Assembly: GCF_003856835.1 (NCBI RefSeq)
Contig: NZ_CP034145.1
Coordinates: 2,914,001-2,978,000 of the forward strand
Direction of reading: 5' to 3'
Source of the DNA: Haloplanus aerogenes
GTDB lineage: Archaea > Halobacteriota > Halobacteria > Halobacteriales > Haloferacaceae
Length of the DNA stretch: 64,000 nt
The position numbers were made by a program, and so were the translations under genes. Below, piece after piece: positions 1-64,000 of this stretch. The stretch's first letter is position 1. Each line of letters opens with the position of its first letter. The notes under the pieces were generated by a model. That model worked only from the letters and a program-made list of their open reading frames with translations. It did no database searches and was not told where the DNA came from.

Positions 1-1
1 G

Positions 2-1057
2 GAGTTCATGCACGAGGTGCTCGACCTCTGCATCGGCTGCAAGGGCTGTTCGAAGGACTGCCCGAGCGAGGTGGATCTCGCCAAGTTGAAAGCCGAAGTC
101 ACCCACGAACACCACCAGCGGCACGGGTCGTCGCTTCGGGACAAACTGTTCGCGAACATCGACGCGCTGAACGCGCTGGGGTCGGCGCTCGCGCCCGTCT
201 CGAACTGGGCGGCGAAGGTGCCCGGCGCTCGAGTGGTCATGGAGAAGACCGTCGGTATCGCGAAAGAGCGCTCGCTCCCCACCTTCCACCGCGAGTCGCT
301 GACCGAGTGGTTCGACGCCCGGGGCGGCGCGCAAGTGCGCGAATCGGAGGCCGCCCACCGCGTCCTCCTCTTTCCCGACGCCTACACCACTTACAACGCG
401 CCGGCGGCGGGCAAAGCCGCAGTCCGCGTGCTGGAGGCCGCGAACGTCCACGTCGCCATACCCGACGACGTGACCGGAAGCGGTCGTCCGCCATTCTCGA
501 AGGGCTTTCTCGACCGGGCCCGCGAACAGGCGCGAACGAACGTCGACGCCCTCGCGCCCCGCATCAGGGACGGCTGGGACGCGGTCGTCGTCGAACCCTC
601 CGACGCCGTGATGTTCCAGTCCGATTACCGCGACTTGCTCACCGGCGACGACGTGGACACGGTGGCCACCAACACCTACGGCGTCATGGAGTATCTCGAC
701 GCCTTCCGACTCGACGAGTCGCTCGCCCTCGATGCACCCGCCGAGTCGCTGACCTACCACGGCCACTGCCACCAGAAGGCGACCCAGAAAGACCACCACG
801 CCGTCGGCGTCCTCCGTCGGGCGGGCTACGCGGTCGACCCCCTCGATTCGGGCTGTTGTGGCATGGCCGGCTCCTTCGGCTACGAGGCCGAACACTACTC
901 GATGAGCAAGGCCATCGGAAAGATCCTCTTCGAGCAGGTGGACGACAGCGACGGTGACCGGGTCGTCGCCCCCGGCGCCTCCTGTCGCACCCAACTCGAA
1001 GATCACTACGACGAGAAACCCCCCACGCCCGTCGAGATGCTCGACCGGGCGCTCTAG
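2..1057 (+). CDS. FAD/Fe-S oxidoreductase, C-terminal part (GlpC/D-lactate dehydrogenase type)
   Basis: The reading frame is open to the left window edge, so only the last ~351 residues are present and the ATG at 8 is probably internal. The visible part has a ferredoxin-type cluster motif (CIGCKGCSKDCP) near its start and then two CCG-type cysteine motifs (YHGHCHQKAT and DSGCCGMAGSFG), as in GlpC/LutA-like subunits and in the tail of large fused FAD-linked dehydrogenases. In haloarchaea this arrangement is usually the C-terminal half of a ~1000-aa FAD-binding plus Fe-S protein that oxidises D-lactate or a related 2-hydroxyacid and passes electrons to the membrane. The substrate cannot be read from this fragment. 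The stop codon overlaps that of the convergent regulator. Confidence 0.85.
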   Translation, partial: EFMHEVLDLCIGCKGCSKDCPSEVDLAKLKAEVTHEHHQRHGSSLRDKLFANIDALNALGSALAPVSNWAAKVPGARVVMEKTVGIAKERSLPTFHRESLTEWFDARGGAQVRESEAAHRVLLFPDAYTTYNAPAAGKAAVRVLEAANVHVAIPDDVTGSGRPPFSKGFLDRAREQARTNVDALAPRIRDGWDAVVVEPSDAVMFQSDYRDLLTGDDVDTVATNTYGVMEYLDAFRLDESLALDAPAESLTYHGHCHQKATQKDHHAVGVLRRAGYAVDPLDSGCCGMAGSFGYEAEHYSMSKAIGKILFEQVDDSDGDRVVAPGASCRTQLEDHYDEKPPTPVEMLDRAL

Positions 1058-1815
1058 AGCGGCGTCGCCGACTGCCACAGCCGTTCGTGGAGGTCCCGCG
1101 CCCACCGCGTCGCCGCCGGATCGTCGGTGCCGACGAACCCGCGAGGTGTGCCGTCGAGATAGAGGACGAGCCCCACTTCGGGCCCGTCCGGCGTCTCCGC
1201 GAGGACGAGCGTCACGGGCTCGTCACGGTCGGTGCGTCGGATGTCGATGCGGCCGAGGTCGAGCGCTTCGCGCAAGTCGCCGGGACGGGTCGAGCGCTGT
1301 TGGTCGACGACCCGATCCGTGACGACGAACGTCCCGGTCATCCCGTCGAGTACCTGATTGTGGTAGACGCGGGCGTTCCGGGAGAGATGTCTGGCGGAGT
1401 AGACGGAGACGTGCGTGGCGTCCGCGACGAGGGCGGCCACGCACTCGACGGGTCGGTGCGGCGCGTGCGGGCGCGGCTCGACGACTCGCGCGTCGTCGAA
1501 GAGGGCGGGGTCGACGTCGATCCCGACTTCGATTCCGTCGAAAAGCGACGCGACGTCGGCGAAGCGACCGATCCGCTCGATCCGCCGGTCGTGTTCGTCG
1601 AGCGCCAGCCGACCCGGCACCGTCAGCTGGTAGCCGTCCGCCGTCGCGGCGACGAACCCGAGCATGGACAGGTCACGGAGCGACCGCTCGGCCGTCGACC
1701 GCGAGACGCCGATCCGTTCCGCCAGTTCCGCCTTCGAGGCCGACGCCACGGCCAGGGCACGAAGAGTCTCGGTGCGACGCTCGACGACCGCCGCGGGTGA
1801 ATCATCGCCTATCAT
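1054..1815 (-). CDS. winged-helix transcriptional regulator (haloarchaeal, TrmB/MarR-like HTH)
   Basis: 253 residues. The N-terminal ~65 residues form a helix-turn-helix (ASASKAELAERIGVSRSTAE, then a wing around GFVAATADGYQLT). The rest is the effector/dimer domain typical of the haloarchaeal 'predicted transcriptional regulator with HTH domain' family, with HVSVYSARHLSRNARVYH and a C-terminal LVLYLDGTPRGFVGTD segment. It is convergent with the oxidoreductase gene and overlaps its stop by 4 nt; whether it controls that gene is unknown. A TATA box lies 25 nt upstream of the ATG, so the transcript is probably leaderless. The ligand is not predictable. Confidence 0.8.
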   Translation of the reverse strand: MIGDDSPAAVVERRTETLRALAVASASKAELAERIGVSRSTAERSLRDLSMLGFVAATADGYQLTVPGRLALDEHDRRIERIGRFADVASLFDGIEVGIDVDPALFDDARVVEPRPHAPHRPVECVAALVADATHVSVYSARHLSRNARVYHNQVLDGMTGTFVVTDRVVDQQRSTRPGDLREALDLGRIDIRRTDRDEPVTLVLAETPDGPEVGLVLYLDGTPRGFVGTDDPAATRWARDLHERLWQSATPL

Positions 1816-1834
1816 CTGATAGATCTACAAAACG

Positions 1835-1846
1835 CTTATATATCAT
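1835..1846 (-). promoter_or_regulatory. TATA box of the HTH regulator
   Basis: Read on the minus strand this is an AT-rich GATATATAAG element centred about 25 nt upstream of the ATG at 1815, the position expected for a leaderless haloarchaeal promoter. The rest of the 1816-2037 gap shows no convincing gene. Confidence 0.6.
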
Positions 1847-2037
1847 TGGTCACTCGATGCGGTGTTTCGCGAGGGGTAACATGAAGATATCGACGAATGT
1901 GTTTAATAATGCCGGGGTGCCTCTGACACACGGGGTCGTGGCGGGTTGCCCGGCCCGCCGTTCGATCCGCTGCTCGACGCCCGGCGGATTCGCCCGGATC
2001 CGCCCCGCGTCGAGCGTCCCCGGTCGCCTACGTGCGA

Positions 2038-2457
2038 TCAGTTCTGGTGGACCGACGCGACGGTAGCGCGCAGGGTCTCGATATCCTCACCGACAGCGAG
2101 ATGCGAGCGGCAGCCACAGTCCGAAGCGCCGAACCCCTCGACCGGACCCCCGGGGAGGCGACGAGCGATGGCGCACTCGGCGTCGACACCGGGGGACGTG
2201 ACCACGTCGACCAGTTCGGTCGCGGAGTGGCCGGTGAGGTAGTCGACGTGCCAGTGGCGAACGTCGTGGTCGCCGCGTGCGACCCGTCGGTGCCGGTCGA
2301 CGCGGGCGAATCCGCCGCTCCCGAGGGCACTCCCCGTGTAGGCGTACGCGCCGCCGGGAAAGCGATGGGTTCCGAGTGCACCGACCGCGATGTCGACCGC
2401 TTGCGGAAGCGTGAGCAGCAGGGTGTACGTGCCGCCAGTGGTGCCGTCGGCGTCCAT
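2038..2457 (-). CDS. DUF123 GIY-YIG-like nuclease-family protein
   Basis: 139 residues from the ATG at 2457; an 18-residue upstream extension is possible but does not look like this family. It matches the DUF123 family, which is related to the GIY-YIG fold: a GTYTLLL strand (GIY-like) is followed by GGAYAYTGSALG (YIG-like), then HWHVDYL and a C-terminal GFGASDCGCRSHL motif with two cysteines. DUF123 proteins occur alone or next to endonuclease III-like and Uri domains. The activity here is inferred only from the family. It is divergent from the helicase gene, 85 bp apart. Confidence 0.8.
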   Translation of the reverse strand: MDADGTTGGTYTLLLTLPQAVDIAVGALGTHRFPGGAYAYTGSALGSGGFARVDRHRRVARGDHDVRHWHVDYLTGHSATELVDVVTSPGVDAECAIARRLPGGPVEGFGASDCGCRSHLAVGEDIETLRATVASVHQN

Positions 2458-2542
2458 AGTCGCGCGTGGCACGAGTGCGTCAAAACGGTGTCGTGACCGG
2501 GGCGACCGCAACCGGTATGCCCGCGCCGTCCGGAGCGGGGGT

Positions 2543-4846
2543 GTGGACGACGCCGTCGACCGACTTCGGGCGCGGGCGGACGAGGGACAACTCGCCGACT
2601 ACCGTCTCGTCCCCGGCCGCGAGCCGACGTACGCCGACTGCGACCTCGAACCGCGACTGGCGAGTGCGCTGGCGGATCGGGGCATCGACCGCCTCTACCG
2701 CCACCAGGTCGACGCCATCGAGGCCGTCCGGAACGGGAAGGACGTGGTACTCGCGACGCCGACGGCGAGCGGCAAGAGTCTCGCGTACACCGTCCCCGCG
2801 TTCGAACGGGCGATGGACCACGGCGGGCGAACGCTGTATCTCGGCCCGCAGAACGCCCTCATCGCGGATCAGGCCGAGAGCCTCGACTCCCTCGCCCGCG
2901 ACCTCGGGTTCGGGAGTCGCGTCTCGGTCGACACCTACACCGGTCGGCTCTCGCAGACCGAGAAACGCGACGTTCGGGACCGCCGGCCGACCGTCCTGCT
3001 CTCCAACCCGGACATGCTCCACTACGGCCTCTTGCCCCACGGCCACCGCCTCTGGGAGTGGCTCTTCTCCTCGCTCGACCTCGTCGTCGTCGACGAGGTT
3101 CACGACTACCGCGGCGTCTTCGGCAGTCACGTCGCCCTCGTCTTCCGCCGGCTGGCCCGCCTCTGTGAGCGTTTCGGGAGCGACCCGCAGTTTCTCTGCT
3201 GTTCGGCCACCATCGGCAACCCGGTCGAACACGCCGCACGCCTGACCGGGCGTCCGGAGTCGGGATTCACGCTCGTCGACGACGATACGAGCGGTCGGGG
3301 ACCGCGTCACTGGGTGCTGTTGAACCCACCCGAGTACGAGGGCGACGAGGGATCGGGTCGCCGCCGGTCGAGTCACGTCGAGACGAAACGACTGTTCGCG
3401 GACCTCGTGAGCGCGGGCCACCAGACGCTCGCGTTCACCCGTGCGCGCCAGACCGCCGAACGCTACGCGACCGAGAGCGCGGACGCGTTGCGCGACCGGG
3501 GCGAACGAAGTCTCGCCTCGCGAATCGAGGCGTATCAGGCCTCGCTCCGCGACGACCGCCGGCGCGACATCGAGGACGGCCTTCATAACGGCCGGGTACG
3601 GGGCGTCTGGAGTACGAGCGCGCTCGAACTCGGCGTCGACGTGGGAGGACTGGATGCCGTCCTCCTCGACGGCTACCCGGGCACCCGGATGTCGACCTTC
3701 CAGCGCGCGGGGCGGGCGGGACGCGGGTCGGACCCGGCGCTCGTCGCCCTCGTCGCCGGCGAGGACCAGTTGGACCAGTACCTGATGGCGAACCCCGACG
3801 ACCTCTTTGCCGGCGACCCGGAGCAGGCGACCGTCGACCCGGAGAACGACCACCTCCGGCCCGCCCACGTCGCGTCGGCGGCCGTGGAGAACTGGCTGTC
3901 GCAGGCGGACGAGAAACACTTCGGCGAGGGCTTTGCCACCATCGTCCGGGAACTGGAGGCCGAGGGGCGACTGGAGCGCCGGGAGACGAGCGAGGGCGTC
4001 CGCTGGACCCACGCCGGGGATCGGAGCCCGCAACACGAGACGAGCCTCCGGACCGTCGACGACCGCGAGGTGGATCTACTGGCCGACGGCGACGTGATCG
4101 CTACGCTCGGCTTCGGCGACGCCCTGCGGGACGCCCACCCCGGCGCCATCTACCACCATCAGGGGCAGTCCTACGAGGTGACGGATCTGGATCTGGATCG
4201 AGACGTGGCTACCCTGCAGTCGACGTGGGCGGATTACTACACGCGCGTCCTGACGGAGAAGTCGATCACGGTGGATCGGGACCGGGAGGCGACCGCCCTG
4301 TCGGCCCGCCCCGACACCGAGGTCCGCCTCGCGGACGTGACCGTCACCGAACGGGTGACGGGGTTCGAACGCCGGGACGCGAAACGGGGCGAGACGCTGG
4401 GTCGGGAGATGGTGGCGCTGCCGGAGACGACGCTGTCGACGACGGCGCTGTATTTCACCGTCCCCGGCGACGTGGAAACCGAGATGCGCGTCATCGGCGA
4501 CTTCGACGGGGGCATCCACGCCGCCGAACACGGCCTCATCTCGCTGTTCCCGCTCGAACTCCTCTGTGACCGGGCGGACGTGGGGGGCCTCTCGACGCCG
4601 TATCACGCCCACACCGGCGCGAGCACCATCTTCGTCTACGACGGCTACCCCGGCGGCGTCGGCCTCGCCCGTGGCGGCTACGAGCGAATCGAACCGCTCC
4701 TCGCCCGCACGGGGCGCATGATCGACGCCTGCGGGTGCGCGGACGGCTGTCCGGCCTGCGTCCAGTCGCCCCACTGTGGGAACGCGAACGACCCGCTGGC
4801 GCCGGAGCCGGCGGTCCACCTGCTGGCGTCGCTGACGGGGGACTAG
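2543..4846 (+). CDS. DEAD/DEAH-box helicase with DUF1998 domain (MrfA/YprA type)
   Basis: 767 residues when started at the GTG at 2543; the frame is open further upstream but that part overlaps the divergent gene and has no family similarity. Motifs in order: Walker A TPTASGKS, DEVH box (VVVDEVHDYRG), motif III CSATIGNP, motif VI QRAGRAGRG, then a long C-terminal region with the four-cysteine DUF1998 signature (CGCADGCPACVQSPHCGN). This layout matches Bacillus MrfA (YprA), a 3'-5' helicase that removes mitomycin-type lesions and interstrand crosslinks, and related eukaryotic Hrq1. A role in DNA repair is likely by family. It is convergent with ppk and overlaps it by 4 nt. Confidence 0.9.
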   Translation: MDDAVDRLRARADEGQLADYRLVPGREPTYADCDLEPRLASALADRGIDRLYRHQVDAIEAVRNGKDVVLATPTASGKSLAYTVPAFERAMDHGGRTLYLGPQNALIADQAESLDSLARDLGFGSRVSVDTYTGRLSQTEKRDVRDRRPTVLLSNPDMLHYGLLPHGHRLWEWLFSSLDLVVVDEVHDYRGVFGSHVALVFRRLARLCERFGSDPQFLCCSATIGNPVEHAARLTGRPESGFTLVDDDTSGRGPRHWVLLNPPEYEGDEGSGRRRSSHVETKRLFADLVSAGHQTLAFTRARQTAERYATESADALRDRGERSLASRIEAYQASLRDDRRRDIEDGLHNGRVRGVWSTSALELGVDVGGLDAVLLDGYPGTRMSTFQRAGRAGRGSDPALVALVAGEDQLDQYLMANPDDLFAGDPEQATVDPENDHLRPAHVASAAVENWLSQADEKHFGEGFATIVRELEAEGRLERRETSEGVRWTHAGDRSPQHETSLRTVDDREVDLLADGDVIATLGFGDALRDAHPGAIYHHQGQSYEVTDLDLDRDVATLQSTWADYYTRVLTEKSITVDRDREATALSARPDTEVRLADVTVTERVTGFERRDAKRGETLGREMVALPETTLSTTALYFTVPGDVETEMRVIGDFDGGIHAAEHGLISLFPLELLCDRADVGGLSTPYHAHTGASTIFVYDGYPGGVGLARGGYERIEPLLARTGRMIDACGCADGCPACVQSPHCGNANDPLAPEPAVHLLASLTGD

Positions 4847-7116
4847 TCCCCGTCGTCGTCGGCCTCGTCGCCCGTCACCAGCAAGTCGCCGGGACTGGCC
4901 GGGTGATCGGTGTCGAGGCCGTGGTCGTCGTCGCACTCGTGGGCGGCCCGCGCGGCGTCCATCAGAATCTCCTGCGTGCTCCAGACGGGGTCGTCGCCGG
5001 GCGTCCGCTGTTCGTACTCGCCGTCGGCGTCCATCTCCCACCCGGTGCGGTTGTCGTGGAGCATCACCTCCAGCACGAACCGGAGTTGTTCGCGGATGTC
5101 GGGGTCGGTGACGGGCGCGACGGCCTCGACGCGGTAATCGAGGTTTCGCGTCATCCAGTCGGCGGAGCCGACGAAATACTGGGGATTCGGCTCGTCGGCG
5201 GCCGCCGGATCGTCGGGGCCTGCGCCGTTCTCGAAGTAGTAGATCCGCGAGTGTTCGAGGAAGCGCCCGACGACCGAGCGGACGGAGACGGTGTCGCTGA
5301 CGCCCTCGATACCGGGACGCAGGCGGCAGATGTCGCGGACGATCAGATCGATGTCGACGCCGGCCATCGACGCCCGGTAGAGTTCTGCCACGATGTCGGG
5401 GTCTTCGAGGGCGTTCATCTTGGCGACGACGCGGGCCGGGCGGCCGGCGCGGGCGTACCGGGCCTCCCGGCGGATCAACTCGGTGAAGTGCTCGCGCATC
5501 GTGACCGGCGCGACGAGCAGTTTGCGGAACGACTCGTCCAGCGACGGCCCAGTGAAGAAGTTGAACACCGTGGCGAGGTCCTGTCCGATGTCGCGGTCCG
5601 CGGTGAGAAGCCCGAGATCGACGTAGCCTTTCGCCGTCTCGGAGTGGTAGTTCCCCGTAGCGACGTGGGAGTAGAGTTTGACGCCGTCCGCCTCCTCGCG
5701 GACGACCAGCGCGGTCTTGGTGTGGGTCTTCAATCCCACCGTCCCGTAGGCGACGTGAATGCCGTTCTCCTCCAACTTGCGCACCCACTGGAGGTTGTTC
5801 TGCTCGTCGAAGCGCGCCTTGAGTTCGACCATCACCGCCACCTGTTTGCCGTTGTCGGCAGCGTCGATGAGGCGCTGGATCACCTGCGAGTCGCTCGCCG
5901 TGCGGTAGATGGCGGCCTTGATCGCTAGCACGTCGGGGTCGTTGGCGGCGGCGTCGAGGAAACGCTGGACGGTCCCGTCGAAGGAGTGATACGGGTGATG
6001 GAGGAGCACGTCGTCGCGAGCGATCTCGTCGAAGAGGTCGGCACCGTGCATCGTCGCATCGGCGGTCGGCCCCTCGGAGAACCGGGGGTGCGGGAGCGGC
6101 GACCACGGCCGCCGTTTCAGGTCCGGGCGCTCCAGTTCGGTCAGCGTCGTGAAATCGCGGTAGTCGAGCGGGCCGTCGCGGTAGAACACCTCCGCCGGGT
6201 CGAGATCGAGTTGCTCCTGCAGGAGGGTGACCATCGCCTCCGGGGCGTCCGCACTGATCTCCAGTCGGACCGCGGTGGCGAAGCGCCGCTGTTCGATCAC
6301 CTCCTCGATGGCCTCGATGAGATCCTCCGCGACCTCCTGATCGTGACGGACCTCCGCGTTGCGCGTGATGCGGAACAGGGCCGTATCGAGCACCTCGACG
6401 TTCGGCATCAGCAGGTCGAGATGCGCCTCGATGAGATTCTCTAGCAAGACGTACCGCGATCCTTCCTCGACGGGGACGAGTCGGGGGCGGTTCTGCGGCA
6501 CTTTGATCCGGGTGAAGATGGGCCCCTCGTCCTCGTCACCCTCGTGACGGACGAACGCGCCGAGCGAGAGGCTGAGGTTGGAGATGAAGGGGAAGGGGTG
6601 AGCGGGATCGAACGCAAGCGGCGTCAGCGTCGGGAGGACCGACTCCTCGAAGTACGCCCGCATCCGGTCGCGCTCGTCGGTGGTCAGATCGTCGTAGTCG
6701 AGGATCTCGATCCCCGCCTCGGCGAGCGCCGGGCGGACGACCTCGCGGTAACACTCGGTCTGCCGGTCGAACATCGGGGCGGTCGTCTCCAGAATCTCCG
6801 CCCACTGCTCGCGGGGGGTCCGCCCGTCGACGGTGGAGTCGGTGACGCCCGCGTCGATCTGCTGTTTCAGGCCGCCCACCCGCTTCATGAAGAACTCGTC
6901 GAGGTTGCGGGTGAAGATGCCGAGAAACCGCACCCGCTCCAGCAGGGGTGTGCGGTCGTCGAGCGCCTCGTGGAGGACGCGTCGCTGGAACGCCAAGTGA
7001 CTCAACTCCCGGTTCAGGTAGAACTGCGGGTCGTCGAGGTCGGGCGTGGCCGACGCCGACGCTGTCTCGTCATCGGACTCGTCGTGCGTGCCGGCTGGAT
7101 CGTCTGGATCGGACAT
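4843..7116 (-). CDS. ppk: polyphosphate kinase 1
   Basis: 757 residues from the ATG at 7116; a longer start at 7185 would add 23 residues with no family similarity. The protein transfers the gamma-phosphate of ATP to polyphosphate. N domain: FYLNRELSHLAFQRRVLHEA. Catalytic motifs: VGLKTHTKTALV, which contains the histidine that is autophosphorylated, SHVATGNYH, and SADWMTRNLDYRVEAVAPV. A short acidic leader (SDPDDPAGTHDESDDE) and tail (GDEADDDGD) are haloarchaeal additions. The gene is divergent from the iron-box-controlled gene at 7281. The gap of 164 bp must hold both promoters. Confidence 0.95.
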   Translation of the reverse strand: MSDPDDPAGTHDESDDETASASATPDLDDPQFYLNRELSHLAFQRRVLHEALDDRTPLLERVRFLGIFTRNLDEFFMKRVGGLKQQIDAGVTDSTVDGRTPREQWAEILETTAPMFDRQTECYREVVRPALAEAGIEILDYDDLTTDERDRMRAYFEESVLPTLTPLAFDPAHPFPFISNLSLSLGAFVRHEGDEDEGPIFTRIKVPQNRPRLVPVEEGSRYVLLENLIEAHLDLLMPNVEVLDTALFRITRNAEVRHDQEVAEDLIEAIEEVIEQRRFATAVRLEISADAPEAMVTLLQEQLDLDPAEVFYRDGPLDYRDFTTLTELERPDLKRRPWSPLPHPRFSEGPTADATMHGADLFDEIARDDVLLHHPYHSFDGTVQRFLDAAANDPDVLAIKAAIYRTASDSQVIQRLIDAADNGKQVAVMVELKARFDEQNNLQWVRKLEENGIHVAYGTVGLKTHTKTALVVREEADGVKLYSHVATGNYHSETAKGYVDLGLLTADRDIGQDLATVFNFFTGPSLDESFRKLLVAPVTMREHFTELIRREARYARAGRPARVVAKMNALEDPDIVAELYRASMAGVDIDLIVRDICRLRPGIEGVSDTVSVRSVVGRFLEHSRIYYFENGAGPDDPAAADEPNPQYFVGSADWMTRNLDYRVEAVAPVTDPDIREQLRFVLEVMLHDNRTGWEMDADGEYEQRTPGDDPVWSTQEILMDAARAAHECDDDHGLDTDHPASPGDLLVTGDEADDDGD

Positions 7117-7220
7117 GACTGAACGTTGCCGCGGGAGGGACGCCGCAGTCGGTGAATCACCGTACTGGAGGGAGAGCCCACACAAAGCCGTTGGTATGAT
7201 TCCTACGAACGGCTATCGAG

Positions 7221-7230
7221 GAATATATAT
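7221..7230 (+). promoter_or_regulatory. TATA-like element upstream of the 7281 gene
   Basis: GAATATATAT is about 55 nt upstream of the ATG, which would put transcription start near 7250-7255, at the edge of the palindromic operator. Confidence 0.45.
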
Positions 7231-7253
7231 CGCCGTCGCGGAGCGACAGGTAT

Positions 7254-7269
7254 TTTAGGCGGGCCTAAA
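7254..7269. promoter_or_regulatory. DtxR-like iron operator, copy 1 (TTTAGG-N4-CCTAAA)
   Basis: A perfect 6+6 inverted repeat TTTAGG-CGGG-CCTAAA, 11 bp upstream of the ATG at 7281. The same palindrome with the same spacer length stands before the Fe(III) transporter at 8573-8588. The form resembles operators of DtxR-family metal regulators, which haloarchaea use for iron control (Idr/SirR). Regulator identity is inferred. Confidence 0.7.
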
Positions 7270-7280
7270 GAGTGGCGGCC

Positions 7281-8432
7281 ATGAGTGCAGACGTCTGCGT
7301 GATCGTGCCGACGATCAGGGAGTACGAGTGCGTGCGGTCGTACGTCGCCAACGCCGAGCGCCACGGCTTCGACACCGACCGACTGGAGTTCGTCCTCGTG
7401 ACCGAGGATCACTGTCCGACCGAGGAGATGGACGCGATGCTCGACGACTTGGGCGTCGCGGGCGAGGTGTTCGACGGCAGCCGACGCGAAGCGTGGCTGG
7501 CCGACCGTGGCGTCGGCGAGTACGACCACCTGATCCCGGCGCGAAGTCACGCGCAGACGAGTTTCGGCCTGCTCTACCTGTGGGCGCACGACCACCCCTA
7601 CGGCGTGTTTATCGACGACGACACCCGCCCCCACGACGACGTGGATTTCTTCGGCACGCATCTCCGCAACCTGACCGAGACACGGACCGTCGAGTCGGTG
7701 CGGTCGGACGAGAACTGGGTGAACGTCCTCTATCACGCCGCCGACGAACACGGCCTCTACCCCCGCGGCTATCCGTACGCGGCGATGAACGAGACGGTCG
7801 AAACCGGGGAGCGCGAGGTGTCGGACGTGATCGCCTCGCAGGGCCTCTGGACGAACGTGCCGGACCTCGACGCGGTGCGTATCCTGATGGACGGCGACCT
7901 GCAGGGACAGGCCGAGACGCGCCTCACCGCCGACGACTTCGGCCCCGACTTCGTCGTGGAACCCGGCCAGTATCTCACCGTCTGTTCCATGAATCTCGGG
8001 TTCCGCCGGGAGGTCGTCCCCGCCTTCTACCAGCTTCCCATGGACGACAACGAGTGGTCGGTCGGCCGGTTCGACGACATCTGGAGCGGCGTCTTCCTCA
8101 AGCGCGCAGCGGACGTACTGGGCAAGGACATCGTGACGGGCGACCCACTCTGCCGGCACGACAAGGCCCCACGGTCGACGTTCGACGACCTGCACAACGA
8201 AGTGGCAGGGCTGGAACTGAACGAACACCTCTGGAAACTGATCGACGACGCGGGCAGCGACGCCGAGACGTACGCCGGCGTCTTCGCGGCGATGGCCGAC
8301 GCCCTCGTCGACGCCGAGGCCGACTACCGCAACGGCGACTTCCTCGCCTACGTCGGCGAACACATGCACGACTGGCTGGACTGTCTCGACGAACTCCAGC
8401 CGGTCGAGCGCGCGGTTCCGGCCGACGACTGA
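7281..8432 (+). CDS. reversibly-glycosylated-polypeptide-like glycosyltransferase
   Basis: 383 residues from the ATG at 7281 (a GTG at 7272 would add three). The protein looks like the family labelled alpha-1,4-glucan-protein synthase or reversibly glycosylated polypeptide: an N-terminal Rossmann strand (DVCVIVPTIREYECV), a DDD metal/nucleotide motif (YGVFIDDDTRPHDD) near residue 110, and a later DDIWSGVFLKR segment. These are nucleotide-sugar binding proteins of the GT-A fold; the sugar and acceptor are unknown. The palindrome just upstream is shared with the iron ABC operon that follows, so expression is probably iron-linked, which is unexpected for a glycosyltransferase. It may modify a surface component in iron limitation; that is speculation. 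Confidence 0.75.
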   Translation: MSADVCVIVPTIREYECVRSYVANAERHGFDTDRLEFVLVTEDHCPTEEMDAMLDDLGVAGEVFDGSRREAWLADRGVGEYDHLIPARSHAQTSFGLLYLWAHDHPYGVFIDDDTRPHDDVDFFGTHLRNLTETRTVESVRSDENWVNVLYHAADEHGLYPRGYPYAAMNETVETGEREVSDVIASQGLWTNVPDLDAVRILMDGDLQGQAETRLTADDFGPDFVVEPGQYLTVCSMNLGFRREVVPAFYQLPMDDNEWSVGRFDDIWSGVFLKRAADVLGKDIVTGDPLCRHDKAPRSTFDDLHNEVAGLELNEHLWKLIDDAGSDAETYAGVFAAMADALVDAEADYRNGDFLAYVGEHMHDWLDCLDELQPVERAVPADD

Positions 8433-8560
8433 GACGACCCGTCGAACTGGATTCCAGCTGTCGTGGTGATAGATTTTCGCCGGACGTAACGGCGAACGCC
8501 TCCGGCGACTTCCGATACACCCCGTGGGAGCGACTGCCACGCCGAGCCGGGGGAATCGGC

Positions 8561-8570
8561 AAGTATAAGT
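8561..8570 (+). promoter_or_regulatory. TATA-like element of the iron transporter operon
   Basis: AAGTATAAGT is about 28 nt upstream of the ATG at 8595, so the mRNA should start at or close to the start codon and the operator at 8573-8588 would lie between TATA and start, well placed for repression. Confidence 0.55.
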
Positions 8571-8572
8571 GT

Positions 8573-8588
8573 TTTAGGGCCACCTAAA
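8573..8588. promoter_or_regulatory. DtxR-like iron operator, copy 2 (TTTAGG-N4-CCTAAA)
   Basis: Perfect inverted repeat TTTAGG-GCCA-CCTAAA ending 6 bp before the start codon of the Fe(III)-binding protein. Same arms and spacing as copy 1 at 7254-7269. Confidence 0.8.
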
Positions 8589-8594
8589 TCAACC

Positions 8595-9755
8595 ATGGAC
8601 GACGACAGTTCGTCGTATCTTCGGCGGCGACGATTCCTCGCGACCGGCGCGGCCGCGCTGAGTGGCGCGCTCGCGGGGTGTAACGGACTTCCGGGCGGGA
8701 GCAGTGGCGGCGGCGGTGGCGACGGGAGCGGGACGATCACCCTGAGTTCGTTCCGTGGCTCCGGGCCGCTCGTCGAGGGCCGGGCGTCGCTGAGCGGGAC
8801 GCGCATCGCGGACCTCCCCGACCTCTCGGGGGAGTTGACGGTCTATCTCGGCGGCGGCGAGGGCGGCCTGTACCGCGAACTACTCTCCATGTTCTCACAG
8901 CTCTACCCCGACTTCACGGTGCGACCGCGTGAGGGCGGGACCGCCCAGCTAGCGAACACCATCATCGAGGAGGGCGAAAACAGCCCGGCCGACGTGTTCT
9001 GGGCGGTCGACGCGGGATCGCTCGGCGCCGTCGCGGAGGCCGACATGGCGACGACGCTCTCCTCGGACGTCGTCGAGTCCGTTCCACAGGAGTTCCACCC
9101 GACGGACCAGTGGGTCGGAACCGCGGGCCGGGCGCGGAGCGTCCCCTACAACACGAACGAACTCAGCGCCAGCGACATTCCGGACACGGTCATGGACTTC
9201 CCCGACACGCCGGCACTCCAGGGTGCGATGGGCTGGGCCCCCACGTACGGCGCGTTCCAGGCGTTCGTCACGGCGATGCGCCTGATCGAAGGCGAGTCCG
9301 CGACCCGGCAGTGGCTGCAGTCGATGCTCGATTCCGGCGTCACGGAGTACCCCGACGAGTTCCTCACCTCCAACGCCGTCGCCGACGGGGAGATCAGCGC
9401 CGGGTTCGCCAACCACTACTACGCGCTCCGAGTCCGCTCGGCGCGCACCGACGCGCCGCTCGACCTCGCCTTCACCAGCGGCGACGCGGGCGCGCTGATC
9501 AACGTCGCCGGCGCCGCGGTGATCCAGGGCACCGACCAGCAGGAACTCGCGGAGAACTTCGTCCGCCACCTCCTGACGGTCGAGGCACAGGAGTTCTTCG
9601 CGACCCGGACGTTCGCCTACCCGATGATTCCGGGCGTGCCGCCGGTCGGCGGCCTGCCCAGCATCGACGAACTGAACCCGCCTTCTATCGACCTGCAGGA
9701 ACTATCGAACGTGGAACCGACGCTCCAACTCATGCGAGACGTGGGCGTGCTCTAG
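8595..9755 (+). CDS. Fe(III) ABC transporter substrate-binding lipoprotein
   Basis: 386 residues. The N-terminus has a Tat-type RRRRFLATG motif and a lipobox (LAGC, lipid-modified Cys about residue 29), so the protein is exported folded and anchored outside the membrane. A Gly/Ser linker follows, then a periplasmic-binding fold of the FbpA/SfuA/AfuA group (LTVYLGGGEGGLYRELLSMF; ADVFWAVDAG). Adjacent tyrosines in NHYYALR (275-276) match the YY pair that binds ferric iron in FbpA. It is followed 4 bp later by the permease and then the ATPase. The iron palindrome in its promoter supports the substrate call. Confidence 0.9.
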   Translation: MDDDSSSYLRRRRFLATGAAALSGALAGCNGLPGGSSGGGGGDGSGTITLSSFRGSGPLVEGRASLSGTRIADLPDLSGELTVYLGGGEGGLYRELLSMFSQLYPDFTVRPREGGTAQLANTIIEEGENSPADVFWAVDAGSLGAVAEADMATTLSSDVVESVPQEFHPTDQWVGTAGRARSVPYNTNELSASDIPDTVMDFPDTPALQGAMGWAPTYGAFQAFVTAMRLIEGESATRQWLQSMLDSGVTEYPDEFLTSNAVADGEISAGFANHYYALRVRSARTDAPLDLAFTSGDAGALINVAGAAVIQGTDQQELAENFVRHLLTVEAQEFFATRTFAYPMIPGVPPVGGLPSIDELNPPSIDLQELSNVEPTLQLMRDVGVL

Positions 9756-9759
9756 GGGG

Positions 9760-11397
9760 ATGAGCCGCGAGGGATCGGACATCGTGGCGGCGGTCGACGG
9801 GCTTCGAGAGCGGATCGGCTGGCCGGGACGGTACGAATCCCACCCCCTCGTCACGGCCGCCGCCATCCTCGTCGCTGTGACGGTCATCTCGCCGCTTCTG
9901 TGGCTCGGCCTGCGAGCGGCCGCCGTCGGCCCGAGCGAGGCGCTGTCGATCCTCACTGCGCCCTCGACGGTACAGGTGTTCACCAACAGCCTCGCGCTCG
10001 TGGCGTCGGTCACGGCCCTCTCCGTCGCACTCGGCGTCCCGTTAGCAGTGCTGACGGTACTGACCGATCTCCCCTTCCGCCGGTTCTGGACGGTCGTGCT
10101 GGCGCTCCCGCTGGTGGTGCCGAGCTATCTCGGCGCGTTCGCGTTCGTCTCGGCGTTCGGCCCACACGGCACGCTGGCGGAACTTCTCAGCCCGCTCGGC
10201 GTGACGATTCCGACCATCTACGGCTTTCAGGGGGCGACGCTCGTCCTCGCACTGTTCGTCTATCCGTACGTCTTCCTCACGACGCGAGCGTCGCTCCTGT
10301 CGTTCGACTCCAAGCAACTGGAGGCGGCCCAGACGCTCAATCACGACTTCCGCTCGGCGTTCCGTCGGATCGTCCTGCCCCAGATCGCGCCCGGCGTAAC
10401 TGCGGGAGCGCTCCTCGTCGCCTTCTACGCGCTCTCGGACTTCGGGACGCCAGCGATCATGCATTTCGACACCTTCACTCGGGTCATCTACGTCCAGTAC
10501 AACAACTTCGGCCGAGGGACGGCGTCGCTGCTCTCGATCCAGTTGCTCGCCGTGACCGCGCTCGTCCTCTTTCTCGAGTCGCGGTTCGGTTCCGGCACCG
10601 GTTCGGGGTACGGCGGCGGCGTCACCAAGACGGATTCGACCGTCACGTCGCTCGGCTGGGCCAAGGCACCGGCACTCCTGTTTTGCACCGCAGTCGTCGC
10701 GCTGACGCTCGTGGTGCCGGTGGCTATCTTCGGGATGTGGTTGCTGCGGAGCGGCCCCGGCTACGCCGGCGGCGGGTTCGCCTTCGAGTGGTCGTTCGCG
10801 ATCAACTCCGTCTACGTCGCCGCCATCGCGGCCGCCGCGACGGGACTCGCGGCGCTCCCCATCGCCTACGTGTCGGCGCGCTCTAACTCCCCGCTCGCCC
10901 GCCTGCTGGATCGGTCGACGTACGTCGGTTACGCCGTTCCGGGGATCGTTCTCGGCCTCGCGCTCGTCTTCCTCGGCGCGAACTACCTGCCGTGGCTCTA
11001 CCAGACGCTCCCGCTGCTGGTGTTCGCGTACGTCGTCCGCTTCCTGCCGCAGGCGGTGGGGGCGACTCACTCGTCGGTGTTACAGGTGGACTCGGAACTG
11101 CTCGGCGCCGCGCGGACGCTCGGGGAGACGCCCCAGGGGGCGTTCCGGCGCGTGACCCTGCCGCTCATCGCGCCGGGCCTCGTCGCCGGCGCCGCGCTCG
11201 TCTTCCTGACGACCATGAAGGAGTTGCCGGCGACCCTCATCCTCCATCCGACGGGCTTTACAACCCTAGTCACCTACATTTGGCGTGTGCAAGAAGCGGG
11301 ATACTACGGACGGGCCGCGCTGCCGGCACTCGTGCTGGTAGCCGTCTCCGCGCTCTCCATGATCCTACTCTTGCGACAGGAGGGAGACAATGCGTAA
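9760..11397 (+). CDS. Fe(III) ABC transporter permease (two-domain SfuB/FbpB type)
   Basis: 545 residues with about 12 membrane segments forming two fused permease domains. Each half has the EAA loop that contacts the ATPase: EAAQTLNHDFRSAFRRIVLP in the first and GAARTLGETPQGAFRRVTLP in the second. This duplicated layout is typical of ferric iron and thiamine importers. The gene lies 4 bp after the binding protein and overlaps the ATPase gene by 8 nt, so the three are one operon. Confidence 0.93.
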   Translation: MSREGSDIVAAVDGLRERIGWPGRYESHPLVTAAAILVAVTVISPLLWLGLRAAAVGPSEALSILTAPSTVQVFTNSLALVASVTALSVALGVPLAVLTVLTDLPFRRFWTVVLALPLVVPSYLGAFAFVSAFGPHGTLAELLSPLGVTIPTIYGFQGATLVLALFVYPYVFLTTRASLLSFDSKQLEAAQTLNHDFRSAFRRIVLPQIAPGVTAGALLVAFYALSDFGTPAIMHFDTFTRVIYVQYNNFGRGTASLLSIQLLAVTALVLFLESRFGSGTGSGYGGGVTKTDSTVTSLGWAKAPALLFCTAVVALTLVVPVAIFGMWLLRSGPGYAGGGFAFEWSFAINSVYVAAIAAAATGLAALPIAYVSARSNSPLARLLDRSTYVGYAVPGIVLGLALVFLGANYLPWLYQTLPLLVFAYVVRFLPQAVGATHSSVLQVDSELLGAARTLGETPQGAFRRVTLPLIAPGLVAGAALVFLTTMKELPATLILHPTGFTTLVTYIWRVQEAGYYGRAALPALVLVAVSALSMILLLRQEGDNA

Positions 11398-12523
11398 CGA
11401 CACACCCGAGATGAGCCGTCGCGTGTCGCGTGCGGAGGACGAAGACGAACCGGACGCGCCCGCGATGCTGACGCTGGACGGCGTGACCAAACGGTACGGC
11501 ACCGAGACGGCCGTCACCAACGTCGACCTGACGGTGCGTGACGGCGAACTCCTCACGCTCCTCGGGCCGTCCGGCTGTGGGAAGACGACGACGCTCCGCA
11601 TGATCGCGGGGCTGGAGATGCCGACCAGCGGTCGGGTCGGCGTCGACGGCGAGTGCGTCGCCGCCGACGGCGACGGCGTGCCGCCAGAACAGCGGGACGT
11701 GGGCATGGTCTTCCAGGAGTTCGCGCTCTTCCCGCACCTGACGGTGGCCGAGAACGTCGGCTTCGGTCTCGACGACTGGGACGACGACCGGCGCGAACAG
11801 CGAGTGGCGGACCTGCTCGACCTCGTGGGGCTCAGCGCCTTCGCGGACCGGTCGCCGGAGAACCTCTCCGGCGGCCAGCGTCAGCGGGTCGCGCTCGCCC
11901 GCTCGCTCGCCCCCGAACCCGACGTGTTACTCCTCGACGAACCCTTCGCCAACCTCGACATCCGCCTCCGGGAGCGGATGCGCGAGGAAGTCCGGCGCAT
12001 CATCAAGGAGACGAACGTCACCGCCGTCTCCGTCACCCACGATCAGGAGGAAGCCCTCTCTATCTCCGACCGCGTAGCGGTCATGAACGAGGGACAGGTC
12101 GAACAGGTCGGCCGCCCGGAGACGGTGTTCGAACACCCGAAATCGCGGTTCGTGGCCGACTTCCTCGGCCAGGCGAGCTTCCTCACCGGCCAGTTCGGCG
12201 GGGACCACATCAACACCGGCCTCGGCACGCTCCCGGCCGAACTGCTTCAGGGGCTGACGACGGATTACGACGGCGCTCGCCTCGACGTGCTCGTCCGCCC
12301 GGACGACCTGCGCGCGACGCCGTGTGACGACGAGAGCCGAACCGGCAACGGGACGCTCGTCGGCCGGCAGTACACCGGCCCCTCCTTCGTCTACGCCGTC
12401 GAACTCGACACCGGCGACGTCGTCCACGCCGAACACAACCACGCCAGTGACCTCGAACTCGGCGAGCGCGTGACGGTCGACCTCGTGGCCGACCACACGC
12501 TCGCGTGGTATCCGGCGGAATGA
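11390..12523 (+). CDS. Fe(III) ABC transporter ATP-binding protein
   Basis: 377 residues. The nucleotide-binding domain has Walker A GPSGCGKTT, the signature LSGGQRQRVALARSL, Walker B LLLDEPFANLD and the switch histidine in VSVTHDQEEA. The C-terminal ~120 residues are a TOBE-like domain (RPDDLRATP; GRQYTGPSFVYAVEL), as in FbpC/PotA-type ATPases. A short hydrophilic N-terminal extension precedes the domain; a second in-frame ATG lies at 11411. It overlaps the permease by 8 nt and the next gene by 4 nt. Confidence 0.92.
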   Translation: MRNDTPEMSRRVSRAEDEDEPDAPAMLTLDGVTKRYGTETAVTNVDLTVRDGELLTLLGPSGCGKTTTLRMIAGLEMPTSGRVGVDGECVAADGDGVPPEQRDVGMVFQEFALFPHLTVAENVGFGLDDWDDDRREQRVADLLDLVGLSAFADRSPENLSGGQRQRVALARSLAPEPDVLLLDEPFANLDIRLRERMREEVRRIIKETNVTAVSVTHDQEEALSISDRVAVMNEGQVEQVGRPETVFEHPKSRFVADFLGQASFLTGQFGGDHINTGLGTLPAELLQGLTTDYDGARLDVLVRPDDLRATPCDDESRTGNGTLVGRQYTGPSFVYAVELDTGDVVHAEHNHASDLELGERVTVDLVADHTLAWYPAE

Positions 12524-14634
12524 GCGACGGCGCGGGGCGTCACGTTCTGCGTACGCACCGCCACCGCCTCACTGCCGCCGCCCTCGCCATCGCTGGCGGC
12601 CTCCTCGTCTTCCTCGTCGCGACCCGTCTGTTCCCCTTCCACAGCCTCAACCACGACGAGGGGGTGTACCTCCAGCAGGCGGCGATGCTCCTCGACGGCC
12701 AACTGTTCCTCTACCCGCCAGTCGAGGACGCGTACCGCCCGTGGTTTTTCGTCCGTGCGCCCGACGGGGGCCTGTATCCGAAGTACGCGCCCGTCCCCGC
12801 GGCGATGTTCGCCGTCGGGAACCTGCTCGGCGGCTACCGTCTCGCGCTCGCGGGTATCGCCGCCGGCAACGTCGCGCTCACCTACGCGCTCACTGCCGCG
12901 GCGTTCGACCGGACACGGGGACTGCTCGCGGCAGGATTCCTGCTCGCCTCGCCGCTCTTTCTCGTCGACTCCGCCGTGTTTCTCCCCTACGCCCCGACGA
13001 CGCTGTTGAATCTCGCGTTCGCGGCGGCGTATTTCCACAGCCGACGAACCGGCAGTCGGCGCGCCGCGGCCGTCGCCGGCCTCGCCGTCGGGCTGGCGTT
13101 CTTCTCCCGCCCGTACACCGCGGTCCTCTTCGCCACACCCCTCATCGCCCACGCACTGTGGACGCTCCGGGGACTGGACCGCGATCCGGTGCTCGCGCAG
13201 GCGGCGACGGCAGTGCTGGGACTCTGTGGCGTGGCCGCCGCGCTCGGGTACAACGCCGTCACGACCGGATCGGCGTTCGTCTTCCCCTATCAGGCGTTCG
13301 CGCCGCTCGACGGTCTCGGCTTCGGCCACCGGGAGATTCTCGCGTACTCCCGGCAGTACACGCCCGAACTGGCGCTCCGGGTCAACGCGCGTGTCCTCTC
13401 ACTCCTGTTCGGCGAGTGGGTCGCCGCCGGCCCCCTCGGGACGGTCCTCGCGGCCGTCGGCGTCGGGGGGCTACTTCGGCACCTGTATCGCCACCGCACC
13501 GCCGACTGGCGGCGCCTCGTCCTCGCCGGCCTGTTCGTCTCCATCCCCGTCGGCAACGTCTACTTCTGGGGCAACCTGAACGTCCTCGGTGACCTCGGGC
13601 GGGCGAACGACGGACTGGTGGCGTTTCTCGGCCCGTACTACCACTTCGACCTGCTGGTGCCGACGGCGGCGTTCGCGGCGCACGGAATCGTCCTCCTCGC
13701 CGGGCGGGGGCGGGCGGCGTTGCAGGCGCGGATTGCCGACCCGGATCGCCGGCGACAGGTCGCCGTCGTCGCCGTCGCCGTCTGTCTCCTCGTGGTCGCG
13801 GTCCCGGCGGCGACGGCGCTCGCCGAACCCGTCCAGCGCAACGCCGAAGTGACGGAGACCTACCGACAGGCGTACGCGCCGGTCGACGACGTGCCCGACG
13901 GCTCGCTCGTCTTCCTCCCCACGCCGTACGGCGACTGGATGAACCATCCGTTCCAGGCGCTCCGCAACGACCCCGGCTTCGACGGCGACGTGGTGTACGC
14001 GCTCCGGGAGCGACAGTTCGCCGTCGTCGACGCCCACCCGCAGCGACAGCTGTACCGGTACACCTACCGCGGGGTGTGGGCACCGACGACGGGTGAGGCG
14101 GTGACGCCACGCATCCAGCCCGTCGAGCACGTCGCCGGCGAGCGAGTGCGCCTCGGCCTGCAGCTGGGCATCCCGTCCGGCGTCGAACGCGTCTCGATCC
14201 GCCTCGCCTCCGAACACGGGCAGGCCTACTACGTCACCAACGGCACGCAGTCGTCCGTGGAGCGTGACTCTACGCTCACACCGTCACTGGTCGTGAGCGA
14301 CGGCCGCGCGCGCCTCCGCGGCGTGACGCCGGTGTCGAACACGACGACGATTCCCGTCGACGAGCGCGACGAACTCCAGGTGACGGCCTTCGCCGACTAC
14401 GGCGTGGGGAACGGCTTCAGCTACCGCGTCGAACTGCCGACGGCCACCGAGGACGGCCGGACGCGAGCCCTGACGCCGTATCTCGAACACTGCGACCGGC
14501 CGCTCCGGTGTGGCGACGAGGCAGCCTACGTCCCCGAGTCGGCCGGGCCGGGTGTCTCGATGGACGCCGACCTCTACGTGGCGAACGCGACTGTCGACGC
14601 CGAACCGGCGACGAGGCCGGTCGCGTCACAGTAG
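12520..14634 (+). CDS. multi-pass membrane protein, probable GT-C (PMT/ArnT-like) glycosyltransferase
   Basis: 704 residues from the ATG at 12520, which overlaps the TGA of the ATPase gene (ATGA); an upstream start at 12505 is less likely. A signal-anchor helix is followed by FPFHSLNHDEGVYLQQAAML: the acidic pair in the first extracellular loop is the hallmark of GT-C glycosyltransferases. About ten more membrane helices follow, up to residue ~440, then a soluble C-terminal domain of ~260 residues without recognised motifs. GT-C enzymes use polyprenyl-phosphate sugars on the outer face; donor and acceptor are unknown here. The overlap suggests co-transcription with the iron transporter, though a functional link is not evident. 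Confidence 0.7.
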   Translation: MSDGAGRHVLRTHRHRLTAAALAIAGGLLVFLVATRLFPFHSLNHDEGVYLQQAAMLLDGQLFLYPPVEDAYRPWFFVRAPDGGLYPKYAPVPAAMFAVGNLLGGYRLALAGIAAGNVALTYALTAAAFDRTRGLLAAGFLLASPLFLVDSAVFLPYAPTTLLNLAFAAAYFHSRRTGSRRAAAVAGLAVGLAFFSRPYTAVLFATPLIAHALWTLRGLDRDPVLAQAATAVLGLCGVAAALGYNAVTTGSAFVFPYQAFAPLDGLGFGHREILAYSRQYTPELALRVNARVLSLLFGEWVAAGPLGTVLAAVGVGGLLRHLYRHRTADWRRLVLAGLFVSIPVGNVYFWGNLNVLGDLGRANDGLVAFLGPYYHFDLLVPTAAFAAHGIVLLAGRGRAALQARIADPDRRRQVAVVAVAVCLLVVAVPAATALAEPVQRNAEVTETYRQAYAPVDDVPDGSLVFLPTPYGDWMNHPFQALRNDPGFDGDVVYALRERQFAVVDAHPQRQLYRYTYRGVWAPTTGEAVTPRIQPVEHVAGERVRLGLQLGIPSGVERVSIRLASEHGQAYYVTNGTQSSVERDSTLTPSLVVSDGRARLRGVTPVSNTTTIPVDERDELQVTAFADYGVGNGFSYRVELPTATEDGRTRALTPYLEHCDRPLRCGDEAAYVPESAGPGVSMDADLYVANATVDAEPATRPVASQ

Positions 14635-15510
14635 CGTCAGCCGCGTCGTGAAGAAGGAGCGGGCGGCGTCGTCGAGGGCGTCCTCGGGGTCGCCGCTCGC
14701 GTCCACGGTTTCGACGGCGACGGGGTCGTAGTCCAAGTCGTCGAGGACGGTCCGCTCGCCGAGGAGGACGAGGCGGTCGGGGTCGCGCCGGTCCAGTACC
14801 GCCCGCACGTCGTCGAGGTGGGTGGCGATCTGTTCGTCGCGACGGCGTTCGAACCGCGCCTGCGAGAACCCACCCTTCGAGTGGGTCGCCTGCACGTCCG
14901 TCTCGACCGTCTCCACGTCGGTCAGGTCGCCACCGTCGTAGGCGCCGACGGCGAACAGGTTCGAGCGCACCAGCGCGACGGTGAGGCCGTCCGGCGGGCG
15001 AAACCAATCGTCGTCGAGGCGGAACCCCTCGCCCCACTCGACGAAGGGGTCGGGGGCGAGCGGGGGAGCGAGCGCGACGCTCACGAGACGCGCGTCGTCG
15101 ACACAGACCACGCAGGGCGCGGCGCGGTCGACGAGGGGGGCGTGGTCGTCGAGGATATCCGCGACGGCGTCGGGGACCTCTTCGTCCACCATCGCGGTCA
15201 GCGCCCCCTCCGCCCCGGCGTCGACGCTCCGGAGACGAGCGAGGACGGCGTCGAGGCGGTCACCGCGGAGCGACTCGGTGCCGCGGGGGTCGAGGGCGGC
15301 TACCTCGCTCTCGTCGTCGAGACGCCCCTCCAGATCGGCGATCCGGTCTTCGAGGCGGTTGACACGCTCCTCCGCCTCCTGCCGGGCAGTAGCGGCGTCG
15401 GCGCGGCGGTCGCTCTCGGCGTCGAGGCGACGCTCCAGGTGGCGCTTCTCCTCTTCGAGTTCCTCGATACGCGCCTTGAGTTCGGCCCGTCCGAGCAACC
15501 TGTCGAGCAT
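14626..15510 (-). CDS. Vms1/ANKZF1-like peptidyl-tRNA hydrolase (VLRF1 domain)
   Basis: 294 residues. Residues ~8-68 form a coiled coil (ARIEELEEEKRHLERRLD). The rest is an eRF1-like VLRF1 domain: CVVCVDDARLVSVAL, then the catalytic-loop segment THSKGGFSQARFERRRDEQI with a Gln at about 217 in the position of the catalytic glutamine of yeast Vms1, and RLVLLGERTVLDDL. Vms1/ANKZF1 release nascent chains from stalled 60S subunits; haloarchaeal relatives probably act in ribosome rescue, which is inferred from the family. Convergent with the membrane glycosyltransferase gene, overlapping it by 9 nt. Confidence 0.75.
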   Translation of the reverse strand: MLDRLLGRAELKARIEELEEEKRHLERRLDAESDRRADAATARQEAEERVNRLEDRIADLEGRLDDESEVAALDPRGTESLRGDRLDAVLARLRSVDAGAEGALTAMVDEEVPDAVADILDDHAPLVDRAAPCVVCVDDARLVSVALAPPLAPDPFVEWGEGFRLDDDWFRPPDGLTVALVRSNLFAVGAYDGGDLTDVETVETDVQATHSKGGFSQARFERRRDEQIATHLDDVRAVLDRRDPDRLVLLGERTVLDDLDYDPVAVETVDASGDPEDALDDAARSFFTTRLTLL

Positions 15511-15552
15511 GGGCGTACGAGTGAGCGCAGGTGCCTTCTAGTCTGTGGCTGG

Positions 15553-15630
15553 CGAGGGCGCAGGGAGCGAAGCGACCGAGCCCTCGGTGGAGCGGCGACC
15601 GAAGGGAGCCGCGGAGCGACCGAGCCCTCG
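15553..15630. repeat. GC-rich intergenic repeats with inverted arms
   Basis: The 120-bp gap between two minus-strand genes holds two direct copies of GCGACCGAGCCCTCG (15572-15586 and 15616-15630). An inverted partner CGAGGGC (15553-15559) can pair with GCCCTCG of the first copy. The GAGCGAAGCGA-type composition is common in haloarchaeal intergenic DNA. It may act as a terminator for the downstream-ending gene. Confidence 0.5.
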
Positions 15631-15984
15631 TTAAACCGCCTCCTCCACGTACCCCTGCTCGTAGCCCGCGTACCGGAGGAGTTCGGCGGCACGACCGGGT
15701 TTGGCGAGGAACACCTCGCGCCGGTCGGGGAGGTCGGATTCGGTGACGCCCGGGGGGAGCCCCAACGTTCCGGAGGGAACGCCCTCGCGCCCGAGGACCG
15801 GGAAGTGACGCCCGTCGAGTTTCATCACGAGCGGCGCGTCGAGGCGTTCGACGCCCTCGCCGGAGGCGTAGAGCCGGCGGTTCATCCGTTCGTGGTCCGT
15901 CCGGTGGATGACGGCGCACTCGCCGTCGTGGGGTTCGACGTACAGTCGCCCGAGGTAGTAGCCCGCGGAGAACTCTTCGAACAT
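15631..15984 (-). CDS. DUF5802 family protein
   Basis: 117 residues, a conserved haloarchaea-only soluble protein recognised by MFEEFSAGYYLGRLYVEP at the N-terminus and LDAPLVMKLDGRHFPV in the middle, ending with AELLRYAGYEQGY. No catalytic motif, cysteine pair or membrane segment is visible and the function is unknown. Confidence 0.8.
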   Translation of the reverse strand: MFEEFSAGYYLGRLYVEPHDGECAVIHRTDHERMNRRLYASGEGVERLDAPLVMKLDGRHFPVLGREGVPSGTLGLPPGVTESDLPDRREVFLAKPGRAAELLRYAGYEQGYVEEAV

Positions 15985-16063
15985 ACGATTCGGTACACGT
16001 TACCACACTGCACAGTATAAGTCTTGTCGGCAGGATTTATATCGAACCGCTGGGCCAGCGCCG

Positions 16064-16399
16064 TCAGTCGCCGCGACGGTCCCGCATCGACCAGACGGCG
16101 ATCAGGCCGAGGATGACGGCCGGAATCATCGGGAGGACGAGCATGGCCGTCCGGTAGGTGGCGCCGAGGACCTGTCCGCCGGCGGGCCAGAGATAGATGA
16201 CGCCGGGGATGACGAGGACGGCGACGACGACGGCAGCGACGAGGATCCAGCCCGCCCAGTCGAGGCCGTCGTCAGTGTCGGCCCGGTCGTCGACGGCCTC
16301 GTCGTCGCCCCCGCTCTCGACGGTCGTCGTCCCGTCAGAGGTGACCGTCACCGTGGGGCGGGCCCCGTCGCCATCGCCGCCCGCCCCCTCACTGCTCAC
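16064..16399 (-). CDS. small haloarchaeal membrane protein, function unknown
   Basis: 111 residues. The first ~48 are a disordered acidic/Thr-rich segment; two hydrophobic helices follow (WILVAAVVVAVLVIPGVIYL and a second around LVLPMIPAVILGLIAVW), then a short basic tail (RDRRGD). It overlaps the end of the upstream oxidoreductase gene by 11 nt in the same direction, so the two are probably co-transcribed. No family function recognised. Confidence 0.7.
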   Translation of the reverse strand: MSSEGAGGDGDGARPTVTVTSDGTTTVESGGDDEAVDDRADTDDGLDWAGWILVAAVVVAVLVIPGVIYLWPAGGQVLGATYRTAMLVLPMIPAVILGLIAVWSMRDRRGD

Positions 16400-17429
16400 T
16401 GTCGGGGACGACGACGACTTTGCCGAACCCCTCGCGGTTCTCGAGGAGTTCGTGTGCGCGTGCCGTCTCGCTCATCGGCAGGGTCTCGCGGATGCGGGGT
16501 TCGAACGTGCCGTCCCAGACGAGTTCGAGGACGTCGTCGAACTGGCCGGGCGTCGCCATCGTCGACCCGATCACCTCCAGTTGGTTCCAGAAGATGCGGT
16601 TGATGTCCGTCTCCGGGTTCGGCCCGGTCGTCGCGCCGCAGGTGACGAGGCGACCGCCCTTCGCGAGGCTCTTCAGGGAGTCACGCCACGTCTCGGCGCC
16701 GACGTGGTCGACCACCACGTCGACACCGCGGCCGTCGGTCAGGGAACGAATCTCGCCTGCGAAGTCGGTCGCTGTATAGTCGACGGCGTGGTCGGCGCCG
16801 CAATCGAGGGCGTAGTCGAGTTTCTCGTCCGTACTGGCGGTGGCGAACACCTCGGCGCCGAGGTAGTCGGCAATCTGGACGGCGGCGTGGCCGACGCCGC
16901 CGGAGGCGCCGAGGACGAGGACGGACTCGCTCGGCCCGAGGTCGGCGCGGTCGACGAGCATCCGCCACGCAGTCCCGAAGACGAGCGATGCCGACCCCGC
17001 AACCGGCCAGTCCACGTGGTCGGGCACCGCGACGAGGTTGTCCTCGGGAATCGCGAACTCCTCGGCGTGGACGCCGGGAACGTGTTCGCCGAGGATGTGG
17101 TAGGAGACACACATCGAGGGTTCGCCGTGTCGGCAGAACTCGCAGTCGCCGCAGGCGACGCCCGCGGTGACGGCCACGTGATCGCCGGGGTCGAATCGAC
17201 TCACGTCGGCTCCCACTTCGCGGACGACGCCTGCGGCGTCGCTGCCGGGGATGTGCGGCATGTCGAGGTCGATGCCAGGTAACCCGCGACGCGTCCAGAC
17301 GTCGAGGTGGTTGAGCGCCGCAGCCTTCACGTCGACGCGCACCTCGTCGCGCCCCACCTCGGGGTCGGCCACGTCGCCGTACTCGATCACGTCGGGCCCG
17401 CCGTGTTCCGCGATTTGAACCGCTTGCAT
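16389..17429 (-). CDS. zinc-type alcohol dehydrogenase / NADPH:quinone oxidoreductase family protein
   Basis: 346 residues from the ATG at 17429 (MQAVQIAEHGGPDVIEYGDV), which fits the family start better than one 9 codons upstream. MDR superfamily: a GroES-like N domain with GSDAAGVVREVG, a structural-zinc cysteine set (CGDCEFCRHGEPSMC), and a Rossmann domain with VLGASGGVGHAAVQIA for NAD(P) binding, then GRGVDVVVDHVG. The structural zinc lobe makes it closer to Zn alcohol dehydrogenases than to zinc-free quinone reductases; the substrate is open. Confidence 0.85.
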   Translation of the reverse strand: MQAVQIAEHGGPDVIEYGDVADPEVGRDEVRVDVKAAALNHLDVWTRRGLPGIDLDMPHIPGSDAAGVVREVGADVSRFDPGDHVAVTAGVACGDCEFCRHGEPSMCVSYHILGEHVPGVHAEEFAIPEDNLVAVPDHVDWPVAGSASLVFGTAWRMLVDRADLGPSESVLVLGASGGVGHAAVQIADYLGAEVFATASTDEKLDYALDCGADHAVDYTATDFAGEIRSLTDGRGVDVVVDHVGAETWRDSLKSLAKGGRLVTCGATTGPNPETDINRIFWNQLEVIGSTMATPGQFDDVLELVWDGTFEPRIRETLPMSETARAHELLENREGFGKVVVVPDSEQ

Positions 17430-17471
17430 ATCCGCGTTAACCCTCGCGACGGACAAAACGCTGCGGGTCGA

Positions 17472-17621
17472 CTATCGGCTCGTCGTGTTCGTACTCCCAC
17501 ACTCCGGACACTGAGTGAGCGACCCCAGCGACGGATGGTCGGCCGTCTCCCACGCGTCGCTCCCGGCCGGTGTCTCGAATCCACAGTTCAGACAGCGAGT
17601 CGTGGTGACTTCTGCGACCAT
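17472..17621 (-). CDS. 49-aa CxxC/CPxCG zinc-ribbon small protein
   Basis: A short frame from the ATG at 17621 to a TAG at 17472 encodes 49 residues with two cysteine pairs: RCLNCGFETP near the start and QCPECGSTN near the end, a spacing typical of a single zinc ribbon. Haloarchaea carry many such CPxCG micro-proteins, several reported to affect growth or biofilm formation. It is in the gap between the oxidoreductase and moaB, on the minus strand upstream of the oxidoreductase gene. The paired cysteines and full fit to the gap make it a likely real gene although very short. Confidence 0.7.
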   Translation of the reverse strand: MVAEVTTTRCLNCGFETPAGSDAWETADHPSLGSLTQCPECGSTNTTSR

Positions 17622-17733
17622 ACCCGCGAGTACGGATCGAAATGTCATAGAATTTTCTCGTGGGACGGTGATCGTGGGACGTGCGGACAGGGATTGCCGG
17701 CAGTATTAGTGGGCGGGCGTCGAACCCGCAGGC

Positions 17734-18294
17734 ATGAGCGATCACGGCGACGGACACGACCACGATCACGGCGACGGACACGACCACCACCACCACGACG
17801 TCGAGACCCTCGGCGCCGGCATCGTCACCGTCACGTCCTCGCGGACGCTCGACGACGACCCTGCGGGCGACGCCATCGCCGCGGCGTTCGAGGCCGAGGG
17901 GCACGAGGTAGTGACGCGGGAACTCGTGCCGGACGACCACGACCGGGTGCAGGCGACGCTCCAGAACCTCGCCCGCCGTGGGGACGTGGACGCCGTCGTG
18001 AGCACCGGCGGGACGGGCGTGACGCCGGACGATCAGACCGTCGAGGCCGCGGAACCGCTGTTCGAGAAGACGCTTCCCGGCTTCGGCGAACTCTTCCGCC
18101 GGCTCTCGTACGACGAAATCGGGACGCGCGTGGTCGGCACGCGGGCGGTCGCGGGCACCGTCGAGGAGACACCCGTGTTCTGTCTGCCGGGGAGCGAGAA
18201 CGCGGCACGGCTGGGCGCCGAGGAGATCATCGTCCCCGAGGCGGGTCACCTGTCGGGACTGGCGACGCGTGACGAGGACGGGGACGAAGAGTGA
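17734..18294 (+). CDS. moaB: molybdenum cofactor biosynthesis protein MoaB/Mog, with His-rich leader
   Basis: 186 residues. The first ~22 are a His/Asp-rich leader (DHGDGHDHDHGDGHDHHHH), then the MoCF-binding fold: GIVTVTSSRTLDDDPAGDAI, VSTGGTGVTPDDQTVEA (the GGTG motif for molybdopterin) and FCLPGSENAARLGAEEII. The enzyme adenylylates molybdopterin in Moco synthesis. The leader is absent from typical MoaB and could bind Ni, Zn or Cu; at the DNA level it comes from a 24-bp tandem duplication. Confidence 0.9.
   Translation: MSDHGDGHDHDHGDGHDHHHHDVETLGAGIVTVTSSRTLDDDPAGDAIAAAFEAEGHEVVTRELVPDDHDRVQATLQNLARRGDVDAVVSTGGTGVTPDDQTVEAAEPLFEKTLPGFGELFRRLSYDEIGTRVVGTRAVAGTVEETPVFCLPGSENAARLGAEEIIVPEAGHLSGLATRDEDGDEE
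17740..17787 (+). repeat. 24-bp tandem duplication inside moaB
   Basis: Positions 17740-17763 and 17764-17787 are identical and encode the DHGDGHDH unit twice, followed by extra CAC codons. It explains the His-rich leader as a recent repeat expansion. Confidence 0.85.
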
Positions 18295-18355
18295 ACTCCC
18301 ACGAGCGGCGAGTCGCCGGCAGGGTTTTAACACCCGGGGCGAGTAGGGTCGGAAC

Positions 18356-20101
18356 ATGAGTCAGCAGGAACCAGAGCGACCCGACGAGGAACCCTACGCG
18401 GGGAGCAAGGACGAGAACCTTCGGAGCCGCGAGGTGACGGAGGGCCGCGACCGCGCGCCCCACCGATCCATGTTCCGCGCGATGGGCTTCGACGACGAGG
18501 ACCTCGAATCGCCGATGGTCGGCGTTCCCAACCCCGCCGCGGACATCACACCGTGTAACGTCCACCTCGACGAGGTGGCGGAGTCGACCATCGAGGGTAT
18601 CGACGAAGCCGGCGGTATGCCCATCGAATTCGGCACCATCACCATCTCCGACGCCATCTCGATGGGGACGGAGGGGATGAAGTCCTCGCTCATCTCCCGC
18701 GAGGTCATCGCGGACTCCGTGGAACTCGTCGCCTTCGGCGAACGGATGGACGCTCTCGTCACCATCGGCGGCTGTGACAAGAACATGCCCGGGATGATGA
18801 TGGCCGCCATCCGGACGGATCTGCCCTCCGTGTTCCTCTACGGTGGGTCGATCATGCCCGGCGAACACGACGGCCGCGAGGTCACCATCCAGAACGTCTT
18901 CGAGGGCGTCGGCGCCGTCGCCAGCGGCGACATGACCGACGACGAACTCGACACGCTCGAACGGAACGCGTGTCCCGGTGCCGGATCGTGTGGCGGGATG
19001 TTCACCGCCAACACGATGGCGTCGATCAGCGAGGCTATCGGCTTCGCGCCGCTCGGCTCCGCGTCCCCGCCCGCCGAGGACGAGGCGCGCTACGACGTGG
19101 CCCGCGAGACCGGCGAACTCGTCGTCGACGTGATCGAAGAGGGGCGCAAACCCTCCGACTTCCTCTCACGGAAGTCCTTCGAGAACGCCATCGCGCTCCA
19201 GGTCGCAATCGGCGGCTCGACCAACGCCGTCCTCCACCTGCTCGCGATGGCGGCCGAGGCCGGCGTCGACCTCGACATCGAGGACTTCAACCGCATCAGC
19301 GAGCGGACACCCAAGATCGCCAACCTCCAGCCCGGCGGCGAGCGGGTGATGAACGACCTCCACGAGGTCGGCGGCGTGCCGGTCGTCCTGCGCGAACTGC
19401 TGGAGGCCGACCTGCTCCACGGCGACGCGCTCACGGTGACGGGCGAGACGATGGCCGAGGCCATCGAGCGCTACGATCCGCCCGCCATCTCCGCTCTGGA
19501 CGCCGACTTCCTCCACACGGTCGACGAGCCGATCCACGAACGCGGTGCCATCCGCATCCTCACCGGCAACCTCGCCCCCGAAGGCGCGGTCATCAAGATC
19601 ACCGGCGAGGATCACCTCCACCACGAGGGGCCGGTCCGGATCTTCGACGACGAGGAAAACGCCATGGAGTACGTGCAGGAGGGGCACGTCGACTCCGGCG
19701 ACGTGATCGGTATCCGCAACGAGGGGCCGCGCGGCGGCCCCGGCATGCGCGAGATGCTCGGCGTCACCTCCGCCGTCGCCGGGCAGGGCCACGCCGAGGA
19801 CGTGGCGCTCTTCACCGACGGTCGGTTCTCGGGCGCGACCCGTGGCTTCTCCATCGGCCACGTCGCCCCCGAGGCGTTCGTCGGCGGGCCCATCGCCGCG
19901 CTCGAAGACGGTGACCAGATCACCATCGACATCGACAACCTCGAACTCTCCGTCGACCTCAGCGACGAGGAAATCGAGGAGCGTCTGGAGGGGTACGAAC
20001 CCGAACCGAACTACACGAACGGCGTGCTGGCGAAGTACGGCCAGACGTTCGACTCGGCGTCGAACGGCGCGGTGACGAATCCCGGCGTGAAGAAGGACTA
20101 A
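18356..20101 (+). CDS. ilvD: dihydroxy-acid dehydratase
   Basis: 581 residues, usual length for the family. It converts 2,3-dihydroxy-isovalerate/methylvalerate to the 2-keto acids in valine and isoleucine synthesis. The Fe-S cluster cysteines are visible in [13 protein letters not shown] and [18 protein letters not shown], with another conserved stretch [16 protein letters not shown] (written [11 protein letters not shown] here) and the C-terminal [15 protein letters not shown] catalytic region. A TATA-like GGTTTTAAC is ~35 nt upstream of the ATG. Convergent with the UbiA-cyclase gene with 4 nt overlap. Confidence 0.95.
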
Positions 20102-21258
20102 TCGTCCAAGTCGCGTAACGTCTCGTGGACGCCGACGACCATCGTCGGCACCACGAGCATGAACAGGTGTTCTTCGATGGGGATGCCCAGCAGGTCGATT
20201 CCCGTCCGCATCGGAATCGAGAAGACGCCGACCGAGAGCGTGTACCAGTCCCAGACGTAGGCGAAGGGGTAGAGGACGGCCGTCGTCCGGGCGGCGGCGC
20301 GAACGGCGTCGGCGCGGACCACGAGCGTGATAGCGACTGCCCCCCACAGCACCTCGGTCGCGAGGTAGGTGTACGGCCCGAGCGCCGTGATGTCAGGGAG
20401 GGTGACTCCGGCGAGCGGGCGGAGCCACACGGCGACGACGAGCAGGGCGAAAAAGAGGTAGGACGCCCGCACGAGGAGCATCGTCGCCAGTTCGGCGTCC
20501 GCCCGACGGGCGACGACCGCGACGGCGAGGAAGGGGACGACGGCGAGTGCCGACCCTCGCGGGACGACGGCGGTAACGGCGAGGGCGACCACCGCGACCA
20601 TGCCCGCACCCATTAGCCCGGCGGCGAGACGGCGCGCTGCCGGGCGCCCGAGGACGACGGCGACGGTCCGCTTGTCCACCGAGCGGTCGTAGTCGTAGTC
20701 GGTGGCGTCGTCGACCACCTTGATCCCCGCGAGGACGACGACGAAGACGACGGCGAAGGCGAGGACGGTCGTCGAGAGCGTCCGGGTCTGGACGTAGTAG
20801 CCGCCGAGGAGAGCGAAGCCGATGCCGGTCGGGTAGCCGAGCGTCGCGCCGAACGGGTTCGTGTCCAACTGCGGCGCGTGGAGGACGGCCACGAGCCACC
20901 CCGGGAGTGCGAGGAGGGCGGCGACCGGGTCGACGAGGAGGGAGAGGGCGACACAGCCGGCGAAAAACAGCGTCGTCGACCCCGCGAGCGCGAGGTGACA
21001 GCCCCGGCGTGTGAGGGGGTGGTCGTCGTCTTCGCCGCGGTGGTGGAAGTCCACGAGGCCGTCCTTGACGTGGGCGGTGTAGAGCGCGCAGAACGCGACG
21101 GCGAGGTGAAGCAGTGCCAGTCGCGGATGGGGAAACCCACCGAGGACGGCGCCGAATCCCGACGCGGCGAGCGGCGGCGCCATGAACACCGGGTGGACCT
21201 GCGAGGCGACGGCGCCGACGGCCGCACGCGGGCCGGTTCCGTGTCTGGCGATGGCCAT
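20098..21258 (-). CDS. UbiA prenyltransferase fused to a lycopene-cyclase domain
   Basis: 386 residues from the ATG at 21258; the frame extends upstream but without family similarity. Residues ~20-280 are a UbiA-type membrane prenyltransferase with two Asp motifs (DGLVD at 66-70, DDATDYDYD at 183-191) for prenyl-diphosphate/Mg binding. Residues ~290-386 are a single lycopene-cyclase domain ([36 protein letters not shown]). Classical heterodimeric cyclases need two such halves; here one is present and it is fused to the elongase-like part, as in the LbtBC protein of Dietzia that makes cyclic C50 carotenoids. Haloarchaea usually make acyclic bacterioruberin through a separate UbiA (LyeJ). The product is unknown. 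Confidence 0.8.
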
Positions 21259-21370
21259 AGCACCGTGGGTATGTGTTACAGTGACATATACTGTCGGCCG
21301 TCGTGGATCGAATGGTATCCGCGACCGGCCGACCGACACCTTATCGGACCCCCCGCCGTAGCCGTCGAGC

Positions 21371-22588
21371 ATGACCGCACGCGAACGGCAGGGCCCGCTC
21401 GACGGCCTGCGTGTCGTCGACTGTTCGGGCATGATCGCTGGCGGCTTCGCCACGACGCAGTTGGGCGATTTCGGCGCCGACGTGATCAAGGTCGAACACC
21501 CCGACGGTACCGATCCGCTCCGCGAGTGGCCGCCCTACGACGAGGGCGTCTCGCTCTGGTGGAAGTCCATCGGCCGGAACAAGCGGTGTGTGACGCTGGA
21601 TTTGAGCACCGCGGAAGGGAGCGCGCTCCTCCTCGACCTGATCGCGGACGCTGACGTACTCTTCGAGAACTTCCGGCCGGGGACGATGGAGAAGTGGGGA
21701 CTGGGCCCCGACCGACTCCACGAGGAGAACCCCGGGTTGATCGTCGTCCGGCAGTCGGGTTACGGCCAGACGGGGCCGCGCGCGCAGAAACCCGGCTTCG
21801 GCACCGTCGCGGAGGGAATCACCAACTGGGCGCACGTCAACGGCTTCCCGGACAGCAAGCCCCTCCTCCCGCCGATCAGCCTCGCGGATCTCACCGCCGC
21901 CAACTTCGCCGTGCAGGGCGTCATGTTCGCCATCTTCGAGCGCGACGTGGGGCGTGCCGGCGGGAGCGGCGAGGGGCAGGTGATCGACATGAGCCTCTAC
22001 GAACCGCTCTTCCGGCTCTTCCTCTCGGAAGTCGAGGCGTACGACCGCCTCGGCGAAGTGCGGGAGCGGATCGGCAACCACCACGAGAACGCGGCGCCGC
22101 GAAACGTCTACGAAACCGAAGACGGCTACCTGACGCTCTCGGCGTCCGCCCAGTCCATCTTCGAGAACGTGGCCGACGCCATCGACCGTCCGGATCTGAT
22201 CGAGGACCCTCGATTCGCGGACAACGAGAGCCGCGTCGAACACGCCGACGAACTCGACGAGGTCATCGAGGCGTGGACGCGCGAGCGGACGACCGAGGAA
22301 GCCATCGCGGAGATGGAGGCCGCAGACGCCATCGTCGGTCCCGTCTACGACATGGCCGACATCTTCGAGGACGAGCAGTACGCGGCCCGAAACGACATCG
22401 TGGAGGTCGACGACGAGGATCTGGGATCGCTGAAGACGGCGGCGCCGGTGCCGCGGTTCACCCGCACGCCGGGCGCCGTCGAACACGCCGGACCGGGCCA
22501 CGGCCAGCACAACGACGAGGTGTATCTCTCGGAACTCGGCCTCGACGAGGCGGAGTACGAGCGCCTCCGTTCGGAGGGCGTGATCTGA
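21371..22588 (+). CDS. CaiB/BaiF (family III) CoA-transferase
   Basis: 405 residues. The N-terminal GLRVVDCSGMIAGGFATTQLGDFGADVIKVE and the catalytic aspartate region GQVIDMSLYEPLFRL (Asp near 203) are family III hallmarks; IVVRQSGYGQTGP is also conserved. These enzymes move CoA between carboxylic acids. The next gene starts inside its stop codon (TGATG), so the two products probably act in one pathway on a dicarboxylic or hydroxy acid; the acid cannot be named from sequence. Confidence 0.9.
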   Translation: MTARERQGPLDGLRVVDCSGMIAGGFATTQLGDFGADVIKVEHPDGTDPLREWPPYDEGVSLWWKSIGRNKRCVTLDLSTAEGSALLLDLIADADVLFENFRPGTMEKWGLGPDRLHEENPGLIVVRQSGYGQTGPRAQKPGFGTVAEGITNWAHVNGFPDSKPLLPPISLADLTAANFAVQGVMFAIFERDVGRAGGSGEGQVIDMSLYEPLFRLFLSEVEAYDRLGEVRERIGNHHENAAPRNVYETEDGYLTLSASAQSIFENVADAIDRPDLIEDPRFADNESRVEHADELDEVIEAWTRERTTEEAIAEMEAADAIVGPVYDMADIFEDEQYAARNDIVEVDDEDLGSLKTAAPVPRFTRTPGAVEHAGPGHGQHNDEVYLSELGLDEAEYERLRSEGVI

Positions 22589-23694
22589 TGCCGGTCGCGC
22601 TCCGCGACGTGACGATCCGCGAGGGCGCGCAGATGCCCGGACGGGAGTACGACGTGGAGAAGCGCGTGACGGCCGGACGGGCGCTCGACCGCCTCGGTCT
22701 CGACGCCGTGCAGGCTGGCTTCCCGGTCGTCGGCGAGACGGACCGGGAAGCGATCCGACAACTGGCGGGCGACGACGACGTATCGGCCGATATCGTTGCC
22801 CTCGCCCGCGCCATCGCCGGCGACGTGGACGCCGCCCTCGACGCCGAGGCGGACGTGATCGAGGTGATCGTCCCGACCTCCGATCAGCAACTCGAACACG
22901 TCCTCGGAAAGTCCGGCGACGAGGCGCTGGCGATGGCCGGCGAGGCGCTGGATCGGGCGCGCGAGGGCGGCACGGAGGTGCATCTCACGCTCGTCGACGG
23001 CTTCCGAACCGATACGGCCGACCTCGTCGATACGTTCGCCGCCTTCCCCTCGGTGCCGACGATCACCGTCGCGGACACGGTGGGAGCGCGGACACCGGAC
23101 CGCGTCCGTGACATCGTGACCGACCTGTGCGACCGTGGCGTCGACGGCGACCGACTCGGCGTCCACTTCCACGACGACCTCGGCGTCGCGGTGGCGAACA
23201 CGCTCGCCGCCGTCGACGCCGGGGCGACGGCCGCCGACGTGAGCGTCGCGTCGCTCGGCGAACGCGCGGGCAACGCGGCGCTGGAGCGGGTCGTCGTTTC
23301 GGATGCAGTGGACGGGAGCGGCGACTGCGCCGCCGCCGTCGACCGGAGCGAACTCGTCCCCGCCTGTGAGGCGGTCCTCGACGCGCTCGACGAGTCGGTC
23401 GATCCGCGGACACCGGTGTTGGGTGCGGACGTGACGACCCACGAGTCGGGAATCCACACCGCGGCGATGCTCCGCGATCCGGGCACGTTCGAACCGTTCG
23501 ATCCGGCGACGTTCGGCGGGGAGCGACGCCTCGTCTTCGGTCCGGGGAGTGGTCGGGGGAGCGCCCGTGCGCTGCTAGAGCAGGCAGGGGTCGATCCGAC
23601 CGACGAGCGCGTGGCGACCCTGCTCGATCTGCTGGCCGAGCGCGGGCCGATGGACGCCGACGCGGCGACGGCGCTGGTCGTGGAGCGATTCTGA
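22588..23694 (+). CDS. LeuA/homocitrate synthase/HMG-CoA lyase superfamily protein
   Basis: 368 residues from the ATG at 22588 sharing one base with the preceding stop. A TIM-barrel of the HMGL-like family: LRDVTIREGAQMPGR (catalytic Arg and metal Asp), GLDAVQAGFPVV, LGVHFHDDLGVAVANTL with the HxH metal ligands, and LGERAGNAALERVVV. The N-terminal motif and the tail (GADVTTHESGIHTAAMLRD) resemble 2-isopropylmalate/homocitrate synthases rather than true HMG-CoA lyase. No C-terminal LeuA regulatory domain is present. Coupled with the CoA-transferase, it may make or cleave a 2-hydroxyacid or its CoA ester; direction and substrate are open. Confidence 0.8.
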   Translation: MPVALRDVTIREGAQMPGREYDVEKRVTAGRALDRLGLDAVQAGFPVVGETDREAIRQLAGDDDVSADIVALARAIAGDVDAALDAEADVIEVIVPTSDQQLEHVLGKSGDEALAMAGEALDRAREGGTEVHLTLVDGFRTDTADLVDTFAAFPSVPTITVADTVGARTPDRVRDIVTDLCDRGVDGDRLGVHFHDDLGVAVANTLAAVDAGATAADVSVASLGERAGNAALERVVVSDAVDGSGDCAAAVDRSELVPACEAVLDALDESVDPRTPVLGADVTTHESGIHTAAMLRDPGTFEPFDPATFGGERRLVFGPGSGRGSARALLEQAGVDPTDERVATLLDLLAERGPMDADAATALVVERF

Positions 23695-23784
23695 GCGCGA
23701 CCGACACACACGACAGCGTTTTGTCATCTCGGTGCGTCGGTCGAGGTAGATGCTCACCGAGCGACCGCGACGGCGAGGGGGGCT

Positions 23785-24470
23785 GTGAGCGACGGTCCCG
23801 ACGGCGTGGCCATCGACCGCCGCTACCTCCTCGCGTCGGCGTTGCTCTGTCTCGTCGCGACGCGGCCGCCCGCGATCTGACCTACCCCGAGAACTACGTG
23901 CTGAGCGAGGAGGGCCGCAACCGGATGTTCAACTACTTCGTCAACGGCCAGTCGCTGTCGGCAGGGTTCGCGGCCGACACCTACCTCTCCTTCCTGACAG
24001 CAGGTGACCTGACGGAGTGGTACCGACGGCTGGCCGACCGAGTCGGGTTCGTCGTCGTGCGGACGGTGGCGGCGTACGAGTCGGACGGCGGCATCGTGTC
24101 GGGGGTACCGCGCAACTACCGACTGCTCCACCACGCCCTCGGGAGCGCGACCGGCGGCTTCGACGGCACGGCCCACTTCCGAGTGGTGTACGCGAGTCCG
24201 GACCGCTACGTCACGGTGTTCGAACTCGTAGCCGGGGCGACCATCGTGGGACGAGGGGCGCCGCGCGAACGCGTCGCCGTCGAAACGACGGTGCCGGTGG
24301 CGAACGTGCCGGAGCGCATCGAATTCCGGCGGGTCGTCGAGACGGGAGCAAACGGGAGATTCGACGTGACCGTCCCGCACCCGGGGCGCTACCGGATCGG
24401 GGACCGGACCGTTCGTGTAACCGAGACGGACGTTCGAGCGGGGGCGACGGTTCGGATCGACGGGTCGTGA
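23785..24470 (+). pseudogene. frameshifted remnant resembling the C-terminal domain of AglB oligosaccharyltransferase
   Basis: A GTG at 23785 opens a short frame encoding SDGPDGVAIDRRYLLASALL and a hydrophobic helix, which stops at 23880. The homologous part continues in another frame from about 23853 to the stop at 24470. It carries LTYPENYVLSEEGRNRMFNY, GFAADTYLSFL, RVGFVVVRTV, HFRVVYASPDRYVTVFELV and a beta-sandwich tail, which resemble the soluble C-terminal region of haloarchaeal AglB/Stt3. The multi-spanning N-terminal half is missing. Either the gene is decayed, or a single-base assembly error in the GC-rich stretch 23855-23875 breaks a short secreted or anchored derivative. A bare 1-frame gene starting at the TTG at 23721 would give an implausible Arg-rich N-terminus. 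Confidence 0.5.
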
Positions 24471-24523
24471 CGTGCCAGCGAGACTCACGGAATCGATTTA
24501 GGTCACAGACCCGTCCCTGACGT

Positions 24524-25135
24524 ATGAACTACGATTCTGCGCTCGACCGCGCCTACGACACGCTTCCGGAGCGAACGCGGGAGGCAGGTGACCGCCTGCA
24601 GGTCCCCGACCCGGTCGGCGAGACGGACGGCGCGTTCACCCGCCTGACGAACCTCGGCGACATCGCGGACGCGCTCGGCCGCGAGCCCGAACACCTTCAC
24701 CGCTCGATCCAGCGCGAACTCGGGACGAACGGCCAGTTCGATGGCGACCGCGCCCGCTACAACGGTTCCTTCACCGTCAGCGAGTTCGACGCCGCCATCG
24801 ACGCCTACGTCACCGAGTACGTCACGTGTTCGGAGTGTGGCCTGCCGGACACCAACCTCGTCCGCGAGGACGGCGTCGACATGCTCCGCTGTACGGCGTG
24901 TGGGGCGTTCCGTCCGGTCGCCAAGCGCCCGCAGCAGAGTTCGTCGTCGAGCACCCCGACGCTGGAGGAGGGCAAGACCTACCAGCTCCAGATCACGGGC
25001 ACCGGCCGCAAGGGCGACGGCGTCGCCGAGCGCGGCAAGTACACTATCTTCGTCCCCGGCGCGCAGGAGGGGCAGGTCGTCGAGGCGTACATCGAGAACA
25101 TCAGCGGGACGCTCGCGTTCGCGCAGTTGGCGTAG
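24524..25135 (+). CDS. translation initiation factor aIF2 beta with C-terminal TRAM domain
   Basis: 203 residues. N-terminal eIF2-beta/eIF5 domain (YDSALDRAYDTLP; GRYNGSFTV-like RARYNGSFTVSEFDAAI), then a C4 zinc ribbon (CSECGLPDTNLV ... LRCTACG, about 104-126), and after a Ser/Pro linker a TRAM domain (TYQLQITGTGRKGDGVAERG ... VEAYIENISGTLAFAQL), about 148-203. The factor is part of the eIF2-type complex bringing initiator tRNA to the small subunit. The TRAM fusion is typical of haloarchaea. A short promoter region of 53 bp precedes it. Confidence 0.92.
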   Translation: MNYDSALDRAYDTLPERTREAGDRLQVPDPVGETDGAFTRLTNLGDIADALGREPEHLHRSIQRELGTNGQFDGDRARYNGSFTVSEFDAAIDAYVTEYVTCSECGLPDTNLVREDGVDMLRCTACGAFRPVAKRPQQSSSSSTPTLEEGKTYQLQITGTGRKGDGVAERGKYTIFVPGAQEGQVVEAYIENISGTLAFAQLA

Positions 25136-25180
25136 GCGGAAACCGAAACCGATAGTCGGCCGGCTACCGTCGTCGGTGCC

Positions 25181-25906
25181 ATGCGACTGGCACGCATCTC
25201 CACGGCCAAGGGCATCTTCACCGGCGAGTACGACGACGGCGTCGTCTACACCGAGGGCGACGGCGAGGCGTACACGATCGGTGAGGACGCCGAACTGATG
25301 GCGCCCTGCGATCCCGACGCCATCTTCTGTACGGGTCGCAACTTCGGCGCGAAGATCGAACAGATGGGCGAGGGTGACCTCCCGGACCGCCCGGACTGGT
25401 TCATCAAGCCGCCACACGCGCTCCACCCGCCGAATCAGCCCATCGAATACCCCGAGTGGATGAGTTCGTTCACCTACGCGGGCGAACTCGCCGCGGTCAT
25501 CGGCGAACGGTGTCACGACCTCACCGTCGACGAGGTGGACGACGCCCTCCTCGGCTACACCATCCTGAACGACCTCGACGCCTACGATCAGGACCGCCGC
25601 ACGGCCCGGAAGACGTTCGACGGGTCGGCACCGCTGGGACCGTGGATCGAGACCGACGTGGACCTCGACGGGATGGCGATGGAGACGGTCATCTCGGGCG
25701 AACAGCGCCAGTCTGCGGCGACCGACGAGATGATCTTCCATCCCGAGGAAATCGTCGCCTTCCTCTCGGAACGATACACCTTCCGCCCGGGCGACGTCAT
25801 CTCGTTCGGCAGTCCGGCGAACCCCGGCCTCCTCGAACCCGGCGACACCGTCGAGATCACCTACGAGGGCGTCGGGACGCTGCGAAACGAGATCGTAGAG
25901 CCGTAA
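25181..25906 (+). CDS. fumarylacetoacetate hydrolase (FAH) family protein
   Basis: 241 residues. FAH fold with CTGRNFGAKIEQ, the metal-binding acidic residues in FTYAGELAAVIGERC, YTILNDLDAYDQDRRTAR, GPWIETD (the usual GPWI.T.D motif) and the C-terminal FRPGDVISFGSPANPGLLEPGD. Members are metal-dependent hydrolases, isomerases or decarboxylases of 2-keto acids; substrate is not assignable. 46 bp after aIF2-beta, same strand. Confidence 0.88.
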   Translation: MRLARISTAKGIFTGEYDDGVVYTEGDGEAYTIGEDAELMAPCDPDAIFCTGRNFGAKIEQMGEGDLPDRPDWFIKPPHALHPPNQPIEYPEWMSSFTYAGELAAVIGERCHDLTVDEVDDALLGYTILNDLDAYDQDRRTARKTFDGSAPLGPWIETDVDLDGMAMETVISGEQRQSAATDEMIFHPEEIVAFLSERYTFRPGDVISFGSPANPGLLEPGDTVEITYEGVGTLRNEIVEP

Positions 25907-25937
25907 CGCCTAACGCGCTCGCGTGCGGCTCCCTCCC

Positions 25938-26186
25938 ATGGCCGAACGCCTCGACCTCTCGGACGGGTTCGACGTCCACGACTACCGCGCGGGGCTGAAA
26001 CTCCACACGCAGGACGGCACGTCGATGTATCTGGAGAATCGGAAGGGGTACGAGTGTCCGGCCTGCGGACGGCAGTTCGAGCGCCTGTTCGTCTCGGAGG
26101 ACGACCGGGTCACGTTCGGCAACCCCCCGGACGCGCCGTTCTGTCTCGCGCGGACGCCCGAACGGATGCTTCTGTTGACACACTGA
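25938..26186 (+). CDS. small haloarchaeal zinc-binding protein (DUF7385/'flagella cluster protein' family)
   Basis: 82 residues from the ATG at 25938. Recognised by LHTQDGTSMYLENRKGYECP and a cysteine pair (CPACGRQFERLF) with a further Cys near the end (APFCLARTPE), suggesting a small metal-binding fold. Haloarchaeal homologues are sometimes named flagella cluster protein, but no archaellum gene is nearby. Function unknown. Confidence 0.7.
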   Translation: MAERLDLSDGFDVHDYRAGLKLHTQDGTSMYLENRKGYECPACGRQFERLFVSEDDRVTFGNPPDAPFCLARTPERMLLLTH

Positions 26187-26249
26187 CCGTTTCCGCAACG
26201 CCGAACCGAAAAGCGTGAGAGTCCGCGCGTCGAACCGACGACTCACACG

Positions 26250-26681
26250 ATGTACGAGGACATCCTGCTCCCGACGGACGGGAGCGAGTCGATGGACGCG
26301 GTGATCGATCACGCGGCCGACATCGCCGCGCGCCGCGACGCCACGGTACACGCCCTGTACGTTATCGACGACCGCTCGTTTCTGACGCTGCAGGAGGAGA
26401 TGAAAGGGGACGTGGTCGACGGCCTCCGGGCCGAAGGCGAGACGGCGACCACGGCGGTCGCGAGTCGCCTCGAAGCCGACGGCGTCACCGTCCGAACGGC
26501 GATCCGCAAGGGCAACCCCGCCGACGAAGTGCTCGACTACGTCGAGGAGGTGGGGATCGATCTCGTCGTCATGGGCACCCACGGCGCCGACTACGAGCGC
26601 AACATGCTCGGCAGCGTCTCGCAGAAGGTCGTGACGATGTCGGACGTGCCGGTGCTGACCGTCAACATCGGCGAGCGGTAG
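26250..26681 (+). CDS. universal stress protein UspA family
   Basis: 143 residues, a single Usp domain: YEDILLPTDGSESMDAVIDHA at the N-terminus and the ATP-binding signature GTHGADYERNMLGSVSQKV (G-x2-G-x8/9-G-S) near the C-terminus, followed by VPVLTV. Probably a nucleotide-binding stress protein acting in the cytoplasm; no membrane segments. Confidence 0.92.
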   Translation: MYEDILLPTDGSESMDAVIDHAADIAARRDATVHALYVIDDRSFLTLQEEMKGDVVDGLRAEGETATTAVASRLEADGVTVRTAIRKGNPADEVLDYVEEVGIDLVVMGTHGADYERNMLGSVSQKVVTMSDVPVLTVNIGER

Positions 26682-26697
26682 CTAACCGTCGGCAGTC

Positions 26698-27102
26698 CTA
26701 CTCGGACTCGAAATCGAGCGCGACGGAGTTGATACAGTAGCGCTCGCCCGTCGGATCGGGACCGTCCTCGAAGACGTGGCCGAGGTGGCCGCCACACCGG
26801 GCACACAGGACTTCCGTCCGCGACATCCCGTGTCGGGTGTCCGTCTCCAACTCCACGGAGCCGTCGAGGGCGTCGTAGAAACTCGGCCACCCGGTCCCGG
26901 AGCCGAACTTGGTCTCGGAATCGAACAGTTCGGCACCACAGCCGGCGCAGGTGTACGTGCCGTCCGCCTTCTGGTCGAGGTAGTCGCCGCTGAACTTGGG
27001 TTCCGTGCCGCGTTCGCGCAGGATGTGGTACTCGTCGTCGGAGAGTCGTTCGCGCCACTCCTCGTCGGACAGGTCAGCTAGGGATCGCTCCTCGTTGCTC
27101 AT
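26698..27102 (-). CDS. msrB: peptide-methionine (R)-S-oxide reductase
   Basis: 134 residues, normal MsrB length. The four zinc cysteines are in CAGCGAELFDS and CARCGGHLGHVF, GSGTGWPSF forms the substrate pocket, and the catalytic Cys is in GERYCINSVALDF. It repairs oxidised methionine R-sulfoxide in proteins. Convergent with uspA, 16 bp between their stops. Confidence 0.95.
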   Translation of the reverse strand: MSNEERSLADLSDEEWRERLSDDEYHILRERGTEPKFSGDYLDQKADGTYTCAGCGAELFDSETKFGSGTGWPSFYDALDGSVELETDTRHGMSRTEVLCARCGGHLGHVFEDGPDPTGERYCINSVALDFESE

Positions 27103-27139
27103 AGCAGGGATTGGGGCTGGAGCGGCATAGCCTCGGCGC

Positions 27140-27808
27140 CTACCGGACCGGCACGCCGTCGATATCGAGCAGATCGGTCAGCCCGTCGAGTTCGTAGGTG
27201 GGCTCGACCGAGAGATCGTAGGACTCGCGGTGGGGACGGCGGACGAAGGCGGCGTCGAGGCCGGCGTTGCGCGCCGCCAGCACGTCGGACTCGCTATCGC
27301 CGACGAAGAGCGCGGAGTCGGCGTCCAGATCGGCGAGCGCGCGGTGGAGGTAGTAGGGCTCGGGTTTCTTTCGCCCCAGACTGCGAATCGTGGGGTCGCG
27401 GCCGTACGCGGTGGCGAAGAGGTCACGGGTGGCGAAGAAGTCGTGCATGAAGTCGACGGTGTCCTGCTGGTTGGAACTGACGATGCCGCGGGGGGCGTCG
27501 ATGTCGCGGACGGCGTCGAAATCGTCGTAGAGGGCGGCCCGCCCGGCGCGGAGTTCGACCCGCTGGGCGTGCGAGGAGTGGTAGTCGCGGGCGCGCCAGA
27601 AGCGCTCCGGGTCGATATCGTAGGTCGCACAGACCGACGAGAGGAGGTCGGGCGTGACGCCGATAGCAACCCGGTCAACGTCGTCGGGGTCGGGGTCGGA
27701 GACGCCGAGGGCGTCGAACGCCTCCCACGTGGCCCGGCGGAGGACCGCGCGGCCGACCGGTTCGACGAGGACGCCGTCGTTGTCGAACAGGACCGCCTCG
27801 TAATTCAT
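27140..27808 (-). CDS. HAD-superfamily phosphatase (phosphoglycolate phosphatase-like)
   Basis: 222 residues. HAD motif I FDNDGVLVEP (DxD: nucleophile and acid/base aspartates), motif II VSSNQQD, motif III lysine in GRKKPEPYYL, motif IV VGDSESDVLAARNAG. The helical cap after motif I (RRATWEAFDALG) places it in the Gph/beta-phosphoglucomutase-like subfamily. Physiological substrate unknown. Same strand and 37 bp downstream of msrB. Confidence 0.88.
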   Translation of the reverse strand: MNYEAVLFDNDGVLVEPVGRAVLRRATWEAFDALGVSDPDPDDVDRVAIGVTPDLLSSVCATYDIDPERFWRARDYHSSHAQRVELRAGRAALYDDFDAVRDIDAPRGIVSSNQQDTVDFMHDFFATRDLFATAYGRDPTIRSLGRKKPEPYYLHRALADLDADSALFVGDSESDVLAARNAGLDAAFVRRPHRESYDLSVEPTYELDGLTDLLDIDGVPVR

Positions 27809-27844
27809 GTACGGGAGTAGGGAGCGAAGAGGAAAAGCGTTTCA

Positions 27845-27924
27845 TACGGTTTATTGTAAGTCAGTCCCGGTGGTTCGCCGGACCGTGTCGGCGAACCACT
27901 GGGAAACAGTTACAATAATCCGTA
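27845..27924. repeat. 80-bp symmetric palindromic element
   Basis: Two nested inverted repeats of exactly mirrored layout: outer arms 27845-27859 and 27910-27924 (TACGGTTTATTGTAA against TTACAATAATCCGTA, 14 of 15 pairs); inner arms 27866-27880 and 27889-27903 (CCCGGTGGTTCGCCG against CGGCGAACCACTGGG, 14 of 15 pairs); 6-nt bulges on both sides and an 8-nt loop. It sits between the HAD phosphatase start and a lipoprotein gene, in a 245-bp gap with no gene. The AT-rich outer ends and GC inner stem suggest a mobile palindromic repeat (MITE/REP-like) rather than a simple terminator. Confidence 0.75.
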
Positions 27925-28053
27925 CCAGTGGACGCGAAGTCGAGGGAGCGCCGCGACCGGTGACTCGTTGCGACCCGCGCGTCCCGGCGTTAAATATCAC
28001 GAGCGGTAAATCGAGGGCGAGGTTTAATTCGCTCGGCCACGACGTTCGCGTCG

Positions 28054-28644
28054 ATGGGCGATGACCGTGTCGAACGGCGGGCGATTCTCGGCGTCGGTGC
28101 TGGCCTGCTCGCGTCGCTGGCGGGGTGTAGCGGGCTGTTCATCGAACCCGAGACGACGAGCACGCCAGTCGGCGGCGAACCGGGAGCGACGCCGACACCG
28201 ATGGCCACGGCCACGGCGACGCCCACCGAGTCCGCTACCGACACGCCGACGCAACCGACACGGACCGCCACGGCCACGCCGATGCCGAGCGAATCGGTCG
28301 AGATTCGGAACCGCCTGCTGGCCGTCGAGCGGAGTCAACTCGAGAAGTTCGCGCACGTCACCTACCGGTTCGACGTCGAGAACGTCGGGAATCGAGCGAT
28401 CAGGGACATCGAGTTCCGGGTTCGCGTGCGGTACGAACACGAGGAGTACTCGCGGCTCGTCGCCACCGACTACCCGCGCTTCTGGTTCGACGACGGGGAC
28501 GACGACGACGACGGCCTCGACGCCGACGAGGAAGAGCGCGTGATTGGGCAGGTCCGGTTCGAACGCGACGGCCGGGCCCAGGAATCGACCGCTGTCGACC
28601 GATTCTCTCTCGAACTCGCGATCCGCCGAATACGCTACCTGTGA
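28054..28644 (+). CDS. Tat-type lipoprotein with FxLD/CARDB-like domain, function unknown
   Basis: 196 residues. RR motif plus lipobox (ERRAILGVGAGLLASLAGC, lipid Cys 25), then a Thr/Pro/Ala-rich linker (~30-90) that is probably O-glycosylated in the outer space. The C-terminal ~100 residues form a beta-rich domain (HVTYRFDVENVGNRAIRDIE) with an acidic loop (DDGDDDDDGLDADEEE). This is a common haloarchaeal surface-lipoprotein layout. Ligand unknown. Confidence 0.75.
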   Translation: MGDDRVERRAILGVGAGLLASLAGCSGLFIEPETTSTPVGGEPGATPTPMATATATPTESATDTPTQPTRTATATPMPSESVEIRNRLLAVERSQLEKFAHVTYRFDVENVGNRAIRDIEFRVRVRYEHEEYSRLVATDYPRFWFDDGDDDDDGLDADEEERVIGQVRFERDGRAQESTAVDRFSLELAIRRIRYL

Positions 28645-28703
28645 GCCGTCGAAACCCGGATTCTCCACAAAATACTTAGCCGGGAACAGGGTAGCGTCAG
28701 GTA

Positions 28704-30308
28704 ATGGGGAGGCGTCGACGAACGACCCGGGCAGTGGGACTCGTACTCGTCTGTAGCCTCCTGCTCGCGTCGGCGAGCGTCGGTGGTGTCGTCACGGCAC
28801 AGGAAGCCGACAACCTCCGGTTCGCCGACGCGGTGACGACCGAACAGCGCGGCGACGTGGCGCGAATCCCGATTCGGGTCGGTGACCGCCGATACGTCGC
28901 CCTCTCGGTGCGATCACCCACCGGCACGTACGACACGCGGATTCGCGTCGTCGACGCCGACGGCGACGGTCGCGTGGTGGTCACGATCGACACGTTCCGT
29001 GCCGGCTGGACTGCCGACGAATCGACGGCGTACGCGGCCGGACCGGGCGACCGGGTCACTGCCGTCGACCGACGGACGCGCCGTCTCGATGGCCCGCTAC
29101 CCGAACGCCGATACAACCTCGTCGCCGCCTCGGGGAGCGATAGCACGTCGGCGTCGCTGATACTGGACGCCGGTAGCGTCGGTGCGGCGACGGCGGCGAC
29201 GATTCCCGCGGATCGCCTCGCCGGCGACGCGGCCGCGGTGCCGGCGACACACCGCTTCGAGACGGACCGAATCGCCACCGGCGACCACGCCGTCGTCGCG
29301 TTCAACGTCAGCGGGATCGGTGGAGTGCTCGCGTCGACGTCGCCGCCGGGGACGAACCTCGTGTTCCCGACCGACAGTATGCCGGGCGCGACGACGACGC
29401 ACACCGTCAGCGTCGACACCGACCGGCGAATCACGACCGAGACGATCACCGTTCGGTACGCCGACGGCGGCGCACCACAGCGGTTTGGCCGCTTCGACAC
29501 CGCCCGGATTCGGGCGCTCGGCGTCGACACCGACGGCGACGGCATCGTCGACACCGACCGTCTGTCGACCGTCGAGAGCGTCGACACCACGCGGTCGGGG
29601 ACCGCCATCACGATCCACCTCGACACCGCGGTGACGGTCGACGACGACGACACCCTCCTCGTCGACTATCGGGCGACGAACCCCGCCGAGGCGGGAACGT
29701 ATCCGGTGCAGGCGTCGCTCGGTGACGGCGCCGACGCCGACGGCCACGTCGTCTACGGCGTGGCGGGGCGAGGGACGCTCGGCTACGGTCTGGACCTGCG
29801 CTTCGTGGCCGAAGACAACGAGACGGTCGTCGATCCGCTGGCGGCCGTGGACTACCACTACGCCGACGACCGCCTGTACGCCCTCGTGAACACGTCGACG
29901 CTCTCGGTCGGCCAGCGATACAGCGTCGGCCTGATCCGGTGGGGTGCGAGCCCGGTGGCCGAGGAGACACGGTCGGCGAGCGCCAGTATGCGGATCACCG
30001 AGCGAGGGGCGACACTCGTCGACCCGACCCCCGACGATCCGTTCGTCGTCGGGGGCGGCGAGACGACGATCCGGGCGGAGACGACGGTGGCACCGACGAC
30101 CGAGGTGGTCGTCGAAGTGATCGGTGACACCCCGAACAGTTTCCTGTTCCGTCAGGCGACACGCGTCGGTGCCGACCGAACGGTCACGGCACGGTTCGAC
30201 CTGCCGACGGCGGTCGACCGACAGTCCATCACGGTCCGCGTCGTCGACAACGGGACCGTGCTGGAGCAGGAGCGAGGCGTTATCGCGACTGAGAGCGGGG
30301 GCGAATAA
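28704..30308 (+). CDS. secreted surface protein with S-layer-like (DUF7827/BGTF-type) domains
   Basis: 534 residues. A Sec signal peptide (RAVGLVLVCSLLLASASVGGVVTA) precedes an all-beta exterior protein: GDVARIPIRVGDRRYVALSV opens a module seen at the N-terminal side of haloarchaeal S-layer glycoproteins; further repeats around TDGDGIVDTDRL-type acidic Ca-binding-like loops (GVDTDGDGIVDTDRLSTVE) follow. There is no C-terminal PGF sorting motif or transmembrane helix, so it is probably shed or held by partners. Followed at once by the nuclease-lamin-tail gene. Confidence 0.65.
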   Translation: MGRRRRTTRAVGLVLVCSLLLASASVGGVVTAQEADNLRFADAVTTEQRGDVARIPIRVGDRRYVALSVRSPTGTYDTRIRVVDADGDGRVVVTIDTFRAGWTADESTAYAAGPGDRVTAVDRRTRRLDGPLPERRYNLVAASGSDSTSASLILDAGSVGAATAATIPADRLAGDAAAVPATHRFETDRIATGDHAVVAFNVSGIGGVLASTSPPGTNLVFPTDSMPGATTTHTVSVDTDRRITTETITVRYADGGAPQRFGRFDTARIRALGVDTDGDGIVDTDRLSTVESVDTTRSGTAITIHLDTAVTVDDDDTLLVDYRATNPAEAGTYPVQASLGDGADADGHVVYGVAGRGTLGYGLDLRFVAEDNETVVDPLAAVDYHYADDRLYALVNTSTLSVGQRYSVGLIRWGASPVAEETRSASASMRITERGATLVDPTPDDPFVVGGGETTIRAETTVAPTTEVVVEVIGDTPNSFLFRQATRVGADRTVTARFDLPTAVDRQSITVRVVDNGTVLEQERGVIATESGGE

Positions 30309-30348
30309 CTAAGTCGGTCCGTGGCGGAGCGTAGGCAACTCCCGCCGC

Positions 30349-31455
30349 ATGCTCTCGCTCGTCTCGCTCGCGCTCGTTCTCGCTCTCGTCCTCGGCGGCG
30401 GCGCGTACGCCGTCGCCCGGATCGACGCTCTCGATTACCGTGTCGTCCTCGTCGTTGTGGCGGTCGCACTGGCCGTCGGCGGCGTGGCCGCACAGGTGGC
30501 GCCGCTCGCCCCGGCCGAACCGACGACGACGATTGCGAGCGAGCGAGCGCCCGGAGCGGCGGCGACGCCGACAGCGACGGCCAGCGATGGCGACGACGGA
30601 ACCGCGGACGCGACTGCCGACCGCCGAGCGGCGGCGGACGGCGACGAAGTGGACGGGACGACGGCACAGCTGGAGGCGGCGACGAACGCGACGGTCGTCG
30701 GCGTCAGCGATGGCGACTGGATCACCTACCGGACCGCGTCGGGGAGTCGGCAGACGGTTCGTCTCGCAGGCATCGACGCGCCCAGTGCCAGCGGCGCCGA
30801 CCCCGCCCGGTTCGACGGCGTCCTGACCGGGAGTCGGGGGCGAACCTGTCTGGCCGAACAGGGGCGGCGGGCGTTGCTCGACACGCGGTCGCTCCTCGTC
30901 GGCGAGTCGGTGACCGTCCGGTCGGTCGAGCGGCGAGGTAGCGTGACGAGCGCCGTTCTGGCGATGGACGGCCGGTCGATCAACCGTCGGTTGGTGGAGC
31001 GAGGCGACGCTCGCGCCACGGACGAACGGTACGCCGACGCGGAGCAGGCCGCCCGGAGCGCCGGGAGCGGCGTCTGGTCGTGTGCGACCGTCGAGCCCGA
31101 CCGGCCGCTCCGGGAGTCGAACGAGTCGGGCGTCCGCATCGCCGCCGTCCACCCCAATCCGCCGGGTGACGACGGGGCGGCGCTCAACGACGAGTACGTC
31201 GTCGTCGAGAACGCCGGCGAAGTGACCGTCGACCTCTCGAACTGGTACCTGATCGACGGCGACGGCAAGATGTACTTCTTCTTCGACGGGCGGACGCTCC
31301 GTCCGGGCGAACAACTCGTCGTCCACGTGGGCTCGGGACGGAACACCGACGGCCACGTCTACTGGGGCGCGTCGAGTCCGGTCCTCGACAACGATCACGA
31401 GACGTTGAAACTCGTCGACGGTGACACCGAGCGAACGGTCAAACTGTCGTACTGA
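30349..31455 (+). CDS. membrane-anchored thermonuclease-like protein with lamin-tail domain
   Basis: 368 residues. Two N-terminal helices (VSLALVLALVLGGGAYAVAR; VVLVVVAVALAVGGVAA), an Ala/Thr/Asp linker, then an SNase domain at about 125-250 (RLAGIDAPSASG, EQGRRALLD, LVERGDARA, SGVWS), and a lamin-tail domain at about 265-366 (VVVENAGEVTVDLSNWYLID ... GEQLVVHVGSG). The nuclease active-site Asp in AGIDAP is present; the other catalytic Arg/Glu are less clear, so activity is uncertain. A surface Ca-dependent nuclease that degrades extracellular DNA is the likely role. Confidence 0.8.
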   Translation: MLSLVSLALVLALVLGGGAYAVARIDALDYRVVLVVVAVALAVGGVAAQVAPLAPAEPTTTIASERAPGAAATPTATASDGDDGTADATADRRAAADGDEVDGTTAQLEAATNATVVGVSDGDWITYRTASGSRQTVRLAGIDAPSASGADPARFDGVLTGSRGRTCLAEQGRRALLDTRSLLVGESVTVRSVERRGSVTSAVLAMDGRSINRRLVERGDARATDERYADAEQAARSAGSGVWSCATVEPDRPLRESNESGVRIAAVHPNPPGDDGAALNDEYVVVENAGEVTVDLSNWYLIDGDGKMYFFFDGRTLRPGEQLVVHVGSGRNTDGHVYWGASSPVLDNDHETLKLVDGDTERTVKLSY

Positions 31456-31583
31456 GTGTGAACGGTCGCTACAAGGACTGCTCTCGACCCGTGGAATAGA
31501 AACAACACTTTTTCAGTTCAACGGCGTTGTCGTGTGGTTTCGCTAATCGTCATCGTTATGACTGGCCAACCGCAGGTGCGACC

Positions 31584-33215
31584 ATGAGGCGGATTACGAT
31601 TCTAGCGGTCGTCGGTTTGCTACTCGTTGCGCCGGTCGTTCCCGCGGTGGCGTCGAGCGTCGTCAGCGGGAATCCGGAGCTGAGTTACAGTGTCGCCGAC
31701 GACACGTTTCAGGCGAACCAGCAAGCGACGTTGACGGTCGTCGCCTCCAACGACGGCAACATCGAGGACGGCGGTGTCGGGCGCTTCGAGGAGCAAGTTC
31801 AGACGGCCCGGAGCGTCCAGATGAACGTTCGTGAAGGGCAGATCGAGGCGCCCATCGACGTGAAGTCGGGAACGGTGACCGCCGGGAGTATGGGCCCCGG
31901 CGGCACCGCGCAGTTCAGCTTCAATCTCGAAATCGGTGATGCAGAGCCGGGTACCTACACCATCCCGGTGGAGGTCACGTACCGCCACGCGCGAGCAGTG
32001 ATCTACGACGAGACGGCGTCGGGCCCCGCCGAAATCGAGTACGTCTGGCTCAACGAGGAGCAGACGGTCAATCTGCGGATTCGGATCGAGGAGCGCGCGA
32101 AGTTCGACATCGTCTCCGAAGGGACGAACCGGTTGTTCGCGGGTGATACCGGGTCGCTCGCGTTCACGATCAAGAACACCGGGTCGCAGACGGCCGCGAA
32201 CGCGTCGGTCCAACTGTCCTCGGCGGCGTCGGGCGTCTTCTTCGGGAATCCACAGAATCCCTCGGGAGATACGGGCGTGTTCGTCCGGTCGCTGGAGCCG
32301 GGTGAGACACGACGGGTGTCGGTGCAGGTCGGCGCCACCGACGACGTGTCGCCGGGCGAGTATCCCGTCAATACGGTCGTCTCCTACCGTGACGAGAACG
32401 ACATCGGGCAACGCTCGGGGACGCTGACGACCGGCGTGTCGGTGCGGCCCGAGCGCACGTTCGAGATGGACGGAATCGAAACGTCGAACTTCCGGGTCGA
32501 CGAGTCCGAGGCGACCATCACGGGGCGGATCACCAACACCGGGCCGGCGCCGGCGCGGAACGTCGTCGTCCGGATGCGCGATCACGGGACGGTGATGCCG
32601 ACGAACGGCGAGTCGGCAGTCGGGACGCTCGGCCCCGGCGAATCCGCTCGCGTCTCGTTCACCACTGCTATCGCCAGCGACGCCGAACCCGGCTCGAACT
32701 CCTTCACCTTCGACGTGGAGTACGAGAACGCCGAGGGCGACGTGTTGACGGCGGCGAACCCGCTGCGGAAGACGGCAGAAATCGAGCCGGAGCGCGACCG
32801 GTTCGAGGTGTCGAACGTCTCGACGGCGGTGACGCCGGGTGGGACGGCACAGCTCAGCGCCGAGGTGCGCTACGTCGGTGACGAGCCCATCTCGGCGGTC
32901 AACGCTCGCCTGTTCACCAGCGATCCGCTGTCGACCTCCGACGACGGCGCCTTCCTCGGAACGATGGATTCGGGCGAGACGGCGACGGCGACGTTCCGGA
33001 TCAGCGCGACGAGCGACGCGCTCCCCAAGGAGTACGCGTCCTCCATCGAGGTGCGGTACGACGAGGCCGACGGCGACACGGAGTTCACCGACGGGATGCC
33101 CATCGGTGTGCCCGTGAGCGAACCCGAGGGGGGCCCGCCGGTGCCGCCAATCGTCGTCGGTGCCGTGGTCGTGTTGGCTCTGATCGGCGGCGTCCTCTGG
33201 TACCGCCGTCGATGA
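31584..33215 (+). CDS. COG1361 S-layer-domain protein, membrane-anchored (MMPL partner)
   Basis: 543 residues from the ATG at 31584. Signal peptide (ITILAVVGLLLVAPVVPAVA), then several CARDB/NPCBM-like beta repeats (AKFDIVSEGTNRLFAGDTGS, FRVDESEATITGRITNTGPA, RFEVSNVSTAVTPGGTAQLS), and a C-terminal helix (PPIVVGAVVVLALIGGVLWY) followed by RRR. The following gene encodes an MMPL/RND exporter 60 bp later; this pair is common in haloarchaea, so the protein is probably the external partner of the exporter. Cargo unknown. Confidence 0.78.
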   Translation: MRRITILAVVGLLLVAPVVPAVASSVVSGNPELSYSVADDTFQANQQATLTVVASNDGNIEDGGVGRFEEQVQTARSVQMNVREGQIEAPIDVKSGTVTAGSMGPGGTAQFSFNLEIGDAEPGTYTIPVEVTYRHARAVIYDETASGPAEIEYVWLNEEQTVNLRIRIEERAKFDIVSEGTNRLFAGDTGSLAFTIKNTGSQTAANASVQLSSAASGVFFGNPQNPSGDTGVFVRSLEPGETRRVSVQVGATDDVSPGEYPVNTVVSYRDENDIGQRSGTLTTGVSVRPERTFEMDGIETSNFRVDESEATITGRITNTGPAPARNVVVRMRDHGTVMPTNGESAVGTLGPGESARVSFTTAIASDAEPGSNSFTFDVEYENAEGDVLTAANPLRKTAEIEPERDRFEVSNVSTAVTPGGTAQLSAEVRYVGDEPISAVNARLFTSDPLSTSDDGAFLGTMDSGETATATFRISATSDALPKEYASSIEVRYDEADGDTEFTDGMPIGVPVSEPEGGPPVPPIVVGAVVVLALIGGVLWYRRR

Positions 33216-33275
33216 GCGAGCGCGTGAGTGGTAGCGGGCGGCCGAACGCGGAGGCGGACCGGGAGGTGGCCCGCC

Positions 33276-35654
33276 GTGGGCGCGCTCCGTAACCTGTTCC
33301 GGGCGGTCGGCCACGAGATTCAGGCCCACCCCGTCGCCACGCTGACCGTCGCGCTGATACTGCTCTTCGCCGCCTTCGGTGGTGCCGCCCAGATCACGAG
33401 CGTCACGGGCGATCAGGCGTTCACCGGCTCCAACCCGACCCTGGAGAAGTTCAACGAGGCGTTCGACCGTGGCTCCATCGCCGTCCTCGTCAGAGGGGAG
33501 GTGACCGACCCGGCGACGATCCGGGCCATGGCGCGGTTCGACGACCGGATGTCCGAGGTCGAGAACGTGGCGTACGTCTCCAGCCCCGCCGATCAGGTGC
33601 GCGCCGAGTACGGCCGAATCCCCGACTCGGAGGCAAAAATCGAGCGCGTTCTCGGCCAGCCGAACATGGCGTTCGTGAACGTGGTGTTCGAACCCGGGCT
33701 CACCCAGCCGGAGGAACGGCCCATCTACACGGAGGCGCTGAAGGCCGAGGAGTGGGCGCGCTTCCCCGCCGGCGTGGGTGTGATCATCACCGGCTCGGCC
33801 GCCTTCTCCGCGCAACTGTCGGAACTCATCAGCCAGAGCACCAACCAGTTGCTCGGCCTCGCGGTGGGGCTGATGATCGTCGCGCTCTTCTTCCTCTTCC
33901 GGGGCGTGCGACTGCGACTCCTCCCCATCGTCGCGGTGTTCGTGGGCGTCCTCTACACGTTCGGCGCGATCGGCTACGCGGGCATCCCCAACTCCACCCT
34001 GACGAGTTCGGTCTTCCCCATCCTGATCGGCCTCGGCATCGACTACTCCGTGCAGTTCCACGAACGGTACGAGGAGGAGTTGGAGTCGGCGCCGCCGCGG
34101 CAGGCGCTCCCGCAGGCGCTGGCCGGCATCGGGCCGCCGGTGTTCGTGGCGATGCTCGCCGCCGCGCTGGGCTTCGGCGCGACGTGGATCTCCACCCGCG
34201 GGACGCCCGCGTTCGTCTGGTTCGCCCAGACCTCCATCTTCGGCGTCCTGCTGACCTTCCTCGCGGGCCTCATCGTCCTGCTCCCGGTGTTGACGCTGTA
34301 CGCGCGGATTCGCCGACGCGGGTTCGGTGAAATCGGCCTCCGCGAACTCACGGATGGCGGGCGAGACGAGGGTGCGGTCGACGCCGAGTCAGTCGACGAC
34401 GGTGCGGCCGACACCGAGGCCGACAATGACGCCACCGCCCCGAGCGAGGTGGCCGCGGCCGAACGGACGGGCGAGACGGACGCGACCGACTCCGACCGGG
34501 TCGGCCTGCTCGGACGGACGCTCGGGCGCACCTCGCGGACGCTCGCGGCCAATCCGGGCGTCGTGTTGCTCCTCGCGCTCGTCCTGATGGGCGCGGGCTT
34601 CCAGGCGGGACAGCAGTTAGATACGATGGCGGACACCGAGGAGTTCATCCCGCAGGACCTCCCGGCGTACGTCGACCTCCAGCAGTTCCGTTCCGTCACC
34701 GGCGGCGGGACCGCCGTCCAGTACGACGTGATCGTCCTCGGGAGCGACCTCAGGCATCCGGCGGTGTTACGCTGGATGGTGGAGTTCGAGCAGGTGGCCG
34801 TCGGCATGCCACTCGTGCAGGGTGTCGACTCGCCGGCGACGCTCGTCAAGGCACACAACGGGGGCGAGATTCCACAGACCGAGGCGGGCGTCGAGCGCGT
34901 CCTGAACCGGGTGCCCCCCCGGGAACGCGCCCAGTACTACAACGACGGCTACGCCCACATCACGGTCGTCGCGGCCCAGGACATGACGACGGGCGAGACG
35001 CTCTCGTTCATCTCGAACGTGCACGAGGCGATCGAGTTCAGCAACCCGCCGCCGGGCGTCCAGCCGGAACTCACGGGGACGGCCGCCATCTCGCCGCCCT
35101 CGATCGTCGATCAGATCGAGCGCCGAAACGTGACGACGGGACTCGGCGTGCTGTTCGTCTTCGGCCTCCTGCTGGCCTACTACCGACGGCTGGTGAAAGC
35201 CATTGCCCCGCTCGTCCCGATGCTCTTCGTCATCGGGTGGCAGAACCTCTACATGGCGGCGCTCGGCATCTCGGTCTCGCCGCTCGGCGCCTCGCTGGGC
35301 GCCATGAGCGTCGGCATCGGCGCCGAGTACACCATCATCGTGATGGAGCGCTACTACGAGGAGAAAAAGCGGGCGGGCGTGGGCAAACTCGACGCTGTGG
35401 AGACGGCGGCGACCCGCGTCGGCAAAGCCATCACTGTCTCGGGCATGACCACAGTGTTCGGCTTCTCGGCGCTGACGCTCTCGCCGTTCCCCATCCTCGC
35501 GGACTTCGGGTACCTGACCGTCGGCGTCATCTTCCTGACGCTGGTGGCGGCGCTAGCGACGCTCCCGCCGACGCTGATCGTCCTCGACACGGCGGAAGAC
35601 CGGGTGAACGCTGCGCTCGGGCGGTCGACGGCCGACGCCGAGCCCACGCCCTGA
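33276..35654 (+). CDS. RND/MMPL superfamily exporter
   Basis: 792 residues from the GTG at 33276, where the family-like sequence begins (GALRNLFRAVGHEIQAHPVA); a GTG at 33228 is possible but adds an Arg-rich segment. Two halves each with an extracellular loop and ~5-6 helices: PILIGLGIDYSVQFHERYEE in the first and LGAMSVGIGAEYTIIVMERYYEE in the second are the sterol-sensing-like GxxxDY motifs of MMPL proteins. An acidic cytoplasmic linker (AADTEADNDATAPSE) joins the halves. Probably exports lipids, glycolipids or small hydrophobic molecules using the ion gradient. An ATG at 33212 opens a 26-codon frame that ends at 33292 and is out of frame. Confidence 0.88.
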   Translation: MGALRNLFRAVGHEIQAHPVATLTVALILLFAAFGGAAQITSVTGDQAFTGSNPTLEKFNEAFDRGSIAVLVRGEVTDPATIRAMARFDDRMSEVENVAYVSSPADQVRAEYGRIPDSEAKIERVLGQPNMAFVNVVFEPGLTQPEERPIYTEALKAEEWARFPAGVGVIITGSAAFSAQLSELISQSTNQLLGLAVGLMIVALFFLFRGVRLRLLPIVAVFVGVLYTFGAIGYAGIPNSTLTSSVFPILIGLGIDYSVQFHERYEEELESAPPRQALPQALAGIGPPVFVAMLAAALGFGATWISTRGTPAFVWFAQTSIFGVLLTFLAGLIVLLPVLTLYARIRRRGFGEIGLRELTDGGRDEGAVDAESVDDGAADTEADNDATAPSEVAAAERTGETDATDSDRVGLLGRTLGRTSRTLAANPGVVLLLALVLMGAGFQAGQQLDTMADTEEFIPQDLPAYVDLQQFRSVTGGGTAVQYDVIVLGSDLRHPAVLRWMVEFEQVAVGMPLVQGVDSPATLVKAHNGGEIPQTEAGVERVLNRVPPRERAQYYNDGYAHITVVAAQDMTTGETLSFISNVHEAIEFSNPPPGVQPELTGTAAISPPSIVDQIERRNVTTGLGVLFVFGLLLAYYRRLVKAIAPLVPMLFVIGWQNLYMAALGISVSPLGASLGAMSVGIGAEYTIIVMERYYEEKKRAGVGKLDAVETAATRVGKAITVSGMTTVFGFSALTLSPFPILADFGYLTVGVIFLTLVAALATLPPTLIVLDTAEDRVNAALGRSTADAEPTP

Positions 35655-35702
35655 GCACCGAGGGGAACGCATAACTGCCCGCGCGCCGAGTCGGGAACTA
35701 CT

Positions 35703-36611
35703 ATGCCAACTGCACCCACCGACTCGGAGTACGGGACCACACTGGTACCGACGGTGACGCCCTTCTCGAACGGCTCGGTCGACGCCGAGGCAGTCGCCGA
35801 CCTCGCTGAGTTCGTCCTCGACGAGGGCGCCGACGGCCTCGTCCCCTGCGGGACGACGGGCGAGTTCGCCAGCCTGACCGACGAGGAGTACGAGACGGTC
35901 GTCCAGACGAGCGTCGACGCGGCGGACGGCGCCCCCGTCCTGCCCGGCGCGGCCGACACGAGCGTCGCCGGCACGCTGGATCGCATCGACACCGCGGCTG
36001 ACTGCGGTGCCGACGCCGTCCTCATCGTCCTGCCGTACTTCCACGGCGCGAACGACCCGTCCGGCAACGAGCGGTTCCTCCGCGCCGTCCTCGAGGAGAC
36101 GTCGCTCCCGATCATCCTCTACAACATCCCCTCCTGTGTCGGACAGTCCATCGACGCCGACCTCGTCGAGGCGGTGGCCGACCACCCCGACCTCGCCGGC
36201 ATGAAGGACACGAGCGGCGACCTGACGCACTTCCTCGAGATCATCCGCCGGACGGGCGACGACTTCCACCTGTTTCAGGGGTGGGACAGCCAGCTCGTCC
36301 CGGCCGTCTCGATGGGTGCCACCGGCGGCATCAACGCGGTGTCGAACTACTACCCCGGCCTGATGTCGGAAGCCATCGACGCGGCGGCCGAGAACGACAT
36401 GGAGCGCGGGCGCGACCTCCAGTTGAACGACATCGCGCCCATGTTCAACACGTCGCTGGAGTACGGCTTCGCCCCGACGACGAAGTCGGTGCTCGTCGAG
36501 CGTGGCGTCATCGACGACGATTCGGTGCGGCCGCCGCTGGTCGAACTGAACGACGAGCAGGTGGCGACGGTGCGGTCGCTCCTCGACGAGACGATCGCCG
36601 CCGCGGAGTAA
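35703..36611 (+). CDS. DapA/KDG-aldolase family (dihydrodipicolinate synthase-like) protein
   Basis: 302 residues. A class I aldolase of the DHDPS/NAL family: VPTVTPFSNGSVDAEAV, PCGTTGEFASLTDEEYE (substrate-carboxylate motif), YNIPS with the catalytic Tyr, and the Schiff-base Lys in LAGMKDTSGDL. Pyruvate is probably one substrate. Whether it makes lysine precursor or cleaves a 2-keto-3-deoxy sugar acid is unclear: no other lys or sugar-acid gene is adjacent. Confidence 0.82.
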   Translation: MPTAPTDSEYGTTLVPTVTPFSNGSVDAEAVADLAEFVLDEGADGLVPCGTTGEFASLTDEEYETVVQTSVDAADGAPVLPGAADTSVAGTLDRIDTAADCGADAVLIVLPYFHGANDPSGNERFLRAVLEETSLPIILYNIPSCVGQSIDADLVEAVADHPDLAGMKDTSGDLTHFLEIIRRTGDDFHLFQGWDSQLVPAVSMGATGGINAVSNYYPGLMSEAIDAAAENDMERGRDLQLNDIAPMFNTSLEYGFAPTTKSVLVERGVIDDDSVRPPLVELNDEQVATVRSLLDETIAAAE

Positions 36612-36663
36612 GGCGACGGAGCGAAGCCACGAGGCTTATCTCCGTCCCGACCGAACTGGCAGT

Positions 36664-37434
36664 GTGAGCCAGACGACCATCCGGATCGACCCGCACGTCC
36701 ACTCCGAGGGTTCCTACGACGGCCACGACCCTGTGGAGCTGCTGCTGGAGCAGGCGGCCGAAATCGGGCTAGACGGCATCGTCGTCACCGATCACGACGT
36801 GATCCACGAGTCGCTCCGGGCGGCCGAACTCGCCCCCGACTACGGGCTGATCGGGATTCCGGGCGTCGAGGTGTCGACGGACGTGGGGCATCTGCTGGCT
36901 ATCGGCGTCTCGGAGATGCCGCCCCGGCGCGCCCCGCTGGACGAGACGGTCCAGTGGGTGCGCGACCACGGCGGCGTGGCGGTCGTCCCCCACCCGTTCC
37001 AGCGGAGCCGTCACGGCATTCCCCGGCGTCACCTCGTCGACTGCGACGCGATCGAGGTGTTCAATTCGTGGCTGTTCACGGGCTTTCGGAACCGGCGTGC
37101 GCGGCGCTTCGCGGCCGACCACGGCTATCCGGCACTCGCCGCGAGCGACGCCCACTCCGTGCCACACGTCGGGCGGGCGTTCACGGAACTCGTCCTCGAC
37201 GACGTGGACCGATCGAGCCTCGACGGCGACACGGTCCTCGGGGCGATGCGCAACGGGTCGACGCGGATGCTGGGTCGCCGCCAACCGATTCCGGCGTCGG
37301 CCCGCCACTACGCGGTGGGATCGGCGCGCAAGAGCGGCTACTACGCGAAAGTCGGCGCCCTGAAAGGGCAGGCGGTCGCCCGGGCCGGCCTGCTCCGTGG
37401 GGCGCAACTGCTGGCCGAACTCTCGCCGCGCTGA
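36664..37434 (+). CDS. PHP-domain phosphoesterase
   Basis: 256 residues from a GTG at 36664. Metal ligands of the PHP fold: RIDPHVHSEGSYDGH, IVVTDHDVI, VVPHPFQRSRHG and ALAASDAHSVPHVG. The C-terminal ~50 residues are basic (SARKSGYYAKVGALKGQAVARA). Related PHP proteins act on phosphoesters of nucleosides or histidinol; the substrate is not known. Confidence 0.85.
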   Translation: MSQTTIRIDPHVHSEGSYDGHDPVELLLEQAAEIGLDGIVVTDHDVIHESLRAAELAPDYGLIGIPGVEVSTDVGHLLAIGVSEMPPRRAPLDETVQWVRDHGGVAVVPHPFQRSRHGIPRRHLVDCDAIEVFNSWLFTGFRNRRARRFAADHGYPALAASDAHSVPHVGRAFTELVLDDVDRSSLDGDTVLGAMRNGSTRMLGRRQPIPASARHYAVGSARKSGYYAKVGALKGQAVARAGLLRGAQLLAELSPR

Positions 37435-37480
37435 ATCGGCCCGACCGACGTTTTTTGTAGTGGTATGCCAAGACCTACGC

Positions 37481-38461
37481 ATGGCGAGTAGAATACGGGC
37501 CCTCCTGACGCGAATCGCACGGTCGTACGTGCTGTTCGTCGTCATCGGCGTGGTCGTCGGCCTCGCGCTGGCACCCGTCGCGTGGAACGCAACGTCCTCG
37601 GAAGGGACGGTTGCAGTCGTCCCGGTCTCGGGGACTATCGACGGCGGGAGCGCCGCCGGGGTGTCGTCCATGCTGCAACAGGCCCGCTCGGATTCGGATA
37701 TCAAGGCGGTCGTGTTGCTCGTGAACAGCGGGGGTGGTGGCGCCGCCGCCAGCGAGGAGATGTATCTCCAGACGAAGCGGACGGCACAGGAAATGCCGGT
37801 GATCACCAGCGTCGACGCCGCGGCGGCGTCCGGGGCGTACTACACCATCGCTCCGAGCGATCACATCTACGCCAAACCGGCGTCGACCGTCGGGAGCGTG
37901 GGCGTACTCGCGACGACGCCGACGGCGCTTGAGCCGACGACCCTCATCTCCACCACCGGGCCGAACAAACTGACCGGTGGCGACGAACGCGAGTTCAACT
38001 ACATCCTCGAATCGCTGGGCAACGCCTTCATCGGGGCCGTGTTCGAGCAGCGCGGTGATCGGCTGGAGCTAACCCGGACGGAACTCGAACAGGCGCGCAT
38101 CTACAGCGGGACGCAGGCGGTCCAGAACGGTCTCGTCGACTCCATCGGCGGGCGACAGGCCGCCGTCGAACACGCGGCCGAGGAGGCTGGCCTCGACAAC
38201 TACAACGTGCGCGTCATGCGCCCGGACGGGACGGCGCGGTTCCTCTCGCGGTCGAACTACATCGCCTCGACCGCGCCGAACAAGACGATGGTGCCGGCCG
38301 AGTATCTCTACGGCGATGACCCGTCCAGTCCGGTGTTTCTGATGGTGCCGGCGACGTATCTCGATCCGGAGACGAACGCGTCGGCCGGCGCCCCCAACGT
38401 CACGGGCCCCGGCACGACTGCACGGGCGGCGGTCGCTCCGGGAGGGACCCATGTGGCGTGA
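37481..38461 (+). CDS. S49 peptidase (signal peptide peptidase A-like)
   Basis: 326 residues from the ATG at 37481. N-terminal membrane anchor (VLFVVIGVVVGLALAPVAW), then the Clp-like fold: VAVVPVSGTIDGGSAAGV, VLLVNSGGGGAAASEEMY, nucleophile Ser in VDAAAASGAYYTIAPSDH, and a candidate general-base Lys in GPNKLTGGDEREFNYI. Cuts membrane-embedded peptides. The C-terminal region overlaps the next gene by 11 nt, so the two are co-translated. Confidence 0.88.
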   Translation: MASRIRALLTRIARSYVLFVVIGVVVGLALAPVAWNATSSEGTVAVVPVSGTIDGGSAAGVSSMLQQARSDSDIKAVVLLVNSGGGGAAASEEMYLQTKRTAQEMPVITSVDAAAASGAYYTIAPSDHIYAKPASTVGSVGVLATTPTALEPTTLISTTGPNKLTGGDEREFNYILESLGNAFIGAVFEQRGDRLELTRTELEQARIYSGTQAVQNGLVDSIGGRQAAVEHAAEEAGLDNYNVRVMRPDGTARFLSRSNYIASTAPNKTMVPAEYLYGDDPSSPVFLMVPATYLDPETNASAGAPNVTGPGTTARAAVAPGGTHVA

Positions 38462-39425
38462 TCTGGCCAAGCGGCTGGTCGTCCTCGTCCTGACCGTCGC
38501 CGTCGTCCTCGCAGTGGTGGCGGGCGGGCCGACGCTCCTGCAGGACGACGAGGAACGAGAGCGACTGCAGAATCCCGAATACGAGCCCGACGCGGTCGTC
38601 CCCGAACCGGTCGAGGCGACGGGAACGGTCGACGCGAACCCCGCACCCTCCGCCGACGACAGCGGGACGGTCGTCATCGACCGCGGGCACAGCAATCGCT
38701 TCACCCGTGCCGACATCGAACCGCTCGTCGACGCGCTGGTGCGCGAGGGGTACAACGTCAGGTTCTACACCGACGGCGACCTGGCGACAGTCCTCGACGG
38801 CGCGGACGCGTTCCTCGTCATCGATCCCGGCGCGGAGTATCTCCCCGGCGATGTCGACGACGTGCGGCAGTTTACGGGCAACGGCGGCCGACTGGTGATG
38901 ATCGGCGAACCGGACCGGACCGCGATCAGCGCCAGCCTCCTCGGGACCAGCATCCAGAACCAGGAGAGTCGGCTGACGACGCTCGCCTCCCGCTATCGGA
39001 TGAGCGTCGACACCGAGTATCTCTACAACCAGGAGAACGCGGACGGGACGTTCAAACACGTCCTCGTGCGACCGACGGGCGACGGTGGGCTGGAGGGTGT
39101 CGAACGGACGGCGATGTACACGGCGGCGGCCGTCACCGCCCAGAACGGGACCGTCCTGTTGCGGAGCGCGCCCAGCACGCACAAATCCGGGAGCGACGAG
39201 GTGACCGGCGAGTACCCCGTCGCCGTCCAGCGGAACAACGTCCTGTTGCTCGGGGACAAGACGTTCATGAGCGGCGACCGGTACCGCGTCGCGGACAACG
39301 AGCAACTGGTGGCTTACGTGGCCGAGTTCATGATCGAGGGCGATTACCAGGCGCCCCCGGATGTAGACGAGGACGACGAGTCGAACGCGGAGAACGGGAC
39401 GGCGACGCCGATTCCGGCCGCTTGA
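38451..39425 (+). CDS. membrane-anchored DUF4350/GATase-like protein
   Basis: 324 residues. One N-terminal anchor (LVVLVLTVAVVLAVVAGG), then an alpha/beta domain with IDRGHSNRFTRADIEPLVDA, DAFLVIDPGAEYLPGDVDD and GGRLVMIGEPD, which resembles DUF4350/class I glutamine amidotransferase-like folds without the catalytic Cys triad visible. Translationally coupled to the S49 peptidase, so it may present or regulate its substrates. Function unknown. Confidence 0.7.
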   Translation: MWRDLAKRLVVLVLTVAVVLAVVAGGPTLLQDDEERERLQNPEYEPDAVVPEPVEATGTVDANPAPSADDSGTVVIDRGHSNRFTRADIEPLVDALVREGYNVRFYTDGDLATVLDGADAFLVIDPGAEYLPGDVDDVRQFTGNGGRLVMIGEPDRTAISASLLGTSIQNQESRLTTLASRYRMSVDTEYLYNQENADGTFKHVLVRPTGDGGLEGVERTAMYTAAAVTAQNGTVLLRSAPSTHKSGSDEVTGEYPVAVQRNNVLLLGDKTFMSGDRYRVADNEQLVAYVAEFMIEGDYQAPPDVDEDDESNAENGTATPIPAA

Positions 39426-39551
39426 TAGGGTCGAAAGTCGTGTCCGTGGGCTGTCGAGATGACTCGACGGCCCACCGGTGAATAGTTTCCAACGGCCCGT
39501 ACGATTGCCGCGGGACAGCAACGTTATCCCGCCGGGCCGCGAGGAGTCGGT

Positions 39552-40097
39552 ATGAGCAATCCGACTGCGACGCTGCATACGACACACGGCGATATCACGG
39601 TCGAACTGTTCGCGGATCGGGCGCCGACGACGGTCGAGAACTTCATCAACCTCGCGGAACACGACCCCGCGTCGAACGCCGATCCCGCACCCGACACGAC
39701 GACGTGGGAGGACCCCGAGACGGGCGAGACGCGCGGCGACGCGCTCTACGCCGACATCCCCTTCCACCGGATCATCCACGGCTTCATGATCCAGGGTGGC
39801 GATCCGACCGGCACCGGACGCGGCGGGCCGGGCTACACCTTCGACGACGAGTTCCACCCCGACCTCCGCCACGACGGCGCCGGCATCCTCTCGATGGCCA
39901 ACCGCGGTCCGGACACCAACGGATCGCAGTTTTTCATCACGCTCGACGCCCAACCCCACCTCGACGACAGTCACGCCGTCTTCGGCGAAGTCGTAGAGGG
40001 CATGGACGTCGTCGAGGAACTCGGGTCGGTGAAGACGGACCCGAACGACCAGCCACTCGACGACGTTCGACTCGAATCTGTCGATGTGGATCGCTGA
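39552..40097 (+). CDS. peptidyl-prolyl cis-trans isomerase, cyclophilin type
   Basis: 181 residues. Cyclophilin core: ATLHTTHGDITVELF, FHRIIHGFMIQGGDPTGTGR (active-site Arg and Phe), GAGILSMANRGPDTNGSQFF and HAVFGEVVEGMDVVEEL. An acidic/Pro-rich insert (EHDPASNADPAPDTTTWE) near residue 40 is typical of haloarchaeal forms. Cytoplasmic protein-folding helper. Confidence 0.93.
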   Translation: MSNPTATLHTTHGDITVELFADRAPTTVENFINLAEHDPASNADPAPDTTTWEDPETGETRGDALYADIPFHRIIHGFMIQGGDPTGTGRGGPGYTFDDEFHPDLRHDGAGILSMANRGPDTNGSQFFITLDAQPHLDDSHAVFGEVVEGMDVVEELGSVKTDPNDQPLDDVRLESVDVDR

Positions 40098-40169
40098 AGC
40101 GGCGGACGCCACGGCGTCTACGGAGTCGGGTGGTGAGCGTCCCCCCTGCGGCGTGACGGGAGGGACGAC

Positions 40170-41675
40170 GTGAGCGACGGCCCGACAGTCGTCACCTCGC
40201 TCGACGCGTTCCGGGCTGTGGCCGCCGAGGCGACCCCGGGGACGCGCGTGCCGGTGGTCGTGACACTGGAGGCGGACCCGTTCGAAGCCTACCGCCGGGC
40301 GCGTGGCGACGCACCCTCGGTGTTCTTCGAAACGTCCGGCGGCCAGCCCGGCTGGGGATACTTCGGCGTCGACCCCGATTTCGTCCGCGAAGTGGCCGGC
40401 GTGGAGTTGGGAGACGGTGGCCGGACCGACGGCGAGAGCGTCCTCGACACCATCACGGAACTCGTCGACGGAGAGTCGCTCGCGCGTGGCGACTGCGAAA
40501 TCCCTTACCCCGGCGGCTTCTTCGGCTGGCTCTCGTACGACACCGTCCGCGAAATCGAGACCCTGCCGTCGACGACGGTCGACGACCGGGGACTCCCCCA
40601 CCTCCAGCTCGCGCGCTACACGTGTCTCGCGGCGTGGCGGGCAGGCGAGTCGACGCTCCACCTCGTCGCGACGCCGCGGGTGGGCGACGACAGCGAGGGG
40701 CCGGATGGCGACCCCGTCGCCGCCGCCTACGAACGCGGTGTCGACCGCGCGCTCGCGCTGGCCGAGGCCGCGACGACCGGCGATCCGTCCGTCGGCGCTC
40801 CGTCCGCGACGGGGCCGGTGAGTTTCACCAGTTCCTGCGACCGGTCGGCGTACGCCGACCGCGTGCGCCAGGTACAGACGTACATCCGCGACGGCGACAC
40901 CTTCCAGGCGAACATCTCCCACCGCCTGACGGCACCGGCGGCGGTCCACCCGGTCGAGGCGTTCGCCGCGTTGCGAGCGGTGAACCCGGCGCCGTACTCG
41001 GGGCTGATCGAGTTCCCCGGCGTCGACCTGGTGAGTGCGAGTCCCGAGTTGCTGTTAGAGCGTGACGGCGACCACCTGCGGACGGAACCCATCGCGGGCA
41101 CTCGACCCCGTGGCGAGACGGACGCGGCGGACCGCCGTCTCGAAGCCGACCTGCGGAGCGACGAGAAAGAGCGGGCGGAACACGCGATGCTGGTCGACCT
41201 CGAACGCAACGACCTCGGGAAGGTGAGCGAGTACGGGTCGGTCACCGTCGACGAGTACCGGCGCGTGGATCGCTACTCGGAGGTGTTCCACCTCGTCTCG
41301 GAGGTGACCGGGACGATGGCCGAGAAGTACGACCTCGGCGACGCCATCGGCGCCACCTTCCCCGGCGGGACGATCACGGGCGCGCCCAAACCGCGGACGA
41401 TGGAGATCATCGACGAGGTGGAGACCCACCGCCGCGGGCCGTACACCGGCAGCATGGCGGCCATCGGTTTCGACGGCCGGGCGACGCTCAACATCATCAT
41501 CCGCACGCTGGTCCGCCACGGCGACGAGTACCACCTCCGGGTTGGGGGCGGCGTCGTCCACGACTCGGTACCCGACCGCGAGTACGACGAGACGCTGGCG
41601 AAGGCGCGAGCGCTGGTGAACGCCGTCGACACCGCCCTCGGCGACGAGATGGAGATGGAGGTGACGGGGAAGTGA
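40170..41675 (+). CDS. pabB: aminodeoxychorismate/anthranilate synthase component I (PabB-like)
   Basis: 501 residues, GTG start at 40170. Chorismate-binding domain with LISASPELL-like [23 protein letters not shown] (307-311 PIAGT), [20 protein letters not shown] and [13 protein letters not shown]. The gene is translationally coupled to a glutamine amidotransferase subunit and followed by a class IV aminotransferase, the arrangement of p-aminobenzoate synthesis (pabB-pabA-pabC). Against this, PIAGT is the anthranilate-synthase form; typical PabB has PIKGT with a nucleophilic Lys. I favour PabB by context, with anthranilate synthase as the alternative. Confidence 0.75.
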
Positions 41676-42253
41676 CCCGGATACTGGTCGTCGACAACTA
41701 CGACTCCTTCGCGTACAACCTCGTCCAGTACGTCGGCGAGGCGGCCGACGAGGTGATCGTCCGGCGGAACGACGCGGTGGACGTGGCCGGGATCGAGGAG
41801 TTGAATCCGGACGGCATCGTCGTCTCGCCGGGGCCCGGCACCCCGCAGGAGGCAGGCATCTCGATGCCCGTCTTCGCCGAACTGGAGTATCCCACGCTCG
41901 GCGTCTGCCTCGGCCACCAGGCGCTGTGTGCGGTCCACGGTGCGACGGTGGGGCACGCCCCCGAAGTCGTCCACGGGAAGCGCTCGACGATCCACCACGA
42001 CGGCCGGGGCGTGTTCGCCGGCCTCGCCGACCGGATCGACGTGGGGCGGTATCACTCGCTGGCGGTCGAGCGCGGCGACGTGCCCGACGTGTTGGAGGAG
42101 ACGGCGCGCACCGACGACGAGAATGGCGTCGTGATGGGCGTTCGTCACCGGTCGAAACCGCACGTCGGCGTCCAGTTCCACCCGGAAAGCATCCTGACGG
42201 ACGACGGGAAACGGCTCGTCCGGAATTTCCTCGAGCTATGCAGTACCACGTGA
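41672..42253 (+). CDS. pabA: glutamine amidotransferase subunit, PabA/TrpG type
   Basis: 193 residues, GTG start at 41672 overlapping the preceding stop. Class I amidotransferase: [26 protein letters not shown], catalytic Cys in [10 protein letters not shown], catalytic His/Glu in [11 protein letters not shown]. Supplies ammonia from glutamine to component I. Overlaps the aminotransferase gene by 16 nt. Confidence 0.88.
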
Positions 42254-43101
42254 ACGGCCAGTTGGTCGACGCGAGCGAGGCGACGATCAGCGTCGAGGAT
42301 CGGGGCTTTCTCTACGGCGACGCCGCCTTCGAGACGTGTCGCGCCTACGGTGGCGAGGTGTTCGAGTGGGACGGGCATCTGACCCGCCTCCGCGGCACCT
42401 GTGAGACGCTCGGGATGGGTGACGCCGTGCCCGACGACCTGCACGAACGAATCGAGGCGGCCCTCGACGCGAACGACCTCGCGGACGCGTACGTCCGTCT
42501 GTCGGTCACGCGCGGGGTCCAGCCGGGGAAGTTGACGCCGGCAGAAGACGTGGACCCGTCGGTCGTGATCATCGTCAAACCGCTCCCGCGGGGAGGTGTC
42601 GACGGCGAGAAGGTGTGGGACGCCCCCGCCGACGTGCGCACCGTCGACCACCGCCGGATTCCCGAGGTGTCGATGCCGGCCGACGCCAAGACGCACAACT
42701 ACCTCGACGGGATTCTGGCACGCCTCGAACTGCGCGGGACGGACGCCGACGAGTGTCTCGTCCGCGACGTGGACGGCGCCGTCGCGGAAGGGGCGACGAG
42801 CAACGTCTTCTTCGTCGACGACGGGACGCTCAAGACGCCGTCGCTCGCGGGGCCGATCCTGCCGGGCGTGACACGGGCCGTCGTCCTCGACCTCGCAGGA
42901 GACCTCGGTATCCCCGTCGAGACGGGGGCGTACGACCCCGAGGCGGTCCGCCGAGCCGACGAGGCGTTCCTGACGAACACGACGTGGGAGGTGCGACCCG
43001 TCGCGGTGCTCGACGGCGTCGCCATCGGCGGCGGCCCGATCACCGATCGGCTCGCGGCGGCGTTCGACCGGCGGGTCGAGGCGTGCTACGACGCGCAGTA
43101 A
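42238..43101 (+). CDS. pabC: class IV aminotransferase / aminodeoxychorismate lyase
   Basis: 287 residues from the ATG at 42238, inside the end of pabA. Fold-type IV PLP enzyme: [39 protein letters not shown] Lys in ADAKTHNYLDGILA, GAVAEGATSNVFFV and PILPGVTRAVVL. ADC lyase and branched-chain aminotransferases share this fold; the pabB-pabA neighbours favour ADC lyase in folate/tetrahydromethanopterin precursor synthesis. Confidence 0.82.
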   Translation: MQYHVNGQLVDASEATISVEDRGFLYGDAAFETCRAYGGEVFEWDGHLTRLRGTCETLGMGDAVPDDLHERIEAALDANDLADAYVRLSVTRGVQPGKLTPAEDVDPSVVIIVKPLPRGGVDGEKVWDAPADVRTVDHRRIPEVSMPADAKTHNYLDGILARLELRGTDADECLVRDVDGAVAEGATSNVFFVDDGTLKTPSLAGPILPGVTRAVVLDLAGDLGIPVETGAYDPEAVRRADEAFLTNTTWEVRPVAVLDGVAIGGGPITDRLAAAFDRRVEACYDAQ

Positions 43102-43162
43102 TGTCAGATTAATTATCGTCGTCTGACGACAATTTATGCGCTGACGGTTCGAACGCGCGAGT

Positions 43163-43636
43163 ATGAAGATCAACCCGGCCGACCGGAGTACGGAGACGAA
43201 CGGAACGGCTGAGGCGACCGTGGTCGACGAATCGGACGAATCGGACGAGGCGGTCGACGAGTCGGCGTCCGAAAGCGCCCTCTCGGCCGAGGCCGAACCG
43301 CTGACGATCGGCCTACCGGATGGGAGCGAGAGCGTCTCGGAGGCGATTCTCTCCCATCGGCAGATGCTCACGAACCCGTCGGAGCACGGGCTGGTTTCGG
43401 CGTCGGAGGCCGAGGACGTACGCGAGACGGTTGCGGACCTCTCGGAGCGGGTGCCCGAGGAGTTGCAGGACGAGTTGGCGGAGTTGGAAACGTCGGTCGA
43501 CGACCTGGTGGAGCGACTCGACCGACAGGAGCGACAGATCGACGAACTCCGGGCGACCGTCGCGTCGCTGGCCGACATTCTCGGCGCGTCGGTGGACTTC
43601 CAGACGTTCGACGACGCGGACGCGGACGACGCATAA
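43163..43636 (+). CDS. acidic coiled-coil protein, haloarchaeal, function unknown
   Basis: 157 residues. N-terminal ~45 residues are Ser/Asp/Glu-rich and disordered. Residues ~85-135 are a strong coiled coil (EDVRETVADLSERVPEELQD ... VERLDRQERQIDELRATVAS). No signal peptide or membrane segment. The protein probably oligomerises or binds a partner through the coiled coil. It ends 71 bp before the tRNA. Confidence 0.65.
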   Translation: MKINPADRSTETNGTAEATVVDESDESDEAVDESASESALSAEAEPLTIGLPDGSESVSEAILSHRQMLTNPSEHGLVSASEAEDVRETVADLSERVPEELQDELAELETSVDDLVERLDRQERQIDELRATVASLADILGASVDFQTFDDADADDA

Positions 43637-43707
43637 CCGACCGGCGACGATCCGACGACCGAAAGCCACTTGCGGAGGAACGGGGAACGGACAGTGTAGT
43701 TCTCGGC

Positions 43708-43792
43708 GCGAGGGTGGCCGAGCCAGGCCAAAGGCGGCGGGCTTAAGACCCGCTCTCGAAGGAGTTCGGGGGTTCGAATCCCCTCCCTCGCA
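43708..43792 (+). tRNA. tRNA-Leu (anticodon TAA)
   Basis: 85 nt, no intron. Acceptor arms GCGAGGG (43708-43714) and CCCTCGC (43785-43791) with discriminator A. The anticodon stem GCGGG/CCCGC encloses the loop CTTAAGA with TAA at 43744-43746. A long variable arm (CTCGAAGGAGTTCG region) and TTCGAAT in the T loop are as expected for Leu. No CCA is encoded. The 3' end (T arm and acceptor) is copied three times downstream. Confidence 0.95.
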
Positions 43793-44137
43793 CTGTCTCC
43801 GAACGAACGTGAGGAGCAGTGCGACCGGGAGTCGAAGCAGGGAGGGCGTGCGCAGCGAACGAAGTGAGCGAGCACGTCCGACCGTGGTTCGAATCCTCTC
43901 CCTCGCACCCCCGTCCAACGAACGTGAGGAGCAGTGCGACCGGGAGTCGAAGCAGGGAGGGCGTGCGCAGCGAACGAAGTGAGCGAGCACGTCCGACCGT
44001 GGTTCGAATCCTCTCCCTCGCACCCCCGTCCAACGAACGTGAGGAGCAGTGCGACCGGGAGTCGAAGCAGGGAGGGCGTGCGCAGCGAACGAAGTGAGCG
44101 AGCACGTCCGACCGTGGTTCGAATCCCCTCCCTCGCC
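43793..44137 (+). repeat. three tandem 115-bp repeats carrying copies of the tRNA-Leu 3' end
   Basis: Units are 43793-43907, 43908-44022 and 44023-44137. Units 2 and 3 are almost identical; unit 1 differs in its first ~9 bases. Each unit ends with a copy of the last ~22 nt of the tRNA (GGTTCGAATC ... CCCTCGC), and those blocks lie exactly 115 bp apart beginning with the tRNA itself (43771, 43886, 44001, 44116). The unit body contains CGTGCGCAGCGAACGAAGTG, a sequence type common in haloarchaeal intergenic DNA. The T stem in copies 1 and 2 is broken by C-to-T change, so these are not functional tRNAs. All frames opened here encode the same artefactual peptide and no real gene is seen. Confidence 0.92.
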
Positions 44138-44195
44138 CCGAGTACACAAATCGCGCACGAGCCACTGGCTCGCGGTCGGTAGTGCCGAAAGCGAA

Positions 44196-44234
44196 AAGCG
44201 ATCGTACGGGGAAAGAGGGTCCGTACGATCGCTT
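44196..44234. other. perfect 14-bp hairpin
   Basis: Arms 44196-44209 and 44221-44234 (AAGCGATCGTACGG and its exact complement) enclose an 11-nt loop. Strong RNA hairpin or a protein-binding palindrome, in the gene-free stretch 44138-44404 between the tRNA array and the DUF5813 gene. Confidence 0.75.
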
Positions 44235-44256
44235 GCCGCCCTGAATTGGTCCCCGC

Positions 44257-44286
44257 TGACGCTTCGGCCCTCCAGACGAAGCGTCA
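44257..44286. other. perfect 10-bp hairpin
   Basis: Arms 44257-44266 and 44277-44286 (TGACGCTTCG and complement) with a 10-nt loop, 23 bp after the first hairpin. Together they could be parts of one structured RNA or a terminator for the tRNA-array transcript. The remaining sequence to 44404 shows an AT-richer patch (AAACTTAAG near 44311) that may be a promoter. Confidence 0.7.
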
Positions 44287-44404
44287 CCTGATACAAACAG
44301 TGGGAGAAACTTAAGCGTGCCGCCGTCGGCAGGATGGCGGGGGGCCGAAAGCGGAGCGGGGGGAACGCGAGGGACTTTTGACCGCCCACGACCTGCGTAC
44401 TGAC

Positions 44405-44890
44405 ATGACCGAGACATCGGGACGGATCGCGCGCGCGTTCCGCGACCACGACTCGTTCGACCGCGTCGACGACGGCCGGTTCACGTCGACGACGACGACG
44501 TTCGACGGGATCGTCGAGGCGAGCGAGAACGACGGACGGATCGACTACGTGGTTCGGGTTCGCGCGCCGTCGCTCTCGGCGGCCGTGGAGGACGGCGTAG
44601 CCGCAGTGGTTGAGGAGGGGTGGCTGGAGACGTTCGAACTCCGCGTGGCCGACGCCGACGGCGTCGTCCGCGGCGACCACGACTTCGAACCGACGGTCGA
44701 ACTGGCGGGCGACGAACTCGTCGTCGAGTTCGCGTTCACCGACATCAACGAGCGGCGGGGTGTCGACGACGCAGCGGCGCTGATCAACTACGTCGAGGGG
44801 ACGTACGTCCAAGGGATCATCCCCGGCTACGAGTACGTCGACCCGGTCGGGAGACTGGTCGACCGAGCGCGACAAGCAGGGGGCCGATAA
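44405..44890 (+). CDS. DUF5813 family haloarchaeal protein
   Basis: 161 residues from the ATG at 44405; an earlier start at 44378 adds nine residues outside the family. Soluble, acidic, no cysteine motif. TFDGIVEASENDGRIDYVVR, LSAAVEDGVAAVVEEGWLET and VEGTYVQGIIPGYEYVDPV are the recognisable conserved stretches. Function unknown; a small membrane protein follows 38 bp later. Confidence 0.78.
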   Translation: MTETSGRIARAFRDHDSFDRVDDGRFTSTTTTFDGIVEASENDGRIDYVVRVRAPSLSAAVEDGVAAVVEEGWLETFELRVADADGVVRGDHDFEPTVELAGDELVVEFAFTDINERRGVDDAAALINYVEGTYVQGIIPGYEYVDPVGRLVDRARQAGGR

Positions 44891-44928
44891 GGCGACAGGG
44901 CAAAGCCGATCGAGTTCCTTGTTCCGCT

Positions 44929-45246
44929 ATGGCGACGATTCTGGATTTCGCCCTGATGGCCGTCGTCTTCGCGGGAAACACCCTCATTACCGCGGTCCTG
45001 ACCCGCTTCTTCCGCCTCCAACTGAAGACGCGGTGGGGGACGGTCGTCTACACGGCGTTGCTGGTCCCCGTCGTCCTCGTGGTGACGACCATCGTCGTGT
45101 TCAGCCTCGGTGTCGGCGTCGACCTGGGAAGCGCCGGAGCCGTCCTCGGCCTGATGGTCGCACTGCCGATGGCGCTGGGCGTGGCCATCGACGTGCTGTA
45201 CGTTCCCGCACCGGACGAGTACGAGTTGCCCGAGACGACGCGCTAA
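44929..45246 (+). CDS. small three-helix membrane protein (DUF7473-like)
   Basis: 105 residues from the ATG at 44929 with three hydrophobic helices ([60 protein letters not shown]) and an acidic tail ([13 protein letters not shown]). Conserved among haloarchaea, function unknown. Convergent with tmk and overlapping by 4 nt. Confidence 0.75.
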
Positions 45247-45821
45247 ACGAGGTCGTCGACAGCGGCGAACACGTCGTCGAGGACGGCCTCGCGCGACTGC
45301 GTGGCGTCGATGCACACGAAGCGATCGGGCTCGGCGTCGAGGAGGCGTTCGTACTGCGTGCGCACGGCGCGGAGGTGGTCGACACGCTCGAACTTGTTCG
45401 TCCCGCCACTCCGCTTGGCGGCCGTCTCGGGGTCGAGGTCGAAGTACAGCGTCGCGTCGGGCGGCCGGGAGAAAGGTTCGTGAATCGACCGGACGTAATC
45501 GAATGGATCGTCGAGATGGTCGGTGAGCGTCGCCGCCTGATACGCGATGCGGGAGTCGGAGTAGCGGTCGGAGACGACGAGTGATCCCTCGTCGAGTGCA
45601 GGTCGGACGACACGGGAGAGGTGGTCGGCGTGGTCGGCAGTGTAGAGGAACAGTTCCGCTAGCGGGTCGGCATCGTCGTCGGCGATAGAGCGGGCGACGG
45701 CCTCGCCGTACCACGAATCGGTCGGCTCGCGCGTGAACACCGCGGACGGGTAGCGATCGCGAAGCGCCTGCCAGGCCGTCGTCTTGCCGCTGCCGTCGAG
45801 ACCCTCGAGCGTGAGGAGCAT
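45243..45821 (-). CDS. tmk: thymidylate kinase
   Basis: 192 residues. P-loop [16 protein letters not shown], the DR(Y/x) motif [13 protein letters not shown], dTMP-binding and lid region [20 protein letters not shown]. Phosphorylates dTMP to dTDP in DNA precursor synthesis. The ATG at 45821 is 181 bp from the next gene, which runs the opposite way. Confidence 0.93.
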
Positions 45822-45947
45822 AGTGGACGATACCGCGGTGGTGGTTTAACCGTCGGGGTCCGCGTCGGGTCGGCGTGGGTCAGGTGCCGATTGTATTTTA
45901 TTTCTGATATAATGGTGCGAGCGCCGCCGAGCGAGCGATATCCGCCG

Positions 45948-45962
45948 TGTGAACGGTTCACA
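45948..45962. promoter_or_regulatory. 15-bp palindrome, candidate operator
   Basis: TGTGAAC-G-GTTCACA is a perfect 7+7 inverted repeat about 40 bp upstream of the ATG at 46003, in the position of the BRE of that gene if TTAGCTTTAGG (from ~45968) is the TATA region. A transcription factor site is plausible but unnamed. Confidence 0.5.
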
Positions 45963-46002
45963 GCGCGTTAGCTTTAGGTCGATTCGCGGAAATGTATAGG
46001 CT

Positions 46003-46890
46003 ATGAGGATTCTGGTAACGGGCGGTAGCGGGTTCGTCGGTCGACACCTGTGCCGCGAACTGAAATCGCGAGGCCACTCGGTGACGGCGCTCTCCCGTCG
46101 ACCGAGTGAGGGCGACTTGCCCGGCGGCGTCGAGAAGGCGATGGGCGACGTGACGGCCTACGACTCGCTGGTCGAACCCATGCGTGGGATGGACGCCGTC
46201 GTCAACCTGGTCGCGCTTTCGCCGCTGTTCAAGCCCTCCGGCGGCGATAAGATGCACGACGTCGTCCACCGGCAGGGGACGGAGAACGTCGTGAACGCGG
46301 CCGAGGAGACTGGCGTCGAGAAGATCATTCAGATGAGCGCGCTGGGCGCCGACTCGAACGGAGCGACGGCGTACATCCGCGCCAAGGGCGAGGCCGAGGA
46401 GATCGTCAAGTCGTCGTCGCTGCGCTACGTGATCTTCCGCCCGTCGGTGATCTTCGGCGACGGTGGCGAGTTCGTCTCGTTCACGAAGAAACTCGCGCCG
46501 CCGTATCTGACGCCGCTCCCCGGTGGCGGCAAGACCCGGTTCCAGCCCATCTGGATCGGCGATCTGGTGCCGCTGCTCGCCGACGCGGTCGAGGACGACG
46601 CCTACGACGGGGGCATCTACGAGATCGGCGGGCCGGAGAAGCGCACGCTCGCGGAGATCGCGCGCCTCGTCCACGGGAGTGAAGGGCATCCGACGACGGT
46701 CGTCCCCGTCCCGATGGCGCTCGCCAAGGTGGGGCTGACGGTCCTCGGATCGCTACCCGGCGCGCCGATGGGCGCCGATCAGTACCGGTCGCTCCAGTTC
46801 GACAACACCACCGATCACAACGACGTGGAGGCCTTCGGCGTCGAAGCGTCGGACCTGCGGACCCTCGGTGACTACCTCGCGGAGCGCTGA
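46003..46890 (+). CDS. NDUFA9-like NAD(P)-binding epimerase/dehydratase family protein
   Basis: 295 residues. Extended SDR: RILVTGGSGFVGRHLCRELK (NAD(P) glycine motif), MDAVVNLVALSPLF, KIIQMSALGADSNGATAYIR and KGEAEEIVKSSSLRYVIFRP. This is the complex I NDUFA9 / SDRa5 type, in which the YxxxK pair is replaced (AYIRAKGEAE). Such proteins bind NADPH and may stabilise respiratory or quinone-related complexes; no other complex I gene is near. A candidate operator lies upstream. Confidence 0.85.
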   Translation: MRILVTGGSGFVGRHLCRELKSRGHSVTALSRRPSEGDLPGGVEKAMGDVTAYDSLVEPMRGMDAVVNLVALSPLFKPSGGDKMHDVVHRQGTENVVNAAEETGVEKIIQMSALGADSNGATAYIRAKGEAEEIVKSSSLRYVIFRPSVIFGDGGEFVSFTKKLAPPYLTPLPGGGKTRFQPIWIGDLVPLLADAVEDDAYDGGIYEIGGPEKRTLAEIARLVHGSEGHPTTVVPVPMALAKVGLTVLGSLPGAPMGADQYRSLQFDNTTDHNDVEAFGVEASDLRTLGDYLAER

Positions 46891-46993
46891 CGGACGGCAG
46901 ACGCCCGTCGGACGGGGACGGAACGGGACTTCCCCCGACGCAGTCGGTCGGTTTTGCACCCCAAACACGGCGGCTCGAAACGCTCGCTCCCAC

Positions 46994-47006
46994 AAGGTTT
47001 ATGTCC
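46994..47006 (+). promoter_or_regulatory. TATA-like element of cetZ1
   Basis: AAGGTTTATGTCC lies ~45-55 nt before the cetZ1 ATG, so the mRNA would have a leader of ~25 nt containing GAGGGG at 47035-47040 as a possible Shine-Dalgarno. Confidence 0.45.
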
Positions 47007-47029
47007 GTTTTGCGCCTGGGTTCTTCCCA

Positions 47030-47053
47030 ATGAAGAGGGGTCTGAAACTATGA
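47030..47053 (+). other. possible 7-codon upstream ORF overlapping the cetZ1 start
   Basis: ATG at 47030 encodes MKRGLKL and ends in a TGA at 47051-47053, which overlaps the cetZ1 ATG (ATGA). It may couple translation or be chance. Confidence 0.35.
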
Positions 47054-48237
47054 AACTGGCCATGATCGGTTTCGGGCAGGCCGGTGGCAAAATCGTCGAC
47101 AAGTTCCTGGAGTACGATCAGCGGACGGGGAGCGAAATCGTCCGTGCGGCCGTCGCGGTGAACACGGCCAAAGCCGACCTGATGGGGCTCGAACACATCC
47201 CACAGGAACAGCGCGTACTCATCGGTCAATCCCGCGTGAAGGGACACGGTGTCGGTGCGGACAACGAACTCGGCGCGGAAGTCGCCGAGGAAGACATCGG
47301 AGAGGTTCAGGGCGCCATCGACGGGATTCCCGTCCACGAAGTCGACGCCTTCCTCATCGTCGCCGGCCTCGGCGGCGGCACTGGGAGCGGTGGCGCGCCC
47401 GTGCTGGCGAAACATCTCAAGCGGATCTACACGGAGCCAGTCTACGGCCTCGGCATCCTCCCCGGGAGCGACGAGGGTGGGATCTACACGCTCAACGCCG
47501 CTCGCTCCTTCCAGACGCTCGTCAACGAAGTCGACAACCTCCTCGTCTTCGACAACGACGCCTGGCGCCAGACGGGAGAGTCCGTCCAGAGCGGCTACGA
47601 CGAGATCAACGAGGAGATCGTCAAGCGGTTCGGCATCCTCTTCGGCGCCGGCGAGGTCCGACAGGGGCAGGAAGTGGCCGAGTCCGTCGTCGACAGCTCC
47701 GAGATCATCAACACGCTCGCGGGCGGCGGCGTCTCGACGGTCGGCTACGCCCGCGAGACGGTCGAACGCAAGCAGAAATCGGGTGGCTTGCTCTCGAAGC
47801 TCACCGGCAACGACGAATCCATCGAAGACCAGCTCGACTCCGCCAACACCACCAACCGGATCACGAGCCTCGTCCGCAAGGCGGCGCTCGGTCGCCTGAC
47901 CCTCCCCTGTGAAATCGACGGCACGGAACGCGCCCTCCTCGTGATGGCCGGGCCCTCCGCCTACCTGAACCGGAAAGGGATCGAGCGCGGCCGCAAGTGG
48001 CTCGAAGAGCAGACCGGGAGCATGGAAGTCCGCGGCGGCGACTACCCCATCAACAACAGCGACTTCGTCGCCTCCGCCATCCTGCTCTCCGGCGTCACGA
48101 ACGTTCCCCGCATCAAGGAGCTTCAGCAGGTCGCTATCGAGGCGCAGGACAATATCAACGAAATTCGCGAAGAGAGCGAATCCAATCTCAAGAATCTAGT
48201 CGAAGATGACGAGGACGAACTCGAATCGCTCTTCTAG
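47050..48237 (+). CDS. cetZ1: CetZ1 tubulin-like cytoskeletal protein
   Basis: 395 residues, same length as Haloferax volcanii CetZ1. GTP-binding motifs: N-terminal MIGFGQAGGKIVDKFLEYDQ, the tubulin/FtsZ T4 loop GLGGGTGSGGAPVLAKHL, EVDNLLVFDNDAWR, and the NNSDFVASAILLSG region; the C-terminus ends in an acidic tail (EDDEDELESLF). CetZ1 controls cell shape and is needed for rod-shaped motile cells. It overlaps the next gene, a membrane-anchored secreted protein, by 32 nt. Confidence 0.95.
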   Translation: MKLAMIGFGQAGGKIVDKFLEYDQRTGSEIVRAAVAVNTAKADLMGLEHIPQEQRVLIGQSRVKGHGVGADNELGAEVAEEDIGEVQGAIDGIPVHEVDAFLIVAGLGGGTGSGGAPVLAKHLKRIYTEPVYGLGILPGSDEGGIYTLNAARSFQTLVNEVDNLLVFDNDAWRQTGESVQSGYDEINEEIVKRFGILFGAGEVRQGQEVAESVVDSSEIINTLAGGGVSTVGYARETVERKQKSGGLLSKLTGNDESIEDQLDSANTTNRITSLVRKAALGRLTLPCEIDGTERALLVMAGPSAYLNRKGIERGRKWLEEQTGSMEVRGGDYPINNSDFVASAILLSGVTNVPRIKELQQVAIEAQDNINEIREESESNLKNLVEDDEDELESLF

Positions 48238-49006
48238 GGTCGTCCTCGCCACACTTCTCGTTCTGCTCGCCGCGACCGTCCCGGCGGCGGCAGTGTCCGT
48301 CACTGGCGAGGATGTCCCCGACGAAGCGCAGGTCGGCACGCAGGTATCGGCGACGATCACCCTCGACGAACTGTATCAGAACCCCCAGAGCGAGCAGTGG
48401 CAGCTCTCGGGGACGACCGAACTCACCGACGTGTCGTGGACCATCGTGTTCTACGATCAGACCGGCTCGCAGGTGAACCTGGTCGAACCCACGGGGCAGT
48501 CCTTCTCCGGCGTCGACATCGCCGCGAGCAGCGGGACGGCCGAGGTGGAGGTGCGGATCACCGGCACCGTCCCCGAAGCGGGGTCGTACAGCTACGATCC
48601 GGCACAGGAGTTCACGATGATGCAACTCACCCGTGGCCAGTCCGGCGGCGCGAGTAGCACCATCGACACCTGGCAGACCCACCACTACACCGAGCGGAGC
48701 GCGTCGGCGCGGCAGGCCATCGATCAGGCGGGCACCGCCATCGAGGAGGCCCGCGCCAACGGCGCGAACCCGAGCGACGCACAGGCCAACTACGAGGACG
48801 CCGTCGCAGCGTACAACGACGGGAGCTTCGACGTGGCGACCAACCTCGCCAATCGGGCGACCGATCAGGCGAATCAGGCCCAGCAGTCCAGCCAGACCCA
48901 GCAGATGATCATCTACGCCGTCGGCGGGCTACTCGTTCTCGCCCTCGTGGTCGGCGGCGTCTTCTACTGGCGCTCCCAGCAGGGCCCCGACGACCCGCTC
49001 AGCTGA
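48206..49006 (+). CDS. secreted, C-terminally membrane-anchored haloarchaeal protein coupled to cetZ1
   Basis: 266 residues. Signal peptide (RVVLATLLVLLAATVPAAAV), a beta domain at ~25-150 (GTTELTDVSWTIVFYDQTGS), a helical region rich in Ala/Gln/Asn (ARQAIDQAGTAIEEARANGA ... ATNLANRATDQANQAQQ) and a C-terminal helix (MIIYAVGGLLVLALVVGGVF) before WRSQQ. The start is 32 nt inside cetZ1. It may be an extracytoplasmic partner of the CetZ system; no direct evidence. Confidence 0.7.
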   Translation: MTRTNSNRSSRVVLATLLVLLAATVPAAAVSVTGEDVPDEAQVGTQVSATITLDELYQNPQSEQWQLSGTTELTDVSWTIVFYDQTGSQVNLVEPTGQSFSGVDIAASSGTAEVEVRITGTVPEAGSYSYDPAQEFTMMQLTRGQSGGASSTIDTWQTHHYTERSASARQAIDQAGTAIEEARANGANPSDAQANYEDAVAAYNDGSFDVATNLANRATDQANQAQQSSQTQQMIIYAVGGLLVLALVVGGVFYWRSQQGPDDPLS

Positions 49007-49011
49007 GCGGC

Positions 49012-49632
49012 ATGCGTATTCTCGTTCCGTTCGAGGCGACACGGCCGAAAACCCGCCTCGACGGGGTGCTCGACACCGACGAACGCGTAGCGTTCGCGCA
49101 GGCGATGCTCCGTGACGTCCTCCGCGCCTGCCGTGACGCCGGCCACGACCCGGAAGTCGTCGCGACGGCGGAGGTAGACGTGAGCGCCCCAGTCGCCGTC
49201 GACGACCGCCCGCTCTCCGAGGCGGTGAACGCGCGGTTGGCGGCGACGGACGACCCACTCGGCATCGTCGTCGCGGACCTCGCGCTCCTGACGCCCGCCG
49301 CCGTCGACCGCCTCGTCGCCGCCGCGGCGGACGCCGACCTCGCCATCGCGCCGGGACGCGGTGGCGGGACGAACGGCCTCGTCGTCACCCACCCCGACTT
49401 CCGCGTCGACTTCCACGGCGTCTCCTTCCGGGATCACCTCGACGCGGCCGAAGCGGTCGGCGCGGACGTGACCGTCGTCGACTCGATGCGCCTCTCGACC
49501 GACGTGGACGAACCCGCGGATCTGGTCGAGGTGTTGCTCCACGGCGAGGGTGAGGCGGCGGCGTGGCTCCGCGCGGCCGGGTTCGAACTCGATCCCGTCG
49601 ACGGACGCGTCGGCATCAACCGTCGGGAGTGA
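49012..49632 (+). CDS. cofC: 2-phospho-L-lactate guanylyltransferase
   Basis: 206 residues. VPFEATRPKTRLDGVLDTDE at the N-terminus and GRGGGTNGLVV in the middle are the nucleotide-binding motifs of CofC, which activates 2-phospholactate (or PEP) with GTP for the F420 side chain. Five bp after the previous stop and 32 bp before cofG, so it is in the F420 cluster. Confidence 0.9.
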   Translation: MRILVPFEATRPKTRLDGVLDTDERVAFAQAMLRDVLRACRDAGHDPEVVATAEVDVSAPVAVDDRPLSEAVNARLAATDDPLGIVVADLALLTPAAVDRLVAAAADADLAIAPGRGGGTNGLVVTHPDFRVDFHGVSFRDHLDAAEAVGADVTVVDSMRLSTDVDEPADLVEVLLHGEGEAAAWLRAAGFELDPVDGRVGINRRE

Positions 49633-49664
49633 GGTTTTTGCCCGTCCGGCGACGAGCCGAGGGC

Positions 49665-50795
49665 ATGGTCCGGGCACCGGAAACCGACGACGAACGGGTC
49701 GCCCCCGAATCGCTCGTCGACGCCGCCGCAGTCGACGACTTGCTCGGGGTGACGCCCGCCGACGTCGAGGCGGCGCCCGAACTCACCTTCGCGCGCAACG
49801 TCTTCCTCCCGCTCACCACCGCCTGCCGGTACACCTGCACCTACTGCACCTTCTACGACGTACCCGGCGAGGCGACGCTGATGCCGCCCGAGGCGGTCCG
49901 CGAGCAACTGCGGATCGGCGCCGACGCCGGCTGTACCGAGGCGCTCTTTACCTTCGGCGACGCCCCCGACGAGCGGTACACGGCCGTCTACGACCAACTC
50001 GACGAGTGGGGCTACGACGACGTGCTCGACTACCTCTACGACGCCTGCGAGATGGCGCTCGACGAGGGGTTGCTCCCCCACAGCAACCCGGGCGACCTGC
50101 GGGAACGAGAGCTAGAACGCCTGGCCGAGGTGAACGCCAGCATGGGCGTCATGCTGGAGACGACGGCCGACGTGGACGCGCATTCGGGCGGCCGGCGGAA
50201 GACCCCCGAGCGCCGACTGGGGACGATTCGCGCGGCGGGCGAGGCGGGCGTCCCCTTCACGACCGGTATCCTCGTCGGTATCGACGAGACGCGGCGTGAC
50301 CGCGCGGAGAGCCTGCTGGCCATCCGCGAACTCCACGAGCGCTACGATCACGTGCAGGAGGTGATCGTCCAGAACGTCGTCCCGAACGAGCGCTCGGACT
50401 TCGAGCGGCCGAGCGTCGAGACGATGCGCGAGACGGTGGCGATGGCGCGGGCGGCGCTGCCTCCGGCGGTGTCGGTACAGGTGCCGCCGAACCTCTCGCC
50501 CACGCGCGAATTGCTGGACTGCGGCGTCGACGACCTGGGCGGCGTCTCGCCGGTGACGGACGACTACATCAACCCCGACTACGCGTGGCCGGCGCTGGAC
50601 GAACTGGAGCGCATCGCGAGCGAGGCGGGCGTTCCCCTCCGGGAGCGTCTGCCGACGCACGAGCGGTATCTCCCCGCCGAGTTCCGGCGGGGAAGCGTCG
50701 ATCCGGCGGCTGGAACGTGGCTGCGGCCGACGATTCGGGACGCACTCGACGCGGACGACGACGCCGGGCGGCGGTACCGGGCGCTGTTACAGTAA
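49665..50795 (+). CDS. cofG: FO synthase subunit CofG (radical SAM)
   Basis: 376 residues from the ATG at 49665. Radical-SAM cluster CRYTCTYCTF (CxxxCxxC), VMLETTADVDAHSGGRRKTP and PNERSDFERPSVE. With CofH it makes the deazaflavin FO, the chromophore of F420, from 5-amino-6-ribitylaminouracil and tyrosine. An upstream frame extension overlapping cofC is not family-like. Confidence 0.93.
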   Translation: MVRAPETDDERVAPESLVDAAAVDDLLGVTPADVEAAPELTFARNVFLPLTTACRYTCTYCTFYDVPGEATLMPPEAVREQLRIGADAGCTEALFTFGDAPDERYTAVYDQLDEWGYDDVLDYLYDACEMALDEGLLPHSNPGDLRERELERLAEVNASMGVMLETTADVDAHSGGRRKTPERRLGTIRAAGEAGVPFTTGILVGIDETRRDRAESLLAIRELHERYDHVQEVIVQNVVPNERSDFERPSVETMRETVAMARAALPPAVSVQVPPNLSPTRELLDCGVDDLGGVSPVTDDYINPDYAWPALDELERIASEAGVPLRERLPTHERYLPAEFRRGSVDPAAGTWLRPTIRDALDADDDAGRRYRALLQ

Positions 50796-51341
50796 CCGCT
50801 CTTCGAGGTCCGGCAACCGCTTGCGGACGAGCGTGTAGGCGCCGCCGACGGCCATGAACGTCAGGGCGACGCGGCGGACGGTCGGCCCGAAGAGGACCAG
50901 TCCCGGCGCGAGAAAGACGACGGTAAGCAAGTAGTCCTCGGGCGCGCCATCGTAGCGCACCCAGTACCGTGGGCGGAGCCACCGACTTCGGGAGTGGAGG
51001 TAGACCGCCTCGGCGGACGTACGCTCCCACGGGCGGGGTTCGGTCCCCGCGCCGAAGGCGTCGCTCACGGAGTGGACGGCCGCGGAGAGGAGAAACCACG
51101 CGACGGCCACCGTCGCGGCGACGGGAAGGGCGGCGGCGGCGACGAGTGCCGGAATCGCCCCGATCCAGTAGTAATCGGGGAAGTGGAGCGTCTTGCGGTG
51201 GACACCGGCAAAGAGGTCGAGGTCGGGGAAGACGCCGCCGGCCATGGCCGCGAGGGCGCCGACGGCCGCCAGATCCGGCGCGACGACGGCTAACGGAAGC
51301 GCGAGCAAGAGGCCGACTGCGGCGTGGGTCGTTGCCATCAT
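50787..51341 (-). CDS. DUF457/YdjM-like membrane-bound metal-dependent hydrolase
   Basis: 184 residues, about four to five membrane helices. TTHAAVGLLLALPL (metal-ligand His), GGVFPDLDLFAGVHRKTLHF and LSSAVHS-like LLSAAVHSVSDAFG carry the conserved His/Asp residues. Substrate unknown; lipid hydrolase or phosphatase is possible by family. It sits between cofG and cofH but is on the cofH strand and overlaps the cofG end by 9 nt. Confidence 0.8.
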   Translation of the reverse strand: MMATTHAAVGLLLALPLAVVAPDLAAVGALAAMAGGVFPDLDLFAGVHRKTLHFPDYYWIGAIPALVAAAALPVAATVAVAWFLLSAAVHSVSDAFGAGTEPRPWERTSAEAVYLHSRSRWLRPRYWVRYDGAPEDYLLTVVFLAPGLVLFGPTVRRVALTFMAVGGAYTLVRKRLPDLEERLL

Positions 51342-51351
51342 GGCTTGTCGT

Positions 51352-52728
51352 TCAATCGTCCGCGAGAGACGGTGTGCGGTCGAGTATCGGCGTCCCGTCG
51401 GCCCGGGGACCGAGTCGCGGCCCGTGTGGAGCGTCGTCGGGATCGATGGGGTGCCGGCGTTCGTAATCGGTCGAGCGCTCGACCGGTCGCCGGCCGATGG
51501 CCGTCACCATGTCGACGTAGTCGGCGACCGACCGGAACTCGCCGTAGTCGCCGCCGGCGCGCTTGGTGATCTCTTCGGAGAGGAGCGTCCCCATGAAGTC
51601 GTTGGCGCCACAGGAGAGCGTCTTCAGCGACTTCTCGTCCCCGAACTTCACCCACGAGGTCTGGATGTTCTCGATGTTGTCGAGAAAGAGGCGGGAGACG
51701 GCGATCATGAGTTCGTCCTCGGCGTCGGTCGCGCCGCCCGAGACGAGTCCGCGGTCGTACAGCGGCGTCTGCTGGTGGATGAAGGAGAGCGGGACGAATT
51801 CGGTGATGCCGCCCGTGCGGTCCTGCAGGTCGCGCACCCGCTTCAGGTGCATGACGCGGTGCATCGCGTTCTCGACGTGACCGTACATGATGGTCGCGGT
51901 GACGGGGAGGCCGGCGGCCATCGCACCCTCCATGGCGTTCAGCCACGCCTCGGTGTCCATCTTCCCCGGACAGATCACCTCGCGCACCTCGTCGACGAGA
52001 ATCTCCGCGGCGGTGCCGGGGGCGCTGTCGAGGCCCGCCTCGCGCAGGCGGCGATACACCGCCTCGTAGGACCAGTCGGTGCCGCGGCGGGCGTGGTAGG
52101 CCTCCTCCGGCGTCATGGAGTGAACGTGGACGCCGTCGACGGACATGGCGCGAATCTGGTCGACGTAGGTGCCCGGCGAAGTGGTGTAGGTGTCGGGTGG
52201 GCGGTAGTTCACTTGCTCCGGCGCGGGGTGGGATTCGAGCACTTCGCGATGCTCGTCGTCGAGGGCGAACGCGGGGTGGAGGCCGCTGACCGAACAGACC
52301 TCGGAGATGCCCAGTTCGACCGCGTCGGCGACCGCCTGCCGCGACTCCGCCGGCGTCTTGGTGAACCCGCCGTGGTCGTCCGGTGCGTCGGCTTCGAACT
52401 TCGACGCGCGATCCTTGAAGTTACAGAAGAGACAGCCGGTGTCGCAGGCCGTCGTGACGTTGTTGTTGAGGTTGGCGACGAAGGTCACGTCGTCGCCGAC
52501 CATCTCGGCCCGGCGGTGATCGGCCGCCTCTAGCACTCGCTCTTTCCGGACCGGGTCGATGCCCGCCCGGTCCGTGCCGGTCGTCAGGAGTTCGACCCCG
52601 TCGTCCACGGTGAGGCGACAGCCGTCCCGGGCCTTGGCCAGTGCGTTCTCGAACGACTGGTCGGTCCGGGGGACGTGCTCGAAGTCGAAATCGGGGGCCG
52701 CGGCCGACACGTCGGGCGCGTCGCTCAT
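51352..52728 (-). CDS. cofH: FO synthase subunit CofH (radical SAM)
   Basis: 458 residues from the ATG at 52728; a GTG two codons upstream is possible. The cluster motif is CDTGCLFCNF (CxxxCxxC), preceded by NLNNNVTTACDTG; later parts include GISEVCSVSGLHPAF, PGTAAEILVDEVRE and KTLSCGANDFMGTLLSEEIT. Its N-terminal substrate-binding part (DDGVELLTTGTDRAG) fits CofH/MqnC. Works with CofG, which is convergent in the opposite direction with the hydrolase gene between. Confidence 0.93.
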   Translation of the reverse strand: MSDAPDVSAAAPDFDFEHVPRTDQSFENALAKARDGCRLTVDDGVELLTTGTDRAGIDPVRKERVLEAADHRRAEMVGDDVTFVANLNNNVTTACDTGCLFCNFKDRASKFEADAPDDHGGFTKTPAESRQAVADAVELGISEVCSVSGLHPAFALDDEHREVLESHPAPEQVNYRPPDTYTTSPGTYVDQIRAMSVDGVHVHSMTPEEAYHARRGTDWSYEAVYRRLREAGLDSAPGTAAEILVDEVREVICPGKMDTEAWLNAMEGAMAAGLPVTATIMYGHVENAMHRVMHLKRVRDLQDRTGGITEFVPLSFIHQQTPLYDRGLVSGGATDAEDELMIAVSRLFLDNIENIQTSWVKFGDEKSLKTLSCGANDFMGTLLSEEITKRAGGDYGEFRSVADYVDMVTAIGRRPVERSTDYERRHPIDPDDAPHGPRLGPRADGTPILDRTPSLADD

Positions 52729-52830
52729 CGTCACAGCCGAGGCGCCCGAGGCTAATAGGGGTTGTCGTCACCGACCTCGATCCCACCGCCTGTCAAAAGA
52801 CCCATACCACTTGCCATCGACGCCACGAGT

Positions 52831-53766
52831 ATGTACGCGCGGGTTCGTCGGTTGGCCGAAGGCGCTTACGAGCGTCTGCTCCGCCGCGACATCGATGGAA
52901 CGCCAGATCACGTCGCCATCATTCAGGACGGCAACCGGCGATACGCCCGCGAGCACGGTTCGGGGGCCGCGGACGGCCACCGCGAAGGGGCCCAGACGAC
53001 CGAACAGGTGCTCCGGTGGTGTCAGGACCTCGGCGTCGAGGAACTCACGCTCTATGCCTTCTCGACCGAGAACTTCGAGCGCCCGCCCGAGGAGCGCGAA
53101 CACCTGTTCGACCTGATCGAGGGGAAACTGCGGGAGTTCGCCGACAAGGAACAGGTCCACGAGAACGAGGTGTGCATCCGGGCGCTCGGCGAGGTGGACC
53201 GCCTCCCCGAACGCGTCCGCGACGCCGTCGCCTACGCCGAGGAACGCACCGAGGGGTACGACCGCTTCCGGTTGAACGTCGCGCTGGCGTACGGGGGCCG
53301 GGCGGAACTCCTCGGCGCCGCCCGCGACACCCTCGGCGCCGTCGCGGCGGGCGACCTCGATCCCGCGGACGTGACGGTCGAGGAGATCGACCGCCGCCTC
53401 TACGCTCGACCCGTCCGCGACGTGGATCTGATCGTTCGCACCGGCGGCGACGAGCGGACGAGCAACTTCCTGCCGTGGCACGCCAACGGCAACGAGGCCG
53501 CCGTCTTCTTCTGTGCGCCCTACTGGCCCGAGTTCTCGAAGATCGACTTCCTGCGGGCGATCCGCACCTACGAGTCCCGCGAGGCGTCGTGGCGACACAC
53601 CCGGCGGGAACGGGCCGTGGCGCTGGTCCGAGCCGTGGCGGGGGAGTCGCTGGTCGAGACGCGGGAAGTCGTCGGTCGCCTGCGCGAGCAACTCCCCCAC
53701 GTCGGTTCGGAGGAACTGACCGACGAGTTGACGGCCGAACTCGACCGGGACGGGACGGCGGAGTAG
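52831..53766 (+). CDS. uppS1: cis-prenyltransferase, catalytic-type subunit (UppS1)
   Basis: 311 residues from the ATG at 52831. Cis-isoprenyl diphosphate synthase fold: HVAIIQDGNRRYAREHG with catalytic Asp at about 33, LTLYAFSTENFERPPEE, DLIVRTGGDERTSNFLPW and YWPEFSKIDFLRAIRTY. In bacterial single-chain enzymes an RxG motif follows the last segment; here the corresponding region reads SREASWRHTR and continues for another ~60 residues (hydrophilic, Arg/Glu-rich). So the catalytic residues are present but RxG is missing, as in eukaryotic DHDDS. It should make the long polyprenyl (dolichyl-type) lipid that carries glycans. Confidence 0.9.
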   Translation: MYARVRRLAEGAYERLLRRDIDGTPDHVAIIQDGNRRYAREHGSGAADGHREGAQTTEQVLRWCQDLGVEELTLYAFSTENFERPPEEREHLFDLIEGKLREFADKEQVHENEVCIRALGEVDRLPERVRDAVAYAEERTEGYDRFRLNVALAYGGRAELLGAARDTLGAVAAGDLDPADVTVEEIDRRLYARPVRDVDLIVRTGGDERTSNFLPWHANGNEAAVFFCAPYWPEFSKIDFLRAIRTYESREASWRHTRRERAVALVRAVAGESLVETREVVGRLREQLPHVGSEELTDELTAELDRDGTAE

Positions 53767-53817
53767 CGTCGAAGATCCGGCGAGAACCTTTGTACCGTCC
53801 CGCCGTGAGCCACGGGT

Positions 53818-54720
53818 ATGGACTGGCTCGCGTTGCAGACGGCGACGCCCACGCCGTCGCCACCGGTCGGCCCCGAAGGCCTCACCGACTACTGGCCGAT
53901 CATCCTGCGCGGGGCGTGGTTCGTCGCCGGCTTCGTCGCCGTCGTCTTCCTCGGCTGGTTCGTCGTGGAACCACTCGTCGCGCGGTACGTCCGCCAGCGC
54001 AACCGCAACAACCCGACGATACAGGAAGCCGTCGCGCGGTACGTCCGCCTGCTCGTTATCGTGGTCGCCTTCTTCGTCGCCGCGGGCACGGCGGGGTACG
54101 GCGACCTGATCGGTGACTCGGCGCTCGTCATCGCCGCGGGGACGCTCGCTATCGGCGTCGCCGGCCAGACGGTCATCGGCTCCATCGTCAGTGGACTCGT
54201 CCTCGTCTTCGACCCCGAGTTCAACGTCGGCAACTACATCGAGTGGGCGGACAGGAGTGGAACCGTCCAGTCCATCACGCTCCGGGTGACGCGCGTCCTC
54301 ACCCCCGACGGCGAACTCGTCACGGTGCCGAACACGCTCCTCACGGGGCAGGCCATCACGCGCCCGTACGGCCGGGGGCGTCGGCGCGTCGTCGAACACG
54401 TCGGCATCGCGTACGAGGCGGACGTGAGCGAGGCACTCGATCACCTCGCCGCGGCCACCGACGCCGTCGACGACATCGTCGCGGAGCCGACGCCGAAGGC
54501 GTACGTCGACGACTTCGGTGGCGACGCCGTCGTCTGTCGCGTCCACTACTGGATCGAGGACCCGCGCCGACACGACATCTTCGGCATCCGGTCGGCGTAC
54601 GCCCGCGCGGTCAAGCGTCGCCTCGACGACGCGGGCATCGCGATCAGTCCGGCGTCGAAGCGGGAACTGCAGGGACGGATCGAGGTCGACGAGGAGAGCG
54701 ACCGGCGCGGCGTGGCGTAG
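53818..54720 (+). CDS. MscS-family mechanosensitive channel
   Basis: 300 residues. Three membrane helices (FVAGFVAVVFLGWFVVEPLV; LLVIVVAFFVAAGTAGYG; ALVIAAGTLAIGVAGQTVIG, the pore-lining Gly/Ala helix), then the beta domain (FDPEFNVGNYIEWADRSGTV ... PNTLLTGQAITRPYG) and C-terminal domain. Opens under membrane tension to release solutes upon osmotic down-shock, an evident need for a halophile. Confidence 0.92.
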   Translation: MDWLALQTATPTPSPPVGPEGLTDYWPIILRGAWFVAGFVAVVFLGWFVVEPLVARYVRQRNRNNPTIQEAVARYVRLLVIVVAFFVAAGTAGYGDLIGDSALVIAAGTLAIGVAGQTVIGSIVSGLVLVFDPEFNVGNYIEWADRSGTVQSITLRVTRVLTPDGELVTVPNTLLTGQAITRPYGRGRRRVVEHVGIAYEADVSEALDHLAAATDAVDDIVAEPTPKAYVDDFGGDAVVCRVHYWIEDPRRHDIFGIRSAYARAVKRRLDDAGIAISPASKRELQGRIEVDEESDRRGVA

Positions 54721-54721
54721 C

Positions 54722-55660
54722 TCAGCCGTCCGGACCCTTCGCCTGCCGCCATCCGACGCGACGCAGTCGGGCGTTCACGGCGCGTTCGACCGCCGGCGAC
54801 GCGAGACCGACGCTCGCGAGAATGGCTGCGCCACCGAGGGCGATGGCGGGCGTGAACGGTTCGCCGAGGAGAAGGACGCCGAGGACGACCGTCGTCAGCG
54901 GTTCGCTCGTGCTGACGATGCTGGCCGTACTCGCCGGGATGCGCGCCAGTCCGGCGGTGAAGAGGATCATCGGCAGGAGCGTCCCGACGACGGTGATACC
55001 GGCGATCAGGCGCCAGTGCGCCGGCGTCGCCGGCGCCGAGAGCGTCCCTGTCCCGACGCCGTACAGCAGGACGGCGGCCGTCACGCCGAGGAAGACGTAC
55101 GCCGCGTGCGTCAGCGGGGGAATCGTCTCGACCATGACCCGCGATCCGGTGGAGTACGCCGTGTAGGCCAGCGAGGCGAGACCGACGAGGACGAGTCCCG
55201 GCAGGCCGACGGCCGACCCACCGCCGGCGACGAGGGCGACGCCGCCGAGCGCGGCGATCAGGGCGAGCGCCTTCGGGACCGTGATCGGTTCGTCGAGCGC
55301 GACCGCCGAGACGAGCGTCACCTGCACCGGGTAAGTAAAGAGGACCAGCGTCGCGACGCCTGCCGAGAGCCACGCCAGACTCTCGAAGTAGGCGATGGCC
55401 ATGAACCCGTACACCAGTCCGAGCGCGAGTTCGACGGCCAGCGTCCGGCCACGGAGGCGAACGGGCGTCCCACGTCGGAGGAGATACGCCCAGAGGATCG
55501 CCGTCGCGGCGACGAAGCGAGCGGCGAGAAGGGTCGCCGTCGGCAGATTCGCGCTCCGAGCGAGTTCGCCGAAGATGCCGAGCGTGCCGAAGAGGGCCGC
55601 GCCAGCAACGACGAGGGCGACGCCGGTTCCGTCGCCCATCCCCACTCTATCGGCGTCCAT
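54722..55660 (-). CDS. EamA/DMT-family transporter
   Basis: 312 residues, about ten membrane helices in two EamA repeats (LVVAGAALFGTLGIFGELAR ... YFESLAWLSAGVATLVLFTY; SLAYTAYSTGSRVMVETIPP ... VSTSEPLTTVVLGVLLLGEP). The signature GVALVVAGAALFGT and late GEPFTP motif are typical of DMT exporters. Substrate unknown. Tail-to-tail with mscS, 1 bp apart. Confidence 0.85.
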   Translation of the reverse strand: MDADRVGMGDGTGVALVVAGAALFGTLGIFGELARSANLPTATLLAARFVAATAILWAYLLRRGTPVRLRGRTLAVELALGLVYGFMAIAYFESLAWLSAGVATLVLFTYPVQVTLVSAVALDEPITVPKALALIAALGGVALVAGGGSAVGLPGLVLVGLASLAYTAYSTGSRVMVETIPPLTHAAYVFLGVTAAVLLYGVGTGTLSAPATPAHWRLIAGITVVGTLLPMILFTAGLARIPASTASIVSTSEPLTTVVLGVLLLGEPFTPAIALGGAAILASVGLASPAVERAVNARLRRVGWRQAKGPDG

Positions 55661-55824
55661 ACCGTCTCCAGCGCCTCACGAAACAACTACCTGCCGGATA
55701 TGAGGATGACCCGTTTAAGTAGGCGACGGTACCGACCCCGTCGACGTTCAATTCGGCTAAACTCGGATTCATTCGTCCCGAACCGTCGACCCGGTTTATC
55801 ATCGTGGGGTCACAGGCCCCGAAT

Positions 55825-56508
55825 ATGGGAGACGGTGATGTCGATCAGCCGACAGCGTCGCGACGTGACTACCTCCGGGCGGCCGGCGGCCTCGCCGCCG
55901 CGGGTGTCGCCGGACTGGCCGGGTGTATGGGCGGTGCCGAGGCAACGACCGGGACGCTCGCGACCCAAGTGAGCGACCAACCCGGCGCCATCTCCGACTT
56001 CGAAACCTGTGTCGTCACCATCGCGGGTATCTGGGTGAAGCCGGGGACGGAGGACGAGGAGTCGACGGCGACGGCTACTTCAACGGCGACGAGTACCGAG
56101 TCGGACGGCGAAGCCGACGAGGACGATGCCCGCGAATACTACGAGTTCGACGAGCCACAGGAAGCGGATCTGGTAAAGCTACAGGGCGACCGGACGGCGC
56201 TCGTCGACGAACAGGAACTGGAGACCGGCCAGTACGCGTTCCTCCAACTCGACGTGACGGGCGTCGACGCCACGCTCGCGGACGGCGGCGAGGCGACGGT
56301 GGAGACGCCCGGGAATGCGCCGCTCAAGTTCAACCAGTCCTTCGAGATTCGGGCGGACACGCGGACGACGTTCACGGCCGACTTCACGCCGGTTCGACGG
56401 GGACGGAGCGGCTCGTACCTCCTCCAGCCAGTCGCCAGCGAGACGAGCGTGAGCTACGAATCGGCCGAGTCGACGGTGACGGGAACGGCGACGGAAACGA
56501 GCGGGTGA
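55825..56508 (+). CDS. DUF4382 Tat lipoprotein
   Basis: 227 residues from the ATG at 55825. RR motif (SRRDYLRAAGG) with lipobox GLAGC (Cys 34), then the DUF4382 domain: TLATQVSDQPGAISDFETCV opens it and GQYAFLQLDVTG/ NAPLKFNQSFEI-type strands follow, interrupted by an acidic low-complexity loop (TATATSTATSTESDGEADED) at about 75-100. Surface protein of unknown role. Confidence 0.8.
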   Translation: MGDGDVDQPTASRRDYLRAAGGLAAAGVAGLAGCMGGAEATTGTLATQVSDQPGAISDFETCVVTIAGIWVKPGTEDEESTATATSTATSTESDGEADEDDAREYYEFDEPQEADLVKLQGDRTALVDEQELETGQYAFLQLDVTGVDATLADGGEATVETPGNAPLKFNQSFEIRADTRTTFTADFTPVRRGRSGSYLLQPVASETSVSYESAESTVTGTATETSG

Positions 56509-56525
56509 GGGTGGGAGTCGGTAGG

Positions 56526-56552
56526 CCGACGTACTTCGGTCTATCGGCCGAA
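56526..56552 (+). repeat. 27-bp direct repeat, copy 1
   Basis: Begins CCGACGTACTTCGG and ends CTATCGGCCGAA. Copy 2 is at 56634-56660 and differs at one base. Each copy contains near-inverted arms TTCGG.. and ..CGGCCGAA able to form a short stem. Confidence 0.8.
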
Positions 56553-56587
56553 TTTCCGCGGGACTCGCTGGCGCTCGCCCCGCGACA

Positions 56588-56619
56588 TTTGGACGCTTCG
56601 CTGCCACTCAGCGTCCAAA
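56588..56619. terminator. hairpin between convergent genes
   Basis: Perfect 10-bp arms 56588-56597 and 56610-56619 (TTTGGACGCT and complement) with a 12-nt loop, centred between the convergent DUF4382 and uppS2 genes. Probably part of a bidirectional terminator. Confidence 0.6.
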
Positions 56620-56633
56620 CTACCGTCGGCAAA

Positions 56634-56660
56634 CCGACGTACTTCGGCCTATCGGCCGAA
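56634..56660 (+). repeat. 27-bp direct repeat, copy 2 (overlaps the uppS2 stop)
   Basis: Same block as at 56526-56552, 108 bp further on, with a perfect TTCGGCC-TATC-GGCCGAA hairpin. It covers the uppS2 stop codon at 56649-56651 and its last codons, so it sets the C-terminus of that protein. Confidence 0.8.
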
Positions 56661-57257
56661 CCGCCGCTGCCGATTCTGGTAGTCCAACACGGCACGGAGG
56701 TAGTCCCGCTTGCGCACGTCCCGCCAGTTCACGTCGGTGAAGTAGAGTTCGGAGTAGACGGACTGCCAGATCATGAAATCGGAGAGGCGTTCGGCGCCGG
56801 TCTTGATGAGCAGGTCGGGTTCGTCCGGGAAGACGAGGCGACGCTCCACGTCAGCCTCGTCCACGTCGGCGGGGTCGAGGTCGCCGGCGTCGACCTCCTC
56901 CGCCAGCGAGCGGACGGCGGCCGCGAACTCACCCTTGCCGCCGAGGCCGACGTTCACCTGCACGGGCGCCGAGACGGGGTCGGTGTCGTCGGGGGCGCGG
57001 ACGGCGACCTGTCGAGGGGCGTCGATAGCCCGGAGTTCGCGATCCAGCGTCGGGACGACGGCCTCGTCGAGGACGCTCACCGAGACGGTGGCGCGCTCGG
57101 CGCCGTAGTCGAAGACCCAGCGGAGGACGCGTTCGAGGCGGTTGTACGCCCCCTGTTCCAGCAGGTCACGCTCGGTGAGGACGAGCGCGACGTGTGCGGG
57201 GGGATCGCCGGGATGGACGCGCTGTTTGAGCGCGAGGTATCGGTCGTACAGGCCCAC
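56649..57257 (-). CDS. cis-prenyltransferase homologue without catalytic loop (UppS2, NgBR-like)
   Basis: 202 residues, GTG start at 57257, shorter than normal UppS (~250). The C-terminal half is well kept: DLLIKTGAERLSDFMIWQSV, YSELYFTDVNWRDVRKRDYL, DYQNRQRRFGR, with an RxG motif (RFG 199-201). The N-terminal half lacks the DGNRRWA phosphate-binding loop: after HVALVL the sequence reads TERDLLEQGAY, so the catalytic Asp is gone. This mirrors eukaryotic NgBR/Nus1, the non-catalytic partner of DHDDS. It is therefore probably a subunit of UppS1 rather than an enzyme by itself. Divergent (100 bp) from a DUF92 gene. Confidence 0.85.
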   Translation of the reverse strand: MGLYDRYLALKQRVHPGDPPAHVALVLTERDLLEQGAYNRLERVLRWVFDYGAERATVSVSVLDEAVVPTLDRELRAIDAPRQVAVRAPDDTDPVSAPVQVNVGLGGKGEFAAAVRSLAEEVDAGDLDPADVDEADVERRLVFPDEPDLLIKTGAERLSDFMIWQSVYSELYFTDVNWRDVRKRDYLRAVLDYQNRQRRFGR

Positions 57258-57356
57258 GGCCGCAACAGGCGTCCGCAGCCCAAAAATTCACGGATTCGGG
57301 GAACGCGAGCAGGCCGTGTCGGGAGGGTTAAGTGGCCGTCCGAGGTAGCGGACGGT

Positions 57357-58670
57357 GTGACGTCCACCCTTCGACGGGCCGGAGGGTTCGCAGCGGTCGG
57401 GACGCTCGCGCTCGCCGCCCCCGAACTCGGGACGGCGGCGGCCGCCCCCTTCGCCATCGTGGCGCTCCTCGCCGCGTTCGTCGTGGACGAGGGGCCGGTG
57501 TTCGAACTCTTCGCCCGGCCACAGGATCGGCGCGACGGCCGTCTCAACGGCCTCGCCGGCTTCGCGCTGGCCGCTACCGGTCTCGCTATCCTGTCGACGG
57601 CGCCGCGAGAGTCCATGCCGACGGCCGTCTTCGTCGCCGCCATCCTCGTCGTCGCCTACGGCAACGTGGGGGCACGCGCCGTCGAACAGTGGTGGACCGA
57701 TCCCGGCCGCGCCATCGCCGGCTTCAGCGTCGTGGCCTTCCTCGCCGCCGTCGCCGGCCAGCTCGTCGTCGGGTGGAATCTCGGGGGCGTTCCCGACCTC
57801 GCCGCCGTCGTCTTCCTCGCCGCCGCCGGGGCGCTGGTGGCGGCGCTCCTGCGGTCGATGCTCTACGAGCGCGACGACCCCATCGTGATGCTGTCGACCG
57901 GCCTCTTGCTGTGGCTGTTTCACGCCATCGGCGTCGAGTCGGGGCTCGTCGAAGTCAGCGTCGCCCTCACCGTGACCGTCGCCCTCGGCTACGTCTCCTA
58001 CCGGACGGGCACCGCGTCGGTACCGGGGATGGTGACGGGCGTCTTGCTGGGCCTCCTCACCATCGTCTTCGGCGGCGTCGGGTGGTTCGCCATCCTCATC
58101 GCCTTCTTCGCCATCGGCGGCCTCTCCGCGAAGTACAAGTACGCGGAGAAAGAGCGCCGCGGGGCCGCCGAGGACAACGAGGGGGCTCGGGGGAGCGGGA
58201 ACGTCCTCGGCAACGCCGCCGTCGCCCTCGTGGCCGTCATCGGCTTCGCCGCCAGTACGGGAATGCAGGTCGACAGCACCCTCTTTCGCTTCGCCTTCAC
58301 CGGATCGCTCGCCGCCGCGATGAGCGACACGCTCTCCAGCGAGATCGGCGTCCTCTTCGACGAGCCCCGACTCATCACGACGCTCGAACGCGTCGACCCC
58401 GGCACGGACGGCGGCATCACGTGGCAGGGCTACGTCGTCGGCGTCGTCGGCGCGGCCCTGGTTGCGGGCGTCGCCGTCGCCGTCTTCACGTTCGACGTTC
58501 CCGGCCTCGCTGCCCTGACCGTCGTCGTCGGCGGCGTCGCGGGCATGACCGTCGACAGCATCCTCGGGGCGACGCTCGAGGGCGGCCGCGTCGGTAATCA
58601 GACCGTCAACTTCCTCGGCACCCTCGCCGGCGCCGTCGTGAGCGCGGTGCTCGCCGTTGCCCTGCTGTGA
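57357..58670 (+). CDS. DUF92 membrane protein (VTE6/TMEM19-like)
   Basis: 437 residues from a GTG at 57357; ~12 membrane helices. The C-terminal ~230 residues hold DUF92 signatures: GNVLGNAAVALVAVIGFAAS, AAMSDTLSSEIGVLFDEPRL and VDPGTDGGITWQGYVVGVVG. The plant member VTE6 is a phytyl-phosphate kinase and the family is related to polyprenol kinases. The N-terminal ~200 residues (dolichol-kinase-like hydrophobic region) are extra. Being divergent from uppS2, it may phosphorylate polyprenols or recycle polyprenyl phosphate; this is inference. Stop codon overlaps the next start. Confidence 0.8.
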   Translation: MTSTLRRAGGFAAVGTLALAAPELGTAAAAPFAIVALLAAFVVDEGPVFELFARPQDRRDGRLNGLAGFALAATGLAILSTAPRESMPTAVFVAAILVVAYGNVGARAVEQWWTDPGRAIAGFSVVAFLAAVAGQLVVGWNLGGVPDLAAVVFLAAAGALVAALLRSMLYERDDPIVMLSTGLLLWLFHAIGVESGLVEVSVALTVTVALGYVSYRTGTASVPGMVTGVLLGLLTIVFGGVGWFAILIAFFAIGGLSAKYKYAEKERRGAAEDNEGARGSGNVLGNAAVALVAVIGFAASTGMQVDSTLFRFAFTGSLAAAMSDTLSSEIGVLFDEPRLITTLERVDPGTDGGITWQGYVVGVVGAALVAGVAVAVFTFDVPGLAALTVVVGGVAGMTVDSILGATLEGGRVGNQTVNFLGTLAGAVVSAVLAVALL

Positions 58671-59083
58671 CCGTGATCCGCCCGGCGATTCCCGCCGACC
58701 AGCCGGCACTCGTCCGCCTCCAGTCGCACCTGCCGGAGCCGAGTCCCGGCTTGCTCGCCGGTACTCTCGACGAGACGGCGCTCACGCCGGCGACGGTGCT
58801 GGTGTCCGTAGAGGGAACGGAACCGGTCGGCTACCTCCTCGCCGTCCCCGGCGACGACACTACCTACGTCGCGGAACTCGTCGTCGCTCCCGACTACCGA
58901 CGCGAAGGCCGGGCGAAGGCGTTGCTTTCGGCGTGTGCCGAGGACGGGTCGTCGCTGACCGTCACCGTCGCCCCGGACAACGAGGCGGCGCGGACGCTGT
59001 ACGAGGCCTGTGGGTTCGAGAAGGAACGACGCCTGCCGGACTTTTTCGACGATGGCCCGGCGCTGCTGTACCGGCGCGACTAG
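58667..59083 (+). CDS. GNAT-family N-acetyltransferase
   Basis: 138 residues, GTG at 58667 overlapping the previous TGA. GNAT core: IRPAIPADQPALVRLQ, YVAELVVAPDYRREGRAKAL (acetyl-CoA loop) and TVTVAPDNEAARTLYEACGF. Acceptor unknown. Convergent with dnaG, 4-nt overlap of stops. Confidence 0.9.
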   Translation: MTVIRPAIPADQPALVRLQSHLPEPSPGLLAGTLDETALTPATVLVSVEGTEPVGYLLAVPGDDTTYVAELVVAPDYRREGRAKALLSACAEDGSSLTVTVAPDNEAARTLYEACGFEKERRLPDFFDDGPALLYRRD

Positions 59084-60456
59084 TCGGCGGTGGCGAACTG
59101 GTCGATGGTGCGTACGCGTACGTCGACCGGCGTTTTCACCATCTCGCCGGCCGACCGCGCCACGATCTGTTCGACGCCACGCTGGGCCGCCACGTCGAGG
59201 ATCCGCTGGGTCAACTGACCGTCGAGGACGAGCGCGTACGGTGCGGGGTCGGCCTCGCTTATCGCGTCGAACGCCTCGCCCGCCGGCACCGTCTCGATGG
59301 GTTCGAAGTCGGCGTCGAGGAGACGTGCCGACTCCGTCTCCGCGTCGACGATGGCGCGGACGTGGCCGCGGAGGGTCGAGGGGGTGTCGTCGGTCGCCGC
59401 GTCGGCGTCAGTATCGTCGTCGGCATCCGCGTCGGCGTCGACATCCGCCGTTTCGTCGGCAGCGTCGTCCGGTTCGGGGGGCGCGTCCGCCTCGTCGTCC
59501 GTCGATCCGACCGTCCCAACCGTCGTCGAGGCTTCGGGTGTCACTCCCGCGTCGCCGACGGAGACGGCGGCCGTGGGGGGCGTCGTCTCGGTTACCGTCG
59601 ACTCCTCGTCCACCGCGTCCGCCGCAGGCGACATCGCAGGCCCCTCGTCGTCCGCGAAGAGGTCACCGTACGGCGTCTTGTCGCGCAGCGCGGACATGAC
59701 CTCGTGGCGAGCCAGATCCTCGACCGACCGCCCCTCGGGCGCGAAGACGACGTAGTCCACGTCGCCCACCTGCGCGAGTTCGCGCAGGATGAGTTCGCCG
59801 CCCCGGTCGCCGTCGAGGAAGGCCGTGACCGTCCGGTCCTCGGTCAGGTCCGCGATGGGGTCGGGGACGTTCGTCCCCTCCACCGCCACGGCGTTCTTGA
59901 TGCCGTACTGGAGGAGGGTGAGTACGTCCGCCCGACCCTCGACGACGATGATGGCGTCGGAGTCGGCCACGCGCGGCCCGGCGGGGAGGCCGTGATACTC
60001 GGTGATGTCCTCGATACGGACGCTCTCGCGCACCTCCTCCAGAATCTTGGAGGAGTCCATGACGCTCTCGTCGAACGACCCCGCGAGCAGTTCCTTCGCG
60101 CGGTCGATCACCTGTCGGCGCTTGGCCTCGCGCACGTCCTCGATATTTGTCACTTCGACGGAGGCCTGACAGGGACCGACGCGGTCGATGGTCTCCAGCG
60201 AGGCGGCGAGAATAGCCGTCTCCACCTTGTCGAGGCTGCTGGCGATGGTGATCCGGCCGAACGACTGGCCGTTCTCGCTGTCGATCTGTACGTCTATCCG
60301 CCCGACTTTCGAGGACTGCTGGAGGTCCCGGAGATCGAGTTCGTCGCCGAGCAGGCCCTCGGTCTGCCCGAAGACGGCGCCGACCACGTCGCTTCGCTCC
60401 ACGACGCCGTCGGCCGCGATCGATGCGTGAATGAGGTATTTGGCTGTATCGTCCAT
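59080..60456 (-). CDS. dnaG: archaeal DnaG primase
   Basis: 458 residues from the ATG at 60456; the frame is open upstream but the MDDTAKYLIHASIAADGVVE start is conserved. TOPRIM domain at about 170-260: IIVVEGRADVLTLLQYGIKN (Glu) and VTAFLDGDRGGELILREL (DxD). C-terminal to it is a long acidic Thr/Asp/Ala insert (~275-375, including DADADADDDTDADAA), then a small alpha/beta domain (RILDVAAQRGVEQIVARSAG). Archaeal DnaG associates with the exosome and can prime DNA; in haloarchaea an RNA-degradation role is most likely. It starts a divergent pair with the MOSC gene. Confidence 0.93.
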   Translation of the reverse strand: MDDTAKYLIHASIAADGVVERSDVVGAVFGQTEGLLGDELDLRDLQQSSKVGRIDVQIDSENGQSFGRITIASSLDKVETAILAASLETIDRVGPCQASVEVTNIEDVREAKRRQVIDRAKELLAGSFDESVMDSSKILEEVRESVRIEDITEYHGLPAGPRVADSDAIIVVEGRADVLTLLQYGIKNAVAVEGTNVPDPIADLTEDRTVTAFLDGDRGGELILRELAQVGDVDYVVFAPEGRSVEDLARHEVMSALRDKTPYGDLFADDEGPAMSPAADAVDEESTVTETTPPTAAVSVGDAGVTPEASTTVGTVGSTDDEADAPPEPDDAADETADVDADADADDDTDADAATDDTPSTLRGHVRAIVDAETESARLLDADFEPIETVPAGEAFDAISEADPAPYALVLDGQLTQRILDVAAQRGVEQIVARSAGEMVKTPVDVRVRTIDQFATAD

Positions 60457-60514
60457 TGATGATCCCCTCGACGGGGTGGTGATGATGATGGTTCCATGGG
60501 GCGACCCATGTACG

Positions 60515-60525
60515 CATATATACTT
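60515..60525 (-). promoter_or_regulatory. TATA-like element of dnaG
   Basis: On the minus strand, AAAAGTATATATGCG about 60 nt before the dnaG ATG is the best TATA match in the 154-bp divergent gap. Confidence 0.5.
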
Positions 60526-60610
60526 TTCGGGCGCGCGGGAAATACCTGTCGTACTGCCGATTCGATTCGGCCACCAACCGTTATGCGCGACCCGATCCAA
60601 CTGCCGCCCG

Positions 60611-61480
60611 ATGGCACACATCGAGCGACTGCGGCTGTATCCGGTGAAAGGTCTCGACGGCATCGAGGTCGAGTCGGCCCGGATCACGGCGGCCGGCACG
60701 CTCGCCGGCGACCGCGAGTTCGCCATGTGCGACCCCGAGGCAGGGACGATAGCGACGGGATCGGACATGCAGACGCTCGCGTACAACGGCAAGCAGACCG
60801 ACCGGATTCACGACGTGCGGACCGATTTCGACCCCGAGACGAGCGTGTTGACCGTCGAGCCGAAAGCAGGGGGTGATCGCCGGCGGTTCGACCTCTCGAC
60901 CGAGGACGGACGGATGGAGGCGAGCGAGTGGTTCGGCGACTTCGTCGGCGACCCGGTCGAGTTCCGCCGCCACGAACCACCGGCGTTCGTCGACCGGCCC
61001 GACGCCGGCCCGTCGATCATCAGTACGGCAACGCTAGAGGAAGTCGCATCGTGGTTCGACGACATGACCGTCGAGGGCGCCCGCCGTCGTCTCCGCGCCA
61101 ACGTCGAAATCGGCGGCGTCCCCGCGTTCTGGGAGGATCGGTTCGTCGGAGAGCGGAGCTCTCCGGGCTCCCGGACTTCGTCCGAGAACGTCGGAGACGG
61201 CGCTCCCGGCTTCGTCGTCGGCGAGGGAGACGATCCGATCGAATTCGAGGGGTCCGAACCCTGTGCCCGGTGTGTCGTCCCCAGTCGTGACCCCGAGACG
61301 GGCGACCCGCTCCCCGAGTTCAGGGAGCGGTTCGTCGAGCGCCGCGAGGCCACCTTCCCCGAGTGGGCCGACCCGGACGCGTTCCCCCACTTCTACACCG
61401 TCATGCTCATCTCTCGGGTGCCCGAGGCGTCGCGAGAGCGGTCGATTTCGGTCGGGGACGCGGTGCAGGTTCGGGACTGA
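60611..61480 (+). CDS. MOSC domain protein
   Basis: 289 residues from the ATG at 60611. MOSC-N beta-barrel (HIERLRLYPVKGLDGIEVES, GDREFAMCDPE) and the MOSC domain with RRLRANVEIGGVPAFWEDRF and the key cysteine in GSEPCARCVVPSRDPETGDP. MOSC proteins carry sulfur or reduce N-hydroxylated compounds (mARC). Residues ~181-200 (SSPGSRTSSENVGDGAPG) are an insert without family similarity, encoded by short inverted repeats. Possible Moco-dependent partner; no Moco gene adjacent. Confidence 0.87.
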   Translation: MAHIERLRLYPVKGLDGIEVESARITAAGTLAGDREFAMCDPEAGTIATGSDMQTLAYNGKQTDRIHDVRTDFDPETSVLTVEPKAGGDRRRFDLSTEDGRMEASEWFGDFVGDPVEFRRHEPPAFVDRPDAGPSIISTATLEEVASWFDDMTVEGARRRLRANVEIGGVPAFWEDRFVGERSSPGSRTSSENVGDGAPGFVVGEGDDPIEFEGSEPCARCVVPSRDPETGDPLPEFRERFVERREATFPEWADPDAFPHFYTVMLISRVPEASRERSISVGDAVQVRD

Positions 61481-61542
61481 TCCGGGCCGCTGTAAACGTA
61501 CGGCGGGCGGAGAGTTATGCCGCGTCGCCGCCTCTGTCCAGT

Positions 61543-62370
61543 ATGTCGTCGAGGCCCACCGTGGACGTGCCCACGGCCGTCCTCCGAACCCTGTCGCCAC
61601 GGGGCAAAGTCGCCGTCGCAGTCGGGACCTACCTACTCTGGGCGCTGACGACGTGGACGCTGGAGGGCCGCCTGCTGACGCTCCAGCGCCCCGAGGCGAC
61701 GCTGGATCGACTCCTCTATACGGGCGTCGCCAACGTCCTGATCGGCACGCTGTTCGCGTGCTGGATCGCCCGAACGTTCGTCGACGCGGGCTTCACCACC
61801 CGCGCTCGCCTCGGCCTTCGCTCGGTGCGGCGCACCCTCCTCGCCAGCGCCGTCGGCGCGGGTGCTGGAGTCGCACTGTACGTCGCGCAGGGACCGCCGA
61901 CGACGGACCCGGTCGTGACGCTGAACGCCTTCTCGCAGGTTCTGCCCGTCTCCATCGCGGAACTCGCGGTTTGCTGGCTCCTCGTCGGCGGGAGCGTCGA
62001 AGCGGCGTTGCGAACGCGCGTGCCCGACGCGGTGGCCCGCGCCGGTGCGCTCGTCGTCGCCAGCGCGTTGTTCGGGCTCTATCACGTCGCTCACAGCCCA
62101 CCGTTCAACACCGTCGAGACCATCGCACTTCTGACGGTCGTGAGTCTCGGGACGGGCGCGTTCTTCTTCGTCGGCCGGTCGGCCTACGGCGCGCTCGTCT
62201 TCCACAATTTCCTCGCGCTGTTCGGCGTCACGTCGGCGCTGGCGGCGGCCGGGCGGTTGGCGGCGTATCGTGCGCCCGTCTGGCCGTTGCTCGTGACTGG
62301 TGTCGTCGCCCTCCTCGTCTTCGTGGGGGCGGAGCGAGTGGGCTGGCACGGCGGTGTCGACACGCCGTGA
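61543..62370 (+). CDS. CPBP-like intramembrane protease family protein (degenerate)
   Basis: 275 residues from the ATG at 61543 with about seven to eight membrane helices. The three CPBP motifs are present in weak form: GGSVEAALRTR (one Glu instead of EE), FGLYHVAHS and FHNFLALFG. Complete members cleave CAAX-type or bacteriocin-related substrates in the membrane; loss of the first Glu makes activity doubtful. Confidence 0.65.
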   Translation: MSSRPTVDVPTAVLRTLSPRGKVAVAVGTYLLWALTTWTLEGRLLTLQRPEATLDRLLYTGVANVLIGTLFACWIARTFVDAGFTTRARLGLRSVRRTLLASAVGAGAGVALYVAQGPPTTDPVVTLNAFSQVLPVSIAELAVCWLLVGGSVEAALRTRVPDAVARAGALVVASALFGLYHVAHSPPFNTVETIALLTVVSLGTGAFFFVGRSAYGALVFHNFLALFGVTSALAAAGRLAAYRAPVWPLLVTGVVALLVFVGAERVGWHGGVDTP

Positions 62371-62400
62371 GCCGGCGTCACAGGGCGCGACCGGCTTGAC

Positions 62401-62410
62401 GGGATATATA
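62401..62410 (+). promoter_or_regulatory. TATA box of the HFX_2341-family gene
   Basis: GGGATATATA, ~27 nt before the ATG at 62434, implies a leaderless transcript. Confidence 0.6.
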
Positions 62411-62433
62411 ACGCTCCCGGCACAGTAACAGGT

Positions 62434-63354
62434 ATGCAGACCCACATCGTCCCGGTCGGCTTCGACTACGACCGGCTGATCGCGCCGCTGATCCGCGACC
62501 AGTTCGACGTGGATCGGGTGATCCTGCTGGAGGGGGCCGTCGGGAGCGAGGCCAACGTGGAGTACTCGCGGAACATCTCGGCCAAGCTGGAACAGGACTT
62601 TCGCAACCTGCTCGGGGCGGAGACGCGTCGGGTCGTCGTCGAGGACGTGTACGACTACGACGCCGCCTTCGAACAGGCCTTCGACCTCATCAACGACCAA
62701 CTCGACGAGGGGGCGCCGGACGGCGAGGTGTGGGTCAACGTGAGTTCGATGCCCCGGCCGGTGAGTTTCGCGTTCGCCACCGCCGCCCACTCCATCACGC
62801 TGGAGCGACAGGCCGACCGCGACCGCATCCACACCTACTACACCGCCCCGGAGAAGTATCTGGAGACGGAACTCGCGGAGGAACTGCGCGCGAACCGCGA
62901 CCTGTTGACGGCGCTTCTCGACGAGGGCGAGGTGGACGAGGCGCGCATCCGCGAGCGTCTCGAGGGCACGACCGAACTGCTCGACGAGTTCGACGAACGC
63001 GGCACCACCATCGGCGCCAAGCGCATCGGCGGCAAACACATCGTCGAACTCCCCGTCGCCTCCTTCTCGAACGTCAAACCCTTCGAGGAGGTGATCCTGT
63101 TCGAACTGGGTGAACACGGCGAGTTCGAATCCGTCTCCGAACTCGCGGAGGCCCTCGCGGACGAACTCGGCGAAGAGTACACCGACAGCTTCCGGTCGAA
63201 AGTCATCTACAACGTCGACCGCCTCGGTCCGGGCGGGAAAGGGTACATCGAACAGGAAGAGCACGGCAAATCCTACCGGACGCGGCTCTCCCGCATCGGC
63301 GAACTCTGGGTGCGCGCCCACGCCGACCGGGAGGACGTGCCGGTCGTCGACTAG
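62434..63354 (+). CDS. HFX_2341/DUF6293-family regulator (CARF-like domain plus winged helix)
   Basis: 306 residues. N-terminal ~150 residues form a Rossmann-like domain (HIVPVGFDYDRLIAPLIRDQ, VWVNVSSMPRPVSFAFATAA) of the kind grouped with CARF ligand sensors, then a helical linker (LRANRDLLTALLDEGEVDEA) and a C-terminal winged helix (FEEVILFELGEHGEFESVSE, KVIYNVDRLGPGGKGYIEQE). The domain order matches CARF-wHTH regulators such as Csa3, but no CRISPR array or cas gene is in the window, so it is presumably a free-standing nucleotide-sensing regulator. Convergent with the enolase gene. Confidence 0.8.
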   Translation: MQTHIVPVGFDYDRLIAPLIRDQFDVDRVILLEGAVGSEANVEYSRNISAKLEQDFRNLLGAETRRVVVEDVYDYDAAFEQAFDLINDQLDEGAPDGEVWVNVSSMPRPVSFAFATAAHSITLERQADRDRIHTYYTAPEKYLETELAEELRANRDLLTALLDEGEVDEARIRERLEGTTELLDEFDERGTTIGAKRIGGKHIVELPVASFSNVKPFEEVILFELGEHGEFESVSELAEALADELGEEYTDSFRSKVIYNVDRLGPGGKGYIEQEEHGKSYRTRLSRIGELWVRAHADREDVPVVD

Positions 63355-64000
63355 AAGTCGAGGCCCCGGGGGTCGTCGCCCGGCACCAGCGGACTCCCCG
63401 GCAACTCGGCGGGTAAGTCGGGCAGGTTGTAGCCGCCGGGCGCCACGTCGTTGGGCGCGTCGGGATAGAACGTCGCGGCGAGAGTCTGGATGTGGTCGCG
63501 ACCCACGTCGAGTTCGAACTGCCCGCCACCGTAGAGGGTCACGTCGCGATCACGGGCGTACTCGACGGTGTCGAGGAGGGATTCGACCGTGCCGAACCGC
63601 GACGGTTTGATATTGAGCCACCGGGGCTCGAACGGCAGGTCGCGCACGCTCTCGACGCCGGTGATGGGGGCGTCCCACGAGATTCGCTCCTGCACGGATT
63701 CGATCAGGGCTCGCGTTTCGTCGGTGAGCGCCGGATCCTCGATCACGGCGTCGGGAAAGCCCTCGATCACCCGCTCGTAGAGGGCGGGGTCGGGTGGCTG
63801 ATCGACGGTCGTCCCGACGTAGTGGCCCTTCAGATCGAGGAGGCGGACCGCGTCGGTTTCGCCGAGGGCGGCGACGAGGGCGTCGTCCCAGTCGCTCGTC
63901 GGATCGAGTTTCAGGCCCAGATCGGGGTGGCGATACAGGATCGCCTCGACCCGATCCGTCGTCGGCGGGTCGCCGAGGCGAGTGCTGACGACGAAGGAGA
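63351..64000 (-). CDS. enolase-superfamily protein, C-terminal part
   Basis: The frame is open at the right edge, so the 5' part is missing; ~216 residues are visible. LGLKLDPTSDWDDAL, VIEDPALTDETRAL, ITGVESVRDLPF and LNIKPSRFGTVESLLDTVEY are strand segments of the TIM-barrel domain, with the general base/Lys and metal acids expected in muconate-lactonizing or O-succinylbenzoate-synthase-like members. The tail GGYNLPDLPAELPGSPLVPG is proline-rich. Substrate cannot be given from this piece. Stop shared with the previous gene (CTAG). Confidence 0.8.
   Translation of the reverse strand, partial: SFVVSTRLGDPPTTDRVEAILYRHPDLGLKLDPTSDWDDALVAALGETDAVRLLDLKGHYVGTTVDQPPDPALYERVIEGFPDAVIEDPALTDETRALIESVQERISWDAPITGVESVRDLPFEPRWLNIKPSRFGTVESLLDTVEYARDRDVTLYGGGQFELDVGRDHIQTLAATFYPDAPNDVAPGGYNLPDLPAELPGSPLVPGDDPRGLDF

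Follow-up and report, generated by a model that had tools for sequence, protein, structure and literature searches.

In the human cis-prenyltransferase formed by DHDDS and NgBR (PDB 6w2l, 6z1n, 7pax), two chains divide the labour: DHDDS is catalytic, lacks the RxG motif and carries a C-terminal extension, while NgBR has no Asp loop but carries RxG at its C-terminus. A heteromeric cis-prenyltransferase from Archaeoglobus fulgidus (about 2022) reportedly needs both of its subunits, as we propose below for a haloarchaeal pair, and its likeness to the human complex is said to have been called convergent. In Methanosarcina mazei, MM_0618 and MM_1083 are described as a heteromeric cis-prenyltransferase with C45-50 products (Emi et al. 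2019, as cited in PMC8131916). The homodimeric UppS of E. coli (1jp3) shares the fold and the catalytic residues, but differs in having both motifs in one chain. Thus, the archaeal heteromer is already known as a kind, the 2019 M. mazei enzyme and the reported A. fulgidus case both being earlier.

The window that we analysed, a stretch of 64,000 nucleotides from Haloplanus aerogenes, holds two genes, uppS1 and uppS2, whose products divide the motifs in the same way, UppS1 as in DHDDS and UppS2 as in NgBR, with which UppS2 aligns along its whole length. We propose that UppS1 and UppS2 are very probably obligate subunits of one heteromeric cis-prenyltransferase, making long polyprenyl diphosphate for a dolichyl-type carrier. 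The features of the locus are as follows.

52831..53766, plus strand: uppS1, 311 aa, PF01255; DHDDS-like catalytic subunit (predicted), with a C-terminal helical tail in place of RxG
52927..52941, plus strand: codons of the catalytic P-loop, D33-G-N-R-R37; D33 is the equivalent of E. coli D26
53587..53595, plus strand: S253-W-R255, the lost-RxG site of UppS1, aligned with the E. coli R242 column
53818..54720, plus strand: mscS-type channel gene, the first of three genes between uppS1 and uppS2
54722..55660, minus strand: eamA-type transporter gene, between uppS1 and uppS2
55804..56508, plus strand: gene for a DUF4382 protein, between uppS1 and uppS2
56649..57257, minus strand: uppS2, 202 aa, GTG start; NgBR-like accessory subunit (predicted) with a complete cis-prenyltransferase fold
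56655..56663, minus strand: codons of R199-F-G201, the C-terminal RxG of UppS2, predicted to supply the part missing from the active site of UppS1
57159..57176, minus strand: codons of T28-E-R-D-L-L33, replacing the catalytic DGNRR loop in UppS2
57357..58670, plus strand: DUF92/TIGR00297 integral membrane protein, likely GTG start, divergent from uppS2; candidate prenyl-lipid kinase

Reciprocal motifs in UppS1 and UppS2

UppS1 matched PF01255 over its full length (E=5.7e-68, profile search), its top single-sequence PDB match was human DHDDS (1.5e-45), and its predicted model has the cis-prenyltransferase fold (Z 27). The original prediction had read HVAIIQDGNRR in this protein and no RxG at its C-terminus, and we confirmed both, together with the open reading frame and its end points. 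We found all of the catalytic residues in UppS1 (DGNRR and R194/R200/S202/E213, E. coli numbering); at the site of E. coli R242-F243-G244, the sequence reads S253-W-R255, and behind it comes a helical tail of ~55 residues; a helical tail at this position is conserved among UppS1 proteins. In aligned columns, D, N and R of the P-loop were invariant (71/71 UppS1) and RxG was absent from its site (0/71); the R242 column was S in 46/46 haloarchaeal UppS1 proteins and never the R of an RxG. A chance R-x-G string occurs elsewhere in the tail of a single UppS1 (L157_U1).

UppS2 matched PF01255 in its C-terminal half only (E=8.3e-25, profile search), and its single-chain prediction gave the whole cis-prenyltransferase fold (pLDDT 84.9), which aligned with human NgBR over residues 1-202 (Z about 13.7-13.8, rmsd 4.8, 179-180 residues aligned). 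The LVLTERDLLEQ segment and the RRFGR end noted earlier are both there, but the earlier account omitted that the gene is on the minus strand; these coordinates read on the plus strand do not give the gene. Among 61 haloarchaeal UppS2 proteins, the D26 column was T in 57, A in 3 and S in 1, and the R30 column was L in all 61. Across 85 UppS2 sequences, we found DGN in none, which disposes of the concern that UppS2 might usually keep the catalytic Asp, and RxG within the last six residues in every one. We rejected the idea that UppS2 is a fragment or pseudogene, based on its intact open reading frame, its complete predicted fold and a conservation slightly above that of UppS1 (mean distance 0.29 vs 0.34). 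Its annotation as a polyprenyl diphosphate synthase is probably misleading.

The alignment bore out the predicted loss of each motif across haloarchaea: the Asp26 column was kept in 46/46 UppS1 proteins vs 0/61 UppS2 proteins, and RxG was found in 0/46 vs 61/61. Single-chain archaeal and bacterial enzymes have both (Asp 23/23, R 22/23, G 23/23), and both motifs lie on one chain in bacteria and in archaea outside Halobacteriota; the contrast originally drawn between bacterial UppS and the split eukaryotic enzyme agrees with our alignment of single-chain enzymes, DHDDS and NgBR. Neither UppS1 nor UppS2 combines the Asp loop with RxG, as TIGR00055-type single-chain enzymes do. We ruled out chance or a misread motif, since the pattern is invariant in 156 sequences (71 UppS1 and 85 UppS2), and also a third cis-prenyltransferase supplying either function, since the 3.5-Mb genome has only two PF01255 matches, UppS1 and UppS2. 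The family occurs in 390/391 Halobacteria, nearly all with two matches; both genes, UppS2 included, were present in 126/126 Halobacteria tested, and UppS2 in 386/393 genomes sampled across Halobacteriota. Thus, among the sequences compared, reciprocal motif loss is near absolute and phylum-wide in Halobacteriota.

The invariance of RxG in UppS2, a chain that has no catalytic loop of its own, is best explained if the motif is used in another chain. We infer a physical complex, completion of the active site in trans by RxG, and the product and its chain length. UppS1 would bind the allylic primer and IPP and would catalyse the reaction through its DGNRR loop (D33) and R203/R209/S211, with UppS2 as a catalytically dead partner whose R199-F-G201 would cross the dimer interface and complete the diphosphate-binding site of UppS1; NgBR plays this part for DHDDS, and in homodimeric UppS the second chain plays it. 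The resulting polyprenyl diphosphate would then feed the archaeal dolichyl-type glycosyl carrier.

We considered that UppS1 might instead be a sufficient homodimer, its tail doing the job of RxG, and UppS2 a regulatory or chain-length-setting pseudoenzyme that is not obligate. UppS1 does keep every catalytic residue and has its conserved helical tail just where RxG would be. We nevertheless regard this arrangement as improbable: an RxG invariant in 85/85 UppS2 proteins would be needless for a mere regulator, the two genes always co-occur in the genomes checked for both, Grabinska 2017 (a reference of PMC8131916) calls the NgBR RxG critical in its title, and the Methanosarcina counterpart is reported there to be heteromeric (PMC8131916).

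Gene order and the Methanosarcina orthologues

The two genes are convergent, uppS1 on the plus and uppS2 on the minus strand, but are not adjacent here, as the 2.9-kb interval holds the mscS, eamA and DUF4382 genes. In a genome of the same genus (G080/L063), the gap is 29 bp. We found uppS1 within ~10 kb of uppS2 in 46/61 Halobacteria regions, always convergent (46/46) and with a gap of <300 bp in 26; in a minority of genomes, uppS1 is far from uppS2. Similarities to dnaG were seen nearby in ~44/61 Halobacteria regions and in only 1/19 outside, and we therefore read dnaG as local gene order rather than as a functional neighbour.

Since the genes lie on opposite strands with three genes between them, they are not co-transcribed, and that spacing of 2.9 kb with unrelated genes in the interval would suit separate homo-oligomers that do not associate and whose products differ, one perhaps a prenyltransferase and the other an unrelated binder of prenyl phosphate. 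This is very improbable, given that UppS2 has no catalytic loop, that linkage is tight and convergent in most genomes, including the 29-bp case in the same genus, and that the convergent linkage is repeated in distant lineages (L124, L137, L157, L162). Mirror-tree correlations were equal for UppS1-UppS2, UppS1-DUF92 and UppS2-DUF92 (0.73-0.76) and so uninformative.

In the tree, haloarchaeal and Methanosarcina UppS1 sequences grouped in a single clade (100/99), as did those of UppS2 (100/100). The genome concerned (G645) is assigned to Methanosarcina by a near-identical MM_0014-type enzyme, and its genes were matched to MM_0618/MM_1083, the two remaining paralogues of M. mazei, by elimination rather than by the sequences of the named genes. 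In this genome uppS1 and uppS2 are apart, unlike the haloarchaeal genes, which are usually convergent neighbours beside DUF92. M. mazei MM_0618/MM_1083 and the haloarchaeal pair agree in having orthologous subunits by the tree, in the motif split and in phylum. Given that the Methanosarcina orthologues share both clades with the haloarchaeal proteins, and that MM_0618/MM_1083 are reported to be heteromeric, we consider the haloarchaeal pair most likely a member of this known kind, which would work like DHDDS-NgBR. We found no biochemical data or enzyme assay on any haloarchaeal pair in the literature searched. Our grounds for a UppS1-UppS2 heteromer are motif content, fold, co-occurrence, convergent linkage and Methanosarcina orthology, and the class- and phylum-wide reach of the motif losses likewise supports the heteromeric enzyme originally predicted from the complementary pair.

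The DUF92 neighbour

In 52/61 regions of Halobacteria and in 12/19 from other families, uppS2 and a DUF92 gene are arranged head-to-head. The neighbour here belongs to PF01940 (E=2.2e-54); its TIGR00297 score of 158 bits is under the curated cut-off of 206, and we saw no weak match to a CTP-transferase family. VTE6, a protein of the same DUF92 type, is a CTP-dependent prenyl-phosphate kinase. We suggest, tentatively, that uppS1, uppS2 and DUF92 may make up a conserved lipid-carrier module of Halobacteriota, with DUF92 possibly the missing kinase of the Dol-P pathway or another prenyl-phosphate-handling enzyme, working with the UppS2 side of the proposed heteromeric synthase and perhaps docked on it. 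Steps of archaeal Dol-P synthesis were called uncharacterised in a 2016 survey (PMC5088576), and DUF92, tied to uppS2 across the phylum, is a concrete candidate for them.

Origin and meaning of the split

We found DHDDS outside the UppS1 clade, and an AU test did not reject a DHDDS-UppS1 grouping (p=0.276). NgBR fell inside UppS2 on a terminal branch of 5.7, likely a long-branch effect, and is too divergent to place. UppS1 and UppS2 as sisters by duplication gave an AU p of 0.274. Among the prokaryotic relatives of DHDDS that we found, the nearest were archaeal single-chain enzymes from Hadesarchaea, Bathyarchaeota and Thorarchaeota; DHDDS scored 277 bits with single-chain archaeal enzymes vs 240 bits with UppS1, and NgBR showed no particular preference for UppS2 (32.5 vs 35.2 bits). 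These profile scores lean toward an origin of the eukaryotic split separate from that of the archaeal one.

A dolichyl-type carrier is needed for N-glycosylation, and the human DHDDS-NgBR enzyme is mutated in disease. The genomic side of haloarchaeal carrier synthesis is now settled: the task falls to two genes, and we expect neither to function on its own. Far from being a curiosity of one methanogen, the split extends across the phylum, and it presents a clear case in which two halves of one active site have been lost complementarily, in parallel to human DHDDS-NgBR.

Convergent uppS1 and uppS2 genes

Both genes of the original prediction were present at the positions it gave; it had left the strand of uppS2 unstated, and we found this gene on the minus strand, convergent with uppS1. 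These were the only PF01255 genes in the 3.5-Mb Haloplanus aerogenes genome. The relevant features are as follows:

52831-53766 (+): uppS1, PF01255 match over its full length
53767-56648: mscS-type, eamA-type and DUF4382 genes, between uppS1 and uppS2
56649-57257 (-): uppS2, PF01255 match through the C-terminal half only
57357-58670 (+): DUF92 membrane protein gene, starting ~100 bp from uppS2 and pointing away from it

Since a congeneric genome (L063) has only 29 bp between uppS1 and uppS2, their separation in the window is probably due to a later insertion or rearrangement; the GC content of the intervening block resembles that of the flanking DNA. We also note two F420 cofactor synthesis genes near uppS1: cofH (51352-52734, -), which adjoins it here and is adjacent in L063 too, and a CofG-like radical SAM ORF (49563-50795, +), recognised by eye.

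PF01255 occurred in 390 of 391 Halobacteria-class genomes, with two matches in nearly all; UppS2 was found in 126/126 Halobacteria tested, and a phylum-wide sample of 393 genomes gave UppS2-type matches in 386. In 46 of 61 regions around uppS2, uppS1 lay within ~10 kb, always in convergent orientation (46/46) and in 26 with a gap below 300 bp. The two genes were convergent neighbours in distantly related families of the phylum as well (L124, L137, L156, L157, L158, L162). In one genus (L085 9178-9972, L086 9371-10030 and other g2 genomes), uppS2 lies away from uppS1 and DUF92, and the encoded protein has its N- and C-terminal halves separated by a low-complexity insert that varies in length. 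Separately, the Methanohalobium evestigatum plasmid pMETEV01 (NC_014254.1; L254 5968-6822) bears a UppS1-type gene annotated uppS; its neighbour is a TnpB-family gene, and no uppS2 is annotated alongside.

Reciprocal motif loss and predicted folds

We scored motif residues at the alignment columns of E. coli UppS. In 46 haloarchaeal UppS1 proteins, D26, N28, R30, S71, N74, R77, R194, R200, S202 and E213 were all invariant, while the R242 column of RxG was Ser in 46/46. In 61 haloarchaeal UppS2 proteins, the D26 column held T, A or S, the N28 column R or Q, and the R30 column Leu (61/61), and the R77 region was missing; R242 and G244 were retained in every one. Thus, the predicted loss of RxG from UppS1 and of the catalytic loop from UppS2 extends across haloarchaea. 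The same split was seen in 25 UppS1 and 24 UppS2 proteins from other families of the phylum; 2 of these 24 UppS2 aligned a D in the D26 column, and none had DGN, so UppS2 does not usually keep the catalytic Asp. Beyond the lost RxG site, UppS1 runs on as a helical tail; human DHDDS too has a C-terminal extension, into which the UppS1 profile alignment continues with weak similarity.

In both homodimeric UppS and DHDDS-NgBR, a diphosphate-binding site on one chain is completed by the partner chain's C-terminal RxG; RxG is said, by the title of Grabinska's 2017 work, to be important in NgBR. Since UppS1 has the site without the tail and UppS2 the tail without the site, the natural reading, by analogy, is that the RxG of UppS2 very probably completes the UppS1 site in trans.

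The AlphaFold2 model of UppS2 (mean pLDDT 84.9) comprised an entire cis-prenyltransferase fold, whereas sequence profiles detect only its C-terminal half. Its residues 1-202 aligned with human NgBR (Z 13.7, rmsd 4.8), a match about equal to that with bacterial UppS (Z 13.8, rmsd 4.0). Its final five residues, including RxG, were of low confidence in the monomer model, which fits a tail that might become ordered only on a partner. The UppS1 model (pLDDT 72.9) gave Z 24-27 against bacterial UppS and DHDDS.

Relation to the Methanosarcina and eukaryotic enzymes

One genome (G645) encodes three cis-prenyltransferases and is a Methanosarcina, since one of the three closely resembles M. mazei MM_0014 and is nearly identical to PDB 7vq9. 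According to PMC8131916, the two further paralogues of M. mazei, MM_0618 and MM_1083, assemble into a heteromeric enzyme with C45-50 products. In our tree, the other two G645 genes grouped with the window's proteins, one in the UppS1 clade (100/99) and one in the UppS2 clade (100/100); by elimination, they are the counterparts of MM_0618 and MM_1083. These shared clades and the reciprocal motif loss uphold, at the level of sequence, the proposed heteromeric enzyme.

We scanned 84,980 species genomes for relatives of human DHDDS. The best prokaryotic ones were archaeal enzymes (Hadesarchaea, Bathyarchaeota, Thorarchaeota and others) that combine both motifs in a single chain; sequences having DGN yet no RxG came from Halobacteriota-looking lineages (Methanophagales, Methanosarcinales, Syntrophoarchaeum, Methanothrix) and one contig labelled Candidatus Nitrosotalea. 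The latter (L208 2156-3160), whose UppS1-type gene closely resembles Methanophagales ones, is probably mis-binned. DHDDS profile scores were 277 bits for single-chain archaeal, 258 for bacterial and 240 for UppS1 proteins; NgBR profile scores were 35, 31 and 27, respectively, and 32.5 for UppS2. Because of these relatives, their motifs and the profile scores, we lean towards two independent splits, one in Halobacteriota and one in eukaryotes; tree tests were not decisive.

The DUF92 neighbour

Of 61 Halobacteria regions, 52 had the DUF92 gene head-to-head with uppS2. So did 12 of 19 from other families (DUF92/TIGR00297 in L124-L129, L131, L134, L136, L137, L140 and L142), where it was the only recurrent neighbour (next best 6/19). 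The 80 loci retrieved with DHDDS, many of them short, showed no DUF92 match nearby. In plants and cyanobacteria, DUF92 proteins (VTE6) act as phytyl-phosphate kinases. Recognisable dolichol kinases are absent from most archaea, and the later archaeal steps to dolichyl phosphate were termed uncharacterised in 2016 (PMC5088576). By analogy, the DUF92 protein is a candidate prenyl-lipid kinase, or may have a related role, a guess that can be tested.

A heteromeric cis-prenyltransferase type is already known in archaea; added here are the universality of the pair in haloarchaea, the clean complementary motif loss phylum-wide and the link to DUF92.
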